From: Paenibacillus sp. BIC5C1
Lineage (GTDB): Bacteria; Bacillota; Bacilli; Paenibacillales; Paenibacillaceae
Direction of reading: 5' to 3'
DNA length: 64,000 bases
Assembly: GCF_032399705.1 (NCBI RefSeq)
Contig: NZ_CP135922.1
Coordinates: 1,984,001-2,048,000, forward strand
The notes beneath the pieces were generated by a model that was not told the origin of the DNA, made no database searches, and worked only from the letters and a program-made list of their open reading frames with translations. The position numbers were made by a program, and so were the translations under genes. Positions 1 through 64,000 of this stretch are shown here, piece by piece (within the stretch, counting starts at the first letter, position 1; each line of letters opens with the position of its first letter).

Positions 1-1
1 T

Positions 2-121
2 TTCTCAATGGGTATGAAGATGGCGGCAGTATTTGTCACCATGGTACCAATTATGTGTTTCTTCCCAATGCTGCAAAAACACTTTGCCAAAGGGGTATTA
101 ACAGGGGCTATCAAGACCTGA
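2..121 (+). CDS. Carbohydrate ABC transporter permease, C-terminal end (partial)
   Basis: The window opens inside a reading frame whose last 39 residues are visible. They contain a hydrophobic stretch and the tail LQKHFAKGVLTGAIKT, which is the usual ending of MalG/LplC-type sugar ABC permeases (a final membrane helix, then a short cytoplasmic end with KG and GAIKG/T). The gene lies 54 bp upstream of a solute-binding lipoprotein on the same strand, so it is probably the inner-membrane partner of that protein. The rest of the gene, and any second permease, are outside the window. Confidence 0.75.
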   Translation, partial: FSMGMKMAAVFVTMVPIMCFFPMLQKHFAKGVLTGAIKT

Positions 122-175
122 TTATACGTATAGGATTTTGCATTAAAATTCTACTAAAAAACATGGGGGTAAAAC

Positions 176-1774
176 ATGAAAACGAACAAAAAGTTGTCAG
201 TAAGAGCTCTCTTTGCCATCACGCTTAGTGTAGTTATGCTGATGGTGACCGCTTGTTCCAGCCAAGGAGCTTCAGGTGGTAACGAAAAAGATGCAGAGGG
301 AAATTACAAAGATAACCTGACCATCTCTGTAGCTAACCTGACAGAAATTAAAAACGGGAACTTGGATAATGACTTCCACAAGTTCTGGACAGACAAGTTC
401 AATGTAACATGGGATTACAACTATATCGATTGGGATTCATGGGGCGAGAAGCTTCGTCTGTGGATCAACTCTGGTGATTTGCCGGATGTAGCAGTATGGA
501 ACTATGTGCATGGCGATGCCATGAACAGTATTGATCAAGGTCTGTTCTACAAATTCCCGGATGACTGGAAAGAACGCTGGCCTAACGTGGCAGCAGCCTA
601 CAAGTTGACCGGTCTTGGGGACAAGCTGGAAGAACTGACGGGTGGAACATACGTCCTGCCAAGACCAATCTATTTTGAGAACAAACCTGCTGACCCATTG
701 ACGAACCAAATTGGTGTCATTGCGCTTCGTAAAGACTGGGCTGAAGCGGTTGGTTTCGAACTGAAAGATGCATATACAACAACTGAATTGAATGAATACG
801 CTGAGCTTGTGAAAGAAAAAGATCCAGGCAAAGTGGGCAACAAACTTGTACCTCTGTCCTATAATGCGGCAGATGCTATGACGAATATCATTATGCCGAA
901 CAGTGTGCATGCCATGACCGACACGCCGTTCTACAAAGGTGAAGATGGTCAGTTCCACTGGGGACCAGCCGATCCTGAAACTCTGACAGGACTTAAATTG
1001 ATGCAAAAAGCCTACAAAGATGGTTTGCTCAATCCTGAGTTCTACACATGGAAAAACAATGAAGGTCAAAACAACTTCAAAGTAACAGGTACAGCTGCAG
1101 TAACAAGTCTGGGCGGACTGGCTTCGTACAGACAAGGTCTGGATTCCGATATGAGAAAGAATCTGGGTGTAGATAGTGATGAACTGGTACACACAGCAAT
1201 CGTAGTGGGCGACGACGGAAAATACCGTAACATGGAGCAAGCCAACTTCTGGTCTGCATTGATCTTCAATCCAGACATCAGTGACGAGAAATTCGAACGG
1301 ATCATGGATCTGATCGACTACTCGACTACCAAAGAAGGACAATTGCTGATCAACATGGGCTTCGAAGGAACAGATTGGAAATATGATGAAAACAAAGAAC
1401 TGGTTAGCTTGCTGCCAGAAGGAACTGTTCTGGAAGACAAATACCCAGCACGTTTCGAAGGTCTGTATCTTCTGGGTGACGACTTCAGTGTTGTAAACCC
1501 TGCAATTAAAAAGGATTATCGTGATAGAGCTGTGAAACTGTTCGAGGAAAAAGCAAAACTCGGTACAGAAGGTCAATCACTCGCAACATACGACTGGGAT
1601 GTTAACCTGTACGATTCCAAAGCTAAAAGTCAGGCTTCATTCGACTACCAGAATGAATATGCCAACTTGATCCTCAAAAGTGGAGATCTTGAAGCGAACT
1701 GGAAAGAATGGGTAAACAGCAAAATGTCCCTGGTTCAACCTTATCTGGATGAACTGAACAAAGAATTCAAGTAA
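176..1774 (+). CDS. Extracellular solute-binding lipoprotein of a carbohydrate ABC importer
   Basis: 532 residues. It starts with a lipoprotein signal peptide: basic N-terminus, hydrophobic core and lipobox VTAC with the lipidated cysteine at residue 27, followed by a Ser/Gly-rich linker. The length and the aromatic-rich body are typical of the large LplA/YtcQ-type sugar-binding lipoproteins of Paenibacillus. A GGGGGT ribosome site lies 5 bp before the ATG. It sits between a permease end and GH3/GH94 enzyme genes, so it most likely binds the oligosaccharide those enzymes degrade. By analogy with the Listeria innocua sophorooligosaccharide locus, beta-1,2-gluco-oligosaccharides are the best guess. 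The ligand is inferred from the neighbours, not from binding residues. Confidence 0.85.
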   Translation: MKTNKKLSVRALFAITLSVVMLMVTACSSQGASGGNEKDAEGNYKDNLTISVANLTEIKNGNLDNDFHKFWTDKFNVTWDYNYIDWDSWGEKLRLWINSGDLPDVAVWNYVHGDAMNSIDQGLFYKFPDDWKERWPNVAAAYKLTGLGDKLEELTGGTYVLPRPIYFENKPADPLTNQIGVIALRKDWAEAVGFELKDAYTTTELNEYAELVKEKDPGKVGNKLVPLSYNAADAMTNIIMPNSVHAMTDTPFYKGEDGQFHWGPADPETLTGLKLMQKAYKDGLLNPEFYTWKNNEGQNNFKVTGTAAVTSLGGLASYRQGLDSDMRKNLGVDSDELVHTAIVVGDDGKYRNMEQANFWSALIFNPDISDEKFERIMDLIDYSTTKEGQLLINMGFEGTDWKYDENKELVSLLPEGTVLEDKYPARFEGLYLLGDDFSVVNPAIKKDYRDRAVKLFEEKAKLGTEGQSLATYDWDVNLYDSKAKSQASFDYQNEYANLILKSGDLEANWKEWVNSKMSLVQPYLDELNKEFK

Positions 1775-1792
1775 TCATTCAGTAATTAGCAA

Positions 1793-1873
1793 GATGGGAT
1801 GTGACAGGTGTGTTCTGTCGGTCCCATCCAATCGAACCCGGTGCGCGGTCTCTCCCCGAACGCAGCCGGGTTC
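1793..1873 (+). terminator. Double hairpin between binding-protein and GH3 genes (attenuating or stabilising)
   Basis: Two successive hairpins fill the gap. The first pairs GATGGGA (1793-1799) with TCCCATC (1822-1828), with an inner GACAG/CTGTC stem. The second pairs GAACCCGG (1834-1841) with CCGGGTTC (1866-1873), extended by TGCG/CGCA, and is followed by TTTATTTC. The weak T tract suggests partial termination or 3'-end protection, which would make binding protein more abundant than the downstream enzymes. Confidence 0.6.
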
Positions 1874-1908
1874 TTTATTTCAACAACATGTAGTGGAGGA
1901 TAACGTCT

Positions 1909-4074
1909 ATGAATAACGAGCAGTTGCTAGACCTTGTAAAACAAATGACCTTGGAAGAAAAAACGGCCCAGCTGCTTCAGCTGACCGCTAACTTTTATGA
2001 AGGAACCAGTGTTGAAGGTCAGATCACAGGTCCAATGGAAGAGATGGGAATCACGGAGCAGTCCGTGGATGCCAGTGGCTCCATTCTGGGATTGTCCGGT
2101 GCACAGGCCATTATTGATGTACAGCAAGCTTACCTGAAAAAAAGCCGTCTCGGCATTCCGCTCCTGTTCATGGCGGACGTTGTGCATGGTTTTAAAACCA
2201 TTTTCCCCATCCCGCTTGCCATTGGCTGTTCATGGGACACTGAATTGGCAGAGAAAAGTGCTGAGATTGCAGCACGTGAATCCGCCGTATCTGGCCTCCA
2301 TGTTACTTTTGCACCGATGGTCGATCTCGTTCGTGATCCGCGCTGGGGTCGTGTAATGGAGACAACAGGAGAAGATCCTTATTTGAACAGTCTGTTCTCT
2401 GCGGCGTTTGTACGTGGCTATCAGGGCGACAGTTTGAAGGATGAGCCGGATCGTCTGGCGGCTTGTGTAAAGCACTTTGCAGCATATGGAGCAGCAGAAG
2501 GTGGTCGTGATTACAACACGGTCGACATGTCTGAACACAACTTGCGTGAGTACTATTTACCGGCTTACAAGGCAGCACTGGATGCAGGCGTAGAAATGGT
2601 TATGGCTTCATTCAATACCGTAGAGGGTATTCCAGCGAGCGGAAATGAGAAGCTCATGCGTGACATTTTGCGTGACGAGTGGGGATTTGATGGTGTTTTG
2701 ATCTCGGATTGGGCTTCCATTCGCGAGATGATTGCTCATGGCGCAGCTGAAGATGATCGTGAAGCTGCATACCGCGCCATTCGTGCAGGAGTGGACATCG
2801 AGATGATGACACCTTGTTATGTCCATCATCTGCCAGAGTTGATCAAGAACGGGGAAGTGGAAGAAACGCTCATTGATGAAGCGGTGCTGCGTATTTTGCA
2901 ACTGAAAGAAAAGCTGGGATTGTTCGACAATCCTCTGCGTGCAGCTGATCCGGAGCGTGAGCGTGAGATTGTGTTCTCGAAAGAGCATCGTCAGGTATCG
3001 TATGAGCTTGCAACCAAATCGGCTGTATTGTTGAAAAACGATAATGACGTTCTTCCGCTGAAGCCAGATGCCAATGTAGCGTTAATTGGACCTTTTGCTC
3101 AAAGTGAAGACATTCTCGGATGGTGGTCCTGTGAAGGTGTTAAAGAAGATGCCGTTAAACTCGGAACTGCTTTGCAGGAACGTCTTACTGCCGGGAAAGT
3201 TCATGTGGCTCAAGGTAGCAACGTTCACACAATCACCGCTGAACAGATTGCTGAAGCGCTTGAAGTAGCAAGCAAAGCTGATCTGATCGTGCTTGCACTT
3301 GGTGAAGATTCCGAAATGAGTGGTGAAGGTGGATCGCGTACAGATATTCGTTTGCCGGCAGCTCAACTGGAATTGGTCAAACAGCTCAAAACAGCGGGTA
3401 AACCAATCGCCAGCGTTATTTTCAACGGTCGCCCTCTGGACTTACATGGTGTATTTGAAGAATCCGATGCTGTGCTTGAAGCGTGGTTCCCGGGCAGTGA
3501 GGGTGGAGCGGCTATTGCTGATGTATTGACAGGTGTGGTGAATCCATCTGCGCGTCTAACGATGTCCTTCCCTCAATCTGTAGGTCAGATACCGGTATAT
3601 TACAATCATTTTAATACAGGACGTCCACTCAATCCGCAAAAGACGGAAGAGCGTTATGTTTCCAAATATATTGATAGTCCGAATGATCCGCTGCTTCCGT
3701 TTGGCTACGGCTTGTCATACACTTCGTTTGAGTATGGTGACCTGGAAGTATCAAGCAATGAAATGACAGCTGATCAACCTCTGACGGTCCAAGTGCGTGT
3801 AACCAATGATGGCGAGCGTGCTGGCGTGGAGACGGTTCAGTTGTATGTACGTGATGTCACTGGTGAAGTTGTGCGTCCAATGCGTGAGCTGAAAGGTTAT
3901 GTTAAGCTGTCACTCGCACCGGGTGAAAGTGGTACGGCTACATTTACATTAAGCGAAGAACAGCTTCGTTATCATCATTCCGATTTGAGTCATCGCAGTG
4001 ATAAAGGAACGTTCCACATCTTCGTAGGGCCGAATAGCCGCGATACATTGGAAAGCACGTTCAAGCTGGTGTAA
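1909..4074 (+). CDS. Glycoside hydrolase family 3 beta-glucosidase
   Basis: 721 residues, the usual length for a cytoplasmic BglX-like GH3 enzyme; no signal peptide. The N-terminal TIM-barrel domain carries KHFAAYG near residue 185 and the nucleophile motif ISDW with Asp267. The alpha/beta sandwich domain follows (VALIGPFA, AWFPGSEGG, LPFGYGLSYTSF), and a fibronectin III-like domain closes the protein from about residue 620. GGAGGA lies 8 bp before the ATG. It hydrolyses beta-glucosidic bonds from the non-reducing end. Next to a GH94-type phosphorylase it probably trims short beta-1,2-gluco-oligosaccharides (sophorose), as the GH3 enzyme of the L. innocua locus does. Linkage specificity cannot be read directly. 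Confidence 0.9.
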   Translation: MNNEQLLDLVKQMTLEEKTAQLLQLTANFYEGTSVEGQITGPMEEMGITEQSVDASGSILGLSGAQAIIDVQQAYLKKSRLGIPLLFMADVVHGFKTIFPIPLAIGCSWDTELAEKSAEIAARESAVSGLHVTFAPMVDLVRDPRWGRVMETTGEDPYLNSLFSAAFVRGYQGDSLKDEPDRLAACVKHFAAYGAAEGGRDYNTVDMSEHNLREYYLPAYKAALDAGVEMVMASFNTVEGIPASGNEKLMRDILRDEWGFDGVLISDWASIREMIAHGAAEDDREAAYRAIRAGVDIEMMTPCYVHHLPELIKNGEVEETLIDEAVLRILQLKEKLGLFDNPLRAADPEREREIVFSKEHRQVSYELATKSAVLLKNDNDVLPLKPDANVALIGPFAQSEDILGWWSCEGVKEDAVKLGTALQERLTAGKVHVAQGSNVHTITAEQIAEALEVASKADLIVLALGEDSEMSGEGGSRTDIRLPAAQLELVKQLKTAGKPIASVIFNGRPLDLHGVFEESDAVLEAWFPGSEGGAAIADVLTGVVNPSARLTMSFPQSVGQIPVYYNHFNTGRPLNPQKTEERYVSKYIDSPNDPLLPFGYGLSYTSFEYGDLEVSSNEMTADQPLTVQVRVTNDGERAGVETVQLYVRDVTGEVVRPMRELKGYVKLSLAPGESGTATFTLSEEQLRYHHSDLSHRSDKGTFHIFVGPNSRDTLESTFKLV

Positions 4075-4135
4075 AGGGATACACCTCATATCGATGAATG
4101 GATTGAACTCATCATATAAAAGCAGCAAATCTGCA

Positions 4136-4176
4136 CTGCCTTGTTCTCTTCTGTTCAGCAGCGGGGAACAAGGCAG
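4136..4176 (+). repeat. Strong hairpin before the GH94 gene
   Basis: CTGCCTTGTTC (4136-4146) and GAACAAGGCAG (4166-4176) form an 11-bp stem with a 19-nt loop. There is no T tract; a GGAGG ribosome site follows within 10 nt. It is more likely an mRNA processing or stability element, or a modulator of translation of the next gene, than a terminator. Confidence 0.55.
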
Positions 4177-4187
4177 GATAGGAGGAT

Positions 4188-7100
4188 ATGAATAGATATA
4201 TGAAGACCATGAATAAATCTCAAATCAACGTGCAATCCGGCGATCTGTGCTTTACGTTCTGGGAAAGCGGTGATTTGTTCAAGGCTGTAAGTGGAACAAC
4301 GATGATTAATCAGTGGATGGCTAGTCCAGTGGACGGCTCAATGAACAATCTGTACTTGCGTTTTCATAGTGATTCCGGTATTCGTTTTGTGCCAATGCTT
4401 GGCATTCACTCCGACAGCCAGGTAAGCACCGACGGCAGTCGTATGGTATGGACAGGTACCGCTGAGGGCGTAGGCTATCAGGTTGTATTTGCTCCAACAG
4501 CACCAGGTGTATGGTTCTGGGATGTAACCGTAAACGGTAATGGAGAAGAGGTCGACGTGGTCTATGGTCAGGATGTCGGCAATGCGGATCAAGGTGCGGT
4601 ACGTAGCAATGAGGCTTACTTGTCGCAATACATCGACCATGCTGTATTTGAGGATGCGAAGCTGGGATATATCGTAGCTTCACGGCAGAATCAACCGCAG
4701 GGCGGGGCTTTTCCTTATCTTCAACAGGGTTCATTAACCCGTGCAGCAGGCTATTCCACAGATGGATTTCAGTTCTTTGGTTTGAGTTACAAGGAAACGA
4801 ATGTCCCTGAAAGTCTGAGCAAGCCAACACTTGCGAATGAAGTGTACCAGTATGAATTTGCATACACAGCTCTGCAGTCCGAAAAAGTGGTGTTGAGTGG
4901 TGAAGCTCGTTTTGTGTTCTATGGACTCTTTCAGGCTAACCACCCTGAAGCGGTGAAGGAACTCGAATACCAGAATGTTGTCAAACAGGCTTGGGACGAG
5001 TACGAAGCGAAGCGTCAAGAGGATGCACACACGGTACAGGCAGTATCCAACGTATTTCCAAAAGTATCTCTCCATCGGGTAATCGGTGAACCCTTGCCTA
5101 CTTTATCGATGACCGAAGAAGAAGTGAACTCCCGCTTCCCGGCTTCGAAGAGACATCAGGAAGAGCGCGCGGATGGCGAATTGCTGGCGTTCTTTACAGA
5201 TACCTATGAGCATATTGTGCTGAAGGAAAAGGAAATGCGCGTGGAACGTCCGCATGGACACATTCTGATGAGTGGCAACAATGTGAAGCTGGGTCAGAAC
5301 GTAATCACTACGTCTTCCTATATGTATGGTATTTTCAATTCCCATGTGGTTGTTGGAAATACGAACTTCAATAAAATGATGAGCAACGCACGTAGTGCAC
5401 TCAACATACCCAAATCATCCGGTCAGCGGATCTACGTCGAGGTTGAGGGAATCTTCCACCTACTCACGATGCCTTCCCTGTTTGAAATGGGCTTCAACTA
5501 TGTTCGCTGGTATTACAAAACAGCTGAGGATACGCTGATCATCACAAATTATACAACTCTGGATACGCCTGAAGTACATCTTCATGTGAAGTCGGAAAAA
5601 GGAAAAGCTTATAGATACCTAATTACCAATCAGATTACGATGAATGTGAATGAATATGAACTGCCTGTTCATGTTTCCGAGCAGAATGGTGAACTGAGCT
5701 TCAAGGCAGATCACAGTTCCCTTAGTGCCAAAGTGTATCCGAATCTGGAGTACCGCATGCGGGTAAGCGGAGCAGGAGTGAAGGTTGGTGATGAGACTGA
5801 ACTGGCTAGTGGAGTAAACGCAGGCGACGACTCACTCACGATTTTACGGCTGGACAGCAGCGCTGAATGGACATTGACCATTCAAGGTCTGTTGGAAGGT
5901 GGACAGGCTGCATCATCGACACGCAGCTTTGAAGAGGAAGTGGCCGCTTATCGCGCCTTCTATGCAGAAGTGATGAATGGTTTCCATTTGTCCCAACCTC
6001 AGAAGCAAGGAGCAGACGAGTTGTTCAAAGTGAATGCTCTAGCATGGTGGTACACTCACAATATGCTGGTGCATTACTCTGTTCCTCACGGATTGGAACA
6101 ATATGGCGGTGCAGCTTGGGGAACACGCGATGTCTGCCAGGGTCCGGTCGAATACTTTATGGCTACACAAAAGTATGAGCAGGTTCGCGATATTCTGAAG
6201 ACAGTTTACTCGCATCAGTATGAGGATGACGGCAACTGGCCGCAATGGTTTATGTTCGATCGTTATTTCAAAGTTCAACAGGAAGAAAGCCATGGTGACA
6301 TTATTGTTTGGCCTCTTAAAGTGTTAAGTGATTATCTGATTGCTACCAAGGATTATTCGATTCTGAATGAGGAAGTACCTTATACCGTAAAACATGGTTT
6401 TGATTTTACGGATCAGACAGCCAGCGTGCTGGAGCATGCCCAGAAAGAGCTGGAGTATATCCGCAGCCATTTCCTGCATGATACATTCCTCTCTTCATAT
6501 GGTGACGGGGACTGGGACGATACATTACAGCCTGCCAATGCTCAATTGAAGCAATATATGGTCAGCAGCTGGACTGTGGCGCTCACTTATCAAACGTTGA
6601 AGCAGCTATCCAGAGCGCTTGCGCCAGTGAAACCGGAGCTCTCATCCGAGTTAAATGACATGGCAGCGGGTGTGAAAAGGGACTTCAGCAAGTATATGCT
6701 GGATACCGATGTGATTCCCGGCTTTGTATATATGGAAGATCCGGCACAAGCGAAGCGCATGCTGCATCCGGATGACAGTGAGACAGGTATTCAATACCGT
6801 TTGCTGCCGATGACACGCAGCATGATTGCCGAGTTGCTGGAGCCTGAGCAAGCGCAATCTCATTATGAATTGATTAAGGACAAGCTGTACTGTCCGGATG
6901 GTGTCAGATTGATGAATCGTCCAGCACAGTATGATGGCGGCGTCAGCACTCATTTCAAACGTGCAGAGCAGGCGTCCAACTTCGGACGTGAAGTGGGCTT
7001 GCAATATGTTCATGCTCACATCCGCTATATTGAAGCCATGGCGAAGCTAGGCAACCCGGATGAGGTCTGGAATGGCCTGGGTATTATCAATCCAGTGGGT

Positions 7101-7571
7101 ATTCAGGAAGCTGTTCCTAACGCAGATTTGCGTCAAAGTAATGCCTACTTCAGCAGCTCTGACGGGAAATTCAATAACCGTTACGCAGCGCAGGAACAGT
7201 TTGATAAACTTCGCACCGGAGATGTGCAGGTGAAGGGCGGCTGGAGAATCTACTCCAGTGGACCGGGAATCTACATGAATCAGCTCATTTCGAACGCTCT
7301 GGGTATTCGTCAGGAGGAAGAAGATCTGATTCTGGACCCTGTGTTACCTGTCAGCTTGGATGGTTTGCATTTTGATTTCCAATTTGCCGGCAAAAAAGTT
7401 ACCTTCGTCTATCATCTCAGCGGAGAGGCCGTACAACGTATTGTGCTGAATGGCAAGGAACTGGATACAACTAGGCTGCAACAACCTTATCGTCTTGGTG
7501 GACTGCGTATTTCGCGTAAGGAGCTTGAACAGAGCCTGAGCGAAAATAACGTGATTGAGATTTACAGTTAA
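4188..7571 (+). CDS. GH94-type glycoside phosphorylase, probable 1,2-beta-oligoglucan phosphorylase
   Basis: 1127 residues, matching the roughly 1100-residue 1,2-beta-oligoglucan phosphorylases and longer than cellobiose phosphorylase (about 800). An N-terminal beta-sandwich region precedes an (alpha/alpha)6 barrel starting near residue 600. The motif GDWDDTLQ around residues 775-780 supplies the candidate general acid Asp, as in the DWND/DWDD motifs of GH94. Family enzymes split the bond with phosphate, releasing glucose 1-phosphate. The order binding protein, GH3, GH94, LacI matches the sophorooligosaccharide operon of Listeria innocua. The GGAGG site is only 2 bp before ATG 4188, so the in-frame ATG at 4200 may be the true start. 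Family is fairly certain; linkage is inference from length and context. Confidence 0.8.
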   Translation: MNRYMKTMNKSQINVQSGDLCFTFWESGDLFKAVSGTTMINQWMASPVDGSMNNLYLRFHSDSGIRFVPMLGIHSDSQVSTDGSRMVWTGTAEGVGYQVVFAPTAPGVWFWDVTVNGNGEEVDVVYGQDVGNADQGAVRSNEAYLSQYIDHAVFEDAKLGYIVASRQNQPQGGAFPYLQQGSLTRAAGYSTDGFQFFGLSYKETNVPESLSKPTLANEVYQYEFAYTALQSEKVVLSGEARFVFYGLFQANHPEAVKELEYQNVVKQAWDEYEAKRQEDAHTVQAVSNVFPKVSLHRVIGEPLPTLSMTEEEVNSRFPASKRHQEERADGELLAFFTDTYEHIVLKEKEMRVERPHGHILMSGNNVKLGQNVITTSSYMYGIFNSHVVVGNTNFNKMMSNARSALNIPKSSGQRIYVEVEGIFHLLTMPSLFEMGFNYVRWYYKTAEDTLIITNYTTLDTPEVHLHVKSEKGKAYRYLITNQITMNVNEYELPVHVSEQNGELSFKADHSSLSAKVYPNLEYRMRVSGAGVKVGDETELASGVNAGDDSLTILRLDSSAEWTLTIQGLLEGGQAASSTRSFEEEVAAYRAFYAEVMNGFHLSQPQKQGADELFKVNALAWWYTHNMLVHYSVPHGLEQYGGAAWGTRDVCQGPVEYFMATQKYEQVRDILKTVYSHQYEDDGNWPQWFMFDRYFKVQQEESHGDIIVWPLKVLSDYLIATKDYSILNEEVPYTVKHGFDFTDQTASVLEHAQKELEYIRSHFLHDTFLSSYGDGDWDDTLQPANAQLKQYMVSSWTVALTYQTLKQLSRALAPVKPELSSELNDMAAGVKRDFSKYMLDTDVIPGFVYMEDPAQAKRMLHPDDSETGIQYRLLPMTRSMIAELLEPEQAQSHYELIKDKLYCPDGVRLMNRPAQYDGGVSTHFKRAEQASNFGREVGLQYVHAHIRYIEAMAKLGNPDEVWNGLGIINPVGIQEAVPNADLRQSNAYFSSSDGKFNNRYAAQEQFDKLRTGDVQVKGGWRIYSSGPGIYMNQLISNALGIRQEEEDLILDPVLPVSLDGLHFDFQFAGKKVTFVYHLSGEAVQRIVLNGKELDTTRLQQPYRLGGLRISRKELEQSLSENNVIEIYS

Positions 7572-7617
7572 TCGTGTAAACGTTAGTCCATTTTATCAGG
7601 TATAAATATTTTAGATG

Positions 7618-7645
7618 TCAGGTCCTTCGATTTCGAAGGGCCTGA
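7618..7645 (+). repeat. Compact 12-bp hairpin between GH94 and lacI-type genes
   Basis: TCAGGTCCTTCG (7618-7629) pairs with CGAAGGGCCTGA (7634-7645) around an ATTT loop, with one G-U pair. No T tract follows. It may protect the 3' end of the phosphorylase message or reduce read-through into the regulator gene. Confidence 0.55.
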
Positions 7646-7670
7646 TGAACATAACAGGGGAGCGAAGAAT

Positions 7671-8687
7671 GTGGTCAGTATCAAGGATATCGCCAAACAG
7701 GCGGGAGTTTCGATCTCTACCGTGTCATATGCTCTGAATGGTAGCAACAAAGTGACAGATGAGACCCGTTCCAAAATTTTGGCTATCGCCAAAGAGCTGA
7801 ACTATGTTCCCAATGCTGCTGCCAGAACATTGAAGAAGAGAGAATCCAAAATTCTGGGTGTATTTCTGACGGATTTTAGCGGGGATGTATATGGAGACTT
7901 GCTTAGTGGTATGAAATCTGTATGTAACGCGCAAGGGTACGACCTGATTGTGTGCAGCGGAAAGCAATCTCATCGAATGCTTCCGGAGCGAATGATTGAT
8001 GGTGCTGTCATTCTGGATCATACATTTGCGAGCAAGGAACTAATGCAATATGCAGATAGAGGGCACAAGATTGTCGTTCTTGACCGGGAACTGGATCACC
8101 CCAATATTAATCAGGTTCTGCTGGATAACAAGGCAGGAGCAACCCTTGCGATGGAGCATTTGATTGAACAGGGACACACGAAGATCTATGTCGTGACAGG
8201 TCCGGAAGGTTCATTTGACTCGGCTCAGCGGTTGAAGGCTGTGAGGCAAGTATCGGAGCGGGAAGCGAATGTGGAATGGATTGAGATCACAGGAGATTTT
8301 GAGAAGAGTGGCGGAGAACGGGCAGCCGAACGTATTATTCAGGAATATACTCAACCAGTTGGGGTATTTTGTCTCAATGACGAGATGGCGATTGGGATGT
8401 GTGACCGGCTCGCTGATAGCGAGTTAAACATTGGTCAGGAAATTGATATTATTGGATTCGATAATATTGAACTCAGCAAATATGTGCAGCCAAGACTGGT
8501 CACTATTGATTATTCCAAACGAAAATGGGGCGCACTGGCAGCCGAACAATTAATCAAAATTATTGCCGGAGAGCCTGTGGATCATGAACGCATCTACGTG
8601 ACACTGGTGGAGGGCGGGTCGGTAAACAGCAAGGTTCAGTCAGCATATCTTGCGCAAGCCCAAAGTGAAAAGGCGGTTAGCTATTGA
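7671..8687 (+). CDS. LacI-family transcriptional regulator of the upstream operon
   Basis: 338 residues with a GTG start and a GGGGAG ribosome site 7 bp upstream. The N-terminus (IKDIAKQAGVSISTVSYALNG) is a standard LacI helix-turn-helix with the hinge AAARTLKKRES at residues 47-57. The rest is a periplasmic-binding-protein-like effector domain with the IIGFDNIE motif of the family. It is the last gene of the carbohydrate operon, so it probably senses the imported sugar or a breakdown product and represses the operon. The operator lies outside the window, upstream of the permease genes. Confidence 0.88.
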   Translation: MVSIKDIAKQAGVSISTVSYALNGSNKVTDETRSKILAIAKELNYVPNAAARTLKKRESKILGVFLTDFSGDVYGDLLSGMKSVCNAQGYDLIVCSGKQSHRMLPERMIDGAVILDHTFASKELMQYADRGHKIVVLDRELDHPNINQVLLDNKAGATLAMEHLIEQGHTKIYVVTGPEGSFDSAQRLKAVRQVSEREANVEWIEITGDFEKSGGERAAERIIQEYTQPVGVFCLNDEMAIGMCDRLADSELNIGQEIDIIGFDNIELSKYVQPRLVTIDYSKRKWGALAAEQLIKIIAGEPVDHERIYVTLVEGGSVNSKVQSAYLAQAQSEKAVSY

Positions 8688-8741
8688 CGATGTTGCCCCC
8701 TCTTCATTCCATGCATGTTGTGTCAAACGATGATGGTACAG

Positions 8742-8793
8742 CAAGAGACAAGGCTTAGAAGAATTGAATCATTCTTTTAAGCCTTGTCTCTTG
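8742..8793 (+). terminator. Terminator after the LacI gene
   Basis: A perfect 15-bp stem (8742-8756 with 8779-8793, sequence CAAGAGACAAGGCTT) encloses a 22-nt loop with further pairing. A TTGTTTAGC tail follows. It ends the sugar operon. Confidence 0.75.
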
Positions 8794-8825
8794 TTTAGCT
8801 TCTTTATTTGACCCATTATAAAATG

Positions 8826-8848
8826 AAAAAACCTCTCACCAGGAGAGG
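8826..8848 (-). terminator. Terminator of the small membrane peptide gene
   Basis: On the minus strand CCTCTC-CTGGT-GAGAGG is followed at once by six T, 9 nt after the stop codon of the 34-residue reading frame. Confidence 0.75.
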
Positions 8849-8856
8849 CTTGGCCC

Positions 8857-8961
8857 TTAAAGGCCCTTGGTTTTGTCATTGTTGTAGGATGAAGTGAGAA
8901 TGCCTGTAAGGAAGAGAGCCAATACAATTGCAATAATCCAAAATGTCAGTGAAAATGACAT
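8857..8961 (-). CDS. Small single-span membrane peptide, 34 residues
   Basis: The reading frame begins MSFSLTFWIIAIVLALFLTG and ends YNNDKTKGL. It is one hydrophobic helix (about residues 5-22) with a short polar tail. An AGGAGGT ribosome site lies 9 bp before the ATG and an intrinsic terminator follows directly, so it looks like a complete single-gene unit despite its size. I recognise no family. Possible roles are modulation of a membrane partner or a stress or sporulation peptide; nothing in the sequence decides. The convergent LacI gene and the divergently organised NAGPA operon give no functional clue. Confidence 0.65.
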   Translation of the reverse strand: MSFSLTFWIIAIVLALFLTGILTSSYNNDKTKGL

Positions 8962-9033
8962 ACCATAGCACCTCCTGCAAAATCTTTACTTCTATTATAA
9001 CCATTATAGGAAGAAAAGAAATGCTTCACTCCA

Positions 9034-10098
9034 TCATTTGTAAAATAAAAAATGAGTAGGTACTGGTCGGAGGCTCCCATCCGAAGGGTTATTCACAACC
9101 CGATTGTTCACGATGAGTGAGGACGATCCTCCGCCATCCAGATTATAGGCGTCCACGACGCCAAGCTTGTACAAACGTCCTTGCAGCTCTTCCAGGGTGG
9201 CTCCTGAGCTGCCCCCTTCGTTATACCCGTCAACAACGATAATCAACAATTGATCGTCCTTATAGTTGCCGATTACGGTGCGTGGAGCCCGCTTGGGTGA
9301 AACTTTCCATTTTGCGGGAATGACCGTTTTTTGTCCATTCTGCAAAAGCACGGGTACAAATGTGGCACCGAATTGTGGTTGTAGGCGATCCAGGGAACTT
9401 TTGTCGAAAAATTTACCACCTACCAGCTTACCGGCATCATCAAGACCTACAAAAAACAGATCCTTAAAACTGGCCTGAAAACCATTCACATATTTGCCAT
9501 CCATAACCGTTGTACTCAGCGGATATCGTTTACCGCCACTGTCGGCAAATCCGCCGGCATTAATTCCGGCAATGGCACCGCTGCGCTTAACCGCCTGCAT
9601 GGTTGTCTCAGATCGGCCTGGCTCGCTATCCAGAGCCATCTTCATGGCCGTGGGATCTTTTAGCTTGATTTTCATCGCATATCCCTTATAGGGGCCTGGA
9701 TTGACCCTGTAGAGTTCAATCGTAAGTCGATCACTGTCAATCCGTTCAAACGGAACGCCCAGCTTGGATGAGATCCGTTGATTATAGATCGTTTCCGGGC
9801 GAGCAGCTTGAACTGTAGCCTTCTGTACAAGCGTCGACATTGTACTCGTTGTCTGATTGTACAACTGTGTTGTTCTTTTAATAGAAGAAGAAGTCTGAAC
9901 AGCAGCTTCTTTTGCCCCTGCAAGCTCCTGTCTCATTGCCTGGGTCAGGGGTGTAACATTCTCTTCAGCCAGACCGGAATGAATGAAATCTCCGGGGTCA
10001 AGCGGAGGTCGAATCAGCAGCATGCATAATATCAACCCAACAAAAGGAGCAAGTGCAAGCATAAATAAACGATTAACCTTTTTTATGGGTGTAATCAT
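9034..10098 (-). CDS. Membrane-anchored phosphodiester glycosidase (NAGPA domain) protein
   Basis: 354 residues. An N-terminal membrane anchor (about residues 12-28, RLFMLALAPFVGLILCMLL) is followed by a Thr/Ser-rich coiled stretch and, from about residue 150, an NAGPA domain. Typical features are GINAGGFAD, PRTVIGNYKDDQLLIIVVDG, and the DAYNLDGGGSSSLIVNN motif near the C-terminus. The family is named for N-acetylglucosamine-1-phosphodiester alpha-N-acetylglucosaminidase; bacterial members are tied to exopolysaccharide or wall-polymer processing, mostly without tested substrates. The ATG overlaps the stop of the upstream coiled-coil gene by 4 bp, so the two are translationally coupled and probably act together at the outer face of the membrane. 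Confidence 0.8.
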   Translation of the reverse strand: MITPIKKVNRLFMLALAPFVGLILCMLLIRPPLDPGDFIHSGLAEENVTPLTQAMRQELAGAKEAAVQTSSSIKRTTQLYNQTTSTMSTLVQKATVQAARPETIYNQRISSKLGVPFERIDSDRLTIELYRVNPGPYKGYAMKIKLKDPTAMKMALDSEPGRSETTMQAVKRSGAIAGINAGGFADSGGKRYPLSTTVMDGKYVNGFQASFKDLFFVGLDDAGKLVGGKFFDKSSLDRLQPQFGATFVPVLLQNGQKTVIPAKWKVSPKRAPRTVIGNYKDDQLLIIVVDGYNEGGSSGATLEELQGRLYKLGVVDAYNLDGGGSSSLIVNNRVVNNPSDGSLRPVPTHFLFYK

Positions 10099-10505
10099 TT
10101 GAGCAGGTCCATCTTTTTCTGGAGTGTCTCCAGTTGTTTTTTGACTTCGCTCAGCTGGGTATACAATTTGTTGCTGTTGTCGGTTTTATCGTTTGCATTA
10201 TCCTTGGTGAAAGTAAGCAATTCATTAAAGGACTGCACCTGGCCCTGCAGGTCTGCTACTTCCTTGGATATCGTTGTTAGCTGCTTTTCGTAGTCGGCTT
10301 TGAGCGCTGCAATCTGCTGTTGATTATGGGTCTGAAGCTGATTAATCATCTGTTGCTGGAGGTGGTTACTATAATAGTAGGTTCCGAGTACTCCAAGTGC
10401 AATGAGAACAATCCACATGACCAGAAACAGCTTGACTGAAGATCCGGCCTTACCTTTGGCGCTCCGGGTGTGATGGATGTCAGAGGGTTGGACAGAAGGT
10501 TTCAT
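10095..10505 (-). CDS. Single-pass membrane protein with C-terminal coiled coil
   Basis: 136 residues. A short basic cytoplasmic N-terminus is followed by one membrane helix (about residues 24-45, VKLFLVMWIVLIALGVLGTYYY). The remainder is a Gln/Lys-rich extracytoplasmic coiled coil with heptad-like spacing up to the last residue. AGGAG lies 7 bp before the ATG. It overlaps the NAGPA gene by 4 bp, which suggests it multimerises or docks that enzyme. No specific family is recognised, and the function is otherwise unknown. Confidence 0.7.
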   Translation of the reverse strand: MKPSVQPSDIHHTRSAKGKAGSSVKLFLVMWIVLIALGVLGTYYYSNHLQQQMINQLQTHNQQQIAALKADYEKQLTTISKEVADLQGQVQSFNELLTFTKDNANDKTDNSNKLYTQLSEVKKQLETLQKKMDLLK

Positions 10506-10946
10506 ATCATCACTCCTGGTTATTTATAGGTACAAAAAATTTTCCAGTCCTCATTCTATCACGCCACTATTGATTACGCAAAAATGAAATTCTTTGAGTA
10601 ATAGGATAAAAAGAGATTGCATCGGAAGGAAGTCCTAGGATACAATTTCTTATAGATGCAATAAGTAGGAACTTTGGGCAAGTTTTTCGACTTTTTTAGA
10701 TAGAAATGCAGGAAATTTATACTATATTTTGATCTTTCTTCACTCGGGAAGACAAAAGTCCTGATGTGACGACAGCAAAATACAGTAGAAATAGAGCTGT
10801 TCTTACAGCTGTATCAAGTGTTTTTCTATTTTTCGACATTATCCGACTTTTACTTCTTCTATACACGGACTGTCGCAAGGATAGAGGCATCATCTTGGCT
10901 GATGGTGGAAAAGGAATTTGTCCAATACATAACAGGGGGAACAACA
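10506..10946. promoter_or_regulatory. 441-bp divergent intergenic region with possible Spo0A boxes
   Basis: This AT-rich region lies between the minus-strand coiled-coil gene and the ComA-like regulator. No convincing gene was found. It holds a match to the reverse complement of the Spo0A box core (TTCGACA, 10832-10838), a one-mismatch copy at 10686-10692, and a small hairpin AGCTG/CAGCT near 10794-10809. All are short enough to be chance. Confidence 0.3.
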
Positions 10947-11603
10947 ATGAAAAAAGTATGGCAGGTGGTCATCGTAGATATCCACCCCACCAGCATGCTG
11001 GGTACGAAATTGATTTTGGAAGAACAGCAGGATCTGTTGGTAAGGGGGATGACTTCGACTGGGTCCGAAGGCCTTGACCTAGTGAACATTCACCAGCCCG
11101 ATCTGATTTTGATGGATTATCGGCTTCCTGAGGGTCAGGCGGATCAGTATATATCCCAAATGAAAAATCTGTCGGCTCATAGTCACATCATTATTCTAAC
11201 GGACGAGGACAATGTAAAATTATTTCGTCATCTGATCAGTCTTGGTGCAAGTGGCATGCTGTCCAAACAGGCTTCCCCTAGCCAGCTGATTCATCTGATT
11301 TCCGGTTTGCGTGAGGGATGTGTATCCATCCCATTATCCTGGTTAGCCAGTTCGGAATGGGCCCAGCCCGTCGAATCTCCGGCAGAAGAACTTATTGTTG
11401 AATTAACAGAAACCGAAACTTTTATTATGGAAAGAATTGTTCAGGGCGTAACCTATGATAAAATAGCCAGTGAGATTAACGTTAGCAGACGTTCAATTGA
11501 TAATTACCTGCGTAAAATTTACGTCAAGCTGGATGTAAGCAGCAGGGCACAGGCGATTGAACGTTATGCTTTATATGCGAGGCAGACCAAGACCGTATCC
11601 TGA
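10947..11603 (+). CDS. ComA-like response regulator, REC plus LuxR-type HTH
   Basis: 218 residues starting at ATG 10947, which has a GGGGGA site 5 bp upstream; the frame stays open further upstream but without a ribosome site. The receiver domain has the phosphoacceptor in ILMDYRLPEG (Asp57) and the conserved Lys in LSKQ. The LuxR/FixJ HTH lies at about residues 150-210 (YDKIASEINVSRRSIDNYL, KLDVSSRAQAIERYA). The overall arrangement resembles ComA of Bacillus subtilis more than NarL. No histidine kinase or signal peptide gene is adjacent, so it is an orphan regulator. Its targets are unknown. Confidence 0.8.
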   Translation: MKKVWQVVIVDIHPTSMLGTKLILEEQQDLLVRGMTSTGSEGLDLVNIHQPDLILMDYRLPEGQADQYISQMKNLSAHSHIIILTDEDNVKLFRHLISLGASGMLSKQASPSQLIHLISGLREGCVSIPLSWLASSEWAQPVESPAEELIVELTETETFIMERIVQGVTYDKIASEINVSRRSIDNYLRKIYVKLDVSSRAQAIERYALYARQTKTVS

Positions 11604-11744
11604 CGAGCATGGCTTCATGAATCCCTTTGTACGATGGCTCGTCAAGTGTCCGGTCTGGTCATATTCAGTGTCCAACAAGAATAGGTTGTAGGGGCTACGG
11701 ACTGCGAGCACAGTTCGGATTAGGGATGAAAGGGGAACGGACCA

Positions 11745-12968
11745 ATGAAATATTTCTTCGCCTCCCGTACAAACAGGCTTTTGACATCACCGCTGAGGGA
11801 CATACGTGAGATGTCTGGTCGGGATTATTTCATTTCTCTGGCAGAAGAACTGCCTGCGGAGGAGCTGTTTCCATTCAAATTGCTGGAAGAAGCAGCGGTG
11901 TCTGTATTTAGTTCCGGACCCTCCGCATTACAGTATGGCGAGCCAGCAGGGTACAGACCGTTGAGAGAATGGCTGGACAACGATTGGAATGCTCGCAAGG
12001 GCATACGGACAGTCCCAGAGCAGATTCTATTGACCACAGGGACCCAGCAGGCCATCGATCTTGTGATGCGTCTGCTGCTTGAGCCTGGAGATTCCGTATT
12101 GGTTGAGCATCCTACTTCTCCAGGCTGTCTCGAGGTTTTGGAGATGCAAGGTGCCAAAATTGTGCCCGTCACAGGCGATGGGGATGGCATTTTGCCTGAC
12201 CTTTTGGAGCATCACATGCAGCAGGTGAGACCGAAGCTGCTTTTTGCTGCACCCAGTTTTTCCAATCCAACCGGCGTGCTGTGGAGTATGGAACGGCGTG
12301 AGGCTGTGCTAGATCTGTGCTCACGTTACGGTGTGCTGCTCGTGGAGGATGATTCCTATGGCGAACTTCATTTCGATGGATTGGAGCCTGGAGACTTCTA
12401 CCGGAAGTATCCTTCCCTCTTTGCGCTGGATACAGCAGATCAGGGTGGACATGTTCTATACATTGGTTCGTTTAGCAAAACTGTAGCACCTGCCCTGCGT
12501 ACAGGCTGGGCTGCTGGACATCCGGCCTTGATCCAGGCTATGGCTTCTGTGAAACGGATAGCAGACGGACAGTCCAGTCCCATGAATCAACGGTTGTTGT
12601 ATCAACTGCTTGCCCATTCTCCTTTTAAGTGGAGTGATCATCTCTCCATGCTGAATCGGGAGTATAAGACCAGACTCAAGCTTATGCTCGAATTATTGAA
12701 GCGTCCGGGATGGAAAGGCAGCCAGTACAGCATTCCAGAAGGGGGGATGTATCTGTGGGTACAGCTTCCGGATGGATTGGACAGTGGAGCCCTGCTCAAG
12801 GCAGCGCTGTTAAAAGGAGTATCCTTTCTACCAGGCTCCCTCTGCTCCACGGGTGAACAGGATCATCGGTACATCCGATTAAACTTCAGCCATCCCGGCC
12901 GGGATGAGTTGCTCCTTGGCATGAATCTGATCAGTGAGTCCATAACAGAGTTTACAGCCCGGAGTTAA
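11745..12968 (+). CDS. PLP-dependent aminotransferase class I/II (LysN/AAT-like)
   Basis: 407 residues, fold type I. The Schiff-base lysine is Lys245 in GSFSKTVAPALRTGW; other family marks are TTGTQQAIDLV, SFSNPTGVLW and VEDDSYGELHFDG. The C-terminus ends with an IRLNFSHP motif, where the Arg usually binds the substrate carboxylate. The pattern is that of 2-aminoadipate or branched-chain aminotransferases and of MocR C-terminal domains, but there is no N-terminal DNA-binding domain. It stands alone, 141 bp after the response regulator, so the substrate cannot be told. GGGGAACGG lies about 6 bp before the ATG. Confidence 0.8.
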   Translation: MKYFFASRTNRLLTSPLRDIREMSGRDYFISLAEELPAEELFPFKLLEEAAVSVFSSGPSALQYGEPAGYRPLREWLDNDWNARKGIRTVPEQILLTTGTQQAIDLVMRLLLEPGDSVLVEHPTSPGCLEVLEMQGAKIVPVTGDGDGILPDLLEHHMQQVRPKLLFAAPSFSNPTGVLWSMERREAVLDLCSRYGVLLVEDDSYGELHFDGLEPGDFYRKYPSLFALDTADQGGHVLYIGSFSKTVAPALRTGWAAGHPALIQAMASVKRIADGQSSPMNQRLLYQLLAHSPFKWSDHLSMLNREYKTRLKLMLELLKRPGWKGSQYSIPEGGMYLWVQLPDGLDSGALLKAALLKGVSFLPGSLCSTGEQDHRYIRLNFSHPGRDELLLGMNLISESITEFTARS

Positions 12969-13006
12969 ACCGGATATAGAAAAGAAAGAATGTTTGGTCA
13001 AATTCT

Positions 13007-13040
13007 TGCCTGGAACCTGTGACAGCAGAAATTCCAGGCA
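13007..13040 (+). terminator. Weak terminator after the aminotransferase gene
   Basis: TGCCTGGAA (13007-13015) pairs with TTCCAGGCA (13032-13040) around a 16-nt loop. The tail TTGGATTTGG is poor in T, so termination may be incomplete. Confidence 0.45.
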
Positions 13041-13084
13041 TTGGATTTGGAAGCAAATAAGTTACCCCCAAAGTAATTACGTTA

Positions 13085-13113
13085 TTGCATCCACTAACAT
13101 TTTTATATATAAT
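13085..13113 (+). promoter_or_regulatory. Sigma-A promoter of azoR
   Basis: TTGCAT (13085-13090) and TATAAT (13108-13113) are separated by exactly 17 bp, giving a 5' leader of about 85 nt before azoR. The -10 region lies in a run of alternating A and T. Confidence 0.6.
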
Positions 13114-13207
13114 ATGTATTAATGAGTTGTTGTTTTCTTTATATAAGCTGCATTCATTGCAAGTTCAGGAGAAGCACTCATATATTTTAACTAACGGGGG
13201 AACAAAC

Positions 13208-13834
13208 ATGTCTAACATTTTATTTGTCAAAGCAAACGACCGTCCTGCAGATCAAGCAGTCAGCGTACAATTGTACGATGCATTTTTGAGCGCATACAAA
13301 GAATCCCACCCAGGTGACACAGTTACCGAACTGGATCTCTACAATACAGATATTCCTTACTACGGCAACACTGTAATTACAGGTGGATACAAAGCGGCTA
13401 ATGGTATCGAAGCAACTGCAGAAGAGCAAAAAGCAGCTGCACTGGCAGCACAATTGCAAGATCAATTCTTGGCAGCAGACAAAGTAGTATTTGCATTCCC
13501 ACTGTGGAACTTCACTGTTCCAGCACCACTGGTGAACTACATTTCCTACCTGAGCCAAGCTGGCAAAATGTTCAAATACACTGCTGAAGGCCCTGTAGGT
13601 CTGGTAGGCGACAAAAAAGTGGCATTGTTGAACGCACGTGGCGGAGTTTACTCCGTAGAGCCAATGGCATCTGCTGAAATGTCCGTGAAATATGTAACAA
13701 ATGTACTGAACTTCTGGGGTATCCAAAACCCTGAACTGGTTATCGTTGAAGGTCACAATGCTTCACCTGACCGTTCCCAAGAGATCGTAGCAGCAGGTCT
13801 GAAATTGGCTTCCGAAGTAGCAGCAAGCTTCTAA
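13208..13834 (+). CDS. azoR: FMN-dependent NADH-azoreductase
   Basis: 208 residues starting at ATG 13208 with GGGGGAAC upstream; this matches the family length, and the open frame upstream lacks a ribosome site. Flavodoxin-like fold: the N-terminal SNILFVKAND strand and loop, FAFPLWNFTVPAPLVNYIS (flavin and dimer contacts) and NARGGVYS near residue 145. The enzyme reduces quinones and azo compounds by two-electron transfer from NADH and acts in the cytosol in electrophile defence. In B. subtilis the homologues azoR1/azoR2 are controlled by YodB and MhqR; no regulator is adjacent here. A strong terminator follows. Confidence 0.92.
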   Translation: MSNILFVKANDRPADQAVSVQLYDAFLSAYKESHPGDTVTELDLYNTDIPYYGNTVITGGYKAANGIEATAEEQKAAALAAQLQDQFLAADKVVFAFPLWNFTVPAPLVNYISYLSQAGKMFKYTAEGPVGLVGDKKVALLNARGGVYSVEPMASAEMSVKYVTNVLNFWGIQNPELVIVEGHNASPDRSQEIVAAGLKLASEVAASF

Positions 13835-13854
13835 TAGCCTATATATAGAAACAC

Positions 13855-13895
13855 AGAAAAGCCCATTATCTCCGTTGGAGATAATGGGCTTTTCT
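13855..13895. terminator. Bidirectional terminator between azoR and the DUF2161 gene
   Basis: A perfect 19-bp stem with a 3-nt loop carries TTTTCT on the plus side and AAAA on the other, so it can serve both convergent genes. Confidence 0.85.
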
Positions 13896-13934
13896 GCATC
13901 TGCATTTTGCATGGAAGCTACACTGCCACTTGCC

Positions 13935-14780
13935 TTAGTCATCCCTTCCATGGATCAGGTAGGGCTCAGCTGCTTCCGCAATATGCTCCAGCTCACTGTC
14001 GTCATGTTGATTTAAGGAAAAAGCCATTTCTAGTTCATTTATACTCCGTTCAATCATATCATTATCCTCAAGCATGTGAGCATGCTCGGTCAGTGCCTGC
14101 ACACCTTTAACCGTCAGCACATATCGTCCACGGGATAGCCGCTCAAACCAACCATAATAGTTTTTTTGCAAAATGGCCGCAGCGGAACCCACACTTGTCT
14201 GTTTACTGATCAAGGCGGGGGAGGCTTCTCCATGAACGCGAAGGGCGGAAGCTACACGTAATGCCTTTTCTCTGTAAGCGGTGACCAGCTGCCTGCGTGT
14301 GCTTCCTCCCGTGTTGTAGTCACCACTGCGCTCGTCAAATTCCTTCAGCAGTCGTTGCCGCCGGATCCCGCCTTTACGGACACCGTTGCCGTTACCAGAC
14401 AAATGACCCTGGACAGCAGGTTCGCACAGCACATCAATCAGAGGTGATTTGGTTTTGTAGAACGTGACGGTGATAAGCCCCAATCCAAGTTGTCTGCACA
14501 GGGCGGTCAATTCGCCCCAGCGCTGGTTCACAGCACCACGCTTGCTGCGATTCCGCTCAACAGCCAGATACACGAAGGGGCTGAGCTTCAGGCGCTGCAT
14601 TCCCTGCAGCAGCAGAGACAGATTAAATGTTTTTTTCATCTCCACAATGAGTGGTTCATTCTGATCCGATCTGACCCCAACCAGGTCACAATGTTTGACT
14701 TCAGCCTTCACGTCGTAGCCGCGTTGTTCGAAAAAAGCCTTTACAGGCGAATATAACTCGGTTTCGTACTTTACTGCCAT
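13935..14780 (-). CDS. DUF2161 family protein with PD-(D/E)XK nuclease-like fold
   Basis: 281 residues. The N-terminal 75 residues show the spaced motif CDLVGVR ... PLIVEMKKTFN, that is D followed by E-x-K, as in PD-(D/E)XK phosphodiesterases. The central part is basic (KGGIRRQRLLKEFDERSGDYNTGG). The C-terminal part carries a winged-helix-like segment (ALISKQTSVGSAAAILQKNYYGWFERLSRGRYVLT). GGAAGGAGC lies about 7 bp before the ATG. The family is annotated only by fold; a DNA or RNA repair role is possible but untested. It is a single gene converging on azoR. Confidence 0.75.
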   Translation of the reverse strand: MAVKYETELYSPVKAFFEQRGYDVKAEVKHCDLVGVRSDQNEPLIVEMKKTFNLSLLLQGMQRLKLSPFVYLAVERNRSKRGAVNQRWGELTALCRQLGLGLITVTFYKTKSPLIDVLCEPAVQGHLSGNGNGVRKGGIRRQRLLKEFDERSGDYNTGGSTRRQLVTAYREKALRVASALRVHGEASPALISKQTSVGSAAAILQKNYYGWFERLSRGRYVLTVKGVQALTEHAHMLEDNDMIERSINELEMAFSLNQHDDSELEHIAEAAEPYLIHGRDD

Positions 14781-15142
14781 CGTTTCTGCTCCTTCCCTGA
14801 AGTGGCTCGTCTCTGGCCATCTATTGTTCCGTTATCTGAATTTAGAACCTTCATTATATCATATCCGTTCTTTTTTTTCTGAGTGCACAAAGATGTCTGA
14901 TAGAACAGGGAAAGCCTCAAATTAAGACCCGCGGATTGAAAAAAAGAGGTCAACTTATCCGATTTGCCGCATAGGTATGTAATACACTTTTCACAACAAT
15001 ACATGATGTTTGGACAGAGGGTGGCGGGACTAATCCGGACCGCAAGATTGGTATTCAAGCACAAGCCGTAATTCTATTGATTTCTTCATACCATTCGGAA
15101 TGGTTGACAATCACACTAAAGGAGCCATGGGAGGTACCAAGC
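14781..15142 (+). promoter_or_regulatory. 362-bp upstream region of prkA with a possible sigma-E promoter
   Basis: No gene was found here. Close to prkA the segment GTAATT (15068-15073), a 13-bp spacer and CATACCAT (15087-15094) resembles a sigma-E promoter (-10 consensus CATACAnT, one mismatch). B. subtilis prkA is known to be made in the mother cell. It overlaps a perfect 15-bp palindrome, ACCATTC-G-GAATGGT (15090-15104). Confidence 0.3.
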
Positions 15143-17038
15143 ATGAATATTTTTGAACGCGTTGCGGAACATCGGGCAGAGAGTGACCGTTTATCATGGA
15201 ACGGGACATTTGAAGATTATATTGCACTGCTGAGAGAGGATCCGACTCCGGCAATGACGGCTCACGCACGAGTGTACCAGATGATTGAATCGTTTGGCGT
15301 GGAGGAAGTTGGGGGGCACAAACGGTACAAGTTTTTTGAACAGGAGATCTTTGGGTTGGATCGGTCCATTGAAAAGCTGGTGGAAGAATATTTCCACTCC
15401 GCAGCACGCCGTCTGGATGTTCGTAAACGGATTCTGCTGCTTATGGGTCCGGTAAGTGGAGGTAAGTCCACACTGGTAACGCTGCTGAAACGTGGCCTTG
15501 AACAATTCTCCCGTACAGAGAAGGGGGCTGTATACGCTATTGAAGGATGCCCAATGCATGAGGAGCCCCTGCATCTGATTCCGCTGGAGCTTCGTCCGGA
15601 AGTGGAAAAGGAGATCGGTGTCCGCATTGAGGGCAATCTCTGCCCATCCTGCCAGATGCGTCTTCGGACGGAATATGGCGGTGATATCAGTAAGGTACGA
15701 GTAGAACGGGTCATTATTTCCGAGGATAACCGGGTCGGAATTGGAACATTTAGCCCATCCGATCCTAAATCCCAAGATATTGCCGATCTGACGGGAAGTA
15801 TCGACTTCTCAACCATTACCGAATTCGGCTCCGAGTCCGATCCGCGGGCCTATCGTTTTGACGGTGAATTAAACAAGGCCAACCGTGGATTGATGGAATT
15901 TCAGGAGATGCTGAAATGTGATGAGAAGTTTTTGTGGAACCTGTTGTCGCTGACGCAGGAAGGAAATTTTAAAGCAGGCCGATTTGCCTTGATCAGTGCG
16001 GATGAAATGATTGTGGCGCATACGAATGAATCTGAGTACAAATCATTTATCTCCAACAAAAAGAATGAAGCCTTGCAATCCCGGATGATCGTCATGCCGA
16101 TTCCCTATAACCTGAAGGTCTCCGAGGAAGAGAAGATTTACGGCAAGCTCATTCAGCAAAGTGATATGAAGCATGTCCATATTGCACCGCATGCACTGCG
16201 GACTGCAGCCATTTTCTCCATACTTACCCGCTTGAAAGAAACGAAGAAACAAGGCATGGATCTGGTCAAAAAAATGCGGATGTATGATGGTGAAGAAGTT
16301 GAAGGGTACAAAGAAGCCGATCTGCGTGAGATGCAAAATGAATATCTGGATGAAGGCATGTCGGGCATTGATCCACGTTATGTCATCAACCGGATATCCA
16401 GTGCTTTGATTAAGCAAAACCTTCAGTGCATTAACGCATTGGATATTCTCCGGGCGATCAAGGATGGTCTGGATCAACATGCTTCGATCTCCAAAGAGGA
16501 ACGCGAACGTTATCTGAACTTTATTGCTCTGGCTCGGAAAGAATATGATGAGCTCGCGAAGAAGGAAGTGCAGAAAGCGTTTGTTTACTCGTTCGAAGAG
16601 TCGGCCAGAACACTGTTTGAAAACTACCTCGATAATATCGAGGCATTCTGCAACTGGTCCAAAATACGTGATCCACTGACGGATGAGGAGATGGACCCGG
16701 ATGAGCGCTTGATGCGTTCAATTGAGGAGCAGATCGGTATTTCCGAGAATGCCAAAAAGGCTTTCAGGGAAGAGATATTGATCCGCATCTCGGCTTATTC
16801 CCGCAAGGAACGGAAATTCGAATACAGCAGTCATGATCGTTTGCGTGAAGCGATTGAAAAGAAATTGTTCGCTGACTTGAAGGATATTGTGAAGATTACA
16901 ACTTCAACCAAGACACCGGATGCGACGCAACTGAAACGAATGAATGAAGTAATTAAACGGTTGATTGAAGAACATGGATATACCGCAGCCAGCGCAAACG
17001 AATTGCTCCGTTATGTGGGCAGTCTGTTAAATCGCTGA
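15143..17038 (+). CDS. prkA: PrkA serine protein kinase / AAA+ protein
   Basis: 631 residues from ATG 15143 (GGGAGG site 7 bp upstream), the same length as B. subtilis PrkA; the longer open frame upstream is not needed. An AAA+ module comes first, with Walker A GPVSGGKST at about residues 102-110 and a Walker B-like region. The C-terminal third is the PrkA kinase-like domain. The family phosphorylates a protein substrate and, in Bacillus, also behaves as a Lon-type protease acting in sporulation; E. coli YeaG is the homologue. In many bacteria prkA is next to yhbH and spoVR. Here those two genes form a separate minus-strand operon about 10.6 kb downstream. Confidence 0.95.
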   Translation: MNIFERVAEHRAESDRLSWNGTFEDYIALLREDPTPAMTAHARVYQMIESFGVEEVGGHKRYKFFEQEIFGLDRSIEKLVEEYFHSAARRLDVRKRILLLMGPVSGGKSTLVTLLKRGLEQFSRTEKGAVYAIEGCPMHEEPLHLIPLELRPEVEKEIGVRIEGNLCPSCQMRLRTEYGGDISKVRVERVIISEDNRVGIGTFSPSDPKSQDIADLTGSIDFSTITEFGSESDPRAYRFDGELNKANRGLMEFQEMLKCDEKFLWNLLSLTQEGNFKAGRFALISADEMIVAHTNESEYKSFISNKKNEALQSRMIVMPIPYNLKVSEEEKIYGKLIQQSDMKHVHIAPHALRTAAIFSILTRLKETKKQGMDLVKKMRMYDGEEVEGYKEADLREMQNEYLDEGMSGIDPRYVINRISSALIKQNLQCINALDILRAIKDGLDQHASISKEERERYLNFIALARKEYDELAKKEVQKAFVYSFEESARTLFENYLDNIEAFCNWSKIRDPLTDEEMDPDERLMRSIEEQIGISENAKKAFREEILIRISAYSRKERKFEYSSHDRLREAIEKKLFADLKDIVKITTSTKTPDATQLKRMNEVIKRLIEEHGYTAASANELLRYVGSLLNR

Positions 17039-17064
17039 TTTGCAACGAACCATTCCGAATCAGG

Positions 17065-17117
17065 CTCCTGACGCCTGCTGTGAGGCTCCTTCACAGCAGG
17101 GTCAGGGGTCTTTTTAT
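17065..17117 (+). terminator. Terminator after prkA
   Basis: CCTGAC/GTCAGG outer and CCTGCTGTGA/TCACAGCAGG inner stems (17067-17106), followed by GGGTCTTTTTAT. Confidence 0.85.
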
Positions 17118-17284
17118 ATTGGCAGATGTACAATTTGGACTACTAAACTGACAAAGAAGGTCAATTTGATGACAAATTAGTTCTAATGGTATATGTAAAA
17201 TTAGGTCATTTAGTCTATAATCGGTAAACAGATATTTACAATTTAATATTTTTTGTGGTTATTAAGGAGCTGACAGAACTAGTT

Positions 17285-18289
17285 ATGAGTATTGCTGTAG
17301 CAAGACAACAACAACTTGATTATATTGGATTGACCGCCGAAGATTTGCAATTGCTTGCTGATCATCGACCTGCTTTTGAGAAAGTCGTGGACGAAGTGGT
17401 AGATCACTTCTACAATCATGTGGGCAATTATCCGAATTTGGTCGATCTGATTGCCCGCTTCTCTTCCATTGACCGTTTGAAGGAAACACAAAAGCTGTAC
17501 TGGTTATCCATGGCCGATGGTGTAGTTGATGATGCATACATTGAACAACGCATTGCGATCGGACTGGTTCATTCTCGCATTGGTTTGTCGGAAGATTATT
17601 ATCTGGGCACTTATATGGTGTACCTCGATATTGCGACAAGCATATTCCAGCAAGTCATTCCTGAACGCTGGCATCTGGTCATCCAGGCCCTCAGTAAAAT
17701 GTTCAACCTCGATTCACAGCTTGTACTGGAGGCTTACGAGAAGAAGGAAAAGGAGAAATTAAATCAACTTGCTGAAGATCAGCAGCACACGTTGCTGGCG
17801 ATCACACAGATTACCCAGCAGCTGACAGGCATGATTAGTGAATTAAATGAAAATGCTCAGGCTATTTCGGATGTAGCTAGGGAAACGGCTGCCTCTCAGG
17901 ATCAGGCCAATGGACTGTTGGAAGAGCTGACCAAGGAGATTCATCAGATTGGCAAAATGGGTGAGATCATTCGTGAAATCTCGGATCAGAGCCATCTCGT
18001 GGGCTTGAATGCCGCCATTGAAGCTGCGCATGCAGGAGAATTCGGCCGGGGATTCGAGGTGGTTGCCAGTGAGGTTCGCAAGCTTGCAGCTAGTTCGCGT
18101 GAGGCCCAAGGGAAAATCCAGTCGAACCTGGCCCAAATTATGAAGAAGCTGGGCAGTGTGCAACAGGAGTCGGAGCATACCGCTTCGGGAGCAAGGCGTC
18201 AGGCATCCCGTTCAGAAGAGCTTGCGGTTTTTGCTACCACTATGGAGAAACTGGCACTTGATCTAAGGAAATTGGATCATCAAGATTAG
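17285..18289 (+). CDS. hemAT: Globin-coupled chemotaxis/oxygen sensor (HemAT-like)
   Basis: About 334 residues from ATG 17285; the frame is open to GTG 17255, but only the AAGGAG at 17264-17269 could serve either start, so the start is uncertain. Residues 1-150 form a sensor globin with the proximal haem ligand His96 in LVHSRIGL, the same motif that holds the haem His of B. subtilis HemAT. Residues 180-330 are a soluble methyl-accepting chemotaxis signalling domain with the hairpin tip [20 protein letters not shown]. No membrane helix is present. It likely reports oxygen to CheA. The signalling part is short compared with typical MCPs. Transcribed alone. Confidence 0.88.
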
Positions 18290-18418
18290 TCGGTAATACC
18301 GGCCGGAAGCTGTGATACCGTTTCTGGCTGTTTTAAGCTATAATGGGTAGACAAACCTGCCGATGTTATAGTGAATGCAGCCGGAGACAGGGGATTTGAA
18401 AGAGGTTGAGGTGATCAG

Positions 18419-19423
18419 GTGGCTTCTATCCATGATGTGGCCAAAGAGGCGGGCGTATCTGTTGCAACCGTTTCCAAAGTGCTGAACGATTATCCCGATG
18501 TAAGTGACAAAACTCGCAAAAAAGTCAATATAGCCATCGAACTATTGAAATATCAACCAAATGTGGTTGCACGTGGACTTGTTAAACGCCGTTCTTGGAC
18601 GGTAGGTGTATTGTTGACGGTTCCTTTTACCAATCCGTTTGTATCGGAGCTGCTTGAAGGAATCAAAACAGCGCTGGAAAACAGCGGATACGATCTTGTT
18701 CGCTTATCTACACGTTTTGATGATCCGACATACTCGTTTATTAAGCATTGCCGCAGCCGAAATGTGGATGGTGTTGTTGTATTCGGAGAAGGAAGAGACA
18801 ACAAGAGCCTTCAGGAATTGGTTACTGCGGAGATTCCGACGATGTTCATTGATACCGACTTGTTTGGCAAGCGGGCAGGATACATAACGACGGATAATGC
18901 AAATGCCATTGCCATGAGTGTGAAGCATTTGCATGAACTGGGTCACCAGAAAATTGCTTATATTTCAGGTACACTTGGGCCTGCTGTAGCGAATCTTCGA
19001 CTGGATGGATATCGGGAAGGCTTGCGTGTCTGCGGCATTCCGTATTCAACAGTTTACCTGGAGGTCTGTGACTATTCTTTCGATGGTGGCAGTAAGGCAG
19101 CTCGCCGATTGCTTGCATTGAAGGAACAGCCTACAGGGATTGTCTGTGCTTCAGATATGTCTGCTTTCGGTGCGATCCACGAAATTGAGAAGCATGGTTT
19201 ACGGGTGCCGGAGGATGTATCTGTAGTTGGATTTGATAACACATATTATGCAGAAGTGTTCAAACCGGGGTTGACCACGATTAATCAAAATATTCATTCC
19301 ATTGGGATCAAGTCCATTGAATATCTTATCGCCATGATTGAAAATCCTGCTTATACTCCACCAGTCATAACAGAGCCATCCAATCTGGTGATTCGTCAAA
19401 CGACTGCACCTGCGCAAGCGTAA
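18419..19423 (+). CDS. LacI-family transcriptional regulator
   Basis: 334 residues, GTG start with GAGGTGA 5 bp upstream. HTH at residues 3-23 (IHDVAKEAGVSVATVSKVLN), hinge ARGLVKRRS, then an effector-binding domain with VSVVGFDNTYYAEVFKPGLTT. It opens a block with a YesN/YesM two-component pair and a sugar-binding lipoprotein, all on the plus strand, so it probably controls carbohydrate genes here. A LacI-like palindrome lies in the promoter of the lipoprotein gene (23082-23096). A terminator right after this gene shows it is transcribed separately. Confidence 0.85.
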   Translation: MASIHDVAKEAGVSVATVSKVLNDYPDVSDKTRKKVNIAIELLKYQPNVVARGLVKRRSWTVGVLLTVPFTNPFVSELLEGIKTALENSGYDLVRLSTRFDDPTYSFIKHCRSRNVDGVVVFGEGRDNKSLQELVTAEIPTMFIDTDLFGKRAGYITTDNANAIAMSVKHLHELGHQKIAYISGTLGPAVANLRLDGYREGLRVCGIPYSTVYLEVCDYSFDGGSKAARRLLALKEQPTGIVCASDMSAFGAIHEIEKHGLRVPEDVSVVGFDNTYYAEVFKPGLTTINQNIHSIGIKSIEYLIAMIENPAYTPPVITEPSNLVIRQTTAPAQA

Positions 19424-19436
19424 AGGTCTTCAAACC

Positions 19437-19463
19437 AGCACAGCCTAGGGGCTGTGCTTTTTT
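19437..19463 (+). terminator. Terminator after the second LacI gene
   Basis: AGCACAGCC (19437-19445) pairs with GGCTGTGCT (19450-19458) and is followed by five more T. Confidence 0.85.
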
Positions 19464-19654
19464 GGTATGCCATTTCTATTTAAGAAATAACGGATATCAG
19501 AAGTTGTTGTGCATATCTGGCAGGAATAGCTGTTGACTTTTTGCACCACTAACCTTAACAATAAAAGGCATAATAATACAAATTTTAATGTAATCGCTTT
19601 CTTTTTGCTGATGAATATAAGAATACTGGCAATTATCATTCAGAGGGACGGGTG

Positions 19655-21277
19655 ATGGGCATGCATCGGGTACTGTTGGTTGATGATGAAGTGTACGCAC
19701 GCAAAGGACTTCGAAAACTGATTCGCTGGGAAGCATGCGGGTTCGAAGTGGCTGGAGAGGCGAATGATGGGGATGAGGCTTGGGCACAGATCGAACAGCT
19801 GCATCCTGACGTCGTCATTACGGACATACGCATGCCGGAGACGGATGGACTGGAATTGATTCGGCGCACGGTTGAGCGTGATGGGCAGGTTCTAACCAAG
19901 GTCAAGCAGCCCTATTTTGTCATCGTGAGCGGATATAATGATTTTGCTTACGCCCAGCAGGCCGTGAGGTACGGGGTACAGGATTATATTTTGAAGCCAA
20001 TTGATGAGATTGAACTGGAAGGCACTTTACACAAGCTGGCGGAGGAGTTGAATCGGCGCAAACATGCTGAACAAACCAGACGTGAGCAGGAATACGGCAG
20101 ATTACTTAATCAGTTTATTTATGGCGAATCGGATTCGAAAACGGTTGAACAGTGGACTGAATTGACGGATACACGGACTGGCGACGCGCTGGCATATCTG
20201 CTGTTTGAGGACAACACGTCACATTTCTGGGTTTCGGATACGATTCAAGAGGAGGGGCCAAGAGCCGGAAAAGAGGAGAATTTTGTCCGAATTGTGCAGT
20301 CTGTTCTTGGGAAGATGTATGAAAATCGCCTGTATTTGCATGTAAAAGAGCACGGTGAACGTGTTGGAGTTCTGTTAACTGCGGAACATCTACGCCCCTA
20401 TTCCATGAATCTTCAAGCGGTGGCCGGGCAAATGCAATCTTGCTTCGCCGAAATGAGCTATAGCTCTGTAAGTATATATATCGGGAAGGTTTGTTATGAA
20501 CCTTTTCTCATTGGACATGCCTATCAGACTGCACTAAAGGCGGTTTCCTATAAATTCATTTCAGAGAAGAGCGGGATCGTCCTGTACGATGACATGCAGC
20601 ATGAGACTGTACAGTGGGTGCATACCGATCATGAAAAGGAGCAGGAACTTCTGACACTTATGGAGGAGCAACGTGTTCAGACGTTGGAGCATGCAGTGAA
20701 TGAATGGTTCACCGGTATGAGAACGGCCAATTACGCTCCTGTTGCAGTGACGTCAGCGATCCACCAACTGATCTCAGCTGTACTATCAATTCTGAAATCG
20801 GCTGAAGCGAATGTAAAAGAGATACCTTCGTTCAAACCAATTCTGGCATGGCAAGCGGAGCGGGGAACATTGGCTGAGGCCAGGCAGCTGTTGACGATGT
20901 TCATGGTGGATTCAGCACGGAAGTTGGCGGAACAGCGTCAGTACAATCACAGGGGTGCCATGACAAAAATCAAACATTATATTGAAGCCAACTACAGTAG
21001 CAATATCAGTTTGAGAAGTATTGCCTCCGAATTTTACATGAATCCGGTCTATTTGGGGCAGCGCTTCCGCAAGGTGTATGGAATGTATTTCAACGACTTC
21101 CTGCTTCAGCTTCGGACGGAGGAAGCCAAGAAGCTGCTGCGTCAGACGGATATGCGAGTATATGAAATTGCCGAGAGGGTTGGGTTCGGAAGCAGTGACT
21201 ATTTCGCGACTCAATTTGAGAAAACGGAATCATGTTCTCCTACGGAATATCGAAATCGTATCCTGGATGAAGGGTAG
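19655..21277 (+). CDS. YesN-type response regulator, REC plus AraC HTH
   Basis: About 540 residues. Possible starts GTG 19652, ATG 19655 and ATG 19661 share one AGAGGGA site; ATG 19655 is a compromise. Receiver domain residues 1-125 with phosphoacceptor Asp57 in VVITDIRMPETDG and Lys in YILKPID. A long middle region of about 300 residues follows, typical of the Paenibacillus YesN group. The AraC-type double HTH is at the C-terminus (about residues 435-535). The cognate kinase follows 11 bp downstream. Such pairs usually switch on nearby ABC sugar importers, here the lipoprotein gene at 23165. Confidence 0.9.
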   Translation: MGMHRVLLVDDEVYARKGLRKLIRWEACGFEVAGEANDGDEAWAQIEQLHPDVVITDIRMPETDGLELIRRTVERDGQVLTKVKQPYFVIVSGYNDFAYAQQAVRYGVQDYILKPIDEIELEGTLHKLAEELNRRKHAEQTRREQEYGRLLNQFIYGESDSKTVEQWTELTDTRTGDALAYLLFEDNTSHFWVSDTIQEEGPRAGKEENFVRIVQSVLGKMYENRLYLHVKEHGERVGVLLTAEHLRPYSMNLQAVAGQMQSCFAEMSYSSVSIYIGKVCYEPFLIGHAYQTALKAVSYKFISEKSGIVLYDDMQHETVQWVHTDHEKEQELLTLMEEQRVQTLEHAVNEWFTGMRTANYAPVAVTSAIHQLISAVLSILKSAEANVKEIPSFKPILAWQAERGTLAEARQLLTMFMVDSARKLAEQRQYNHRGAMTKIKHYIEANYSSNISLRSIASEFYMNPVYLGQRFRKVYGMYFNDFLLQLRTEEAKKLLRQTDMRVYEIAERVGFGSSDYFATQFEKTESCSPTEYRNRILDEG

Positions 21278-21288
21278 GAGATGATGTT

Positions 21289-23037
21289 TTGAAGCTCAAC
21301 TTTTTTAATAATATCCGCTTACGCGATAAAATGCTCATCTTATATCTCTTCTTTGTACTCGTACCGGTTATCCTGACTAATGTTATTTTTTATCAGGTGA
21401 CTATAGCGAACGTAAAATCCCAGCGAATGGCTGATCTTTCCAAAGGAATGGAACAGATTCGAAGTCAATTTATGGGGGAAATTCGCAATGCGGCCGATTT
21501 TTCCTCAAGTTTTTATACGGATAGCATATTAAATAACATGCTGGATGCGATTTACACAAATCCGGTTCAATATATCGAAGCCTACGATTCCTATCTTCGC
21601 AAAATCCTGAATACCTATTACTCGGGCTACCGCTCACTCCAAGGATTGACGATATATGTGGATAACGAAAGTGTACTTCCTTCGGGGGGAGTTGAGTTTC
21701 TGACCGAAGAGGTTCGACAGTCCGAGCCATACAGGATGCTGACAAATAGTGAACACTCCGCACCCATTCTGATGAGATCCGGCCCTGAAGGGAATCGGCA
21801 GACGTTCAGCATTTTACGCAAACTCAATTATTATGAAGCTCTGCCCGGATGGAAGGAAAAGTTCGTACGACTGGATCTGAAGCCGTCGACGATTCGCCAG
21901 ATTTTCACCAACCTTAACGTACAGGGTAACCTCTATCTGATTAATCCGGCTGGACAAATAGATTACTCGACGGATTCTGGTATTCCATGGACGAGTCAAC
22001 TCGTGAATTATAGCGATGTCATGAATCAACTAACTAAGAAAGAGTTTGAAATGGCCTATCCATTGTCCGGTGAAATGGAGGGATGGAAAATCAATGGGGT
22101 GTTCGATGAATCTGAGATTTACAAGGAATTGGGCAAATCCAGTCACCTCGTCGTTGTACTGGCTTGTATTAATCTGATTCTGCCTACCTGGATCATTATC
22201 TGGATGACACGCACAATCCACGTGAGGCTGGCACGAATATTGAAACACATGGAAAAAGTGAAGCATCAGCGATTTGAACCGATCAGACAGCCGGAATCGA
22301 CGGACGAGATTGGGCAGCTGACAGCCGAATTCAATCGCATGACGATGACGATCCATCGTTTGATTAACGACGTCTACGTGGCAGACATTCAACATAAAAA
22401 TTTGGAGTTGCAGCGGCGGCATGCCCAATTAAATGCATTGCAGAGCCAAATTAATCCACACTTTTTGTTCAACGCGCTGGAGACCATCCGCATGCGCAGT
22501 CTTATGAAAGATGAGGATGAGACGGCACGAATTATTTATCATATGGCTAAAATTTTTCGAAATGCCTTAACCTGGAATCAGGATAAAGTCAGCATACGGG
22601 AAGAATTGGAGTACGTAACCTGCTTTCTTGAAATCCAGAAATACCGTTTTGGTCACAAACTGAATTATACGATTGATCTGGACCCAGAGGCTGCGAATTG
22701 TTCCATTCCCAAGATGACATTGTTGCCTTTTGTTGAAAATGCCAGCATTCATGGCATCGAACCACTGAAGGAAGGTGGAGAGATTCGACTTCGTATTCGG
22801 CGAATAGGTACAGAACTGATCTGTGAGGTGGAGGATTCCGGGGCAGGTATGACAGATGACAAAAGAAAGCAGCTGCTCTCATACGTGGAAACGGAAGACT
22901 CAATGGGTGATCGTGTAGGTGTGCAGAATGTCATCTATCGTCTGAAACTGATCTACGATAGCCGATTCCATATTCAAATCGAGAGCGCTCCTAGGGAAGG
23001 TACACGTGTGGAAATTGGTTTACCGCTTGAAGAATAA
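21289..23037 (+). CDS. YesM-type sensor histidine kinase
   Basis: 582 residues, TTG start with TAGGAG 8 bp upstream. Two membrane helices (about residues 14-38 and 284-303) bound an extracytoplasmic dCache-like sensor domain; a HAMP segment follows the second. The phosphorylated His391 lies in SQINPHFLFNALE, and the ATPase domain has FVENASIHG, GAGM and GVGVQNVIYRL. The LytS/YesM class phosphorylates AraC-type regulators. It is encoded immediately after its partner and 127 bp before a solute-binding lipoprotein, a common arrangement in which the lipoprotein or its ligand is the signal. Confidence 0.92.
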   Translation: MKLNFFNNIRLRDKMLILYLFFVLVPVILTNVIFYQVTIANVKSQRMADLSKGMEQIRSQFMGEIRNAADFSSSFYTDSILNNMLDAIYTNPVQYIEAYDSYLRKILNTYYSGYRSLQGLTIYVDNESVLPSGGVEFLTEEVRQSEPYRMLTNSEHSAPILMRSGPEGNRQTFSILRKLNYYEALPGWKEKFVRLDLKPSTIRQIFTNLNVQGNLYLINPAGQIDYSTDSGIPWTSQLVNYSDVMNQLTKKEFEMAYPLSGEMEGWKINGVFDESEIYKELGKSSHLVVVLACINLILPTWIIIWMTRTIHVRLARILKHMEKVKHQRFEPIRQPESTDEIGQLTAEFNRMTMTIHRLINDVYVADIQHKNLELQRRHAQLNALQSQINPHFLFNALETIRMRSLMKDEDETARIIYHMAKIFRNALTWNQDKVSIREELEYVTCFLEIQKYRFGHKLNYTIDLDPEAANCSIPKMTLLPFVENASIHGIEPLKEGGEIRLRIRRIGTELICEVEDSGAGMTDDKRKQLLSYVETEDSMGDRVGVQNVIYRLKLIYDSRFHIQIESAPREGTRVEIGLPLEE

Positions 23038-23081
23038 TAAAAATCGGCAAAGCATCAAACATTCTAATGCAAAAAACTATA

Positions 23082-23120
23082 GTTTATCCGGTAAACAAAG
23101 TTTGTCTTCAGCCTTATAAT
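23082..23120 (+). promoter_or_regulatory. Promoter region of the second binding lipoprotein with LacI-like operator
   Basis: GTTTATCCGGTAAAC (23082-23096) is a 15-bp near-palindrome with six of seven pairs matching, like LacI-family operators. It overlaps the expected -35 position of a TATAAT (23115-23120). The LacI regulator at 18419 or the YesN-like regulator are obvious candidates to act here. Confidence 0.45.
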
Positions 23121-23164
23121 GAAAGTGCTTACATTAGTGTGGGGAGAAAGAGGGTGCGTACCTA

Positions 23165-24838
23165 TTGGTTAACCACATACTGAAGCGCTGGCTGCCGGCA
23201 GTATTAGCTTTGACCATGGTAACGGCGTGTTCTTTTGGAGGAAGTGAGATTAAACCGGAAGCGGGAGCAGGGGGAGACGGCAAAGAAAGCACAGATAAAG
23301 TGACATTCACGTATTTTAAAGCAGGTTCTGGCAAGGACATCAACACAAACGAAACTACAATAGGCAAAAAACTGGAAGAACAAACCGGGGTTAATTTCAA
23401 AATTGAATACCTCGTTGGTGATATTAATACCAAAATCGGAACGATGATTGCGAGCAACAAGTACCCGGATGTGATGGTACCGGATGGGGCTATTGATAAA
23501 ATCGTGGATGCGGGTGCATTTATTCCGCTCAACGATCTGATTGATCAGTATGGCCCAAACATTAAACGGGTGTACGAGCCGTACTATAATCTGATGAAAG
23601 AAGAAGACGGCAACATTTATTTTTTGCCCATGAGCGCAGTGGTTGGAGAATATCTGCCTAATCCGAATGTGGATCAAGGTGCCTTCTGGGTACAGCGTCG
23701 TATATTGAAGGAGGCTGGATATCCAAAGATCACCACACTGGATGAATACATGGATCTGATTAAACAATACGCTGACAAGCACAAAAATGAAGGATTAACT
23801 GGGTTTCTGTCACTGACGTATGATGATAAATTTTTTACAATTACCAACCCGGCCATGCATCTTGCAGGCTATCCGAATGATGGAGCCATCATGGTGGATA
23901 TGCAGACACAGAAAGCGAGGGACTATGGAGCAACCGCTGAGACCAAACGATGGATGCAGAAGCTGAATGAAATGAATTCATTCGGGCTGTTCGATAAGTC
24001 CTCCTTTGTTGATAATTATGACCAGTATCTTGCGAAAGTGACCAGTGGGAAAGTGCTTGGGTTCTTTGATTATGCTTGGCAGGTAGGGCAGGAAATGAAC
24101 AATCTGAAGGAAGCAGGCAACGACGATTTGCGATATATGGCACTGCCTATTGTATACGACGCAAATACTAAGGATCAGTATACTGATCCACCAAGCTTTG
24201 TGAATAACCGTGGGATTGGCATTACCGTAAGCGCGGAAGATCCAGTTCGTATTATTCAATATTTCGATAACCTGTTAACGGATGAGAATCAGATTCTGTC
24301 CAACTGGGGCATCGAAGGAGAGACCTACGAAGTGGATGACAAGGGGCGGTTTACTCGCTCACCAGAAATGATTCGGAAAACAGATTCAGATGAGTTCCGT
24401 CAATCATTCGGATTCAAATATTTTGAGTACAGCTGGCCGCGTTACGGTAATGGTTCGACTCTTCCTGACGGTAACTCTGTCGGTGTAGAACGACAACCCG
24501 AAGTTGCCCAGTTCTCCTATTCGGATGGAGATAAGCTCATTCTGGAGAAGTATGACGTGGAGACGTTCTCCCAGCTGTTTGCTGCGCCGGATGAACGTCC
24601 ATGGTACCCGGCTTGGAGCATTGCTTTTGATCAAGGCTCACCAGCCCATATCTATGGGCAGAAACGCACGGAGTTGCAAAAGAAATATGTACCCAAACTG
24701 GTTCTCTCCAGTCCAGCTGATTTTAACAAGGTCTGGGATGAATATGTGAGGGAATTCAACAAGCTTGATGTAAAGGGCTACGAGCAGACGATGACCGAAG
24801 AAGTTCGCAAGAAGGCAAAACTGGTTCAAGGAGAATAA
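23165..24838 (+). CDS. Extracellular solute-binding lipoprotein, no adjacent permeases
   Basis: 557 residues from a TTG start; GAGGGT lies about 10 bp upstream. Lipoprotein signal peptide with lipobox VTAC and Cys22, then a charged linker. The body is a large family 1 (LplA-like) sugar-binding fold with IGTMIASNKYPDVMVPDG near residue 95 and NRGIGITVSAEDPVRIIQYFD in the C-terminal half. It follows a YesN/YesM pair but is followed by a c-di-GMP enzyme rather than permeases, so it either shares a permease encoded elsewhere or acts as a sensor subunit. The ligand cannot be deduced. Confidence 0.85.
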   Translation: MVNHILKRWLPAVLALTMVTACSFGGSEIKPEAGAGGDGKESTDKVTFTYFKAGSGKDINTNETTIGKKLEEQTGVNFKIEYLVGDINTKIGTMIASNKYPDVMVPDGAIDKIVDAGAFIPLNDLIDQYGPNIKRVYEPYYNLMKEEDGNIYFLPMSAVVGEYLPNPNVDQGAFWVQRRILKEAGYPKITTLDEYMDLIKQYADKHKNEGLTGFLSLTYDDKFFTITNPAMHLAGYPNDGAIMVDMQTQKARDYGATAETKRWMQKLNEMNSFGLFDKSSFVDNYDQYLAKVTSGKVLGFFDYAWQVGQEMNNLKEAGNDDLRYMALPIVYDANTKDQYTDPPSFVNNRGIGITVSAEDPVRIIQYFDNLLTDENQILSNWGIEGETYEVDDKGRFTRSPEMIRKTDSDEFRQSFGFKYFEYSWPRYGNGSTLPDGNSVGVERQPEVAQFSYSDGDKLILEKYDVETFSQLFAAPDERPWYPAWSIAFDQGSPAHIYGQKRTELQKKYVPKLVLSSPADFNKVWDEYVREFNKLDVKGYEQTMTEEVRKKAKLVQGE

Positions 24839-24938
24839 GGTGGCGAGGAAAGGATGCAGGCAGGGATAAACGCCTGTAAGGCGCATGGTGGATGGGAATT
24901 TGACGATATTAAACATTCGTTTTATCTGGAAAAAAGTG

Positions 24939-25090
24939 TTGATTTTCACACCTGGGACGTTTAGACTATATACATCAATATTAACGGGTTAGAGATGTAT
25001 GACTTTGGCTTAATAACAAGTCGGTGGTCTCCAGACAAATGATGTGGAGGGAGTGCCTGTCATCCAGACAGCGTACTCGCTTCTTTTTTA
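24939..25090 (+). promoter_or_regulatory. Promoter plus structured leader ending in a terminator, upstream of the c-di-GMP enzyme gene
   Basis: TTGATT (24939-24944), 17 bp and TAGACT (24962-24967) form a promoter. The transcript would begin with four successive stems: ATACATC/GATGTAT (24970-25000), GACTT/AAGTC (25001-25022), CTCCA/TGGAG (25029-25049), and an 11-pair stem with one bulged base (25051-25078) followed by GCTTCTTTTTT. The last is a plausible intrinsic terminator only 48 bp before the GTG start, with no room for a clear promoter after it. It could be an attenuator or riboswitch. I match it to no known riboswitch class. It could also simply be the late terminator of the lipoprotein gene. 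Confidence 0.5.
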
Positions 25091-25137
25091 CATTTTGCAT
25101 ACATACAAGGCATTCCCCGGTTGAAAGGACAAATTGA

Positions 25138-27609
25138 GTGGAGCACCTACATGGAACGTACAACTTAGAACTGGTTATTTTATCTTACATTATTGCAGCG
25201 TTGGCTTCTTATGCGGCGCTTGACCTTGCGGGCCGGGTAAGTCTGGCTAAAGGCATGTCCCGAAATGTCTGGCTTACCTGCGGGGCCGTTTCAATGGGTT
25301 TGGGAATCTGGTCCATGCATTTTGTGGGCATGCTGGCTTTTGTTCTTCCTATGCATGTGTCGTATTCCACAGGTGAGGTCTTTCTATCCGTTCTGCTTGC
25401 AATTATTGCATCTGGTGTTGCGTTAAATATTGCAGGTCAGCAGTCAGGTAAAATAAGCAAGCTCCTGATCGCAGGAGTGCTCATGACCGCAGGTATTAGC
25501 GGCATGCATTATATCGGTATGGCTGCCATGTCGGTTACCATCACATATGAACCAGGCATAGTGTTGTTATCCATCCTGATCGCAGCTTTAGCTTCATTTG
25601 CTGCCTTGTGGCTCATGTTTTTCTTCCGACAGTATCAATCACGTTATACATGGGTGTACAAGATGGGCAGCGGACTTATTATGGGGCTCGGTATCACAGG
25701 AATGCATTATACGGGAATGTCAGCTGCACAATTTCATCATGCACATGATGCAATGGCTGGTTCAGGGCTCCAGATTGAACCTTCACTTCTCGCATATCTG
25801 ATCGCTGCGGGTACTTTTATTGCATTGGGGTTGACCTTGTTCGGCATCTTTATTAATCAGCGTCTATCTCAGAAGGATCGCCGGATTCATGAAAATGAAC
25901 AGTGGTATCAGGCCCTGTACGAAAACCATTCAGATGCCATTATTTCGGTGGATAAGCAAGGGGCTATCAAGGGGATTAATGCTGCAGTCACAAGAATTAC
26001 AGGGTATCAGGAAAGAGAGATTATTCATCGTTCTATTGATGAGATTTCACAGTATGTTGATATTCATTGGACAAGTGAAATGCAGCATGTCGTGTGGGAT
26101 GATGATACTCGTGAGCAGCAGCATTTCACGGGTACAATGAAAAACGTTCAGGGAAATCATCTTGATCTAAGTATTGCTGTAGTACCAGTACTGATTGATG
26201 GAAAACATCAGGGAAGCCACATTCTGATCAAAGATATCACTGAGGAGAAACAGGCTCAGGAGAGCATCCGCCATCAGGCCCTGCATGATCCACTAACCGG
26301 GCTTCCAAATCGCCGTAAGCTGGATGATGTGCTGGAGAGCACGATCGCGACTTCTGGGGCAATAGGCAGTTCATTTGCGGTTATGGTGATGGATATCGAC
26401 CGTTTCAAAATGATTAATGACTCCCTCGGACATTCCATTGGAGATGTGTTTCTTCGAGAAGTGAGCAGCAGAATTATGAGTGCAATCCATGATTCAGACC
26501 CGAAGGCGACGGATAATGTCATGCTTGCTCGAATGGGGGGCGATGAATTCACACTGGTGGTTACGAATGAGCAGGGGAATGAGGAACGGGTGGCCGAACT
26601 GGCAGAACGGATTGTCCGTGCCATTCAGCTGCCTTATCGATTAAAGGAGAACGACTTTTACGTTACAGCCAGCATCGGGATCGCGATGTATCCGTATCAT
26701 GGAACAGGAGCAGATGCGTTGTTGAAGCATGCAGACTCTGCGATGTATGAAGTGAAGAAAAATGGCAAAAACGGTTTTCAGTTTTACACCGCTCAATTGG
26801 ATTCGGAGCTGTATGAACGAATTGAACTGGAAGGGTATTTGCGCAAAGCACTGGAACGGGATGAACTGGTCTTGTATTATCAGCCCCAGATACGTACAGA
26901 GGACAGCCGTATGATCGGCGTGGAGGCTTTGATTCGCTGGAATCATCCAGACAAGGGTGTTCTGTCTCCGAATGTGTTCATTCCACTAGCTGAAGAGACA
27001 GGCTTGATCTATGAGATCGGGAACTGGACACTGCGCGAAGCGTGCAGACAGATGAAACTTTGGCATGCTAGTGGCGGACCGCTTATTCCGGTATCCGTTA
27101 ACTTGTCTAGTCAGCAGTTTCATCAATCCAACTTGGTGGAGCAGGTCAAAAATGCACTCATGGAGACGGGGCTCGATGCCCGCTATCTTGAATTGGAAAT
27201 TACAGAGAGCATGATGATGGATGCATCCGTATCCACAGGTATTCTCAATGAACTTACAGCGCTTGGAGTCAAAATCAGCCTGGATGATTTCGGAACAGGA
27301 TATAGCTCGCTGAGTTACTTGAAGCATTTCCCAATTCATAAGTTAAAGATTGACCGTTCTTTCGTGACAGATATTACGGAGAGCCGAAGCGACCAGGCCA
27401 TTGTGGCCACGATCATATCAATGGCTCAGAATCTGAAGATGGAAGTGATTGCCGAAGGGATCGAGACGAAAGGACAGCTGGATATTCTGATGCAGAATGA
27501 TTGCCGTGAAATTCAGGGATATTATTTCAGTCGTCCATTGCCGGCAAGCGAAGTGGAACATGACTTTTTTGTGCCACTAAGGCTGCATGGAGCTCCAACG
27601 ATACTATAA
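25138..27609 (+). CDS. MHYT-PAS-GGDEF-EAL cyclic-di-GMP signalling protein
   Basis: 823 residues, GTG start with AAAGGA 8 bp upstream. Seven membrane helices (residues 1-245) carry three MHYT-type motifs (SMHFVGM, GMHYIGM, GMHYTGM), thought to bind a metal or sense a diatomic gas. A PAS domain spans about residues 255-370. A GGDEF domain with an intact MGGDEF active site lies near residue 467, and an EAL domain with EALIRW near 596 and DDFGTGYSSL follows. Both catalytic motifs are complete, so it could make or break c-di-GMP. The architecture equals YkoW (DgcW) of B. subtilis. It is a monocistronic gene with a strong terminator, behind an unusual structured leader. Confidence 0.93.
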   Translation: MEHLHGTYNLELVILSYIIAALASYAALDLAGRVSLAKGMSRNVWLTCGAVSMGLGIWSMHFVGMLAFVLPMHVSYSTGEVFLSVLLAIIASGVALNIAGQQSGKISKLLIAGVLMTAGISGMHYIGMAAMSVTITYEPGIVLLSILIAALASFAALWLMFFFRQYQSRYTWVYKMGSGLIMGLGITGMHYTGMSAAQFHHAHDAMAGSGLQIEPSLLAYLIAAGTFIALGLTLFGIFINQRLSQKDRRIHENEQWYQALYENHSDAIISVDKQGAIKGINAAVTRITGYQEREIIHRSIDEISQYVDIHWTSEMQHVVWDDDTREQQHFTGTMKNVQGNHLDLSIAVVPVLIDGKHQGSHILIKDITEEKQAQESIRHQALHDPLTGLPNRRKLDDVLESTIATSGAIGSSFAVMVMDIDRFKMINDSLGHSIGDVFLREVSSRIMSAIHDSDPKATDNVMLARMGGDEFTLVVTNEQGNEERVAELAERIVRAIQLPYRLKENDFYVTASIGIAMYPYHGTGADALLKHADSAMYEVKKNGKNGFQFYTAQLDSELYERIELEGYLRKALERDELVLYYQPQIRTEDSRMIGVEALIRWNHPDKGVLSPNVFIPLAEETGLIYEIGNWTLREACRQMKLWHASGGPLIPVSVNLSSQQFHQSNLVEQVKNALMETGLDARYLELEITESMMMDASVSTGILNELTALGVKISLDDFGTGYSSLSYLKHFPIHKLKIDRSFVTDITESRSDQAIVATIISMAQNLKMEVIAEGIETKGQLDILMQNDCREIQGYYFSRPLPASEVEHDFFVPLRLHGAPTIL

Positions 27610-27624
27610 GTTCACTGAAATGCC

Positions 27625-27670
27625 AAGCGGCAAGTCCCCGCCATATGCCAGGGACTTGCCGCTTTTTTTT
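27625..27670. terminator. Bidirectional terminator between the c-di-GMP gene and spoVR
   Basis: A 14-bp stem (27625-27638 with 27651-27664, AAGCGGCAAGTCCC) followed by eight T on the plus strand. Confidence 0.85.
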
Positions 27671-27674
27671 ATTC

Positions 27675-29114
27675 TTATGATAAAAACTTGCGGTGATGCT
27701 TCTTGCCGTCATAGGTGAACCAGATCGGTTTATCTTCTACCCGTGTTTCCACATGGACGGTACGACCCCAGAGACGGTACAGATAAGGAAGGGTTCGTTC
27801 CATATATTTCAGATCCAGTTCGATGCCCTCATATTGATGCTTGAGCACGAGTTCTCCTGTGCGCAGGTAATCGGCATCCTGAACGACGAGATACGGTGAA
27901 CCACCGTTGATGCGTGAAAATACAAGCTGATCCCGTATGTTTTGCCAGGACTTGTCGGTAATTTTCCAGTCCGGGCCCTTTTTCTCGAATACATAGAGAT
28001 CGAGGTCTTCGGTTAATTGTTTGGTCATGTAATTGCGTATAAATGAGGTGTCGGAATCGAATTCGCGCACCTCAAACATTTTGGCACGACCTTGCCCAGG
28101 TTGACGACCAAAACGTTCTCGTTCTTCTTTGGACGGGTTATCCCAGCGACGTTCAATATCCTCGAATATTTTCAGCCCTAAATAGTAGGGATTCAAACTT
28201 TGCTTGGATGGCTGCACGACGGAAGAGTTCAGTTTGGCAAATTCAATCGTATCCTCACTGTTCAGGTCGAGCTCCCGTATAATACGTTGATGCCAGTAGG
28301 AGGCCCAGCCTTCATTCATAATTTTCGTTTCCATCTGCGGCCAGAAATAGAGCATTTCCTCACGCATCATACTCATAATATCCCGCTGCCAATCCGTCAA
28401 CACTTCAGAAAATTCCTGAATAAACCACATTACATCCTTTTCCGGTTCTGGTGGAAAGTGATGCACTTGTATTCCTTCCGCAGGTGTTTCCTCGATCTGG
28501 GTATCATCAAGGGACCACAAGTCATCATAGCGACCTTCCGGCCTTGGCGTTTTCTCCCCACGCTGCTCCCGCATTTTCATCTCCATATAACGTTGTTTGT
28601 CCAAGTGGCGGGGTTTGATCAACTGTGGATCGACATGTTCCTGAATCGCTATAACGGCATCAATGAACGCTTCAACGGCCTCTGTACCATATTCCATCTC
28701 ATAGTTGCTGATCCGATCAGCCGTCGCTGCCATGCTCTCCACCATATTACGATTCGACTTGGAGAAGCGGGCGTTGTTTTTGAAGAAATCGCAGTGAGCC
28801 AGCACGTGTGCGACGATTAGCTTGTTCTGGATGAGCGAGTTGCCATCCAGCAGGAAGGCGTAACAAGGGTTGGAATTGATGACGAGCTCATAAATTTTAC
28901 TGAGTCCAAAATCATATTGCATCTTCATTTTATGAAAAGTCTTCCCGAAGCTCCAGTGACTGAACCGGGTCGGCATACCATACGCTCCAAAGGTATAGAT
29001 GATATCGGCAGGGCATATTTCATAACGCATCGGATAATAATCCAGGCCGAATCCATCGGCAATCTCCATAATCTCGGCAATGGCGTATTCAAGGTCGCGG
29101 ATTTCATCTGTCAT
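27675..29114 (-). CDS. spoVR: SpoVR family protein
   Basis: 479 residues, normal for the family. Conserved features: the N-terminal region with [34 protein letters not shown], the [16 protein letters not shown] segment near residue 105 and the [11 protein letters not shown] motif near residue 275, where His and Glu residues may hold a metal. B. subtilis SpoVR is needed for proper spore cortex formation; E. coli YcgB is the homologue and its biochemistry is not settled. The ATG overlaps the stop of yhbH by 4 bp, so the two are coupled in one operon. PrkA, the usual third partner, is encoded elsewhere in the window. Confidence 0.95.
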
Positions 29115-30277
29115 CTTACGCTGCCTCCTTCCCGTTTCTGGAAAAAGCTGCGCAAAGCTTTGTACACTTCGCCTTTTTCTTTGATCACATAATACATGAA
29201 CTGGTCGATCTTGATATGACGATAGGCGGACATGAGTGTGCTGCTGCGGTTGTACTGGTTCACCTCGCCATATCCAAACATATTGCTGCGCTTCATCAGC
29301 TCACCAATGAGTTTGACACACCGCTCATTATCCGAGGTCAGGTTATCTCCGTCCGAGAAATGGAAAGGGTAGATATTGTAGCTGGAAGGAGGATAACGGC
29401 TATCAATAATTTCCAGTGCCTTCATATATACAGAGGAGCAGATTGTGCCTCCACTTTCGCCTCGTGTGAAGAATTCTTCCTCGGTCACTTCCTTGGCTTC
29501 GGTATGATGGGCGAGGAAAACAATCTCGACCTTCTCATACTGACGGCGGAGGAAGCGGGTCATCCAGAAGAAAAAGCTCCGAGCGCAATATTTCTCAAAG
29601 GAGCCCATGGACCCGGAAGTGTCCATCATGGCGATAATGACCGCATTGGACTGCGGAATGATTTTGTCTTCCCACGTCTTGTAACGCAGATCATCCGGAC
29701 TGATATGGTGAATACCCGGATTGCCGGTAGTGGCGTTGCGACGCAAGTTCTCCAATATGGTACGTTTCTTGTCAATGTTGGATTGCATGCCTTTTTTGCG
29801 AATATCGTTGAATACCACTGTATGTGTCTCAATCTGATCCTTGTCTTTTTGCTTCAGATCCGGAAGCTCCAGTTCCGCAAAAAGCATATCTTCCAATTCC
29901 TCGATGCTCACCTCAGCTTCAACAATGTCATGCCCGGGCTGATCGCCAGCCTTTTCGCCTTTGCCTGGCTTCTTCGAAGCAGGATCACGACCGATGACAT
30001 CCCCGACCTGACTGTCACCGTCTCCCTGCCCCACATGTTTTTGCTTTTGGTAGTTATACACAAAACGGTACTCATCCAGACTGCGGATTGGTACCTTAAT
30101 GATTTGTTGTCCGTCGGACATAATGATGTTTTCTTCAGTAATCAAATCAGGCAGATTCTGCTTGATGACATCTTTAACCTTTTGCTGATGGCGTTGCTGG
30201 TCCTGGTACCCTTTGCGGTGAAGCGACCAATCTTCCCGGGATACGACGAACGAGTAAGGCTGGTGTGAATTTGACAT
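29111..30277 (-). CDS. yhbH: YhbH sporulation protein (DUF444, von Willebrand A-like)
   Basis: 388 residues from ATG 30277, preceded 7 bp upstream by GGGGGGTG; an ATG five codons upstream lies inside that ribosome site. An acidic/Gly-Lys-rich segment at about 100-120 is followed by a vWA-like domain with the metal-binding DTSGSMG motif near residue 215 and a partner FHFSDGDNL. The family (E. coli YeaH) is co-expressed with PrkA/YeaG and SpoVR/YcgB and is presumed to form a functional module with them in sporulation or stress. It is the first gene of the yhbH-spoVR operon. Confidence 0.93.
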
Positions 30278-30475
30278 GTAGGCACCCCCCATATATTACG
30301 CGGCACAGTTTGGCCTGTCGGTAATTAAGTATATTCACGGGCAGTCACGATATGTGATGCGTGAGTAGATAAAATGATACAATTACGCGAGTTTGCCTTC
30401 CGGGATCATCTAAAATTGTACAGATTGACCGGAACTTTTTTACAGAAACGATGAACAAGTGTGACGAACTTCCTT

Positions 30476-30518
30476 TACAATAAGGACAGGTGTTTACTTG
30501 GCATCCCTCAGAGGGATG
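30476..30518 (+). promoter_or_regulatory. -10 element and 17-bp palindrome before the UMF1 transporter
   Basis: TACAAT (30476-30481) is followed by CATCCCTC-A-GAGGGATG (30502-30518), a perfect 8-1-8 inverted repeat placed near the expected transcript start and about 8 nt before the ribosome site. It may be an operator or a 5' hairpin. The -35 element is poor. Confidence 0.4.
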
Positions 30519-30539
30519 TGTGCAAAGGAAGGATACCAT

Positions 30540-31880
30540 TTGGATAAACGGGCAGTTAAGGCATGGATTATGTATGATTGGGCCAACTCGGCCTATGCGA
30601 CGACGGTACTTGCAGCCGTTCTCCCCGTCTTTTACGCTTCCGTGGCAGCAGCCACACTGGATACAGAAACCGCAGCATCTTATCTGGCGTATACCCATTC
30701 CATCGGTATGTTATGTGTAGCGCTGTTAACCCCGTTGCTGGGGACATTAGCGGATTTATCTGGGCGCAAAGGTGATTTTCTGCGAGTATTCTCCATCATT
30801 GGCATCGTCGCAACACTCGGATTCAGCATCATTGGGGAGGGAGACTGGCTGCTCGCTTCTGCACTGCTGGTCATTTCGACGATCGGGTTTGCAGGTGGAA
30901 ATACATTCTATGATGCAATGCTGCCTGATCTGGTGTCAGCCGATCGAAGAGATATGATCTCCTCCAAAGGCTATGCTTATGGTTATATTGGCGGAGGATT
31001 GCTGCTTGCGATCAATATGCTCATGATTCAGCAGCCGGGGTGGTTTGGGATGGCGAGTACACTTTCGGGAACAAGACTTGCTTTTATTTCCGTAGCGTTG
31101 TGGTGGTTGGTATTTTCCATTCCTTTATTCCGCCATGCCCCGCGTCGACCTGCTGCACCAGATATGCCCAAGTCGTGGAAAGGGTATGCAGGTGTGGGTG
31201 TACGCAGACTTGGCCAAACTTTTCGCCAGATACGGCGTTTTCCGCAGCTGATGCGAATGCTGGTTGCTTTCTGGTTTTTCAATGATGGCATTAACACGAT
31301 TATCTTGATGGCAACGATCTATGGAACAAGCATTGGGATCGGAACAGCAGATCTGATGCTGGCTTTGTTACTGACCCAGTTTATTGGTTTTCCTTGCACA
31401 TTGTTGCTTGGGGCATGGGCACAGCGTTGGGGTGCGAAGCAGGTGTTGATGGTAAGCTTGTCTATTTACATATGCATCGTTATCTTAGGGTATTTCATGA
31501 CGTCAGCCATTCATTTTTACCTGCTCGCAGGGCTGGTTGGCCTAGTGCAGGGCGTAAGTCAATCGACAGCGCGTTCCTTGTTCAGTAATTTGATGCCTGC
31601 TGGCAGAACTGGAGAATATTTTGGATTTGTGAATATTACAGGCAAGTTTTCTTCCATTTTTGGGCCGTTTGTATTTGGTTGGGTGGGCCAATTAACAGGG
31701 TCAACGCGTTGGGGTATTCTGTCTCTAATTTTCTTTTTCGCTGCGGGGATTGCAGTGCTGGTGACTGTTAAAGTGCAGCAGGGGATGTCGGATGCGATTC
31801 AGGCCGATCAGGAAGAAGGGCAGGGGTGGATGCATCATCCCATTTCGGGAAAAAACTCAGAGGCAAGATCGACTGGATGA
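30540..31880 (+). CDS. UMF1/Atg22-like MFS transporter
   Basis: 446 residues from TTG 30540 with AAGGAAGGA 6 bp upstream; an earlier in-frame TTG has no ribosome site. The N-terminus DKRAVKAWIMYDWANSAYATTV is the hallmark of the UMF1 group (related to vacuolar Atg22 effluxers). About 12 membrane helices follow, with the MFS-like loop GTLADLSGRKG near residue 75 and another at LGAWAQRWGAKQ. Inner-membrane transporter of unknown substrate, possibly amino acids or drugs. Monocistronic, divergent from the yhbH-spoVR operon. Confidence 0.85.
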   Translation: MDKRAVKAWIMYDWANSAYATTVLAAVLPVFYASVAAATLDTETAASYLAYTHSIGMLCVALLTPLLGTLADLSGRKGDFLRVFSIIGIVATLGFSIIGEGDWLLASALLVISTIGFAGGNTFYDAMLPDLVSADRRDMISSKGYAYGYIGGGLLLAINMLMIQQPGWFGMASTLSGTRLAFISVALWWLVFSIPLFRHAPRRPAAPDMPKSWKGYAGVGVRRLGQTFRQIRRFPQLMRMLVAFWFFNDGINTIILMATIYGTSIGIGTADLMLALLLTQFIGFPCTLLLGAWAQRWGAKQVLMVSLSIYICIVILGYFMTSAIHFYLLAGLVGLVQGVSQSTARSLFSNLMPAGRTGEYFGFVNITGKFSSIFGPFVFGWVGQLTGSTRWGILSLIFFFAAGIAVLVTVKVQQGMSDAIQADQEEGQGWMHHPISGKNSEARSTG

Positions 31881-32261
31881 GTGGTTATTAACGTTCTATA
31901 GCTAATGTTCGTCATTAATAATAGTAGCTCCGTGGGCCTGTTTATTCGTAAACTGCTCTGGAGCTTTTTCATGTTTATGCAACAGTAGTAGATGGTGAGG
32001 GTGATAAAAGAAGTATAAGTGCTTAAACGACAGAGAACAGAATAGAGTGGATAGAAAGATATTATGAAAAGGTGAAAATAAAAGATTGACATGATACATT
32101 TTGTATCATAGAGTAAAAGTATGAATACATATCGTATCTAAAGATTGTCGAAAGTACATCATCCATATTACCTATTCCTGTATGGGAATATTAGTGGATA
32201 TTGATATAAAGAGCTATACCAACTGCATGCTTATTTTAATTTTACAGAGGAGAGGCTGCCA
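31881..32261 (+). promoter_or_regulatory. Lasso operon promoter region with palindromic operator filling the spacer
   Basis: No gene is seen in these 381 bp. TTGACA (32086-32091) and TAGAGT (32109-32114) are 17 bp apart, a good sigma-A promoter. The spacer is itself a perfect inverted repeat, TGATACA-TTT-TGTATCA (32092-32108), extended by one more A/T pair on each side. A protein bound there would block RNA polymerase. A related partial motif, ATACATATCGTATCT, lies at about 32125-32139. The leader to the first gene would be about 140 nt. A weak AGCTCC/GGAGCT hairpin near 31925-31965 followed by TTTTTC may terminate the UMF1 gene. Confidence 0.7.
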
Positions 32262-33530
32262 TTGGTAGATGTTCATGGTAACGGACTTGTCTTACTACTA
32301 TGTGTACCTCGCAGTGGAAGTTCGCTATCCACCGTGATGCTGCAAAATCACAGCCGTGTATTTGCCACACAGGAGATGTGGTTTCTGATGAATCTTGTAG
32401 ATTTGCAGAAGGCTGATTCCCGCCCCTATGGTGGAAGTGCAATCATCCGTCAGTTTTACAGCGCTATGGTATCAGACGAAGGTTTTGAGAAGGCGTGCAG
32501 AAGCTTTGCTCTTGAAATCTATAACGGATTTCTGGAGGGGAGCGGGGCAGACTTCATCGTAGATAAATCTCCTCGTTACTATTATATGCTGGAATGGCTT
32601 GATCTCCTGTTTCCACAGTCCAAGCGCATTCATCTCCAGCGTAACCCCCTTGCCATAGCTGCTTCCTACAAAAAGGTAAATCGCCATACAGGAGAAGGAT
32701 TCGAACTGATTCGCAGCTTGCAGAGTCCGAACCTTAATATGAAAGCAGTTGATCTCACACTGGGCATGCTCCGTTTGAACGATTATTTTGCGGACAAACA
32801 CACGAATGCCTATGAAGTTCAGTACGAACAACTTGTCTCCAACCCTCGGGACGAAATGGAAAAGTTATGCGGTTTTCTTGGCATCGGATATGAAGAGGGA
32901 ATAGAGCAATATGGACGCTTTGTGGACAGTACAAAGTCCAATATGTTCTATAGTATGGGTGTCGGTGATCCGTTTCTATCTTCACATCAGGAATCTCATA
33001 AGGATTCTGTTAACAACTGGAAAAAAACACTAGATCCACAGGAAGTTGAATTCTATTGCCGGGTGATAGGCGCAGATATGTTTCATCGGATGGGATACAG
33101 TGAACAGCTCGAAGAAGCCGAGCAATGGACGGGTGTACGTTACGAAGCTGGCCCGGATGAGGAAGTCATATCCAAGCTAACGCGTCAATTCTCCGAAGCA
33201 ACGGGCAGCAGCTGGAAGCAAGGTTACCGGATGCAGCCTGTAGACCTAGTGAGCAATACTCCAGATGAAAACAGGGATAATCAGGCAGCGAATGAACCCG
33301 ATGCAATTGACCCGACACTGGCCGCACTGGCAACGATCAGGCAGTTGGAAGCCGCATTACGTGCAGCCGATAATCGGCTGGAGCGAGGGTACAATGAGCG
33401 GGAACGATTGAAGGTACAGCTTGCGTCTGCTCACAGCAAGATTCAGCGTATCAAATCCTTGATTCCGTTTGGTAACCAGATAAGCGCCTGGGCTTCACAG
33501 CGCAAGATACTCCGGGGAGGAAAGTCATGA
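32262..33530 (+). CDS. Sulfotransferase, first gene of the lasso peptide operon
   Basis: 422 residues, TTG start with GAGGAGAGG 7 bp upstream. The N-terminus LLLCVPRSGSSLSTVML (PRSGSS at residues 16-21) is the PAPS 5'-phosphosulfate loop of sulfotransferases. KRIHLQRNPLAIAAS near residue 125 matches the 3'-phosphate-binding Arg/Ser element, and QYEQLVSNPRDEMEKLCGFLGI is the usual family ending. A C-terminal extension (about residues 300-410) adds a charged coiled coil. The last 4 bp overlap the start of the lasso cyclase gene, so the enzyme is coupled to the pathway. Likely role: transfer of sulfate from PAPS to the peptide, possibly to Tyr; this is inference. A PAPS-making kinase gene lies just beyond the operon. 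Confidence 0.85.
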   Translation: MVDVHGNGLVLLLCVPRSGSSLSTVMLQNHSRVFATQEMWFLMNLVDLQKADSRPYGGSAIIRQFYSAMVSDEGFEKACRSFALEIYNGFLEGSGADFIVDKSPRYYYMLEWLDLLFPQSKRIHLQRNPLAIAASYKKVNRHTGEGFELIRSLQSPNLNMKAVDLTLGMLRLNDYFADKHTNAYEVQYEQLVSNPRDEMEKLCGFLGIGYEEGIEQYGRFVDSTKSNMFYSMGVGDPFLSSHQESHKDSVNNWKKTLDPQEVEFYCRVIGADMFHRMGYSEQLEEAEQWTGVRYEAGPDEEVISKLTRQFSEATGSSWKQGYRMQPVDLVSNTPDENRDNQAANEPDAIDPTLAALATIRQLEAALRAADNRLERGYNERERLKVQLASAHSKIQRIKSLIPFGNQISAWASQRKILRGGKS

Positions 33531-35458
33531 GCGCTATAGCAGGAATTGTTCACACCGATGGTCAGCAAGCGTTATGGGAGGACAGTTGGCGTTTATATGC
33601 CAGTCTGGGCCACGTTCCGGCGGATACAACGGGGGTGTGGAAAGGTAATGAAGCTTTCCTGAGTTGCCATGCCCAGTGGATTACGCCCGAGTCAGTCAGT
33701 GAGCAATTGCCCTTATATGATGAAATGAGTGGTCTGACCATCACGGCGGATGCCATTTTGGATAATCGGGAGCAGCTGGCAGATCAACTGTCCATTTCGA
33801 GGGCGGAGTTAGCCGGATTGTCGGACAGTGAACTGATCCTGCGAGCCTACCAGCGATGGGATGAACATATGGCAGAGAAACTGCTTGGCGATTTCGCCTT
33901 CGCAATCTGGGATGAGCGCAAGCGCAGACTATTTGCTGCCAGAGATATTACAGGCATGAGATCGTTTTATTTTCGGCATGATGGTGAGCGGTTTGCCTTC
34001 TGTACCTTAATGAATCCGTTACTGCAATTGGAGGGTGTACATAAAGAACTGAATGAGATCTGGCTGTCCGAATTTCTTGCCATTCCCGATATGCATGACT
34101 CGGCAGATATCCATTCTACCGTCTATCGCGGAGTGAGTCAGCTGCCTCCTGCTCATACGCTTAGTTTCAGGGATGGCAGGTTGGAACAGAAACAATATCA
34201 TCGCTGGGATGAAGTGGAGCCTCTAAAACTCAAGTCCGACGGGGAATATGTAGAAGCATTTCGTGAGGTGTTCGGTCAAGCTGTTGGATCACGATTGCGA
34301 ACGCATCGACAGGTGGCTGCTGCTTTAAGCGGAGGGCTGGATTCCGGGGCTGTGGTTGGATATGCCTCAGGAACACTGCGCAGTCAAGGGAAAACGTTAA
34401 ATGCGTACAGCTATGTCCCGGTGTCTGACTTTACGGATTACACATCGAAAACACTGTTAGCAGATGAGCGACCGTTTATCCAGTCTACGGTTAATCATGT
34501 CGGCAATATCACGGAGAATTATCTTGATTTTGAGGGTAGAAGCCCACTTAGTGAAGTGGACACTTGGCTTGATATTATGGAAATGCCTTATAAATACTTT
34601 GAGAACTCATTCTGGATTCGTGGTTTTTATGAAAAGGCGAGCCAGCAGGATGCAGGCATTCTATTGACTGGAGCTCGGGGCAACTTCACGGTCTCCTGGG
34701 GCCCAGCACTTGATTATTACGCCAGTTTGCTAAAAAGCGGACGCTGGTTCAGGTGGCTCCGGGAAATGCAGCAGTACAGTGAACGAACCGGGATGAAATT
34801 CTCACGAATTGCCAAAATTACAGGCCGTAAAGCGTACCCGGAATTGTTCAAATCGATGTCCAAGGGCGCTGCACAAGCCGCATCTGTGCAATTAATCCAT
34901 CCGGAGTTTGCTAGCCGAACAGGTGTATTGGAACGGCTCAAATCCGTTATCGTTCTGCAAGGCGGTGCTCAGGCAGACGCTCTCAAAGTAAGGGCAGAGA
35001 AATTCAACAACCTGGCCATTGCGAACAAAAATGGTGCTGTTGCAACCAAATGCTCTCTTCGTTATCGGGCGTGGGAGCGTGACCCTACGAGTGATGCCAG
35101 AGTGATTCGTTTCTGTCTGTCCGTACCGATTGAACAATATGTTAATCAAGGTACGGATCGTGCCTTGATAAGGCGGGCTACCTCACCTGAGTTGCCTGAC
35201 AAAGTGAGATTAAACCAGCGAGTACGCGGTGTTCAGCCCGCGGATTGGTTGCATCGCATGATTCCCAATTGGGGCGATTTTACTGCCGAATTGCGTGCGT
35301 TATGTTCTGACAGCCGGGTCGCGGGCATATTGAACACAGAGCGAATCAAGTCCGCACTTGCGAATTTTCCGAATCCTCGGCCTGAGCTCGCTTCACACCC
35401 GGACTTGCGGTTGATGATGCATAGTCTGATCGTGTATCGATTTATCCGAAAGTTCTGA
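33527..35458 (+). CDS. Lasso peptide cyclase (asparagine synthetase B-like, protein C)
   Basis: 643 residues. An N-terminal Ntn-hydrolase-like domain (1-210) is followed by an asparagine synthetase domain with the ATP pyrophosphatase loop ALSGGLDSG at about 264-272. The N-terminus reads MSAIAG rather than MCGIAG, so the glutaminase nucleophile Cys2 is replaced and no ammonia can be made from glutamine. This fits lasso cyclases, which adenylate an Asp or Glu side chain and close it on the free N-terminus of the core. It overlaps the sulfotransferase gene by 4 bp and is followed by the precursor gene. Similar to PadeC of the paeninodin cluster by position and type. Confidence 0.92.
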   Translation: MSAIAGIVHTDGQQALWEDSWRLYASLGHVPADTTGVWKGNEAFLSCHAQWITPESVSEQLPLYDEMSGLTITADAILDNREQLADQLSISRAELAGLSDSELILRAYQRWDEHMAEKLLGDFAFAIWDERKRRLFAARDITGMRSFYFRHDGERFAFCTLMNPLLQLEGVHKELNEIWLSEFLAIPDMHDSADIHSTVYRGVSQLPPAHTLSFRDGRLEQKQYHRWDEVEPLKLKSDGEYVEAFREVFGQAVGSRLRTHRQVAAALSGGLDSGAVVGYASGTLRSQGKTLNAYSYVPVSDFTDYTSKTLLADERPFIQSTVNHVGNITENYLDFEGRSPLSEVDTWLDIMEMPYKYFENSFWIRGFYEKASQQDAGILLTGARGNFTVSWGPALDYYASLLKSGRWFRWLREMQQYSERTGMKFSRIAKITGRKAYPELFKSMSKGAAQAASVQLIHPEFASRTGVLERLKSVIVLQGGAQADALKVRAEKFNNLAIANKNGAVATKCSLRYRAWERDPTSDARVIRFCLSVPIEQYVNQGTDRALIRRATSPELPDKVRLNQRVRGVQPADWLHRMIPNWGDFTAELRALCSDSRVAGILNTERIKSALANFPNPRPELASHPDLRLMMHSLIVYRFIRKF

Positions 35459-35533
35459 TGCAGCTAATGGGTGTAGCGATATGAGCCGGGAAAGATCCAT
35501 TAATCAGTTTACTCATGAGAGGAGGTGAACACG

Positions 35534-35671
35534 ATGCAAATGGAAAAAAAGGAATGGCAAGCACCAGCACTGGAAGTATTGGAAGTGAACCAAACGATGG
35601 CAGGAGTAGGTTACAAACAGATCGACTGGGTTACTGTCCACGATGCTGATCTTTATGATCCAACTTCCTAA
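35534..35671 (+). CDS. Lasso peptide precursor (paeninodin-like, protein A)
   Basis: 45 residues, with AGGAGGTG 6 bp before ATG. The leader (1-22) contains the Bacillota leader signature WQAPALEVLEV recognised by B1 and ends NQTM, with the conserved Thr at position -2. The predicted core is residues 23-45 (23 aa): AGVGYKQID would form a nine-residue Ala1-Asp9 macrolactam ring, and WVTVHDADLYDPTS the threaded tail. Length, A-G-x-G start, Asp9 and C-terminal Ser23 all match paeninodin, whose last Ser is phosphorylated by an HprK-like kinase. Tyr19 sits among Asp15, Asp17 and Asp20. The gene is too short for most ORF callers and has its own terminator. Confidence 0.93.
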   Translation: MQMEKKEWQAPALEVLEVNQTMAGVGYKQIDWVTVHDADLYDPTS

Positions 35672-35705
35672 GTTGTTTAGTTTTAACATGTGCCATCATA
35701 CTTAG

Positions 35706-35781
35706 AAGGGCGGAAAGGGCAATAATCCAACTTTTCGCCTCCGCCCTTATATTGAGCAGTGCGAATATAAGGGCTTTTTTT
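35706..35781 (+). terminator. Terminator with mutually exclusive alternative stem between precursor and kinase genes
   Basis: GCCCTTATATT (35743-35753) pairs with AATATAAGGGC (35764-35774), followed by seven T: a strong terminator. Its left arm also belongs to a second stem, AAGGGCGGA (35706-35714) with TCCGCCCTT (35740-35748). The two helices share GCCCTT and cannot coexist, so the upstream stem would act as an anti-terminator. Either way the arrangement should keep precursor mRNA well above that of the enzymes downstream. Confidence 0.8.
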
Positions 35782-35816
35782 ACTTACATGCAGAATTGCG
35801 AAGGAGGAGTCTTTCA

Positions 35817-36764
35817 TTGTTGCCTGTGCAGTATGAAGCGTATGGCTTGCGTTGGTTGAGCCAATTCCCAATGCCTGAACTCCAAATCGTACAGAGCGGT
35901 ACAGATTCTCTAACTGCCTATACGGACGTACACATTGAAATAGCTGATTTGGCGGCACAGTGGAAAGAGTGGGATGTGGGGAGCGATAACTTTGTATCCC
36001 GAAATGGCAGTCTTTTTTTTCGTATCGAAGATGTGGGCCTGTTTCTCATGGAACAAGGACGCCGTATCGTAGTATCCCCTCAAACGGGAGCAGATGCCAA
36101 AAAGGTCAGATTGTTTGTGCTGGGTACATGTATGGCCGTCATTATGATGCAGCGCGGCATTCTTCCACTCCACGGAAGTGCGGTAGTCATTGATGGTTGG
36201 GCTTATGCATTTGTTGGACACTCGGGTGCAGGCAAATCCACTTTATCAGCTGCACTTGCTTCACGCGGCTTTCCACTCTTAACGGATGATGTCGTGGCAC
36301 TGACATGGGATGCAGGAGGAAGAGCAATCGTATCACCGGGTTATCCGCAGCAAAAGTTATGGCAGCCTAGTCTGGACGGATTCGGCATGAAGGAACAGGA
36401 TTACGCAACGGTTCATGCGGAAATTACGAAATACGCGATACCGGTTCAGCATTATTTTCATGATCAACCTGTTCCGCTTGCCGCTATTTTTGAACTTGAT
36501 CCGAAGCCGGAAGAGATGCTGAAACCTGTACAACTGAAGGACGTTGCGGGATTGGAACGCCTTCACATGCTGTGCTCTCATACATTTCGCAGTGGACTTG
36601 TTTCCAGGCAGGGTCTGGCACAGTGGCTGTTCGAGACGGTCTCGCGGCTGTCCGCCGGTATTGAAGTTTATAGAATCACGAGGTCAGGCTCTGATTTTAC
36701 CGCATTTGAGATGGCTGACCGGATTACAGAACATGCACGCAAAGGAGTGTATACAGGACAATGA
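35817..36764 (+). CDS. HprK-like lasso peptide kinase (protein K)
   Basis: 315 residues from TTG 35817, 9 bp after AAGGAGG; an earlier in-frame TTG precedes the ribosome site. The central part is an HPr kinase/phosphorylase-like P-loop domain: GHSGAGKSTLSAAL near residue 133 and LTDDVVALTWD near 160. The upstream LPLHGSAVVIDGWAYAF is typical of the group. PadeK of the paeninodin cluster is of this type and phosphorylates the C-terminal Ser of the precursor, and the precursor here also ends in Ser, so this is the likely substrate. The stop overlaps the start of B1 by 4 bp. Confidence 0.9.
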   Translation: MLPVQYEAYGLRWLSQFPMPELQIVQSGTDSLTAYTDVHIEIADLAAQWKEWDVGSDNFVSRNGSLFFRIEDVGLFLMEQGRRIVVSPQTGADAKKVRLFVLGTCMAVIMMQRGILPLHGSAVVIDGWAYAFVGHSGAGKSTLSAALASRGFPLLTDDVVALTWDAGGRAIVSPGYPQQKLWQPSLDGFGMKEQDYATVHAEITKYAIPVQHYFHDQPVPLAAIFELDPKPEEMLKPVQLKDVAGLERLHMLCSHTFRSGLVSRQGLAQWLFETVSRLSAGIEVYRITRSGSDFTAFEMADRITEHARKGVYTGQ

Positions 36765-37060
36765 CAGCAACGAAGCCAATGAATGGGGAAGACCGTGTGT
36801 TGCGGAAGGAAGGCAATCTTGTCAGTGACATGGGTGGGGAAAAAGTCATGATGAGCATCCACAACGGTAAGTATTATAATCTGGGCAGCACGGGTGGACG
36901 AATCTGGGATCTGATCAGTCAAGAACGAACATTGACCGAATTGGTTGAAGTGTTAGCTTCAGAATATGAGATAGGCCCAGACATATGCCGTGAGCAGGTT
37001 GTGCAATTTCTAGAGCATTTGACGCATGAAGGATTAATTGACGTTACCCGCGGAGAGTAG
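36761..37060 (+). CDS. PqqD-like RiPP recognition protein (lasso B1)
   Basis: 99 residues with a PqqD/RRE winged-helix fold: the beta-rich N-terminal part VLRKEGNLVSDMGGEKVMM, the NGKYYNLGSTGGRIWDLI motif near residue 40, and helices ending HLTHEGLIDV. In Bacillota the lasso B protein is split; B1 binds the leader and presents the precursor to the B2 peptidase and to tailoring enzymes. Start overlaps the kinase gene by 4 bp; B2 follows after 3 bp. Confidence 0.92.
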   Translation: MTATKPMNGEDRVLRKEGNLVSDMGGEKVMMSIHNGKYYNLGSTGGRIWDLISQERTLTELVEVLASEYEIGPDICREQVVQFLEHLTHEGLIDVTRGE

Positions 37061-37063
37061 ACC

Positions 37064-37546
37064 ATGTTGCGAAAAATAAAAGCATATCGTTCATTGCCGC
37101 GTGAAATTCGTGGATTGGTATGGGAAGCTTATGTCCACCTTGGATGGGCACGAATACTTAAGGCGATGCCTTTTGCCAGGATTGCCCCTAGTCTCGGTAC
37201 ACCCATGTACGAAACGCCGGTGACGGGACTCAATCGTAGTGATGTGACGACAATACGAAATATTTCTAAAGCTATTCTTATTGCCAGCAGGTATACATTA
37301 TGGGAAAGTCGTTGCCTTGTCATGGCAATCGCAGCGATGAAGATGCTGGAACGCCGTAAAGTGGAGAGTACTCTATATATGGGTACTGCACGGGATAAAC
37401 AAGGTCAAATGATGGCTCATGCATGGCTGCGAAGTGGGAAATTGATTGTGACTGGAGCAGATACAATGGACCAATATACGGTTGTCGGCGTGTTTGGCAA
37501 GCGTTGTCCTGAGAAGGGAGCTGGGGAGATTGTCTACGATACATGA
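37064..37546 (+). CDS. Transglutaminase-like leader peptidase (lasso B2)
   Basis: 160 residues, the C-terminal half of McjB as a separate protein. The papain-like triad is visible: Cys84 in LWESRCLVMAIAA, His119 in MMAHAWL and Asp133 in VTGAD. It cleaves the precursor after the -2 Thr motif, leaving Ala1 free for cyclisation. It follows B1 by 3 bp and is overlapped at its end by the next gene. All catalytic residues are present. Confidence 0.92.
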   Translation: MLRKIKAYRSLPREIRGLVWEAYVHLGWARILKAMPFARIAPSLGTPMYETPVTGLNRSDVTTIRNISKAILIASRYTLWESRCLVMAIAAMKMLERRKVESTLYMGTARDKQGQMMAHAWLRSGKLIVTGADTMDQYTVVGVFGKRCPEKGAGEIVYDT

Positions 37547-38726
37547 GTGGGAACAATATACAGCGGATTTTCCGCAGGAGCTTAAGCTGATTTTGAGCAT
37601 GATTAAAGGCGATCTAACAGTAATAACCCCTGAGGACGCCCAAATACGAATTAAGGGGATGGACTGGCAGCTCTTTTTGCAGCTTGCCCATCATCATCGA
37701 CTGTACTCTGTTCTCTATCTAAAAATAAAAGAGTTGAATTCAGCGATTATTCCCGCTTTTGTGGTGGAGAACCTGAAGCAGCAATACACAACTAATACGT
37801 TCCGCATGTTACATCTAACAGCCGAGATGGAGCAGGTATGTGGCGCTTTTCGTGAACGAGGCATTCGGAATATTACGCTCAAAGGGCCCACGCTGGCACA
37901 TGATTTATACGGAGATATTTCCTTGCGAACCTCTAAAGATCTGGACATTCTTATTCCCTTTGATGATGTGGAGTTCGCGGAGGAGATTCTTGAATCGCTT
38001 GGTTATGAATCGAAGGAAGGTAAGAGAACACCAACTGTTGCTAGCTGGAAATGGCGGGAACATCATATCTGTTACAAACACCCGGTCAAAAGAACCCAAG
38101 TCGAGATCCATTGGCGGCTTAATCCGGATTCCGGAAGAGAAACCGATTTTGAATTACTGTGGAAACGCAGTCGATTCAGCACCTATACCCAGACGCCTGT
38201 CCGTATGCTGGAAAGGGAGGATCTGTGGGCATATTTGGTGACGCACGGCGCAAGACACGGGTGGTTCAGACTGCGTTGGTTACTGGATATCGACCAGATG
38301 ATTCGCAGTATGCCACTGGATGTCAAAAAAGTGGAGCGACGCCTGAAAGCAGAAGGCAGATTATCTATCGGTTCACAAGCTCTTCATCTGGCTTCGGTAT
38401 TACTGGACACCCCTTTGGATGCCAATTATCTTGCTTTGTTGTCTTCTCATGAACGTGTGGGAGAGAAATTAGCCAGACGCGGCGTCGTGTTCATGAATGA
38501 GATGATTGAGAGCCCGGCAGATGTAAAGAGTTATCGTTCCTATCTGTTCGCACTGCGAAGCACAAGGCAGAAGCTGTTTTTCTTTATTGAACGTTTGTAT
38601 CCGAGTACCTGGGATGTAGACCAACTACCGCTTCCGCGTTCACTGCATTTTTTGTATTTTCCGTTACGTCCGTTTCTCTGGTTCTGGCGGCGAATCAAAA
38701 GGAACACGATGACGGAGAGGGGATAA
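37530..38726 (+). CDS. Nucleotidyltransferase family protein in the lasso operon (protein N)
   Basis: About 398 residues from TTG 37530, with AGAAGGGAG 9 bp upstream; it overlaps B2 by 17 bp. The core shows the nucleotidyltransferase signature GPTLAHDLYGDISLRTSKDLDILIP near residues 115-145, with the metal-binding D-x-D in DLDIL. QVEIHWRL near 190 supplies the third acidic position. The protein belongs to the uncharacterised Nucleotidyltransf_5-like group often found in lasso clusters with a kinase. In the Bacillus pseudomycoides cluster the equivalent gene was linked to further decoration of the phosphorylated peptide, as far as I recall. Exact reaction unknown here. Confidence 0.8.
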   Translation: MSTIHEWEQYTADFPQELKLILSMIKGDLTVITPEDAQIRIKGMDWQLFLQLAHHHRLYSVLYLKIKELNSAIIPAFVVENLKQQYTTNTFRMLHLTAEMEQVCGAFRERGIRNITLKGPTLAHDLYGDISLRTSKDLDILIPFDDVEFAEEILESLGYESKEGKRTPTVASWKWREHHICYKHPVKRTQVEIHWRLNPDSGRETDFELLWKRSRFSTYTQTPVRMLEREDLWAYLVTHGARHGWFRLRWLLDIDQMIRSMPLDVKKVERRLKAEGRLSIGSQALHLASVLLDTPLDANYLALLSSHERVGEKLARRGVVFMNEMIESPADVKSYRSYLFALRSTRQKLFFFIERLYPSTWDVDQLPLPRSLHFLYFPLRPFLWFWRRIKRNTMTERG

Positions 38727-38729
38727 CGT

Positions 38730-40634
38730 ATGATTTCGGAACTGCAATTTTTTATGCGAAAGCTGCATCGTGTAACGGGCCCAGTCTTATATTGGAATCT
38801 GTTGGGCATGATCTGCATTAGTCTGATGGAAGGGATCGGCATATATATGCTCGTTCCGATGTTAAGTCTTATTGGTATTTTTGAAATGGGTTCTACAGGT
38901 CTGCACTTACCCTGGATATCAGAATTTTTAAATCGTTTTCCGGAAAATGGCCGGCTGCTGCTGGTGCTGCTGACCTTTGTCCTCATTGTCTCTGGACAGG
39001 CGTGGCTACAACGTCTTCAGACGATTCGTAACACTCGAATTCAGCAGCAATTTGTTCGAACGCTGCGCATGGAAACCTATCGTGCCATCATTATGGCGCA
39101 GTGGTCTTTTTTTCTCCAAAAACGAAAATCCGACTTTAATCATATATTAACGACCGAACTTGCCCGTGTCAGTCAGGGCACGAATATTATGCTGCAAATG
39201 GCGGCTTCCTTGATCTTCACCGGCATTCAAATCGGCCTGGCCTTCTGGTTGTCTGCCAAGTTAACTGCCCTTGTCCTGGTCTGCGGATTGGTATTGTTTA
39301 TTGTCTTGAGAAAATTCGTGAAAAGGGCAAAACAAATTGGGGATCAGACGTCGGAATATTCTCAGAGCTATTATAACGGTATTACAGAGCACTTTAATGG
39401 AATCAAGGATATTAAGAGCAATATGCTCGAAAAATCACATATTAGCTGGTTTGAACGTATGTGTGGGCGAATTGAACGTAACGTGATTCAGTTCAGCCAG
39501 TTGAACAGCGGCACACAATTGATTCATCGAATATCCGCGGCAGTCATTATTGCTGCTTTTATCTATTTATCTCTACATGTACTCGCTGTCCCTCCGGCAA
39601 GTTTATTGCTCATTATTCTGATCTTTTCACGGTTGTGGCCACGATTCACTTCTATTCAATCCAATCTGGAGTATATGAGTTCGATGCTGCCCGCGTTTCA
39701 GATTGTGAGAGAGTTACAGACAGAAACCGAGAAAAGCCGTGAGATTAGCGAAAAAACGGTTAATACTGGTGAACCATATGATGAGGAGTTAACGGTTCCC
39801 GGTCCTCGTTCGGTCAGAATGAAGGCCCAGGCCATGCTGAATGAGCAGCAGACAGCTAGCGATATGCTGCCCATTGAACCCCTGGTGCTAAAGGAGTCTA
39901 TCGAGTGTCAGCAAGTGAATTATCGCTATGAAGGCAGCGATACCTACTCGTTATACGAAGCGTATGCATCCATCCCTGCAAAAGGCATGACGGCCATTGT
40001 AGGCAAGTCAGGAGCAGGGAAGAGCACGATGATCGATCTGATTATGGGACTCATACGTCCGGAGAGTGGTCAGATTTTGGTGGATGGGGTGCCGTTAACC
40101 GAGAATCGATTGTTAGCCTGGAGAAGTTCAATCGGATATGTCTCTCAGGACCCTTTTCTGTTCCATACAAGTATTCGTGAAAATTTGCGCCTGGTTGATC
40201 CAAATGCCAGTGAGGAACAGATGTGGCAGGCATTACAGTTCTCATCGTCTGCAGCGTTTGTCCGCAAACTTCCGCAAGGACTGGATACCATTATCGGTGA
40301 TCGGGGCATCCGCCTGTCCGGTGGTGAACGTCAGCGTTTGGTGCTTGCCCGCGCTATGCTTCGGAACCCTTCTGTATTGGTATTGGATGAGGCGACAAGT
40401 GCGCTGGATAGTGAGAACGAACAACATATTCATGAGGCTCTTGAACACCTGAAAGGGCATGTGACTGTTATTGTTATCGCCCACCGATTATCCACCATTC
40501 GAACAGCGGATCGAGTGATTGTATTGGATGAAGGCCGGGTGATCCAACAAGGGGGTTATCAACAGTTGTCTACTGATCCGGTTGGCACATTCAGCAAACT
40601 GTTGAACATGCAGGCGGGTGTCGTGGGTCAATGA
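38730..40634 (+). CDS. ABC transporter with fused membrane and ATPase domains (lasso exporter D)
   Basis: 634 residues. Six membrane helices lie within residues 20-310; there is no N-terminal C39 peptidase domain, as expected for lasso exporters. After a long linker (about 330-385) comes the ATPase: Walker A GKSGAGKST near 424, signature LSGGERQ near 528, Walker B VLVLDEATSALD and the H-loop VIAHRLST. It exports the mature peptide and usually gives self-immunity. GGAGAGGGG lies upstream; the gene starts 3 bp after N. It is the last gene of the operon. Confidence 0.92.
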   Translation: MISELQFFMRKLHRVTGPVLYWNLLGMICISLMEGIGIYMLVPMLSLIGIFEMGSTGLHLPWISEFLNRFPENGRLLLVLLTFVLIVSGQAWLQRLQTIRNTRIQQQFVRTLRMETYRAIIMAQWSFFLQKRKSDFNHILTTELARVSQGTNIMLQMAASLIFTGIQIGLAFWLSAKLTALVLVCGLVLFIVLRKFVKRAKQIGDQTSEYSQSYYNGITEHFNGIKDIKSNMLEKSHISWFERMCGRIERNVIQFSQLNSGTQLIHRISAAVIIAAFIYLSLHVLAVPPASLLLIILIFSRLWPRFTSIQSNLEYMSSMLPAFQIVRELQTETEKSREISEKTVNTGEPYDEELTVPGPRSVRMKAQAMLNEQQTASDMLPIEPLVLKESIECQQVNYRYEGSDTYSLYEAYASIPAKGMTAIVGKSGAGKSTMIDLIMGLIRPESGQILVDGVPLTENRLLAWRSSIGYVSQDPFLFHTSIRENLRLVDPNASEEQMWQALQFSSSAAFVRKLPQGLDTIIGDRGIRLSGGERQRLVLARAMLRNPSVLVLDEATSALDSENEQHIHEALEHLKGHVTVIVIAHRLSTIRTADRVIVLDEGRVIQQGGYQQLSTDPVGTFSKLLNMQAGVVGQ

Positions 40635-40665
40635 CACTTCTCCGTGAATTCGTGAAAAAACAAAG

Positions 40666-40696
40666 CAAAAAGGCGCGCCATTAGAGGCAGCGCCTT
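40666..40696 (-). terminator. Terminator of cysC
   Basis: AAGGCGC (40670-40676) pairs with GCGCCTT (40690-40696). Only the minus-strand side has a T tract (TTTTTG), so it mainly serves cysC. The lasso operon on the plus strand has no other clear terminator here. Confidence 0.65.
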
Positions 40697-40766
40697 TGAT
40701 CTGTATGTACGGCAAAAGAAAAGGAAGGGAAGAGGAATAGTAATTCAACATGGTTATCTTTTTCGT

Positions 40767-41405
40767 CTAGTGAACAATGGCATTGCTAACAGGCTGCGGC
40801 AGTTGAAAAGCACCAACACGTTCCAGATGTTGCACAATTTCATGCACGGCTTCTTCAATGGACAGCTCTTCCGTATCAATGATCAGTGTAGGATCTTCTG
40901 GAATATCATAAGGGGCAGAGATTCCTGTGAAATGTGGAATGGCACCGCTGCGGGCCTTTTTGTAAAGCCCCTTCGGATCACGGCGTTCGCATTCTTCGAT
41001 CGAACAACGGACATAAATTTCAATGAAATCATCAGCCTCAAAGAGCTGTTTAACCATATTCCGGTCTTGTGCATCTGGCGAGATAAAGGCGGAAAGAACA
41101 AATAACCCGGCATCTACCATCAACTTGGATACTTCACCAATCCGGCGCAGATTTTCTTGCCGATCCTCGACCGTGAACCCAAGATCCCGATTCAGTCCAT
41201 GACGTACGTTATCCCCATCAAGTACGTAACAATGAACCCCTTTTTCGTACAGATACTGCTCCAGGGCAAATGCAAGCGAGGACTTTCCTGCGCCGGATAG
41301 GCCGGTGAACCATAAGGCACGACTGTGATGACCGTTATGTTTCTCCCTGTCCTGCCTGTTTAAGCTGGATTGCTGCCAGGTAATGTTACGTTCTTCCTTT
41401 GACAT
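40767..41405 (-). CDS. cysC: Adenylylsulfate (APS) kinase
   Basis: 212 residues. N-terminal basic segment, Walker [14 protein letters not shown] at about residues 33-46, [16 protein letters not shown] (APS-binding) near 60-75, [11 protein letters not shown] and a C-terminal [22 protein letters not shown]. It phosphorylates APS to PAPS with ATP. GAGGCGG precedes the ATG by about 7 bp. No sulfate adenylyltransferase or PAPS reductase gene is adjacent. The gene converges on the lasso operon, whose first gene is a PAPS-using sulfotransferase, so a dedicated donor supply is plausible. Confidence 0.93.
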
Positions 41406-41553
41406 GGATATCCGCCTCTTCCTACTTATGATATGTATAATATTTTAACATATTTACAAGATTATAGCACCTTCTGAATTTGACGGAATTTAGCGTGAAT
41501 CGATGACAATTCGGGTATAGATTTAGTACATACATAGCAGGAGGAAGACCAAC

Positions 41554-41952
41554 ATGAACAATAACATACACAACATACAGGTATATTTCCAGTGCGCGGA
41601 TTGCGATCAGGATATTCGGGCAATCTTTGCTCAAGAGCAAGTCAGTGCGGTTCGCTGTTCAGAGTGTGGTAGAGCATACACATTGATGAAGCCTACCATT
41701 GGTGACGAGATTTTACTTGATTGGGAACAGGAGGCGCTATATCATAAATTGCGCGCTGATCGCTCTGAACATGATAATCATAATATGTCTGCCCTGATTA
41801 TTAAAGTAATTGAGCTGTTAACCTGGCGGGATAGTGGTGATGGTCAGACACGTGCCATAGAGATGGTTAGAGAATGGTTGGCTTCCAGTGGAAAACCTCA
41901 GACCTTACTTGAATTGTTTCATCATCCTGAGCGAGATAACAAACGGTTTTGA
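41554..41952 (+). CDS. Small protein with CxxC...CxxC zinc-ribbon-like N-terminus
   Basis: 132 residues, AGGAGGA 8 bp before ATG. CADC and CSEC pairs at about residues 14-17 and 34-37 could bind zinc; the remainder is helical and charged (TRAIEMVREWLASSGKPQTLLEL). No family recognised. It is transcribed alone, divergently from cysC, with no clear link to either neighbour. Confidence 0.6.
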   Translation: MNNNIHNIQVYFQCADCDQDIRAIFAQEQVSAVRCSECGRAYTLMKPTIGDEILLDWEQEALYHKLRADRSEHDNHNMSALIIKVIELLTWRDSGDGQTRAIEMVREWLASSGKPQTLLELFHHPERDNKRF

Positions 41953-42017
41953 ACGGAGAAATGAGAACTGGGGCTCCATGGTGTGTAAGTATGTGATGCG
42001 ATCTGTAATCGGAATTT

Positions 42018-42047
42018 ACATACATTAGCTGTTCCTGTGGCATATTA
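42018..42047 (+). promoter_or_regulatory. Possible sigma-G promoter of pdaA
   Basis: ACATA (42018-42022), an 18-bp spacer and CATATTA (42041-42047) fit the sigma-G consensus (GHATR, 18 bp, CATnHTA) with one mismatch. B. subtilis pdaA is expressed in the forespore, which supports the reading. Confidence 0.45.
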
Positions 42048-42109
42048 CCTGAAGGTGTTCGTGATAGGAAACGACAAACCGAATTTTTCAGGAACAGGAG
42101 CGGATAGCA

Positions 42110-42889
42110 ATGAAGCGAATGGTTCTTTACATGCTGCTGGCTGTATTGACGTTCGGTATATTACCGGCACATACTGAAGCATCGCCAATAAATGGAGCAT
42201 ATCATTTTGGCTTCAAAAAGAGCCAAAATGGCCAGTTGCCTTCCATTGATCAGGAAGGATTTAAGGAGATATTACAGCATAACGATGCCATTTTCCTGGG
42301 GGATACAAAACAGAAAGAGCTGTATCTTACGTTTGATAACGGTTATGAAAATGGGTTTACGCCAGCTATATTGGATGTTCTGCGCGACAAAAAAGTGCCG
42401 GCTGCTTTTTTTGTCACCGGACATTATCTGAAAGACCAGCCTGAATTGGTGAAGCGAATGTCGGCAGAAGGCCATATTGTGGGTAACCACTCCTGGAGCC
42501 ATCCCGATATGACCCGAGTTTCCAATGAAAAAATAAGAACAGAGCTTGATCAGGTACGATCTGAGGTCAATCGGTTGACTGGACAGCAAGCGACCTTCTT
42601 GCGGCCACCACGTGGCATTTTTAACAACCGGACGCTTGCAGAGAGCCACGCTCAAGGTTACGTTAATGTGTTTTGGTCCGTTGCCTATAAAGATTGGGAT
42701 ACCAAAGTGCAACGTGGGACAGAGTATGCACGTCAGCAAGTCCTGAAACAGCTTCATCCGGGAGCAGTCATTCTGCTTCACTCTGTGTCGAAGGATAACA
42801 CGGAGGCGCTTGCTTCCATCATTGATGAGGCACGTAAGCAAGGATATGCGTTCAAAAGTTTGAATGATCTGAAAACAAAAAGTTATTAA
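42110..42889 (+). CDS. pdaA: Delta-lactam biosynthetic de-N-acetylase PdaA
   Basis: 259 residues (B. subtilis PdaA about 263). Signal peptide of about 24 residues ending HTEA. NodB-type deacetylase domain: LTFDNGYENG with Asp76 and the PdaA-typical Asn77 instead of the second Asp, metal ligands His127 and His131 in GNHSWSHPDM, and RPPRGIFNN. It removes the acetyl group from MurNAc of spore cortex precursors, the step before muramic delta-lactam formation, which is needed for germination. Transcribed alone, probably in the forespore. Confidence 0.93.
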   Translation: MKRMVLYMLLAVLTFGILPAHTEASPINGAYHFGFKKSQNGQLPSIDQEGFKEILQHNDAIFLGDTKQKELYLTFDNGYENGFTPAILDVLRDKKVPAAFFVTGHYLKDQPELVKRMSAEGHIVGNHSWSHPDMTRVSNEKIRTELDQVRSEVNRLTGQQATFLRPPRGIFNNRTLAESHAQGYVNVFWSVAYKDWDTKVQRGTEYARQQVLKQLHPGAVILLHSVSKDNTEALASIIDEARKQGYAFKSLNDLKTKSY

Positions 42890-42909
42890 TTTTACATGTT
42901 TACAATAGA

Positions 42910-42948
42910 AAAGGGCATCCTGAGCTATGGTAGCTTAGGGTGCCCTTT
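42910..42948. terminator. Bidirectional terminator between pdaA and the DegV gene
   Basis: AAAGGGCA...TGCCCTTT (42910-42948) with inner AGCTA/TAGCT pairing; T-rich on both strands outside the stem. Confidence 0.8.
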
Positions 42949-43023
42949 CTGGTTTGGTCTTTGATGGGTTCAGCAGACATAATTTTAATCATTAAGGAAA
43001 CACGTTGTGTGATGAGAGGTCTT

Positions 43024-43872
43024 TTATAGAACCGTGTTATAAATGATACCGATCGTTTTGGGACCACAATGACTACATATAACGCAGCCAGCCGTAGTTA
43101 ATTCCACTCGTGCTCCAGTCTGCTCCTGCAGAGACTTTTGCAAATCCAGCGCATCTTCTTCGGCCATGGTATGCACGACGATAACGAGATCACGGTCGAT
43201 CTGTTCCTTATGGTTAAGTGTGTTTTGCAGCATTTGTTCAAGAGCCTTTTCGCGTTTGCCACGCACCTTGTATGCAGGTGACATCTTGCCATCGGCTACC
43301 CGAATGACGGGGCGAATTTTGAGCAGACTACCAATCAGGTTTTGCATGCCAGAGCAGCGTCCACCTTTGTACAGATACTCCAACGTATCGATGACAAACT
43401 CAGTTCGCACATTTGGTTTGATGGCTTCAACGAGAAGTGTAATCTCCGTCAGGCTTTGCCCTTTTTCTGCTGCATGAACTGCCTTCATGACCATGAGGCC
43501 AATCCCGGAAGAAAGATTCAGAGAATCCACGACAGAGATGCGACCTTCCGGAAATTCGGAACTGGCCAATCTTGCATTTTGGTAAGTTGACGAAAGTTCA
43601 GAGGACAAGCTGATATATAAGATATCAAACCCTTGTTCTATGTAAGGTTGAAATGCCGTCATGAAATCAGCAGGTGAAGGTGCAGCCGTTTTGGGCAGAC
43701 GCCCATCCCTGCTTACACGTTCATATAGCTGCTCCGGCTTAATTTCAGCACCGTCCTTCAGTGATTCCTCACCGAACACGACATATAGAGGGATAATACC
43801 GATATCGTGCTGCTGGATCCATGCTGGGGCCAGATCACTTGTGCTGTCCGTGAAAATTTTGATTCGTGACAT
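43024..43872 (-). CDS. DegV family fatty-acid-binding protein
   Basis: 282 residues. N-terminal IKIFTDSTSDL with the TDST lipid-carboxylate motif, KTAAPSPADF near residue 60, SLSSELSSTYQNA near 90, and a C-terminal half ending HCGPKTIGIIYN. DegV/FakB-type proteins hold a fatty acid for phosphorylation by FakA. No fakA gene is nearby. AAAGGAG lies about 6 bp before the ATG. Confidence 0.9.
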   Translation of the reverse strand: MSRIKIFTDSTSDLAPAWIQQHDIGIIPLYVVFGEESLKDGAEIKPEQLYERVSRDGRLPKTAAPSPADFMTAFQPYIEQGFDILYISLSSELSSTYQNARLASSEFPEGRISVVDSLNLSSGIGLMVMKAVHAAEKGQSLTEITLLVEAIKPNVRTEFVIDTLEYLYKGGRCSGMQNLIGSLLKIRPVIRVADGKMSPAYKVRGKREKALEQMLQNTLNHKEQIDRDLVIVVHTMAEEDALDLQKSLQEQTGARVELTTAGCVICSHCGPKTIGIIYNTVL

Positions 43873-43991
43873 GTCAATCTCCTTTGGATACGAGAATTTG
43901 GCAATAGAATGATCAAATGAATCATGTTCAGATGGATCAGTGTTATTCCATTAACATTTTTAAAGAATAAATGTGAAGCGGATTTACGCTT

Positions 43992-44468
43992 CTACATCAT
44001 ATAGATACCTGCAATTATAAGCCCTGCAAACGCCAGAATCATGACTCCACTGAGAATGGTTCCGATGATAGCAAAGACTTTTTTACGATTTTTGAGAATG
44101 AGCCCGATCACACCGAGAATGAGTCCAGCCAGATTAAGAATCAGACAAACCAGAACAGCCAGAGAAGCCAGAACAACTGCTGGATGTAATGCAATCTCTT
44201 CCACTTGGATCGGTGTAGTTACGACGCCAATTGTACTGTTGATAGCCATTGTGGCAATAACTAAAGTCAGCATGTAACCAATGATCGAGACCAATCCAAT
44301 CACAAAACTTGCAATACCAGGCCCGGAATGTTTCAATCGACCCATGGATGGATCTTCAAGGTCGGAGGGGTAAGGTGTAAATAGATTATCATGATTGGGT
44401 TCTGAGTAATACGTAGTGGAATCGGATTGATACGGATGATGGTTATTTTGGTTATTTTGATTATCCAT
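43992..44468 (-). CDS. DUF4190-like small membrane protein
   Basis: 158 residues. A polar N-terminal tail rich in Asn, Gln, His and Tyr (1-45) is followed by four hydrophobic segments (about 50-72, 98-120, 122-145 and 140-158 in overlapping blocks). GPGIASFVIGLVSII and GLILKNRKKVFAIIGTILS are typical of DUF4190/DUF4064 membrane proteins. Function unknown. GGGAGGG lies before the ATG. The stretch 44469-44747 upstream holds only promoter-like AT-rich sequence. Confidence 0.7.
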   Translation of the reverse strand: MDNQNNQNNHHPYQSDSTTYYSEPNHDNLFTPYPSDLEDPSMGRLKHSGPGIASFVIGLVSIIGYMLTLVIATMAINSTIGVVTTPIQVEEIALHPAVVLASLAVLVCLILNLAGLILGVIGLILKNRKKVFAIIGTILSGVMILAFAGLIIAGIYMM

Positions 44469-44747
44469 AAATGGTGTATCCCTCCCTTAATCGTGTTCAT
44501 GAGTGTAATTAACCTAATCAGGGTATTATGATTCTCATCAAGAGAATGAAGGCATTCCTTTTTACTTTTCCATAAAAATCGATAAAAATCAAGGTTTAAC
44601 GCCAGTTTTCGTCGATTTTGAGGCAAAAGCGAAGTAAAGTATATATAACCAGACATATAAATGCCTTCGCATCGTAACTGGCTGGTAAACACTGCAAGGA
44701 TTCGCTAAAATAAATAGTTAAGAGATGAATTAAGGGAGAGAAGGCAA

Positions 44748-45134
44748 ATGCAACGGAAATGGATGATGCTTGGTGCTGTGCTGACAATGCTTTCTGTAGC
44801 TATTGGTGCATTTGGTGCACATATGCTCAAGGAAAAAATTGGTGCAGACGCCATAGCCGTGTATGAAACCGGAGTGCAGTACCACATGATACATGCAATC
44901 GGACTGCTGATTGTTGGTCTTACAGCGGGTCAACTTGGACCGTCCACCAAGCTCAAGTGGGCAGCACGCTTGCTGTTTATCGGAATTATTATATTCTCGG
45001 GCAGTCTGTATGTACTGAGTATTTCAGGTATTAAAATATTGGGAGCCATCACGCCAATCGGCGGGGTAGCCTTTATTGTCGGATGGTTGTTATTAGCACT
45101 AGACGTATGGCAGCGGGGAAAAGATCGCTCATGA
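44748..45134 (+). CDS. DUF423 membrane protein (YwdK-like)
   Basis: 128 residues with four membrane helices. Diagnostic family motifs: AIGAFGAHMLKEK near residue 20, YHMIHAIGLL near 45, SGSLYVLSISG near 83 and ITPIGGVAFIVGWLLLA at the end. GGGAGAGAAGG lies 4 bp before ATG. Function unknown; found widely as a single gene. Confidence 0.88.
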   Translation: MQRKWMMLGAVLTMLSVAIGAFGAHMLKEKIGADAIAVYETGVQYHMIHAIGLLIVGLTAGQLGPSTKLKWAARLLFIGIIIFSGSLYVLSISGIKILGAITPIGGVAFIVGWLLLALDVWQRGKDRS

Positions 45135-45210
45135 TGATTTGCAATATTTGGGCGTAGTTATGGATCAATTACGATGTACCAGTTCATTGTTACACGAATG
45201 AACACCTAAA

Positions 45211-45265
45211 AAAGCAACTTGCCTGGGAAATGTTATCGAATTCCCCCGTAAGTTGCTTTTTGTTT
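45211..45265. terminator. Bidirectional terminator after the DUF423 gene
   Basis: AAAGCAACTT (45211-45220) pairs with AAGTTGCTTT (45250-45259), with inner GGGAA/TTCCC pairing; T-rich on the plus strand and A-rich before it. Confidence 0.75.
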
Positions 45266-45279
45266 GAATGCTAATTGAG

Positions 45280-45858
45280 TTAGAGAAACTCATCAATTTC
45301 ATTGGTTCGGAACGTATACACTTGTTTTTCATCCACATGGTAGACGCTTACAATGCTGGTATCCCGATCAAAATTCAAGATTCGGCATGGAATGCTCTGA
45401 TGCCGTCCGTTCTTGTTGTTCACAACGATCCGAGTAAGACGGTTTTCTTTGATAAGGGTATCAATCCATACATCGAATGAATTTCCGTTGGTAGTGTTGG
45501 ATGCTTCGGTTGAAGGAGCTTTCTGGGAATCAGGTGTTTCGATTTCATTTTGTGGTTTGACTGGAACGGTTGAAGCCGTCGCTTGATTTAATGAAGAGTT
45601 CTTCTGTCTTGCATTGGATTGTGATTTTTTTCTTTCTTTATGAAGAAAGGCGAATGAGTCCTTTTTGGACTGCAGTGTCACTTCAATAATTTTGCCAAGC
45701 TCTATGCCGGATTGAATCCGGAAGTCTGCAATTTGTTCCTCTTTGTTTATGAACTCCAACAGGGACTGCAGTGCCAATGCATTCGAGCGGCTCTTAATAA
45801 GAATATCGACATTGAATAAAAAGCCGATTTCTTCTTCGTTGGATATGGTTTCTTTCAT
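45280..45858 (-). CDS. Two-domain protein of unknown function with Ser/Thr/Pro linker
   Basis: 192 residues. The N-terminal part (1-70, helical, LEFINKEEQIADFRIQSGIE) is joined by a low-complexity Ser/Thr/Gln/Pro linker (about 78-130) to a C-terminal beta-rich domain of about 60 residues. The latter (RIVVNNKNGRHQSIPCRILNFD, then VYHVDEKQVYTFRTNEIDEF) has the spacing of Sm-like or WYL-core small barrels, which often bind RNA or nucleotides. No family is recognised with confidence. Transcribed alone. Confidence 0.55.
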   Translation of the reverse strand: MKETISNEEEIGFLFNVDILIKSRSNALALQSLLEFINKEEQIADFRIQSGIELGKIIEVTLQSKKDSFAFLHKERKKSQSNARQKNSSLNQATASTVPVKPQNEIETPDSQKAPSTEASNTTNGNSFDVWIDTLIKENRLTRIVVNNKNGRHQSIPCRILNFDRDTSIVSVYHVDEKQVYTFRTNEIDEFL

Positions 45859-46089
45859 TCATCCCAGCCCCGTTAAAAGATATGTCAGCAAAAACATGCT
45901 TCAATACACTATATCATTAAAATGGCAATAATCATAGTGCTGGAGACATAGAAAATGAGCGAGCCACTTAGGCTAATTCAAGTACAACCATATGCATTTC
46001 CAATCCTTTTCCGCAGGTGTCCACACGGCTATCCGGAATGAGGCATACAATTATCGTGACCTGTTCAAGAGGAGGTGTATCTGGAAATT

Positions 46090-46392
46090 ATGGTGACGAT
46101 GGAGCCGATTGTGGTTGGAGAGCATGTGTTGGTCGGGGTAGAGGTTAAGCTGCCGAAAACGACATTACTGACGATTAATACATCCAAAGGATATATCATG
46201 TGCGGAGCACTCGATGTGGGATTACTTAATGAGAAGCTTGGGGATCGCAAGATTATTGCAGCTCGGGCGGTTGGCGTGCGCACATTGGAACAGCTGCTTC
46301 ATGCGCCTATGGAGTCGGTGACAACGGAAGCCGAAGCCATGGGCATTACGGTTGGCATGACGGGTGTAGAAGCATTGCTCAAGATGATCTGA
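46090..46392 (+). CDS. YunC-like DUF1805 protein
   Basis: About 100 residues from ATG 46090, fitting B. subtilis YunC; GTG 46075 directly abuts the GAGGAGG site and is less likely. Family motifs: VKLPKTTLLTINTSKGYIMCGALDVGLLN, RAVGVRTLEQLL and GMTGVEALLKM. Function unknown; the invariant Cys in IMCGALD may matter. In B. subtilis yunC is next to yunD; here the YunD-like gene is 13 kb downstream. Confidence 0.85.
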   Translation: MVTMEPIVVGEHVLVGVEVKLPKTTLLTINTSKGYIMCGALDVGLLNEKLGDRKIIAARAVGVRTLEQLLHAPMESVTTEAEAMGITVGMTGVEALLKMI

Positions 46393-46490
46393 GTACAAGG
46401 ATGATTACGGATGATTAATCCCTATTCAAAGTCGATTACGATGACATCTGTACTCATTTAAACGTCGAATACATTATCATCTACAAAAAT

Positions 46491-46524
46491 AAAAAAGGGC
46501 TCCCCAATCGGGAAGCCCTTTTTT
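46491..46524. terminator. Bidirectional terminator at the end of mtnA
   Basis: AAAAAAGGGC (46491-46500) pairs with GCCCTTTTTT (46515-46524) with inner TTCCC/GGGGA pairing; runs of six A and six T serve both strands. Confidence 0.85.
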
Positions 46525-46564
46525 ATAACCCATTCTAAAAAACGATAAAACATGCTTCCACTAA

Positions 46565-47638
46565 TTAAGCTTCATCCTTGGCGAACAAGGCAGCCAGATT
46601 CTCTTTGAAAGGAGCGCGAACGACGCCTTTTTCCGTAATAATGGCCGTTACATATTCGTTAGGAGTGACGTCAAACGCCGGGTTGAATACTTTTACACCT
46701 TGCGGTGCTGTACGTTTGCCAAAACCTTCGGTTACTTCCTCCGCAGCACGTTCCTCAATCGGAATGAGATCGCCTGATGGCGTAGACAGGTCAATAGTGG
46801 ACAGCGGGCTGGCTACATAGAATGGAATATTGTGCGCTTTGGCAAGGACCGCTACGCTGTAAGTTCCGATTTTATTAGCTACATCCCCATTGGCAGCAAC
46901 GCGGTCTGTACCCACGATAACTGCCTGAATCCAGCCTTTGGACATCACCATACCAGCCATGTTGTCGCAGATCAGAGTAACGTCAATACCGGCTTGCTGG
47001 AGCTCGAAGGCCGTGAGGCGTGCGCCTTGAAGGACAGGGCGGGTTTCGTCTGCGAATACTTTCAGGTTAATGCCGCGCTCGTGAGCGAGGTACATCGGTG
47101 CAGTCGCCGTTCCGTATTTTGCAGTCGCAAGTCCGCCTGCATTACAGTGTGTAAGTACACCCATACCGTCTGCGAACAAAGGAAGAGCGTTTTCACCGAT
47201 AAGGCGGCACACTTCTTCGTCTTCTTTCTGAATTAAGAGAGCTTCTGCTTCAAGAGCAGCATTGTTTTCTTCGATGTTTGCACCGGCTTCAGCGAGATCA
47301 CTGGCTTTTTGCATCATACGATCCAACGCCCAGAACAGGTTTACAGCCGTTGGGCGGGAAGTGGCAAGATGAGCACAGATGGATTTTACATGATCCAGCC
47401 AACTTTGTACGGCAAGTCCGTCATATGCTTTGGCACCGAGCACGACGCCGAATGCAGCAGCGATTCCAATTGCGGGAGCACCGCGTACCTTCATTGAGTG
47501 AATGGATTCCCATACCTCCTCGGGCGTGTACAGTTTCAACATCAGAATTGTTTCAGGCAGCAGACGTTGGTCAAGCATTTCAAGCTTGTCCTGTTTCCAT
47601 ATAAGGGAGGACAGAGGCTGATGTTCAGGGGTTGTCAT
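46565..47638 (-). CDS. mtnA: S-methyl-5-thioribose-1-phosphate isomerase
   Basis: 357 residues. The catalytic pair is Cys165 ([13 protein letters not shown]) and Asp245 ([21 protein letters not shown]), equivalent to Cys160/Asp240 of the B. subtilis enzyme. [13 protein letters not shown] near residue 53 is also diagnostic and separates it from eIF2B subunits. It turns methylthioribose 1-phosphate into methylthioribulose 1-phosphate in methionine salvage. GGAGG lies about 6 bp before the ATG; it follows mtnK by 22 bp in one operon. Confidence 0.96.
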
Positions 47639-47660
47639 GGATGTTCCTCCGTTCCTTGAG

Positions 47661-48878
47661 TTAAACTTTAATAGAAGTAACCGCAGTAGCTACTGTATCT
47701 AGAAGTTCACCAATGGTATTCAGATTGCGATTACGCTTGATGAGTGCTTTACCGATTGCCAGCGCTTTGCGCTGAGCACGTTCACGTTGTGTTGCATCTT
47801 CAATCGTATCGATATCTGCGACATGCGCAAGTCCAACAATACGACGGACCATTTTCGCGCCGGCAAAGCCAACAGAATCTCTGAATAATTGTTGTACGTA
47901 ATGAGCTTCGTATCCAGGTGCCTTAGCCATAGGATCAACCAGATCTGAAGCCCACAGGCTGCGGAAGCGGGATTCGAATTCAGTCCATACGTCACGAACC
48001 ATATCCAGCAATATCGTTTCACGCTCATGAAGAGCCATCTTATCATGGATTCGACCTGGCAGCGAGGCGTAGTGGAGAAGCAGATTAGCAAGCACCGCTC
48101 CTACATCAAATCCCATTGGGCCGAAATAGGCAAATTCGGGATCAATAACTTTTGTGGATTCAGCTGTGACAAAAATACTGCCTGTGTGCAAATCACCATG
48201 AAGTAACGCTTGACCATGGGTGAGAAATTTCTCGCGCAGCAAAGCCACTTCAAGATGGAGTTCTGCATCAGTACGAAGTGCTTCTGCTTCGTCTTCAATG
48301 GCAGCCTCATAATTATTTTTCTCCGCAATGCGATAAGGTTCATCAAAGATCAGATCCTCGGTTATTTTACATTGATCCGGATTGACGAATCTGCCCTGTT
48401 TCTCTTTCTTCAGTTGCTGGTTCATGCCAAGATCTGACGTGAAAAACAATGTTCTTGCCATGAATTCCCCAATATGTTGTGCAAAAAGAGGATACGTTCC
48501 GCCATCGATGAGGCCTTTACGCATAATTACATGATCACTTAAATCTTCCATCACGGTTAAGGCGAGATCATCATCATAATGGTACACTTCGGGCACCATT
48601 CCCGGACATAGACGATACTCTTCCTGTAGAATTTCCCGTTCAATTCTGGCACGTACCAGAGACAATGGCCATGATTCTCCGACCACTTTCGCATAAGGAA
48701 GAGCTTGTTTGATAATGATACTTTTATCGGAGTTCTGATCCGTGATATGGAAGACCAAATTCAGATTGCCGTCACCGATCTCACGACATTCCAGTTTCGC
48801 ATCTGCCGCAAACGGACCCGGTAATGTTTTGGCCAGTTCGATTGCATCCTGGGGTGTAAAAGGGCGATATTGGGACAA
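47661..48878 (-). CDS. mtnK: S-methyl-5-thioribose kinase
   Basis: 405 residues from TTG 48878, 7 bp after GGAGGTGG; the ATG five codons upstream overlaps that site. Kinase fold of the choline kinase type: [11 protein letters not shown] (nucleotide loop) near residue 30, [13 protein letters not shown] with catalytic Asp near 230, and [17 protein letters not shown]. It phosphorylates methylthioribose, the step before MtnA, in methionine salvage. No SAM riboswitch is visible upstream although B. subtilis mtnKA has an S-box; the 5' region holds other inverted repeats. Confidence 0.95.
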
Positions 48879-49107
48879 GAATGCCACCTCCATATATATG
48901 AAGAAACAGGAAAACCCACTTCTTTGCTTGGTATATGTCAGTATATCGGAAATAACGGTGATTTTGTACCCTTTTTTTGAGACAGCCTATACCGGACTTG
49001 TTTCGAACTTCGGGTGTACGGGTAAAAACAAATAGGCCGGACGGTTGATAGAAATACCGCGACAAGGCTCTCCGCATTAAGGCGGTGCCGAAATGTTAAA
49101 TCTCTGT

Positions 49108-49142
49108 CATTCACATTCAGGTCAACCTGAATCAAGTGAATG
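49108..49142. promoter_or_regulatory. 35-bp nested inverted repeat between mtnK and dps
   Basis: CATTCAC (49108-49114) pairs with GTGAATG (49136-49142), enclosing ATTCAGGT-CA-ACCTGAAT (49115-49132). The whole is a two-part palindrome offset by three bases. It lies between the divergent genes mtnK and dps and may be an operator for either, or a hairpin in one transcript. It is not a recognised PerR, Fur or S-box sequence. Confidence 0.5.
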
Positions 49143-49177
49143 TCAGACTAATTTTATAATAAAAGGATGGGATTAAG

Positions 49178-49639
49178 ATGGCTACAAAAAACAAAACAAA
49201 TCAAGCAAAATCGGTGGAACAAGTACTTAATCGTCAGGTGGCAAACCTGAACGTCCTGTATGTTAAAATCCATAACTATCACTGGTATGTAAAAGGACCT
49301 AACTTTTTCACACTGCATGTGAAATTCGAAGAATTCTACAATGAAGTAACTGTACAAATGGATGAAATCGCTGAACGTATTCTTACGCTCAAAGGCAGCC
49401 CTGCGGCTACAATGAAAGACTATCTTGAGCTGTCCTCTATCCAAGAGGCTGCTGGTGGCGAAGATGCCAACACAATGGTACAGAATCTGATCGAGGATTT
49501 TGCTACATTGTCGAACGAGTACCAAGAAGGTATTGAAGTAGCGGAAGCTGCGGAAGACCAACCGACATCTGATATGCTGACAGGCTTCAAGGCTGATCTG
49601 GAGAAACATATGTGGATGCTGCGCTCTTTCTTGGGCTAA
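49178..49639 (+). CDS. dps: Dps/ferritin-like DNA-protection protein
   Basis: 153 residues. Dps signature with the ferroxidase residues spread over two stretches: NYHWYVKGPNFFTLHVKFEEFYNEV near residues 30-54 and MDEIAERILTLKGSP. Dodecameric iron-storing proteins of this family oxidise Fe(II) with peroxide and protect DNA. AAAAGGATGGG lies before the ATG. A TATAAT at 49155-49160 is too close to the start to be a useful -10. The B. subtilis homologue mrgA is PerR-controlled; only half a PerR box is seen here. Confidence 0.92.
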   Translation: MATKNKTNQAKSVEQVLNRQVANLNVLYVKIHNYHWYVKGPNFFTLHVKFEEFYNEVTVQMDEIAERILTLKGSPAATMKDYLELSSIQEAAGGEDANTMVQNLIEDFATLSNEYQEGIEVAEAAEDQPTSDMLTGFKADLEKHMWMLRSFLG

Positions 49640-49766
49640 TTCCACTCTCACTTACCGAGTTTGCTGCCTTATAAAACATACATTTACTTCAACCTAACTT
49701 TCACGTTGTCAGGATAGCGCCAAGCGTCTATACTGCTGACAAGACTGACTTGGGGAGGAGAACGTT

Positions 49767-50342
49767 ATGATAGGCACAACGATACCGGCATTAAAAGAAT
49801 GGGCCTCCGCAATCAAAGCACTGGAAACGGGTCGCCAGGTTATGGTGATGCGCAAAGGTGGGATTGTGGAGGAAACCCGACGTTTTGAGTTGAAAAGTCC
49901 AGCGTTCTATCTGTATCCGACTTATGAACATCAGCGTAAAGAACTGATAAAGTCCTCTGATCATTTCTATGTTGAGGAATCACTGGCCGAATGGGTGCCT
50001 GAAGCTTCGACGATCCGTCTCACAGCATATGCTGAAGTGACACAGGATTTGGAGATCAGAGATCAGGAGATGCTGGATCGACTTCTTGACTTTCATATGT
50101 GGACTGCGGATTTTGCCGAAGACCGCCTAAAGTGGAAACGCAAAGATCCCCTCCATGTATTGATACTCCGAGTGTACCGTTTGAAGGAACCGATGGAGAT
50201 TCCAGTATTACCTGAATATAACGGATGCCGTTCTTGGATTTCCATTCCGAATGGTCCGGTGCCGCGCGAAATGACGCCGGTGGTGGACGTTGCGGATTTT
50301 GACGAACAGGTACAGAAGATTAACGAGACGCTCAAAATGTAA
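49767..50342 (+). CDS. DUF1802 family protein
   Basis: 191 residues. Family motifs: ALKEWASAIKALETGRQVMVMRKGGIVEE at the N-terminus, FYLYPTYEHQ near residue 48, VLILRVYRLKEP near 128 and CRSWISIP. The function is unknown; the family is often near iron-sulfur or stress genes. GGGGAGGAG lies 7 bp before the ATG. A 370-bp regulatory gap separates it from sufC. Confidence 0.85.
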   Translation: MIGTTIPALKEWASAIKALETGRQVMVMRKGGIVEETRRFELKSPAFYLYPTYEHQRKELIKSSDHFYVEESLAEWVPEASTIRLTAYAEVTQDLEIRDQEMLDRLLDFHMWTADFAEDRLKWKRKDPLHVLILRVYRLKEPMEIPVLPEYNGCRSWISIPNGPVPREMTPVVDVADFDEQVQKINETLKM

Positions 50343-50713
50343 TGTTATTTATCGGAAGGACTTGTCCATGATATGGATAGGTCCTTTTTCGGTTGATAGG
50401 ATCAGATTTGATAAAAGGTTGAATTCCTGTGATTTTTCTCACTGTCTATTTATGACGAAGAAGTTTTGTCATTTGATTCAATCTGGCTTTTATTATAGAA
50501 TCAGATAGAATAATGTTTCCTGTAAGGGACAAGAGTTCTTAGGAAATGACTTGATAATCATTGAGAATCAGTTTAGAATTATTCTAAAGTGATTCTTGCT
50601 TTGGAGATTGGAGTACAGGAGAAATTCAGGGGAAGCCCTGTTCAGATATTAATAGGTGCTTTTTCGTTTTCGACAGTAAACATCAATTTAATCAATGGAG
50701 GGAAACAATACAC
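50343..50713 (+). promoter_or_regulatory. suf operon promoter with overlapping Fur- and PerR-like boxes
   Basis: TTGATA (50551-50556), 17 bp and TAGAAT (50574-50579) form a good sigma-A promoter. TGATAATCATTGAGA (50552-50566) resembles a Fur 7-1-7 box, mostly in its left half. TTAGAATTATTCTAA (50573-50587) is a perfect 7-1-7 palindrome of the PerR type covering the -10. It is the centre of a 33-bp inverted repeat (50564-50596) with one mismatch. The leader after it is about 125 nt and includes CAGGG/CCCTG. No gene lies in the 371-bp gap. Confidence 0.65.
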
Positions 50714-51496
50714 ATGGCTACGAATTTCGTCATTGAAGGTCTGAAAGCGACGATCGAAGGTAAGGAAATCCTGAAAGGCATCAACCTGGAAATGAAAGGT
50801 GGAGAAATCCACGCAATCATGGGTCCGAACGGAACTGGTAAATCAACACTGGCTTCTGCACTTATGGGGCACCCTAAATATGAAGTAACAGACGGTACGA
50901 TTACACTTGATGGTGAGGATGTACTGGATATGGCTGTAGACGAGCGCGCTCGTGCTGGTCTGTTCCTGGCTATGCAATACCCGAGTGAAATTGCTGGTGT
51001 AACGAATTCCGACTTCCTGCGTAGCGCAATCAACGCACGTCGTGGTGAAGGCAACGAGATCTCTCTGATCAAGTTCATTCGCCAAATGGAAGGTAAAATG
51101 AAAGAACTCGACATGAATCCTGAATTTGCTCACCGTTACCTGAATGAAGGTTTCTCCGGTGGTGAGAAAAAACGGAACGAGATTCTGCAAATGATGCTGC
51201 TTGATCCAAAAATCGTAGTACTCGATGAAATTGACTCCGGTCTGGATATCGATGCTCTGAAAATCGTGGCAAACGGTGTAAACGCAATGAAGAGCGAAGA
51301 TCGCGGCTTCCTGATCATCACTCACTACCAACGCCTGTTGAACTACATTACTCCTGACTATGTACACGTAATGATGCAAGGTCGTATCGTGAAGTCTGGT
51401 GGACCTGAACTGGCACACCGTCTTGAGGCTGAAGGATATGACTGGGTTAAGGAAGAGCTGGGAATCACAGACGAAACTGTAGGTCAAGAAGCGTAA
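50714..51496 (+). CDS. sufC: Fe-S cluster assembly ATPase SufC
   Basis: 260 residues, soluble ABC ATPase: Walker A GPNGTGKST near residue 37, the SufC-typical signature FSGGEKKRNEILQM near 150, Walker B IVVLDEIDSGLDIDA and the H-loop ITHYQR. It binds SufB and SufD and powers remodelling of the scaffold during cluster assembly. It is the first gene of the suf operon, with GGAGGG before the ATG. The DNA is strongly biased to preferred codons, consistent with high expression. Confidence 0.97.
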   Translation: MATNFVIEGLKATIEGKEILKGINLEMKGGEIHAIMGPNGTGKSTLASALMGHPKYEVTDGTITLDGEDVLDMAVDERARAGLFLAMQYPSEIAGVTNSDFLRSAINARRGEGNEISLIKFIRQMEGKMKELDMNPEFAHRYLNEGFSGGEKKRNEILQMMLLDPKIVVLDEIDSGLDIDALKIVANGVNAMKSEDRGFLIITHYQRLLNYITPDYVHVMMQGRIVKSGGPELAHRLEAEGYDWVKEELGITDETVGQEA

Positions 51497-51520
51497 AGAC
51501 AAAACGGAGGAGGATAATCA

Positions 51521-54463
<2,943 letters not shown>

Positions 54464-54483
54464 CGATAGGGAGGTAGAGCAAG

Positions 54484-55881
54484 ATGGCTAAAAAAGCACC
54501 AGAAATGGAAGAGTATAAATACGGTTTTCGCGACGAACACAAATCCATCTTTCAAACCGGTAAAGGTCTGACTGCAGAAGTCGTAACGGAGATTTCCAAA
54601 ATCAAGAATGAACCGGAATGGATGTTGGAATTCCGTTTGAAATCCCTGAAACAATTCGAAAAAATGCCGATGCCTAAATGGGGCGGAGATCTCGACGGAT
54701 TGGATTTCAACGATATTCAGTACTATGTTCGTCCTTCTGAAAAACAAGGGAAAACATGGGAAGAGGTACCTTCCGAAATCAAGGAAACTTTTGATAAACT
54801 GGGTATCCCTGAAGCGGAGCAAAAATTCCTCGCAGGTGTATCGGCTCAATATGAGTCCGAGGTTGTATACCACAACATGCAAAAAGAATTGGAAGATCAG
54901 GGCGTAATCTTCATGGATACGGATACTGCACTTCGAGAGCATCCAGAAATCCTGCGTGAATATTTCGCAACTGTTATTCCACCAGCAGATAACAAATTTG
55001 CTGCATTGAATAGTGCCGTTTGGTCCGGAGGAAGCTTCATCTACGTACCTAAAGGCGTAAAATGTGAAGTACCTCTGCAAGCCTATTTCCGGATTAACTC
55101 CGAAAATATGGGACAATTCGAGCGTACACTCATCATTGCAGACGAAGACAGCTTCGTTCACTATGTAGAGGGCTGTACAGCTCCAATCTACAGCACAAAC
55201 TCACTGCACAGTGCGGTTGTTGAGATCATCTGTAAGAAAAATGCCCGTGTTCGTTACACAACGATTCAAAACTGGGCACCAAACATCTACAACCTGGTTA
55301 CCAAACGTGCTGTTGCTGAAGAAAACGCAACGATGGAATGGGTTGATGGCAACATCGGTTCCAAACTGACGATGAAATATCCAGCAGTTGTACTGAAAGG
55401 CCGCGGAGCTAAAGGTTCGGTTCTGTCCATCGCTGTAGCTGGTAAAAATCAGCATCAGGATGCAGGCGCGAAAATGATTCACTTGGCTCCAGATACAACA
55501 TCAACGATTGTATCCAAGTCGATCAGTAAACATGGTGGTAAAGTAACTTACCGTGGTCTGGCTTCCTTTGGTCGCCAAGCGGAAGGTGCAAAATCCAATA
55601 TCAAATGTGATACACTCATTCTGGATAATGAGTCCACATCCGATACCATTCCTTACAATGAAATCATGAATGATAACATCATGCTGGAGCATGAAGCTAC
55701 GGTATCCAAAGTGTCCGAAGATCAACTCTTCTACCTGATGAGCCGTGGTTTGACTGATGCAGAAGCAACACAGATGATCATCATGGGCTTTATTGAACCG
55801 TTCACGAAGGAACTGCCGATGGAATATGCGGTAGAGATGAACAGATTGATTAAATTCGAAATGGAAGGGTCTATTGGTTAA
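54484..55881 (+). CDS. sufB: Fe-S cluster scaffold protein SufB
   Basis: 465 residues, typical length. [17 protein letters not shown] at the N-terminus, beta-helix core with [25 protein letters not shown] near residue 185, [10 protein letters not shown] near 228 and the C-terminal [23 protein letters not shown]. It is the scaffold subunit on which the cluster is built with SufC and SufD. GGGAGG lies before the ATG. It ends the sufCDSUB operon. Confidence 0.97.
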
Positions 55882-55972
55882 TCCAACTGCCCTTGCACGT
55901 CTCAAAACGTCGATTCTGATTGTGGCGAAGTTATGCTGTATTAGTTTCACGCGACCTATATAGAGAATCAAG

Positions 55973-56007
55973 AAAGATCGAGGGAGTTTATCCCTCGATC
56001 TTTTTTT
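55973..56007 (+). terminator. Terminator of the suf operon
   Basis: AAAGATCGAGGGA (55973-55985) pairs with TCCCTCGATCTTT (55991-56003), followed by further T. Confidence 0.9.
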
Positions 56008-56125
56008 ATTGCAGTAGAAACACACTTGAATGCTCTATCCCGGGTTTATTTGTAATAATATATGATCAATAGCACAAGCCATTTACTAGATTTAAGCATC
56101 TAATGATAGAAAAGGATGTGAATAC

Positions 56126-56845
56126 ATGAGCATAAATCCGTTTAAGGGATATCGGGTTACAAGTTCATTTGGCTACCGAATCCATCCTATTTCTGGCGGT
56201 CAGACATTTCATCGCGGAATCGATCTCGTCACAGAGCCATGGAATGGGCCCATACATGCATTTATGGACGGGACTGTACGCTTTGCTTCAGAAGGTGCTA
56301 CAGGCTCAGGATTCGGTGGCTACGGGCTTACGGTTGCGGTGCAGGATCATAGGGGCTACTTGCATTGTTATGCTCACCTTTCCCGAATTGCAGTAAAAGT
56401 TGGGCAGCAAGTGAAACAAGGACAACTTCTTGGTAATCAGGGAAGTACAGGCGAAAGCACGGGTCCGCATGTGCATTATGAGGTACGCAAAACTAGCTCC
56501 CCTTCGTATGGATACACGGCTAGTGAAAGTGGTGTTGTTGATCCAGGAATCTACTTGCAATCTGAATATAGTTCAACGGTTGAAGGACAGGAGGGAACCC
56601 CAATGACGACGGAGGAGAGAGAGCGGTTAACAGCGATTGAGAAGATGCTGGAATCCCAGTCGGCCTGGATTCAGCAGCAGAAAAACATTTCAAGTATGGC
56701 TTGTCCGTCCTGGGCTGAGGAAGCTTATCATTATTACCAATCGTATATAAATAACGAGACAGGCAGTTATGACTTTTGGAGATTGCTTGTCATCATGTAT
56801 CGTAAGGAGAAGGGCATTAAGGTCTCTTCCACCTCCTCAAGTTAA
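56126..56845 (+). CDS. M23 (LytM) peptidase without signal peptide
   Basis: 239 residues. The LytM domain fills residues 10-150: zinc ligands in FHRGIDL and HVHYEVR, plus HCYAHLS and GNQGSTGESTGPH. There is no signal peptide or membrane helix, as in phage-type endopeptidases that need a holin, or in proteins released by mother-cell lysis. The C-terminal 80 residues are helical, with a coiled start (ERLTAIEKMLESQSAWIQQQ) and a Tyr/Trp-rich end. It cleaves peptide cross-bridges in peptidoglycan. No other phage gene surrounds it. AAAGGATG lies before the ATG. Confidence 0.8.
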   Translation: MSINPFKGYRVTSSFGYRIHPISGGQTFHRGIDLVTEPWNGPIHAFMDGTVRFASEGATGSGFGGYGLTVAVQDHRGYLHCYAHLSRIAVKVGQQVKQGQLLGNQGSTGESTGPHVHYEVRKTSSPSYGYTASESGVVDPGIYLQSEYSSTVEGQEGTPMTTEERERLTAIEKMLESQSAWIQQQKNISSMACPSWAEEAYHYYQSYINNETGSYDFWRLLVIMYRKEKGIKVSSTSSS

Positions 56846-56953
56846 CTGGCAAAGCAGGCAGACAACCATTTATTGAATGTTGCCAGTTCGCCCGGTTCAT
56901 CCAAACGCAAACGTCATATGTTAGGGTATACCTGATGAAGAGGAGGCAATCAC

Positions 56954-57085
56954 ATGAGCGAAGTTGGATATGGCTGTGGTGGCAATGTAGGCGGCGTAGG
57001 CGGATACAATATGTTCACCAACACAGGTGCGATCTTGGTACTGTTCATTCTGTTGGTTATCATCACTAAAGCATTCTGCGTTTAA
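56954..57085 (+). CDS. YjcZ-family small sporulation peptide
   Basis: 43 residues: a Gly-rich N-terminus (GYGCGGNVGGVGGY) followed by one membrane helix (AILVLFILLVIITKAF), ending FCV. This Gly-rich plus hydrophobic-tail pattern is that of the YjcZ/TIGR01732 peptides, which are coat- or membrane-associated in spores. GAGGAGG lies 7 bp before the ATG. CATATGTTA at 56915-56923 fits the sigma-K -10 consensus CATAnnnTA, but no matching -35 is seen. A strong terminator follows. It is too short for most ORF callers. Confidence 0.85.
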   Translation: MSEVGYGCGGNVGGVGGYNMFTNTGAILVLFILLVIITKAFCV

Positions 57086-57106
57086 TTGGATAAAAACGAA
57101 TAAGAA

Positions 57107-57143
57107 TAAAAAAAGGGATGCCTTAGTGGCTCCCTTTTTTTAC
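57107..57143. terminator. Terminator after the YjcZ-type gene
   Basis: GGGA-T-GCC-TTAGT-GGC-TCCC with seven A before and seven T after, so functional on both strands. Confidence 0.85.
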
Positions 57144-57225
57144 TTGTAAAGCATGTACACGTATGACATGTTCTCTTGAACTTGGATTGCTCTAACTGCT
57201 GCAGCACATACCTGAATGCTAATGC

Positions 57226-58275
57226 TTACTGGATATAAATTTCAACGATAGCTACATCTCTTTCCTTCGCTAAATCAATGAAGGTTGTAGAGGTTTGAAC
57301 GAGTGGGCGGAAGTAATCCGCGGGGTTGTTCAAGACAATTAGACCGGTTTCGCCTGTCGTGAGCAAAACCCTTTTGCCAATAAAATTGGGTAGCATATGT
57401 TTGATGAGTTCCTGCGTAACTTCAGCATTCAACTGACCGAAGCTGAGGCTGTATAATTCGCATAGCACGGAGATTAGTTCCTGCTTGGTCTGATACACCC
57501 GAGTGGTCGTCATCGCGCTGTAAACATCGGCTACAGCCGTTATACGGGCAAATGGATGAATCTCGTCCCCTTTCAGTCCGTAAGGGTAGCCGCTTCCATC
57601 CTCACGCTCATGATGCTGGAGGGCAACGGTTGCAAGGATCTCGTCCTGTGTGGACTCTTTAACAATCTCATAACCATATAACGTATGTTTCTTCATTTCT
57701 TCGAATTCTTCGGGCGTTAACTTGCCCGGCTTATGTAAAATTTCAGAAGGAATCTTGGACTTGCCAATATCGTGAAGATATCCTGCTTTGGCTACAGTTA
57801 GACACTCCTCAGGGTTGTAACCCATCCAGCCGGCGATATAAAAAGCGAGCATTCCGACTTGTAAGGAATGGTTGTAGGTGTAGTCGTTATCTCCGTCAAG
57901 CATCAGCAGCAAGGAGACAACGTCCTTTTGTTTTTCAAGCTGTCCCGTTAAAGTTATCAAAATTTCATCGACCTGAGTCTCATCAATAAAACCCTTCTCC
58001 ATCGCTTGTTCAAATAGAGATTCTGTACCTTTGATCGTATCGTTAAACAGATTAGTTAACAGACGGGTTTGATCGGAAGGTAAGGTTTGTGCATCAGAGT
58101 GTAGGTCAGATGTTGTATGTTCTACATCTGCGTAATCGATTCCGTGCTGCAGCAGCTTGGCAATATCATCGTCGCTGAGTGTGGAACCTTTCATCAGCAT
58201 GTGGAGACCCGAACTGTTGTACACATCATTTTTTAACAGGTCGCCAGTTTTAAGATCAGTAACATGCACTCTCAC
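57226..58275 (-). CDS. HD-GYP domain cyclic-di-GMP phosphodiesterase
   Basis: 349 residues from GTG 58275, 6 bp after AAAGGTGG; the upstream in-frame extension is AT-rich and lacks a ribosome site. A short N-terminal domain (1-95, VTDLKTGDLLKNDVYN) precedes the HD-GYP core: LHDIGKSKIPSEILHKPGKL near residue 195 and HHEREDGSGYPYGLKGDEI near 245. All HD and GYP metal residues are present, so it should hydrolyse c-di-GMP to GMP. No sensor or receiver domain is attached. A second HD-GYP gene of the same layout lies 2.5 kb away. Confidence 0.9.
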   Translation of the reverse strand: MRVHVTDLKTGDLLKNDVYNSSGLHMLMKGSTLSDDDIAKLLQHGIDYADVEHTTSDLHSDAQTLPSDQTRLLTNLFNDTIKGTESLFEQAMEKGFIDETQVDEILITLTGQLEKQKDVVSLLLMLDGDNDYTYNHSLQVGMLAFYIAGWMGYNPEECLTVAKAGYLHDIGKSKIPSEILHKPGKLTPEEFEEMKKHTLYGYEIVKESTQDEILATVALQHHEREDGSGYPYGLKGDEIHPFARITAVADVYSAMTTTRVYQTKQELISVLCELYSLSFGQLNAEVTQELIKHMLPNFIGKRVLLTTGETGLIVLNNPADYFRPLVQTSTTFIDLAKERDVAIVEIYIQ

Positions 58276-58399
58276 GTATAAACCACCTTTTCCTCGACTA
58301 ATATCGACACATATGATTATAATAACAAGAAAAAAATGGGTTGACAACGACTTATTTACTAATTTAATCACCCGTTGAACAGGTCGAATGACTAGTTAA

Positions 58400-59146
58400 T
58401 TAATTGTCTGTGGGGTTCCAGGGTCCTAGTTGATGACCTTTCCACTCGGAACCATCTTCCCATATTTCTTTTTTCCAGATGGGTACATTCTGTTTGAGTC
58501 TTTCAATCGCGTAACGGCTTGCGTCGTAACAATCACTGCGATGAGGGGAGGAAACGGCAATAACGACGCTGATCTCTGCTACGTCTACCTTCCCAATCCG
58601 ATGGCTAATCGCACATTTTACGCCTGGCCAGCGTTCATTGATTTCATTACCGATAGCTGCCATCTGAGAAAGTGCCATGGGTACATAAGCCTCATATTCA
58701 AGATGAACCGTTCGTTGCTGCCCAGTCATTTCACGGGTGGTGCCAACAAAGGTAAGGGCTGCTCCATGGTTTGCAGTGATGACGAGCTCCGTTGTAGCTT
58801 CCACGGACAGTGGAGACTGGGTGATCAGGAATAATCCATCATCCGTGCGATGCTCAGGGTGGGATGAACGATGTCCCTCTCCATTCAAGTGGGTACCATC
58901 ACCTCCCGATACAGGAGGAATTAAGGCGAGTTCATCCTGGGCCTTTATAATAATATCGGCAGAAGCATACTGCTGGTTTACTGCCAGAAAAGAAACACGT
59001 ATTTGATCAGCCGCTCCAGGATAAGCAAGGCCCAGTTTTTCTTTTAATTGTACAGGAGTTGGATTCGTTCCGGGGTATTCATATTCAAGCAGGGATGTGC
59101 CTAGACGTTCAGCGATTCCTGCAAATAGTTGAATTGTTAATTTCAT
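58400..59146 (-). CDS. MoaD-MoaE fusion, molybdopterin synthase in one chain
   Basis: 248 residues. Residues 1-82 are MoaD (ubiquitin-like, MKLTIQLFAGIAERLG) ending PPVSGG with the Gly81-Gly82 that must carry the thiocarboxylate. After a 20-residue polar linker rich in His and Ser, residues about 104-248 are a complete MoaE, with TREMTG, CAISHRIGKVDVAE, SPHRSDCYDASRYAIERLKQNVPIWKKE and its catalytic lysines. Together they insert sulfur into cyclic pyranopterin monophosphate. The free C-terminal Gly of MoaD is blocked in the fusion, so cleavage in the linker is expected, as shown for MoaX of mycobacteria. No other molybdenum cofactor gene is in the window. Confidence 0.93.
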   Translation of the reverse strand: MKLTIQLFAGIAERLGTSLLEYEYPGTNPTPVQLKEKLGLAYPGAADQIRVSFLAVNQQYASADIIIKAQDELALIPPVSGGDGTHLNGEGHRSSHPEHRTDDGLFLITQSPLSVEATTELVITANHGAALTFVGTTREMTGQQRTVHLEYEAYVPMALSQMAAIGNEINERWPGVKCAISHRIGKVDVAEISVVIAVSSPHRSDCYDASRYAIERLKQNVPIWKKEIWEDGSEWKGHQLGPWNPTDN

Positions 59147-59266
59147 GGAAATTACTCACCTCTTTTTAATCTCTAAACCCTATAAATATATCATAACGAC
59201 GCGGAAAATGTTATGCTTATCCATTAGAGGAATGTACGTTATCGACGATAAGAGGGAGGCGGTGTG

Positions 59267-60697
59267 ATGAGCACCAAGAAGACGCAAACATTAACGATTC
59301 TACACACCAATGACATCCATAGTCATTTTGGCTCCATGAGCTCCATCGCCGCCATGATCGGACACGAGAAGGAACAGGCTGGAGAATTTCTGGTCGTGGA
59401 TATCGGAGATCATATGGACCGGATGGCAGTTGAGACGGAGGGTACCCTGGGGGCGGCCAACGTGGATATCATTAATCTGACCGGTTATGATGCCATAACG
59501 ATCGGGAACAACGAAGGACTAACATTTACACCCGAGCAACTGGCGCAGTCTTACTCTGGACTTCTTTGTCCTGTTGTATGTGGAAATGTTGTGGATCAGG
59601 CTACAGGCCAGCCACCAGTCTGGATGAAATCCTCTCTCATACTGGAGAAGGGGCCATTTCGCATCGGTCTGCTTGGTGCTACAGCACCCTTTACCGCCTT
59701 TTATGAATTGTTGGGTTGGGATGTATTGGACCCAGTAGAGACGCTGCGTGAGCAAGTTGAAGCTTTGCGGCATCAGGTGGATGTAGTCGTTATCTTGTCT
59801 CATTTGGGGCTTTCCACAGATCGCAGATTGGCCGAACAGATCCAGGGCATCAATGTCATTCTGGGCGGACATACACATCACGTACTGGAAGAACCTTTAG
59901 TCATTGGTCAGACGGTGCTTGGAGCGGCAGGCAAGTTTGGTCAGTGGCTCGGTAAGGTGGTACTGGAACGGCAATTTGAAGCGAATGAACTTACACTGGT
60001 GAGCAGCGGCTGTGTTCCGGTCCAGAACATGTTGCTCGAAGAAAGCGTCTCGCTGGCTATAGATACACACCGGACGGAAGCTGAGCGTACTCTGGGCCAA
60101 ACAGCCGTTATTACGGACAGAACGCTGACCATTGATTACGATCACGAGTCTCCGTTTGCGTCTTTGCTCGCCCAAGCAGTTCGTCAGTTCACTGGAGCGC
60201 AGCTATCACTTGTTAACGCGGGGCAGCTCCTTGGAGATCTTCCGCATGGCAATATCACAAAGGGGATGTTACATTCCCTATGTCCATCTCCCATTAATGC
60301 CTGTACAATATGCTTGAATGGAATTCAGATTCGCGAAGCTCTGGAGCAATCCCTGTTGTCAGAGTTTTCACGTAAACCGATTATCGGATTTGGATTTCGC
60401 GGGGAGATTTTAGGAACATTGTGCATGGATGGAATAGATGTGGAGTATGATCCCCTGTCGCCTCCATACGAGAAAATCCGTGCCATATATATGGGGGGCG
60501 AGCCGATGCGTGATGAACAAGAATATGTGGTAGGAACACTCGACATGTTTACGTTTAACGTAGGGTATACGTCACTTGCTCTTGGAAAGGATACAGCGTA
60601 TCGACTTCCTGAATTCATACGTGATCTGCTCGAGTCGGAACTAAAAAGGCCAGGGGCGCTGGATGACAGCCTGCGGTCCCGTTGGCATGAAATCTAA
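59267..60697 (+). CDS. 5'-nucleotidase family metallophosphoesterase (YunD-like)
   Basis: 476 residues from ATG 59267, 7 bp after GGGAGG; GTG 59264 is too close. The metallophosphatase domain has ILHTNDIHSHFG, VDIGDHMDRM, TIGNNEGL, LSHLGLSTDRRLAEQ and GGHTHH. The C-terminal 5'-nucleotidase substrate domain has LVNAGQLLGDLPHGNIT and GFGFRGEI. It lacks a signal peptide, as does YunD of B. subtilis, so it acts in the cytosol on nucleotides or other phosphoesters. It reads divergently from the MoaD-MoaE gene and is followed by an HD-GYP gene 69 bp downstream. Confidence 0.9.
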   Translation: MSTKKTQTLTILHTNDIHSHFGSMSSIAAMIGHEKEQAGEFLVVDIGDHMDRMAVETEGTLGAANVDIINLTGYDAITIGNNEGLTFTPEQLAQSYSGLLCPVVCGNVVDQATGQPPVWMKSSLILEKGPFRIGLLGATAPFTAFYELLGWDVLDPVETLREQVEALRHQVDVVVILSHLGLSTDRRLAEQIQGINVILGGHTHHVLEEPLVIGQTVLGAAGKFGQWLGKVVLERQFEANELTLVSSGCVPVQNMLLEESVSLAIDTHRTEAERTLGQTAVITDRTLTIDYDHESPFASLLAQAVRQFTGAQLSLVNAGQLLGDLPHGNITKGMLHSLCPSPINACTICLNGIQIREALEQSLLSEFSRKPIIGFGFRGEILGTLCMDGIDVEYDPLSPPYEKIRAIYMGGEPMRDEQEYVVGTLDMFTFNVGYTSLALGKDTAYRLPEFIRDLLESELKRPGALDDSLRSRWHEI

Positions 60698-60766
60698 CAA
60701 GTACTTGCCTTCTGCTGAAGCGGCGGCTAGTGGAAATTACATCTACGGAGCGGGAGAGGATAGGCT

Positions 60767-61885
60767 GTGCGTTTAGTACATATAAACCTATTGCAGCCTG
60801 GCATGAAGCTGGGGAAACGAATTTATAGTGAAGAGGGTTTGGTTCTGCTCAGTGAGGGAGTAGAGCTGACCAGTCGGTTGATTGGACGTCTGAAGGACCT
60901 GGGGATTGGATATGTGTATATATCGGATGCAGCAACAGAGGATATCATTATTCCGGATATGCTGCAGGAAGAGACTAGGCGCAGAGCGCTAGTCGAGATC
61001 AAACAGCAGTTTCAGAGTATGTCGGGTCTCAAAACCAAAAGCCGAATCCCACACTTCGGAAAAGCACTTAGCGGGTTAATGAATACGATTCTGGAGGACA
61101 TTGGCAGTCAAAAAGAAGCGATGATTATGCTGATGGATATGAACGCCAGTGATTTTGATCTGTATAATCATTCTCTTAATGTATGTGTGTATACGCTGGT
61201 TCTTGGTGTGGCATCAGGCTATACTCGGCAGCAGTTAATGGAGATTGGACTAGGAGCACTGTTGCATGATATCGGTAAAACGCAGATCGCTCCAGAAATT
61301 CTGCACAAGCCCGCCAAATTGAGCGATGAGGAATTTAAAATCATACAGCAGCATACTACATATGGACATCGTATTCTCAAAGATGAACCGGGTATACCGC
61401 TCCTTGCTGCACATTGCGCATTACAACACCATGAACGGATTGATGGCAGCGGCTATCCTTTTGGTTTGAAAGACAAAGAGATTCATGAGTACGCCAAATG
61501 GCTGGCCCTTGCCGATTCATATGATGCGATGACAACCAATCGGGTATATAAACAAGCTTTGCTGCCACATCAAGCTGTGGAAGTATTATACACCGGTTCA
61601 GGGACACTTTATGAACAGCGAATGCTGGAAAAATTCCGTGATTGTGTAGCCATTTATCCCTTAGGTATTTCCGTCACGCTAAGTACGGGGGAGGTCGGGG
61701 TTGTTGCTGCCATCCATTCGCGTGTTCCGCAACGACCACGTATTCGTGTTCTTAAGGATGCTTACGGCCAGACATTAAGTGCACCCTACGAGATCGATCT
61801 GTCCACAGCGTTGTCTGTTATGATTACAGGTGTTGAAGGTGTGGAAGACGCTACGCCAGCTTCAGCACGTGGCGAATTGTTTTGA
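60767..61885 (+). CDS. HD-GYP domain cyclic-di-GMP phosphodiesterase
   Basis: 372 residues, GTG start after GAGAGGATA. N-terminal domain (1-120) RLVHINLLQPGMKLGKRIYSEEG as in other HD-GYP proteins, then LLHDIGKTQIAPEILHKPAKL near residue 170 and HHERIDGSGYPFGLKDKEI near 223, all catalytic positions intact. After this comes a C-terminal beta-rich segment (VTLSTGEVGVVAAIHSRVPQRPRIRVL). It should break down c-di-GMP. It lies 69 bp after the YunD-like nucleotidase on the same strand and may share its transcript. Confidence 0.9.
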   Translation: MRLVHINLLQPGMKLGKRIYSEEGLVLLSEGVELTSRLIGRLKDLGIGYVYISDAATEDIIIPDMLQEETRRRALVEIKQQFQSMSGLKTKSRIPHFGKALSGLMNTILEDIGSQKEAMIMLMDMNASDFDLYNHSLNVCVYTLVLGVASGYTRQQLMEIGLGALLHDIGKTQIAPEILHKPAKLSDEEFKIIQQHTTYGHRILKDEPGIPLLAAHCALQHHERIDGSGYPFGLKDKEIHEYAKWLALADSYDAMTTNRVYKQALLPHQAVEVLYTGSGTLYEQRMLEKFRDCVAIYPLGISVTLSTGEVGVVAAIHSRVPQRPRIRVLKDAYGQTLSAPYEIDLSTALSVMITGVEGVEDATPASARGELF

Positions 61886-61923
61886 TATCCTGACGTCAAT
61901 GGATAATGGGTAACGCTCATATT

Positions 61924-61968
61924 GTAATATCAGGACCGCGCTGGCCTGATATTACACGGGCGTTTTTT
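61924..61968 (+). terminator. Probable terminator after the second HD-GYP gene
   Basis: GTAATATCAGG (61924-61934) pairs with CCTGATATTAC (61945-61955); a six-T run begins 7 nt after the stem, so the fit is imperfect. Confidence 0.45.
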
Positions 61969-62105
61969 GTCATGTAATGGACAGAGCATGCTCATGCCAG
62001 AGCACAGGAAATTGTGCTATGATTAAAGATAACTCCAAAAGTTGAAGACGGGGTATGTTGTAAATAAAACTTTTTAGGTTAATAAAAGGAATAAGGTGAA
62101 GAACA

Positions 62106-63242
62106 ATGACCATGCTAAACTCAGGATCGGTAGAACCGATGCCTTTATCGCCGACTAATGATCCTTGGGATCCAATCGGCTCTTTGCGTACATATGGACG
62201 CCATGTGCTGACCAGTGTAGAAATGACCGTGACTCATCTGTGCAATATGCGTTGCGAGCATTGTGCGGTAGGAGATATGTTAACGATGCGCGAAGCACCT
62301 GCGCTTCCGCTCCCTTTAATGCTTAAAAGGTTGGATGAAGTTGAGCACCTCCAGACGATTAGTCTGACAGGTGGTGAACCGAGCTTCAGCCAGAAGACCG
62401 TGGATGAGATGATCATTCCGCTCCTCAAATATGCCAAGGAACGGGGCATTCGTTCTCAGATCAACTCCAATCTGACACTGGATTACCGTCGGTACGAGCA
62501 ACTTCTGCCATATTTGGACGTTATGCATATCTCATTCAATTACCTGAATGCCGATGACTTTCACCAAGTCGGGTTTGCCAACAGTGGTAGACCTGTAAAG
62601 CGGGAAGTTGCGGTGAAGATGTATGAGAAAATGATTGAAAACTCCCGTAAACTCAGTGAAGCGGGCATGTTTATTTCTGCGGAGTCCATGATTAATTTCC
62701 GTACTCATGACAAGCTGGAGGGTATTCATCAATTGATCCGTGAGATGGGCTGTGTCCGTCATGAAGTGCATCCGATGTATAATTCGAATTTTGCTTCTTC
62801 GCTGCCGGTGCTTTCCCTTGATCATATGAGAGCGGCTATTCATCGTTTGTTGGATGTGCGTGACAAGGATATGTGGATGCTGTTTGGTACACTTCCGTTC
62901 TTCGCATGCAGTGCAGCAGAGCAGGATCGTGAACTGATTAACCGCCTGTATAGCGAACCTAAAGTGACGGTTCGTAATGATCCCGACGGTCGTAACCGCG
63001 TTAACGTCAACATGTTCACCGGGAACGTGTATGTTACTGATTTTGCCGACATCCCGGCGTTTGGCAACATTCGTGACCGGAAACTGGATGATGTATTCCA
63101 TGAGTGGTCAGCGGAACACCCCTTGAATCAGACAGTGAATTGTCATTGTGATGCTGCTTCTTGCTGTGGTCCGAATCTGTTGGTGGCAGATATGTATTAT
63201 AAAGGTGTGGATTTCAAATCGAGAAAAGCAATTACACGTTGA
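62106..63242 (+). CDS. yfkAB: Radical SAM/SPASM-like protein YfkAB
   Basis: 378 residues. The radical SAM cluster motif CNMRCEHC gives Cys46, Cys50 and Cys53; SLTGGEPSFS follows. The C-terminal NCHCDAASCCGP has the CxCxxxxC motif that defines the YfkAB family. It probably holds one SAM-cleaving [4Fe-4S] cluster and a second, auxiliary cluster. The reaction is unknown; in B. subtilis the gene is split or fused in different annotations. AAGGTGA lies 6 bp before the ATG. It may benefit from the suf operon nearby but is not linked to it. Confidence 0.9.
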   Translation: MTMLNSGSVEPMPLSPTNDPWDPIGSLRTYGRHVLTSVEMTVTHLCNMRCEHCAVGDMLTMREAPALPLPLMLKRLDEVEHLQTISLTGGEPSFSQKTVDEMIIPLLKYAKERGIRSQINSNLTLDYRRYEQLLPYLDVMHISFNYLNADDFHQVGFANSGRPVKREVAVKMYEKMIENSRKLSEAGMFISAESMINFRTHDKLEGIHQLIREMGCVRHEVHPMYNSNFASSLPVLSLDHMRAAIHRLLDVRDKDMWMLFGTLPFFACSAAEQDRELINRLYSEPKVTVRNDPDGRNRVNVNMFTGNVYVTDFADIPAFGNIRDRKLDDVFHEWSAEHPLNQTVNCHCDAASCCGPNLLVADMYYKGVDFKSRKAITR

Positions 63243-63288
63243 TATTCCAGGTGTATTCCTGAAATAGATAGAAAAGGGGAGTTTCGAC

Positions 63289-64000
63289 TTGGGTATTCAT
63301 ACCGAATTTCATCTGGGGCAGTTGGTATTTAATCTGGTCTGTGTGTTTCTGCTCGTATTTTTGAATGGCGTATTTGTCGCAGCGGAATTTTCCCTGGTCA
63401 AAGTTAGACAAACACGCCTCACTCAATTACAGAGTGAAGGGAATAAGTTGGCTGGTTATGCACTGAAGGTGAATGGTAAATTGGATGCCTATCTATCGGC
63501 AACCCAGTTCGGAATCACGTTGACATCGCTGGGGCTTGGTTGGCTCGGTGAACCGGCTATTTCCGAATTACTGGTCGAACCTCTGATGTTCAAGCTTGGT
63601 GTAGCAGATACAGGACTTATATCCACAGTATCGGTCATTATAGGTTTCTGTATCATTACGTTTTTGCACATTGTGCTGGGTGAGCTTGCGCCCAAATCTC
63701 TGGCGATTCAAAAAACAGACGGAGTGGCTTTGCTGCTATCGGCACCGTTGCTGTTATTTTATAAAATTTTCTTCCCATTCATCTGGGTACTGAACGCGTC
63801 AGCCAATGCACTGCTGCGATTGGCAGGCATTGAACCCGCCAGCGAAGGGGAGGCCCATTCGGAAGATGAGCTTCGAATCTTGATGAAGCAAAGTGCGAAG
63901 AGTGGCGTCATCGACAAGGATGAAATCAAACTGATGGATAACATCTTTGATTTCTCGGATATGCTGGCACGTGAAATTATGCTGCCACGTACGGATATGG
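63289..64000 (+). CDS. CNNM/CorC-type membrane protein (hemolysin-C family), truncated by window end
   Basis: 237 residues visible from TTG 63289, 8 bp after AAAAGGGGAG. A CNNM (DUF21) transmembrane domain with four segments: LVFLNGVFVAAEFSLVKVR near residue 23, LGLGWLGEPA, IVLGELAPKSLAIQ and a helix near 170. After it comes the start of the CBS-pair region (IDKDEIKLMDNIFDF, AREIMLPRTDM). Members of this family move or sense Mg or Co, or remain uncharacterised. The CBS pair and CorC domain lie beyond the window. Confidence 0.88.
   Translation, partial: MGIHTEFHLGQLVFNLVCVFLLVFLNGVFVAAEFSLVKVRQTRLTQLQSEGNKLAGYALKVNGKLDAYLSATQFGITLTSLGLGWLGEPAISELLVEPLMFKLGVADTGLISTVSVIIGFCIITFLHIVLGELAPKSLAIQKTDGVALLLSAPLLLFYKIFFPFIWVLNASANALLRLAGIEPASEGEAHSEDELRILMKQSAKSGVIDKDEIKLMDNIFDFSDMLAREIMLPRTDM

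What the first reader, a model, noticed from the sequence alone, without database searches (positions are those of the whole stretch)
32262..41405. Sulfotransferase and APS kinase framing a lasso operon: a possible sulfated lasso peptide
The first operon gene is a PAPS-type sulfotransferase coupled to the cyclase gene by a 4-bp overlap, and cysC, which makes PAPS, lies just beyond the last gene. The core has Tyr19 surrounded by Asp15, Asp17 and Asp20, the acidic setting favoured for tyrosine sulfation, plus Tyr5. Kinase, nucleotidyltransferase and sulfotransferase together would give a doubly or triply tailored lasso peptide. I know of no proven sulfated lasso peptide.
Basis: inference. Interest (0 to 1): 0.85.

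Follow-up and report, generated by a model that had tools for sequence, protein, structure and literature searches.

The report
Sulfotransferase arm of a lasso cluster
A soil bacterium's lasso-peptide gene cluster carries an intact sulfate-transferring enzyme beside the genome's one clear gene for making its sulfate donor, so the peptide is probably sulfated, a modification suspected but not proven for lasso peptides.

Summary
In a Paenibacillus taichungensis-like genome, an intact PAPS sulfotransferase (ST) opens a paeninodin-family lasso operon (ST-C-A-K-B1-B2-N-D; 4-bp overlap with the cyclase). The genome's one strong APS kinase gene (cysC) lies beyond the last gene, on the other strand. 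That such Firmicutes clusters can carry an ST gene is already in print (Zhu 2016, seen through two later papers); I found no sulfated product.

New here: all 103 ST-bearing genomes of 394 carry cysC, against 155 of 291 others. cysC lies in the fetched stretch at 83 of 105 ST-adjacent cyclase genes, against 2 of 33 ST-less ones. cysH and sat lie elsewhere, and CysH looks able to use APS, so PAPS is probably made for sulfation.

The Tyr19 claim is weaker. Tyr19 is invariant in 48 close relatives and Tyr5 is not. But three distinct ST-adjacent cores lack any Tyr, residue -1 is not acidic, and the feature shared by all 66 distinct ST-adjacent cores is a Ser/Thr three residues after the ring Asp (Thr12). 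Structure search ranks tyrosylprotein sulfotransferases first; sequence search ranks CurM and NoeE types. Sulfation of the product is likely; the acceptor is open.

The parts
32086..32114 (+). sigma-70-like promoter (TTGACA-17-TAGAGT) whose spacer holds the palindrome TGATACATTTTGTATCA (32092-32108), a probable operator
   Evidence: Promoter scan (19 sites found against 14.8 expected, so the match alone is weak). 47 of 48 near-clade upstream regions keep a TGATAC..GTATCA palindrome, 44 of 48 with TTGACA joined to full half-sites. One other exact site in the genome.
32262..33530 (+). PAPS sulfotransferase (ST), 422 aa, with a C-terminal extension of about 130 aa that includes a long predicted helix (351-400)
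33527..35458 (+). C, lasso macrolactam cyclase (asparagine synthase type)
   Evidence: Pfam GATase_7 and Asn_synthase; NCBIfam lass_lactam_cya 376 bits, below its cut-off of 525
35534..35671 (+). A, precursor peptide, 45 aa: leader 35534-35599, core 35600-35668
   Evidence: NCBIfam NF033524 paeninodin family 62.7 bits
35633..35635 (+). core Thr12, candidate sulfate acceptor (ring Asp9 + 3)
   Evidence: Ser/Thr at this place in 66 of 66 distinct ST-adjacent cores (65 by script, one read by eye) and 7 of 27 distinct ST-less ones
35654..35656 (+). core Tyr19, candidate sulfate acceptor
   Evidence: Tyr in 52 of 52 near-clade precursors; D-x-D-x-Y in 56 of 66 distinct ST-adjacent cores (one by eye), D-x-D-x-T in 7
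35707..35780 (+). two hairpins and a T-run between A and K, attenuator-like
   Evidence: fold of the A-K gap, -32.6 kcal/mol; the role is inference, and the terminator scan does not list it
35796..36764 (+). K, HPr-kinase-like kinase, expected to phosphorylate the C-terminal Ser
   Evidence: Hpr_kinase_C 1.8e-6, below Pfam's cut-off; role by analogy with PadeK (PMC9266682, passages)
36761..37060 (+). B1, leader-binding RRE (PqqD-like)
   Evidence: NCBIfam NF033536 124.5 bits, over cut-off
37064..37546 (+). B2, leader peptidase
   Evidence: NCBIfam NF033537 103.7 bits, over cut-off
37482..38726 (+). N, NTP_transf_5 nucleotidyltransferase-like protein (PsmN type)
   Evidence: PF14907 2.4e-61
38730..40634 (+). 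D, ABC exporter
   Evidence: Pfam ABC_membrane and ABC_tran
40767..41405 (-). cysC, APS kinase, makes PAPS; the one strong copy in the genome
   Evidence: PF01583 1.9e-64; own genome: one match by protein and two by Pfam, the second only 24.6 bits, just over the cut-off of 21.1 and partial, in a protein that scores about as well as KTI12

Best explanation
This is the sulfation branch of a paeninodin-type lasso pathway. CysC, fed with APS by the distant sat gene, makes PAPS, and the cluster's ST transfers its sulfuryl group to a hydroxyl of the lasso precursor or peptide. K and N decorate the C-terminal Ser (phosphate, then a PsmN-like addition), B1/B2/C cleave and thread, D exports. The acceptor most likely lies in the loop or tail of the core: Tyr19 (about 40%) or Thr12 (about 25%). 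Shown: the genes, conserved catalytic residues, the recurrent ST-cysC pairing, the core features that go with ST. Inferred: that PAPS serves this ST, that the peptide is the substrate, the site, and the order of steps.
For: ST lies directly upstream of 105 examined cyclase genes, one of these beside a truncated ST, and its distances follow the cyclase's (r 0.87 over 48 dereplicated loci). 103 of 103 ST genomes have cysC against 155 of 291 without ST (z 4.8 stratified by approximate genus). cysC is in the stretch at 83 of 105 ST-adjacent cyclases, 11 of them on the operon strand, against 2 of 33 ST-less; in L142 it lies 17 bp before ST. In this genome PF00685 and PF13469 find this ST alone and there is one strong APS kinase. 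cysH and sat lie together at 6.2 Mb without cysC. CysH has CC and CxxC, passes the APS-reductase model TIGR02055 and fails the PAPS-reductase equivalog TIGR02057. R17, E38, K102 and S135 are invariant in 49 homologues. 3 of 10 cysC stretches displayed from elsewhere have another sulfotransferase gene beside cysC.
Against: No product, mass or assay. CysH also passes two models named phosphoadenylyl-sulfate reductase (NF002537, TIGR00434), and such enzymes can take PAPS too (recalled for B. subtilis). 22 of 105 ST-adjacent cyclases have no cysC in the stretch, among them all 12 loci of one ST group, though those genomes have one elsewhere. Four ST-less clusters of one genus keep a nearby cysC (G376, G378; G381, G390). 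Sulfotransfer_2 and Stf0 families were not sought in the genome. ST relatives include carbohydrate (NoeE) and polyketide (CurM) enzymes. Only 4 supported independent pairs exist, so no covariation reaches significance.
Confidence: 0.72

Rival explanations
1. The ST sulfates Tyr19 and works like a tyrosylprotein sulfotransferase.
Against: G012, G096 and one of two G314 precursors have no Tyr though an ST is adjacent; L142's putative precursor has none either. Six ST-less loci of another architecture also have D-x-D-V-Y, and G091, G376, G378, G381 keep Tyr19 without ST. Residue -1 is Leu/Met/Ile in 25 of 25 near-clade cores. By count along the alignment TPST2 R101 falls on W40. Tyr may be a steric plug.
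Confidence: 0.4
2. The ST sulfates Ser/Thr12, an aliphatic hydroxyl in the lasso loop (another special case).
For: Ser/Thr at ring Asp+3 in 66 of 66 distinct ST-adjacent cores against 7 of 27 ST-less, the 7 being from lineages that are sisters of ST-bearing ones. G012, the one ST row among 10 ST-less rows in its clade, has Thr where its four called AGPG-type sisters have Gln, and no Tyr where three of those four have one. The best PDB sequence match is CurM, which sulfates an aliphatic hydroxyl (recalled).
Against: Kept in clusters without ST (G091, G086, G376, G378, G381). Ser/Thr sulfation of peptides is rare (recalled). The position could be structural. Only 4 independent pairs, not significant.
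Confidence: 0.25
3. The ST sulfates the sugar or phosphate that K and N build on the C-terminal Ser.
For: NoeE, a carbohydrate sulfotransferase (recalled), is the only NCBIfam match (1.2e-39, 136 bits against a cut-off of 500); the annotated noeE of NGR234 gives 103 bits by tblastn, TPSTs at most 39 bits by phmmer (different programs). N is present at 103 of 105 ST-adjacent cyclases against 13 of 33 ST-less. It would explain cores without Tyr.
Against: Does not explain the core motifs that go with ST. 13 of 33 ST-less loci have N too. PsmN's chemistry is itself uncertain (PMC9266682, passages).
Confidence: 0.15
4. The ST is part of the locus but acts on another molecule, such as a cell-surface glycan.
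For: Some other cysC genes in the family lie among polysaccharide-type genes (L208, L209, L217; read by eye).
Against: Overlaps the cyclase gene, diverges in step with the cyclase, and goes with core type.
Confidence: 0.12

Closest known systems
Sulfotransferase- and nucleotidyltransferase-bearing paeninodin-type clusters (P. polymyxa CR1; Zhu et al. 2016, not readable here, cited in PMC8498205 and PMC11381294)
   Same: ST at the start of the cluster, N between B2 and D, paeninodin-family precursor
   Different: the passages seen do not mention cysC or a core feature that goes with ST
Paeninodin (P. dendritiformis)
   Same: precursor family, C-terminal Ser, HPr-kinase-like K, split B1/B2
   Different: no ST in the passages read; the four called AGPG-type ST-less cores here have Gln where ST-adjacent cores have Thr/Ser12
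Pseudomycoidin (B. pseudomycoides)
   Same: K and an NTP_transf_5-type N (family of PsmN recalled) acting on a C-terminal Ser
   Different: phosphorylated and glycosylated; no ST mentioned in the passages read
RaxX/RaxST sulfated-tyrosine RiPP (Xanthomonas)
   Same: PAPS sulfotransferase encoded with a ribosomal peptide and its exporter
   Different: linear peptide (recalled); PAPS genes are housekeeping there (PMC6637879, passages), linked cysC here; RaxST was not compared by sequence
CurM and TPST sulfotransferases
   Same: fold and catalytic Arg/Glu/Lys
   Different: about 20% identity; an acid-reading Arg of TPST not conserved at the aligned place; extra C-terminal helical region

Membership tests
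Paeninodin-family lasso cluster | Precursor of the PadeA family with W..P leader motif and Thr at -2 | tested here: met
   NF033524 62.7 bits over cut-off 27; motif read in the sequence
Paeninodin-family lasso cluster | C, split B1/B2, K and exporter genes | tested here: met
   B1 and B2 over NCBIfam cut-offs, C below its NCBIfam cut-off and K below its Pfam cut-off
Paeninodin-family lasso cluster | Threaded product | not testable with these tools
   needs MS and NMR
PAPS sulfotransferase (Sulfotransfer_3) | 5'-PSB and 3'-PB motifs and catalytic Arg/Glu/Lys | tested here: met
   P16-S21, E38, K102, R127-P129 and S135 invariant in 49 sequences
Tyrosylprotein sulfotransferase | TPST fold | tested here: met
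Tyrosylprotein sulfotransferase | Preferred substrate context: acid at -1 of the Tyr (strong in human TPSTs, not absolute) | tested here: not met
   -1 is Leu/Met/Ile in 25 of 25 near-clade cores; preference from PMC5562738 passages
Tyrosylprotein sulfotransferase | Sulfates Tyr | not testable with these tools
   needs an assay
Sulfated RiPP (sulfatyrotide) | Sulfated product | not testable with these tools
   needs MS
APS kinase dedicated to sulfation | Linked to ST and not to assimilation genes | tested here: met
   exclusive use of its PAPS by ST was not testable

The most novel reading that the evidence does not exclude
The enzyme is not a tyrosine sulfotransferase. It sulfates the Ser/Thr that stands three residues after the ring-closing Asp, in the lasso loop, giving the first Ser/Thr-sulfated lasso peptide, with the acceptor hydroxyl and a dedicated APS kinase gained and kept together with the enzyme.
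Probability: 0.25. Interest if true: 0.75.

Novelty: new variant of a known kind. Interest (0 to 1): 0.55.

Why it matters
Sulfate would be a new tailoring of lasso peptides, beside phosphate and sugar, and the pairing with cysC gives a genomic signature for finding more. It makes an open remark of 2016 directly testable and names two point mutants (Y19F, T12A) that decide the site. A PAPS enzyme acting on a knotted or pre-knotted peptide would be a useful tool, and the biological role of paeninodins is unknown (PMC13381572, passages).

Tried and rejected
Tyr5 as acceptor: rejected as a general site (Phe in 4 and Trp in 2 of 52 near-clade precursors). cysC as part of a sulfate-assimilation locus: rejected for this genome (cysH and sat at 6.2 Mb, cysC at 2.02 Mb) and not seen in 20 chosen stretches around other cysC genes (tblastn with this genome's CysH and Sat). 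Those 20 include two beside ST-less lasso clusters (L214, L215) and three from ST-bearing genomes (L203, L216, L222). A second APS kinase at 1.78 Mb: set aside (24.6 bits against a cut-off of 21.1, partial, KTI12 scoring slightly better). Finding a regulator through the operator: led nowhere; the only other exact site lies between an epimerase gene and a cupin gene. A different sulfotransferase in ST-less loci: seven stretches were read by eye (L143 with its ST remnant and six ST-less) and none was seen, but no domain search was made there. Sign tests on independent pairs were not significant.

Rows dropped or mended by eye: one search read the G084 core as empty through a pattern error; its core was added by eye, so 65 + 1 of 66. 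G104's precursor was missed there, but its core equals one already counted. Of 33 ST-less cyclase genes, 7 gave no strict precursor call (6 with a WxxL leader, one with none found); those six have Tyr at ring Asp+3 and D-x-D-V-Y. Fifteen distinct cores from second cyclases or non-adjacent ST loci were tabulated apart and left out of both groups: 3 of the 15 have Ser/Thr+3. Three cyclases were dropped from the tree as short and the rest thinned from 135 to 83. Cyclase hits beyond the list were not fetched, so the 33 ST-less cyclase genes are a part of those in 241 cyclase-bearing genomes and not a random sample. One duplicate ST locus (G307:C35) was not fetched. Genus labels were set from handle-number ranges. 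The motif check of 108 ST proteins passed 100; G097 is truncated, the other 7 were not inspected one by one. One stretch (L103) ends with its contig, so missing N and cysC there mean nothing; G312 and G314 have a cysC on the same contig outside the stretch.
Full report
What is there. The window lies in a single-contig 7.08 Mb genome, at this locus nearly identical to Paenibacillus taichungensis (ST 99% identical to strain NC1). The operon is ST-C-A-K-B1-B2-N-D, with overlaps (4 bp, 4 bp, and 65 bp for B2/N) or gaps of 3 bp, except 75 bp before and 124 bp after the precursor gene. The precursor is of the paeninodin family. cysC faces the operon 132 bp beyond D, on the other strand.

Is the ST real and part of the system. 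It matches Sulfotransfer_3 and Sulfotransfer_1 over their cut-offs. R17, E38 and K102 align with the catalytic R78, E99 and K158 of TPST2 (alignment; residue roles from a passage of PMC5562738) and are invariant among 49 homologues. An ST relative is found in 103 of 394 genomes of the family, 68 of 75 in the genus, and the cyclase in 241 of 394. At 105 fetched cyclase genes ST sits directly upstream, in G097 as a truncated remnant. ST and cyclase distances correlate at 0.87 over 48 dereplicated loci, 0 of 2000 permutations as high; shared descent alone also gives such a correlation.

Is cysC linked on purpose. In the genus 72 of 75 genomes have cysC. In the family 103 of 103 ST genomes have it, against 155 of 291 without ST. 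The fetched stretches hold cysC at 83 of 105 ST-adjacent cyclases, 72 on the opposite strand and 11 on the operon strand, 22 without, and at 2 of 33 ST-less ones. At 65% ST identity there are 14 ST groups: in 9 every locus has linked cysC, in one (32 loci) 23 do, while a 12-locus group and three single loci (one of them the truncated G097) have none. In L142 cysC lies 17 bp before ST; in L102 it follows D on the same strand (confirmed as APS kinase and ST). Of 20 chosen stretches around other cysC genes none holds cysH or sat; of the 10 that I displayed, 3 (L210, L211, L213) have another sulfotransferase gene beside cysC. In this genome cysH and sat are adjacent at 6.2 Mb. CysH has CC and CxxC, scores 254.3 on the APS-reductase model TIGR02055 (cut-off 235.3) and 226.8 on the PAPS-reductase equivalog TIGR02057 (cut-off 254.2), but it also passes NF002537 and TIGR00434, both named phosphoadenylyl-sulfate reductase. 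So assimilation need not consume PAPS, but that it does not is unproven. PF00685 and PF13469 find only this ST in the genome; other sulfotransferase families were not sought. Against a dedicated role: four ST-less clusters of one genus keep a nearby cysC (G376, G378; G381, G390).

What does the core say. Among 48 near-clade loci with 52 precursors (25 distinct cores), Tyr19 is invariant and Tyr5 is not. Over all ST-adjacent loci there are 66 distinct cores (one read by eye): Ser/Thr at ring Asp+3 in 66, D-x-D-x-Y in 56, D-x-D-x-T in 7, a Tyr anywhere in 63. Among 27 distinct ST-less cores, Ser/Thr+3 is in 7, all in lineages that are sisters of ST-bearing ones on the tree (G091, G086, G376, G378, G381). 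Cores without any Tyr beside an ST that passes the motif check occur in G012, G096 and one of two G314 precursors; L142's short putative precursor has none either but matches no family model. On the cyclase tree of 83 rows the G012 row with ST lies among 10 ST-less rows (branch support 99): it has Thr+3 where its four called AGPG-type sisters have Gln, and no Tyr where three of those four have one; the five sisters of the AST type have other cores with Tyr. Only 4 supported independent pairs exist, so cysC (same way 2.1, opposite 0.0), Ser/Thr+3 (1.7, 0.0) and D-x-D-x-Y (0.5, 0.1) are directions, not proofs. In tandem operons such as G035 and G316 the ST-adjacent precursor has the D-x-D-I-Y tail and the other a different core.

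Literature. PMC8498205 (passages) states that Zhu et al. 2016 saw a putative ST gene at the start of some Firmicutes lasso clusters. PMC11381294 (passages) repeats this for P. polymyxa CR1 and reports ST and nucleotidyltransferase genes in Paenibacillus sp. APC 4171. In PMC9266682, PMC13352647 and PMC13381572 the word sulfotransferase does not occur in the text held. Searches showed no sulfated lasso peptide in the listings and passages seen; the library holds only open-licence papers and later searches failed, so absence from print is not shown. The original 2016 paper was not readable.

Verdict.

Noticed in passing
window 32086-32114: Operon promoter with the palindrome TGATACA-TTT-TGTATCA in its spacer, conserved in the near clade while the flanks drift; one other exact site in the genome, between an epimerase gene and a cupin gene. 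Regulator unknown.
   Followed up: partly
L143 2836-3279, L144, L145 (G097, G091, G086): Probable recent ST loss: truncated ST in G097, none in G091 and G086; the core is that of ST-bearing relatives in the first two, with Tyr19 to Phe in G086.
   Followed up: partly
L163 5515-5877, L166 5432-5872: In ST-less clusters with four precursors and a nearby cysC, an ORF of 120-146 aa of unknown kind stands directly upstream of the cyclase, in the ST place.
   Followed up: no
L049, L058, L059, L068: Two tandem precursor genes; one core ends ..DLYGTS instead of ..DLYDPTS.
   Followed up: no
L146, L147, L149, L150, L151, L172: Different architecture N-K-B1-B2-D-C with WxxL leaders and ..VDGK.VD.DVYDS cores, without ST or cysC in the stretch; in L146 and L149 the gene before N looks by eye like a UDP-sugar dehydrogenase.
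   Followed up: partly
L128, L134 (G123, G117): cysC copies linked to ST clusters hold a stop inside the search alignment, possibly decaying.
   Followed up: no
window 35707-35780: Two strong hairpins and a T-run after the precursor gene, perhaps a partial terminator.
   Followed up: partly
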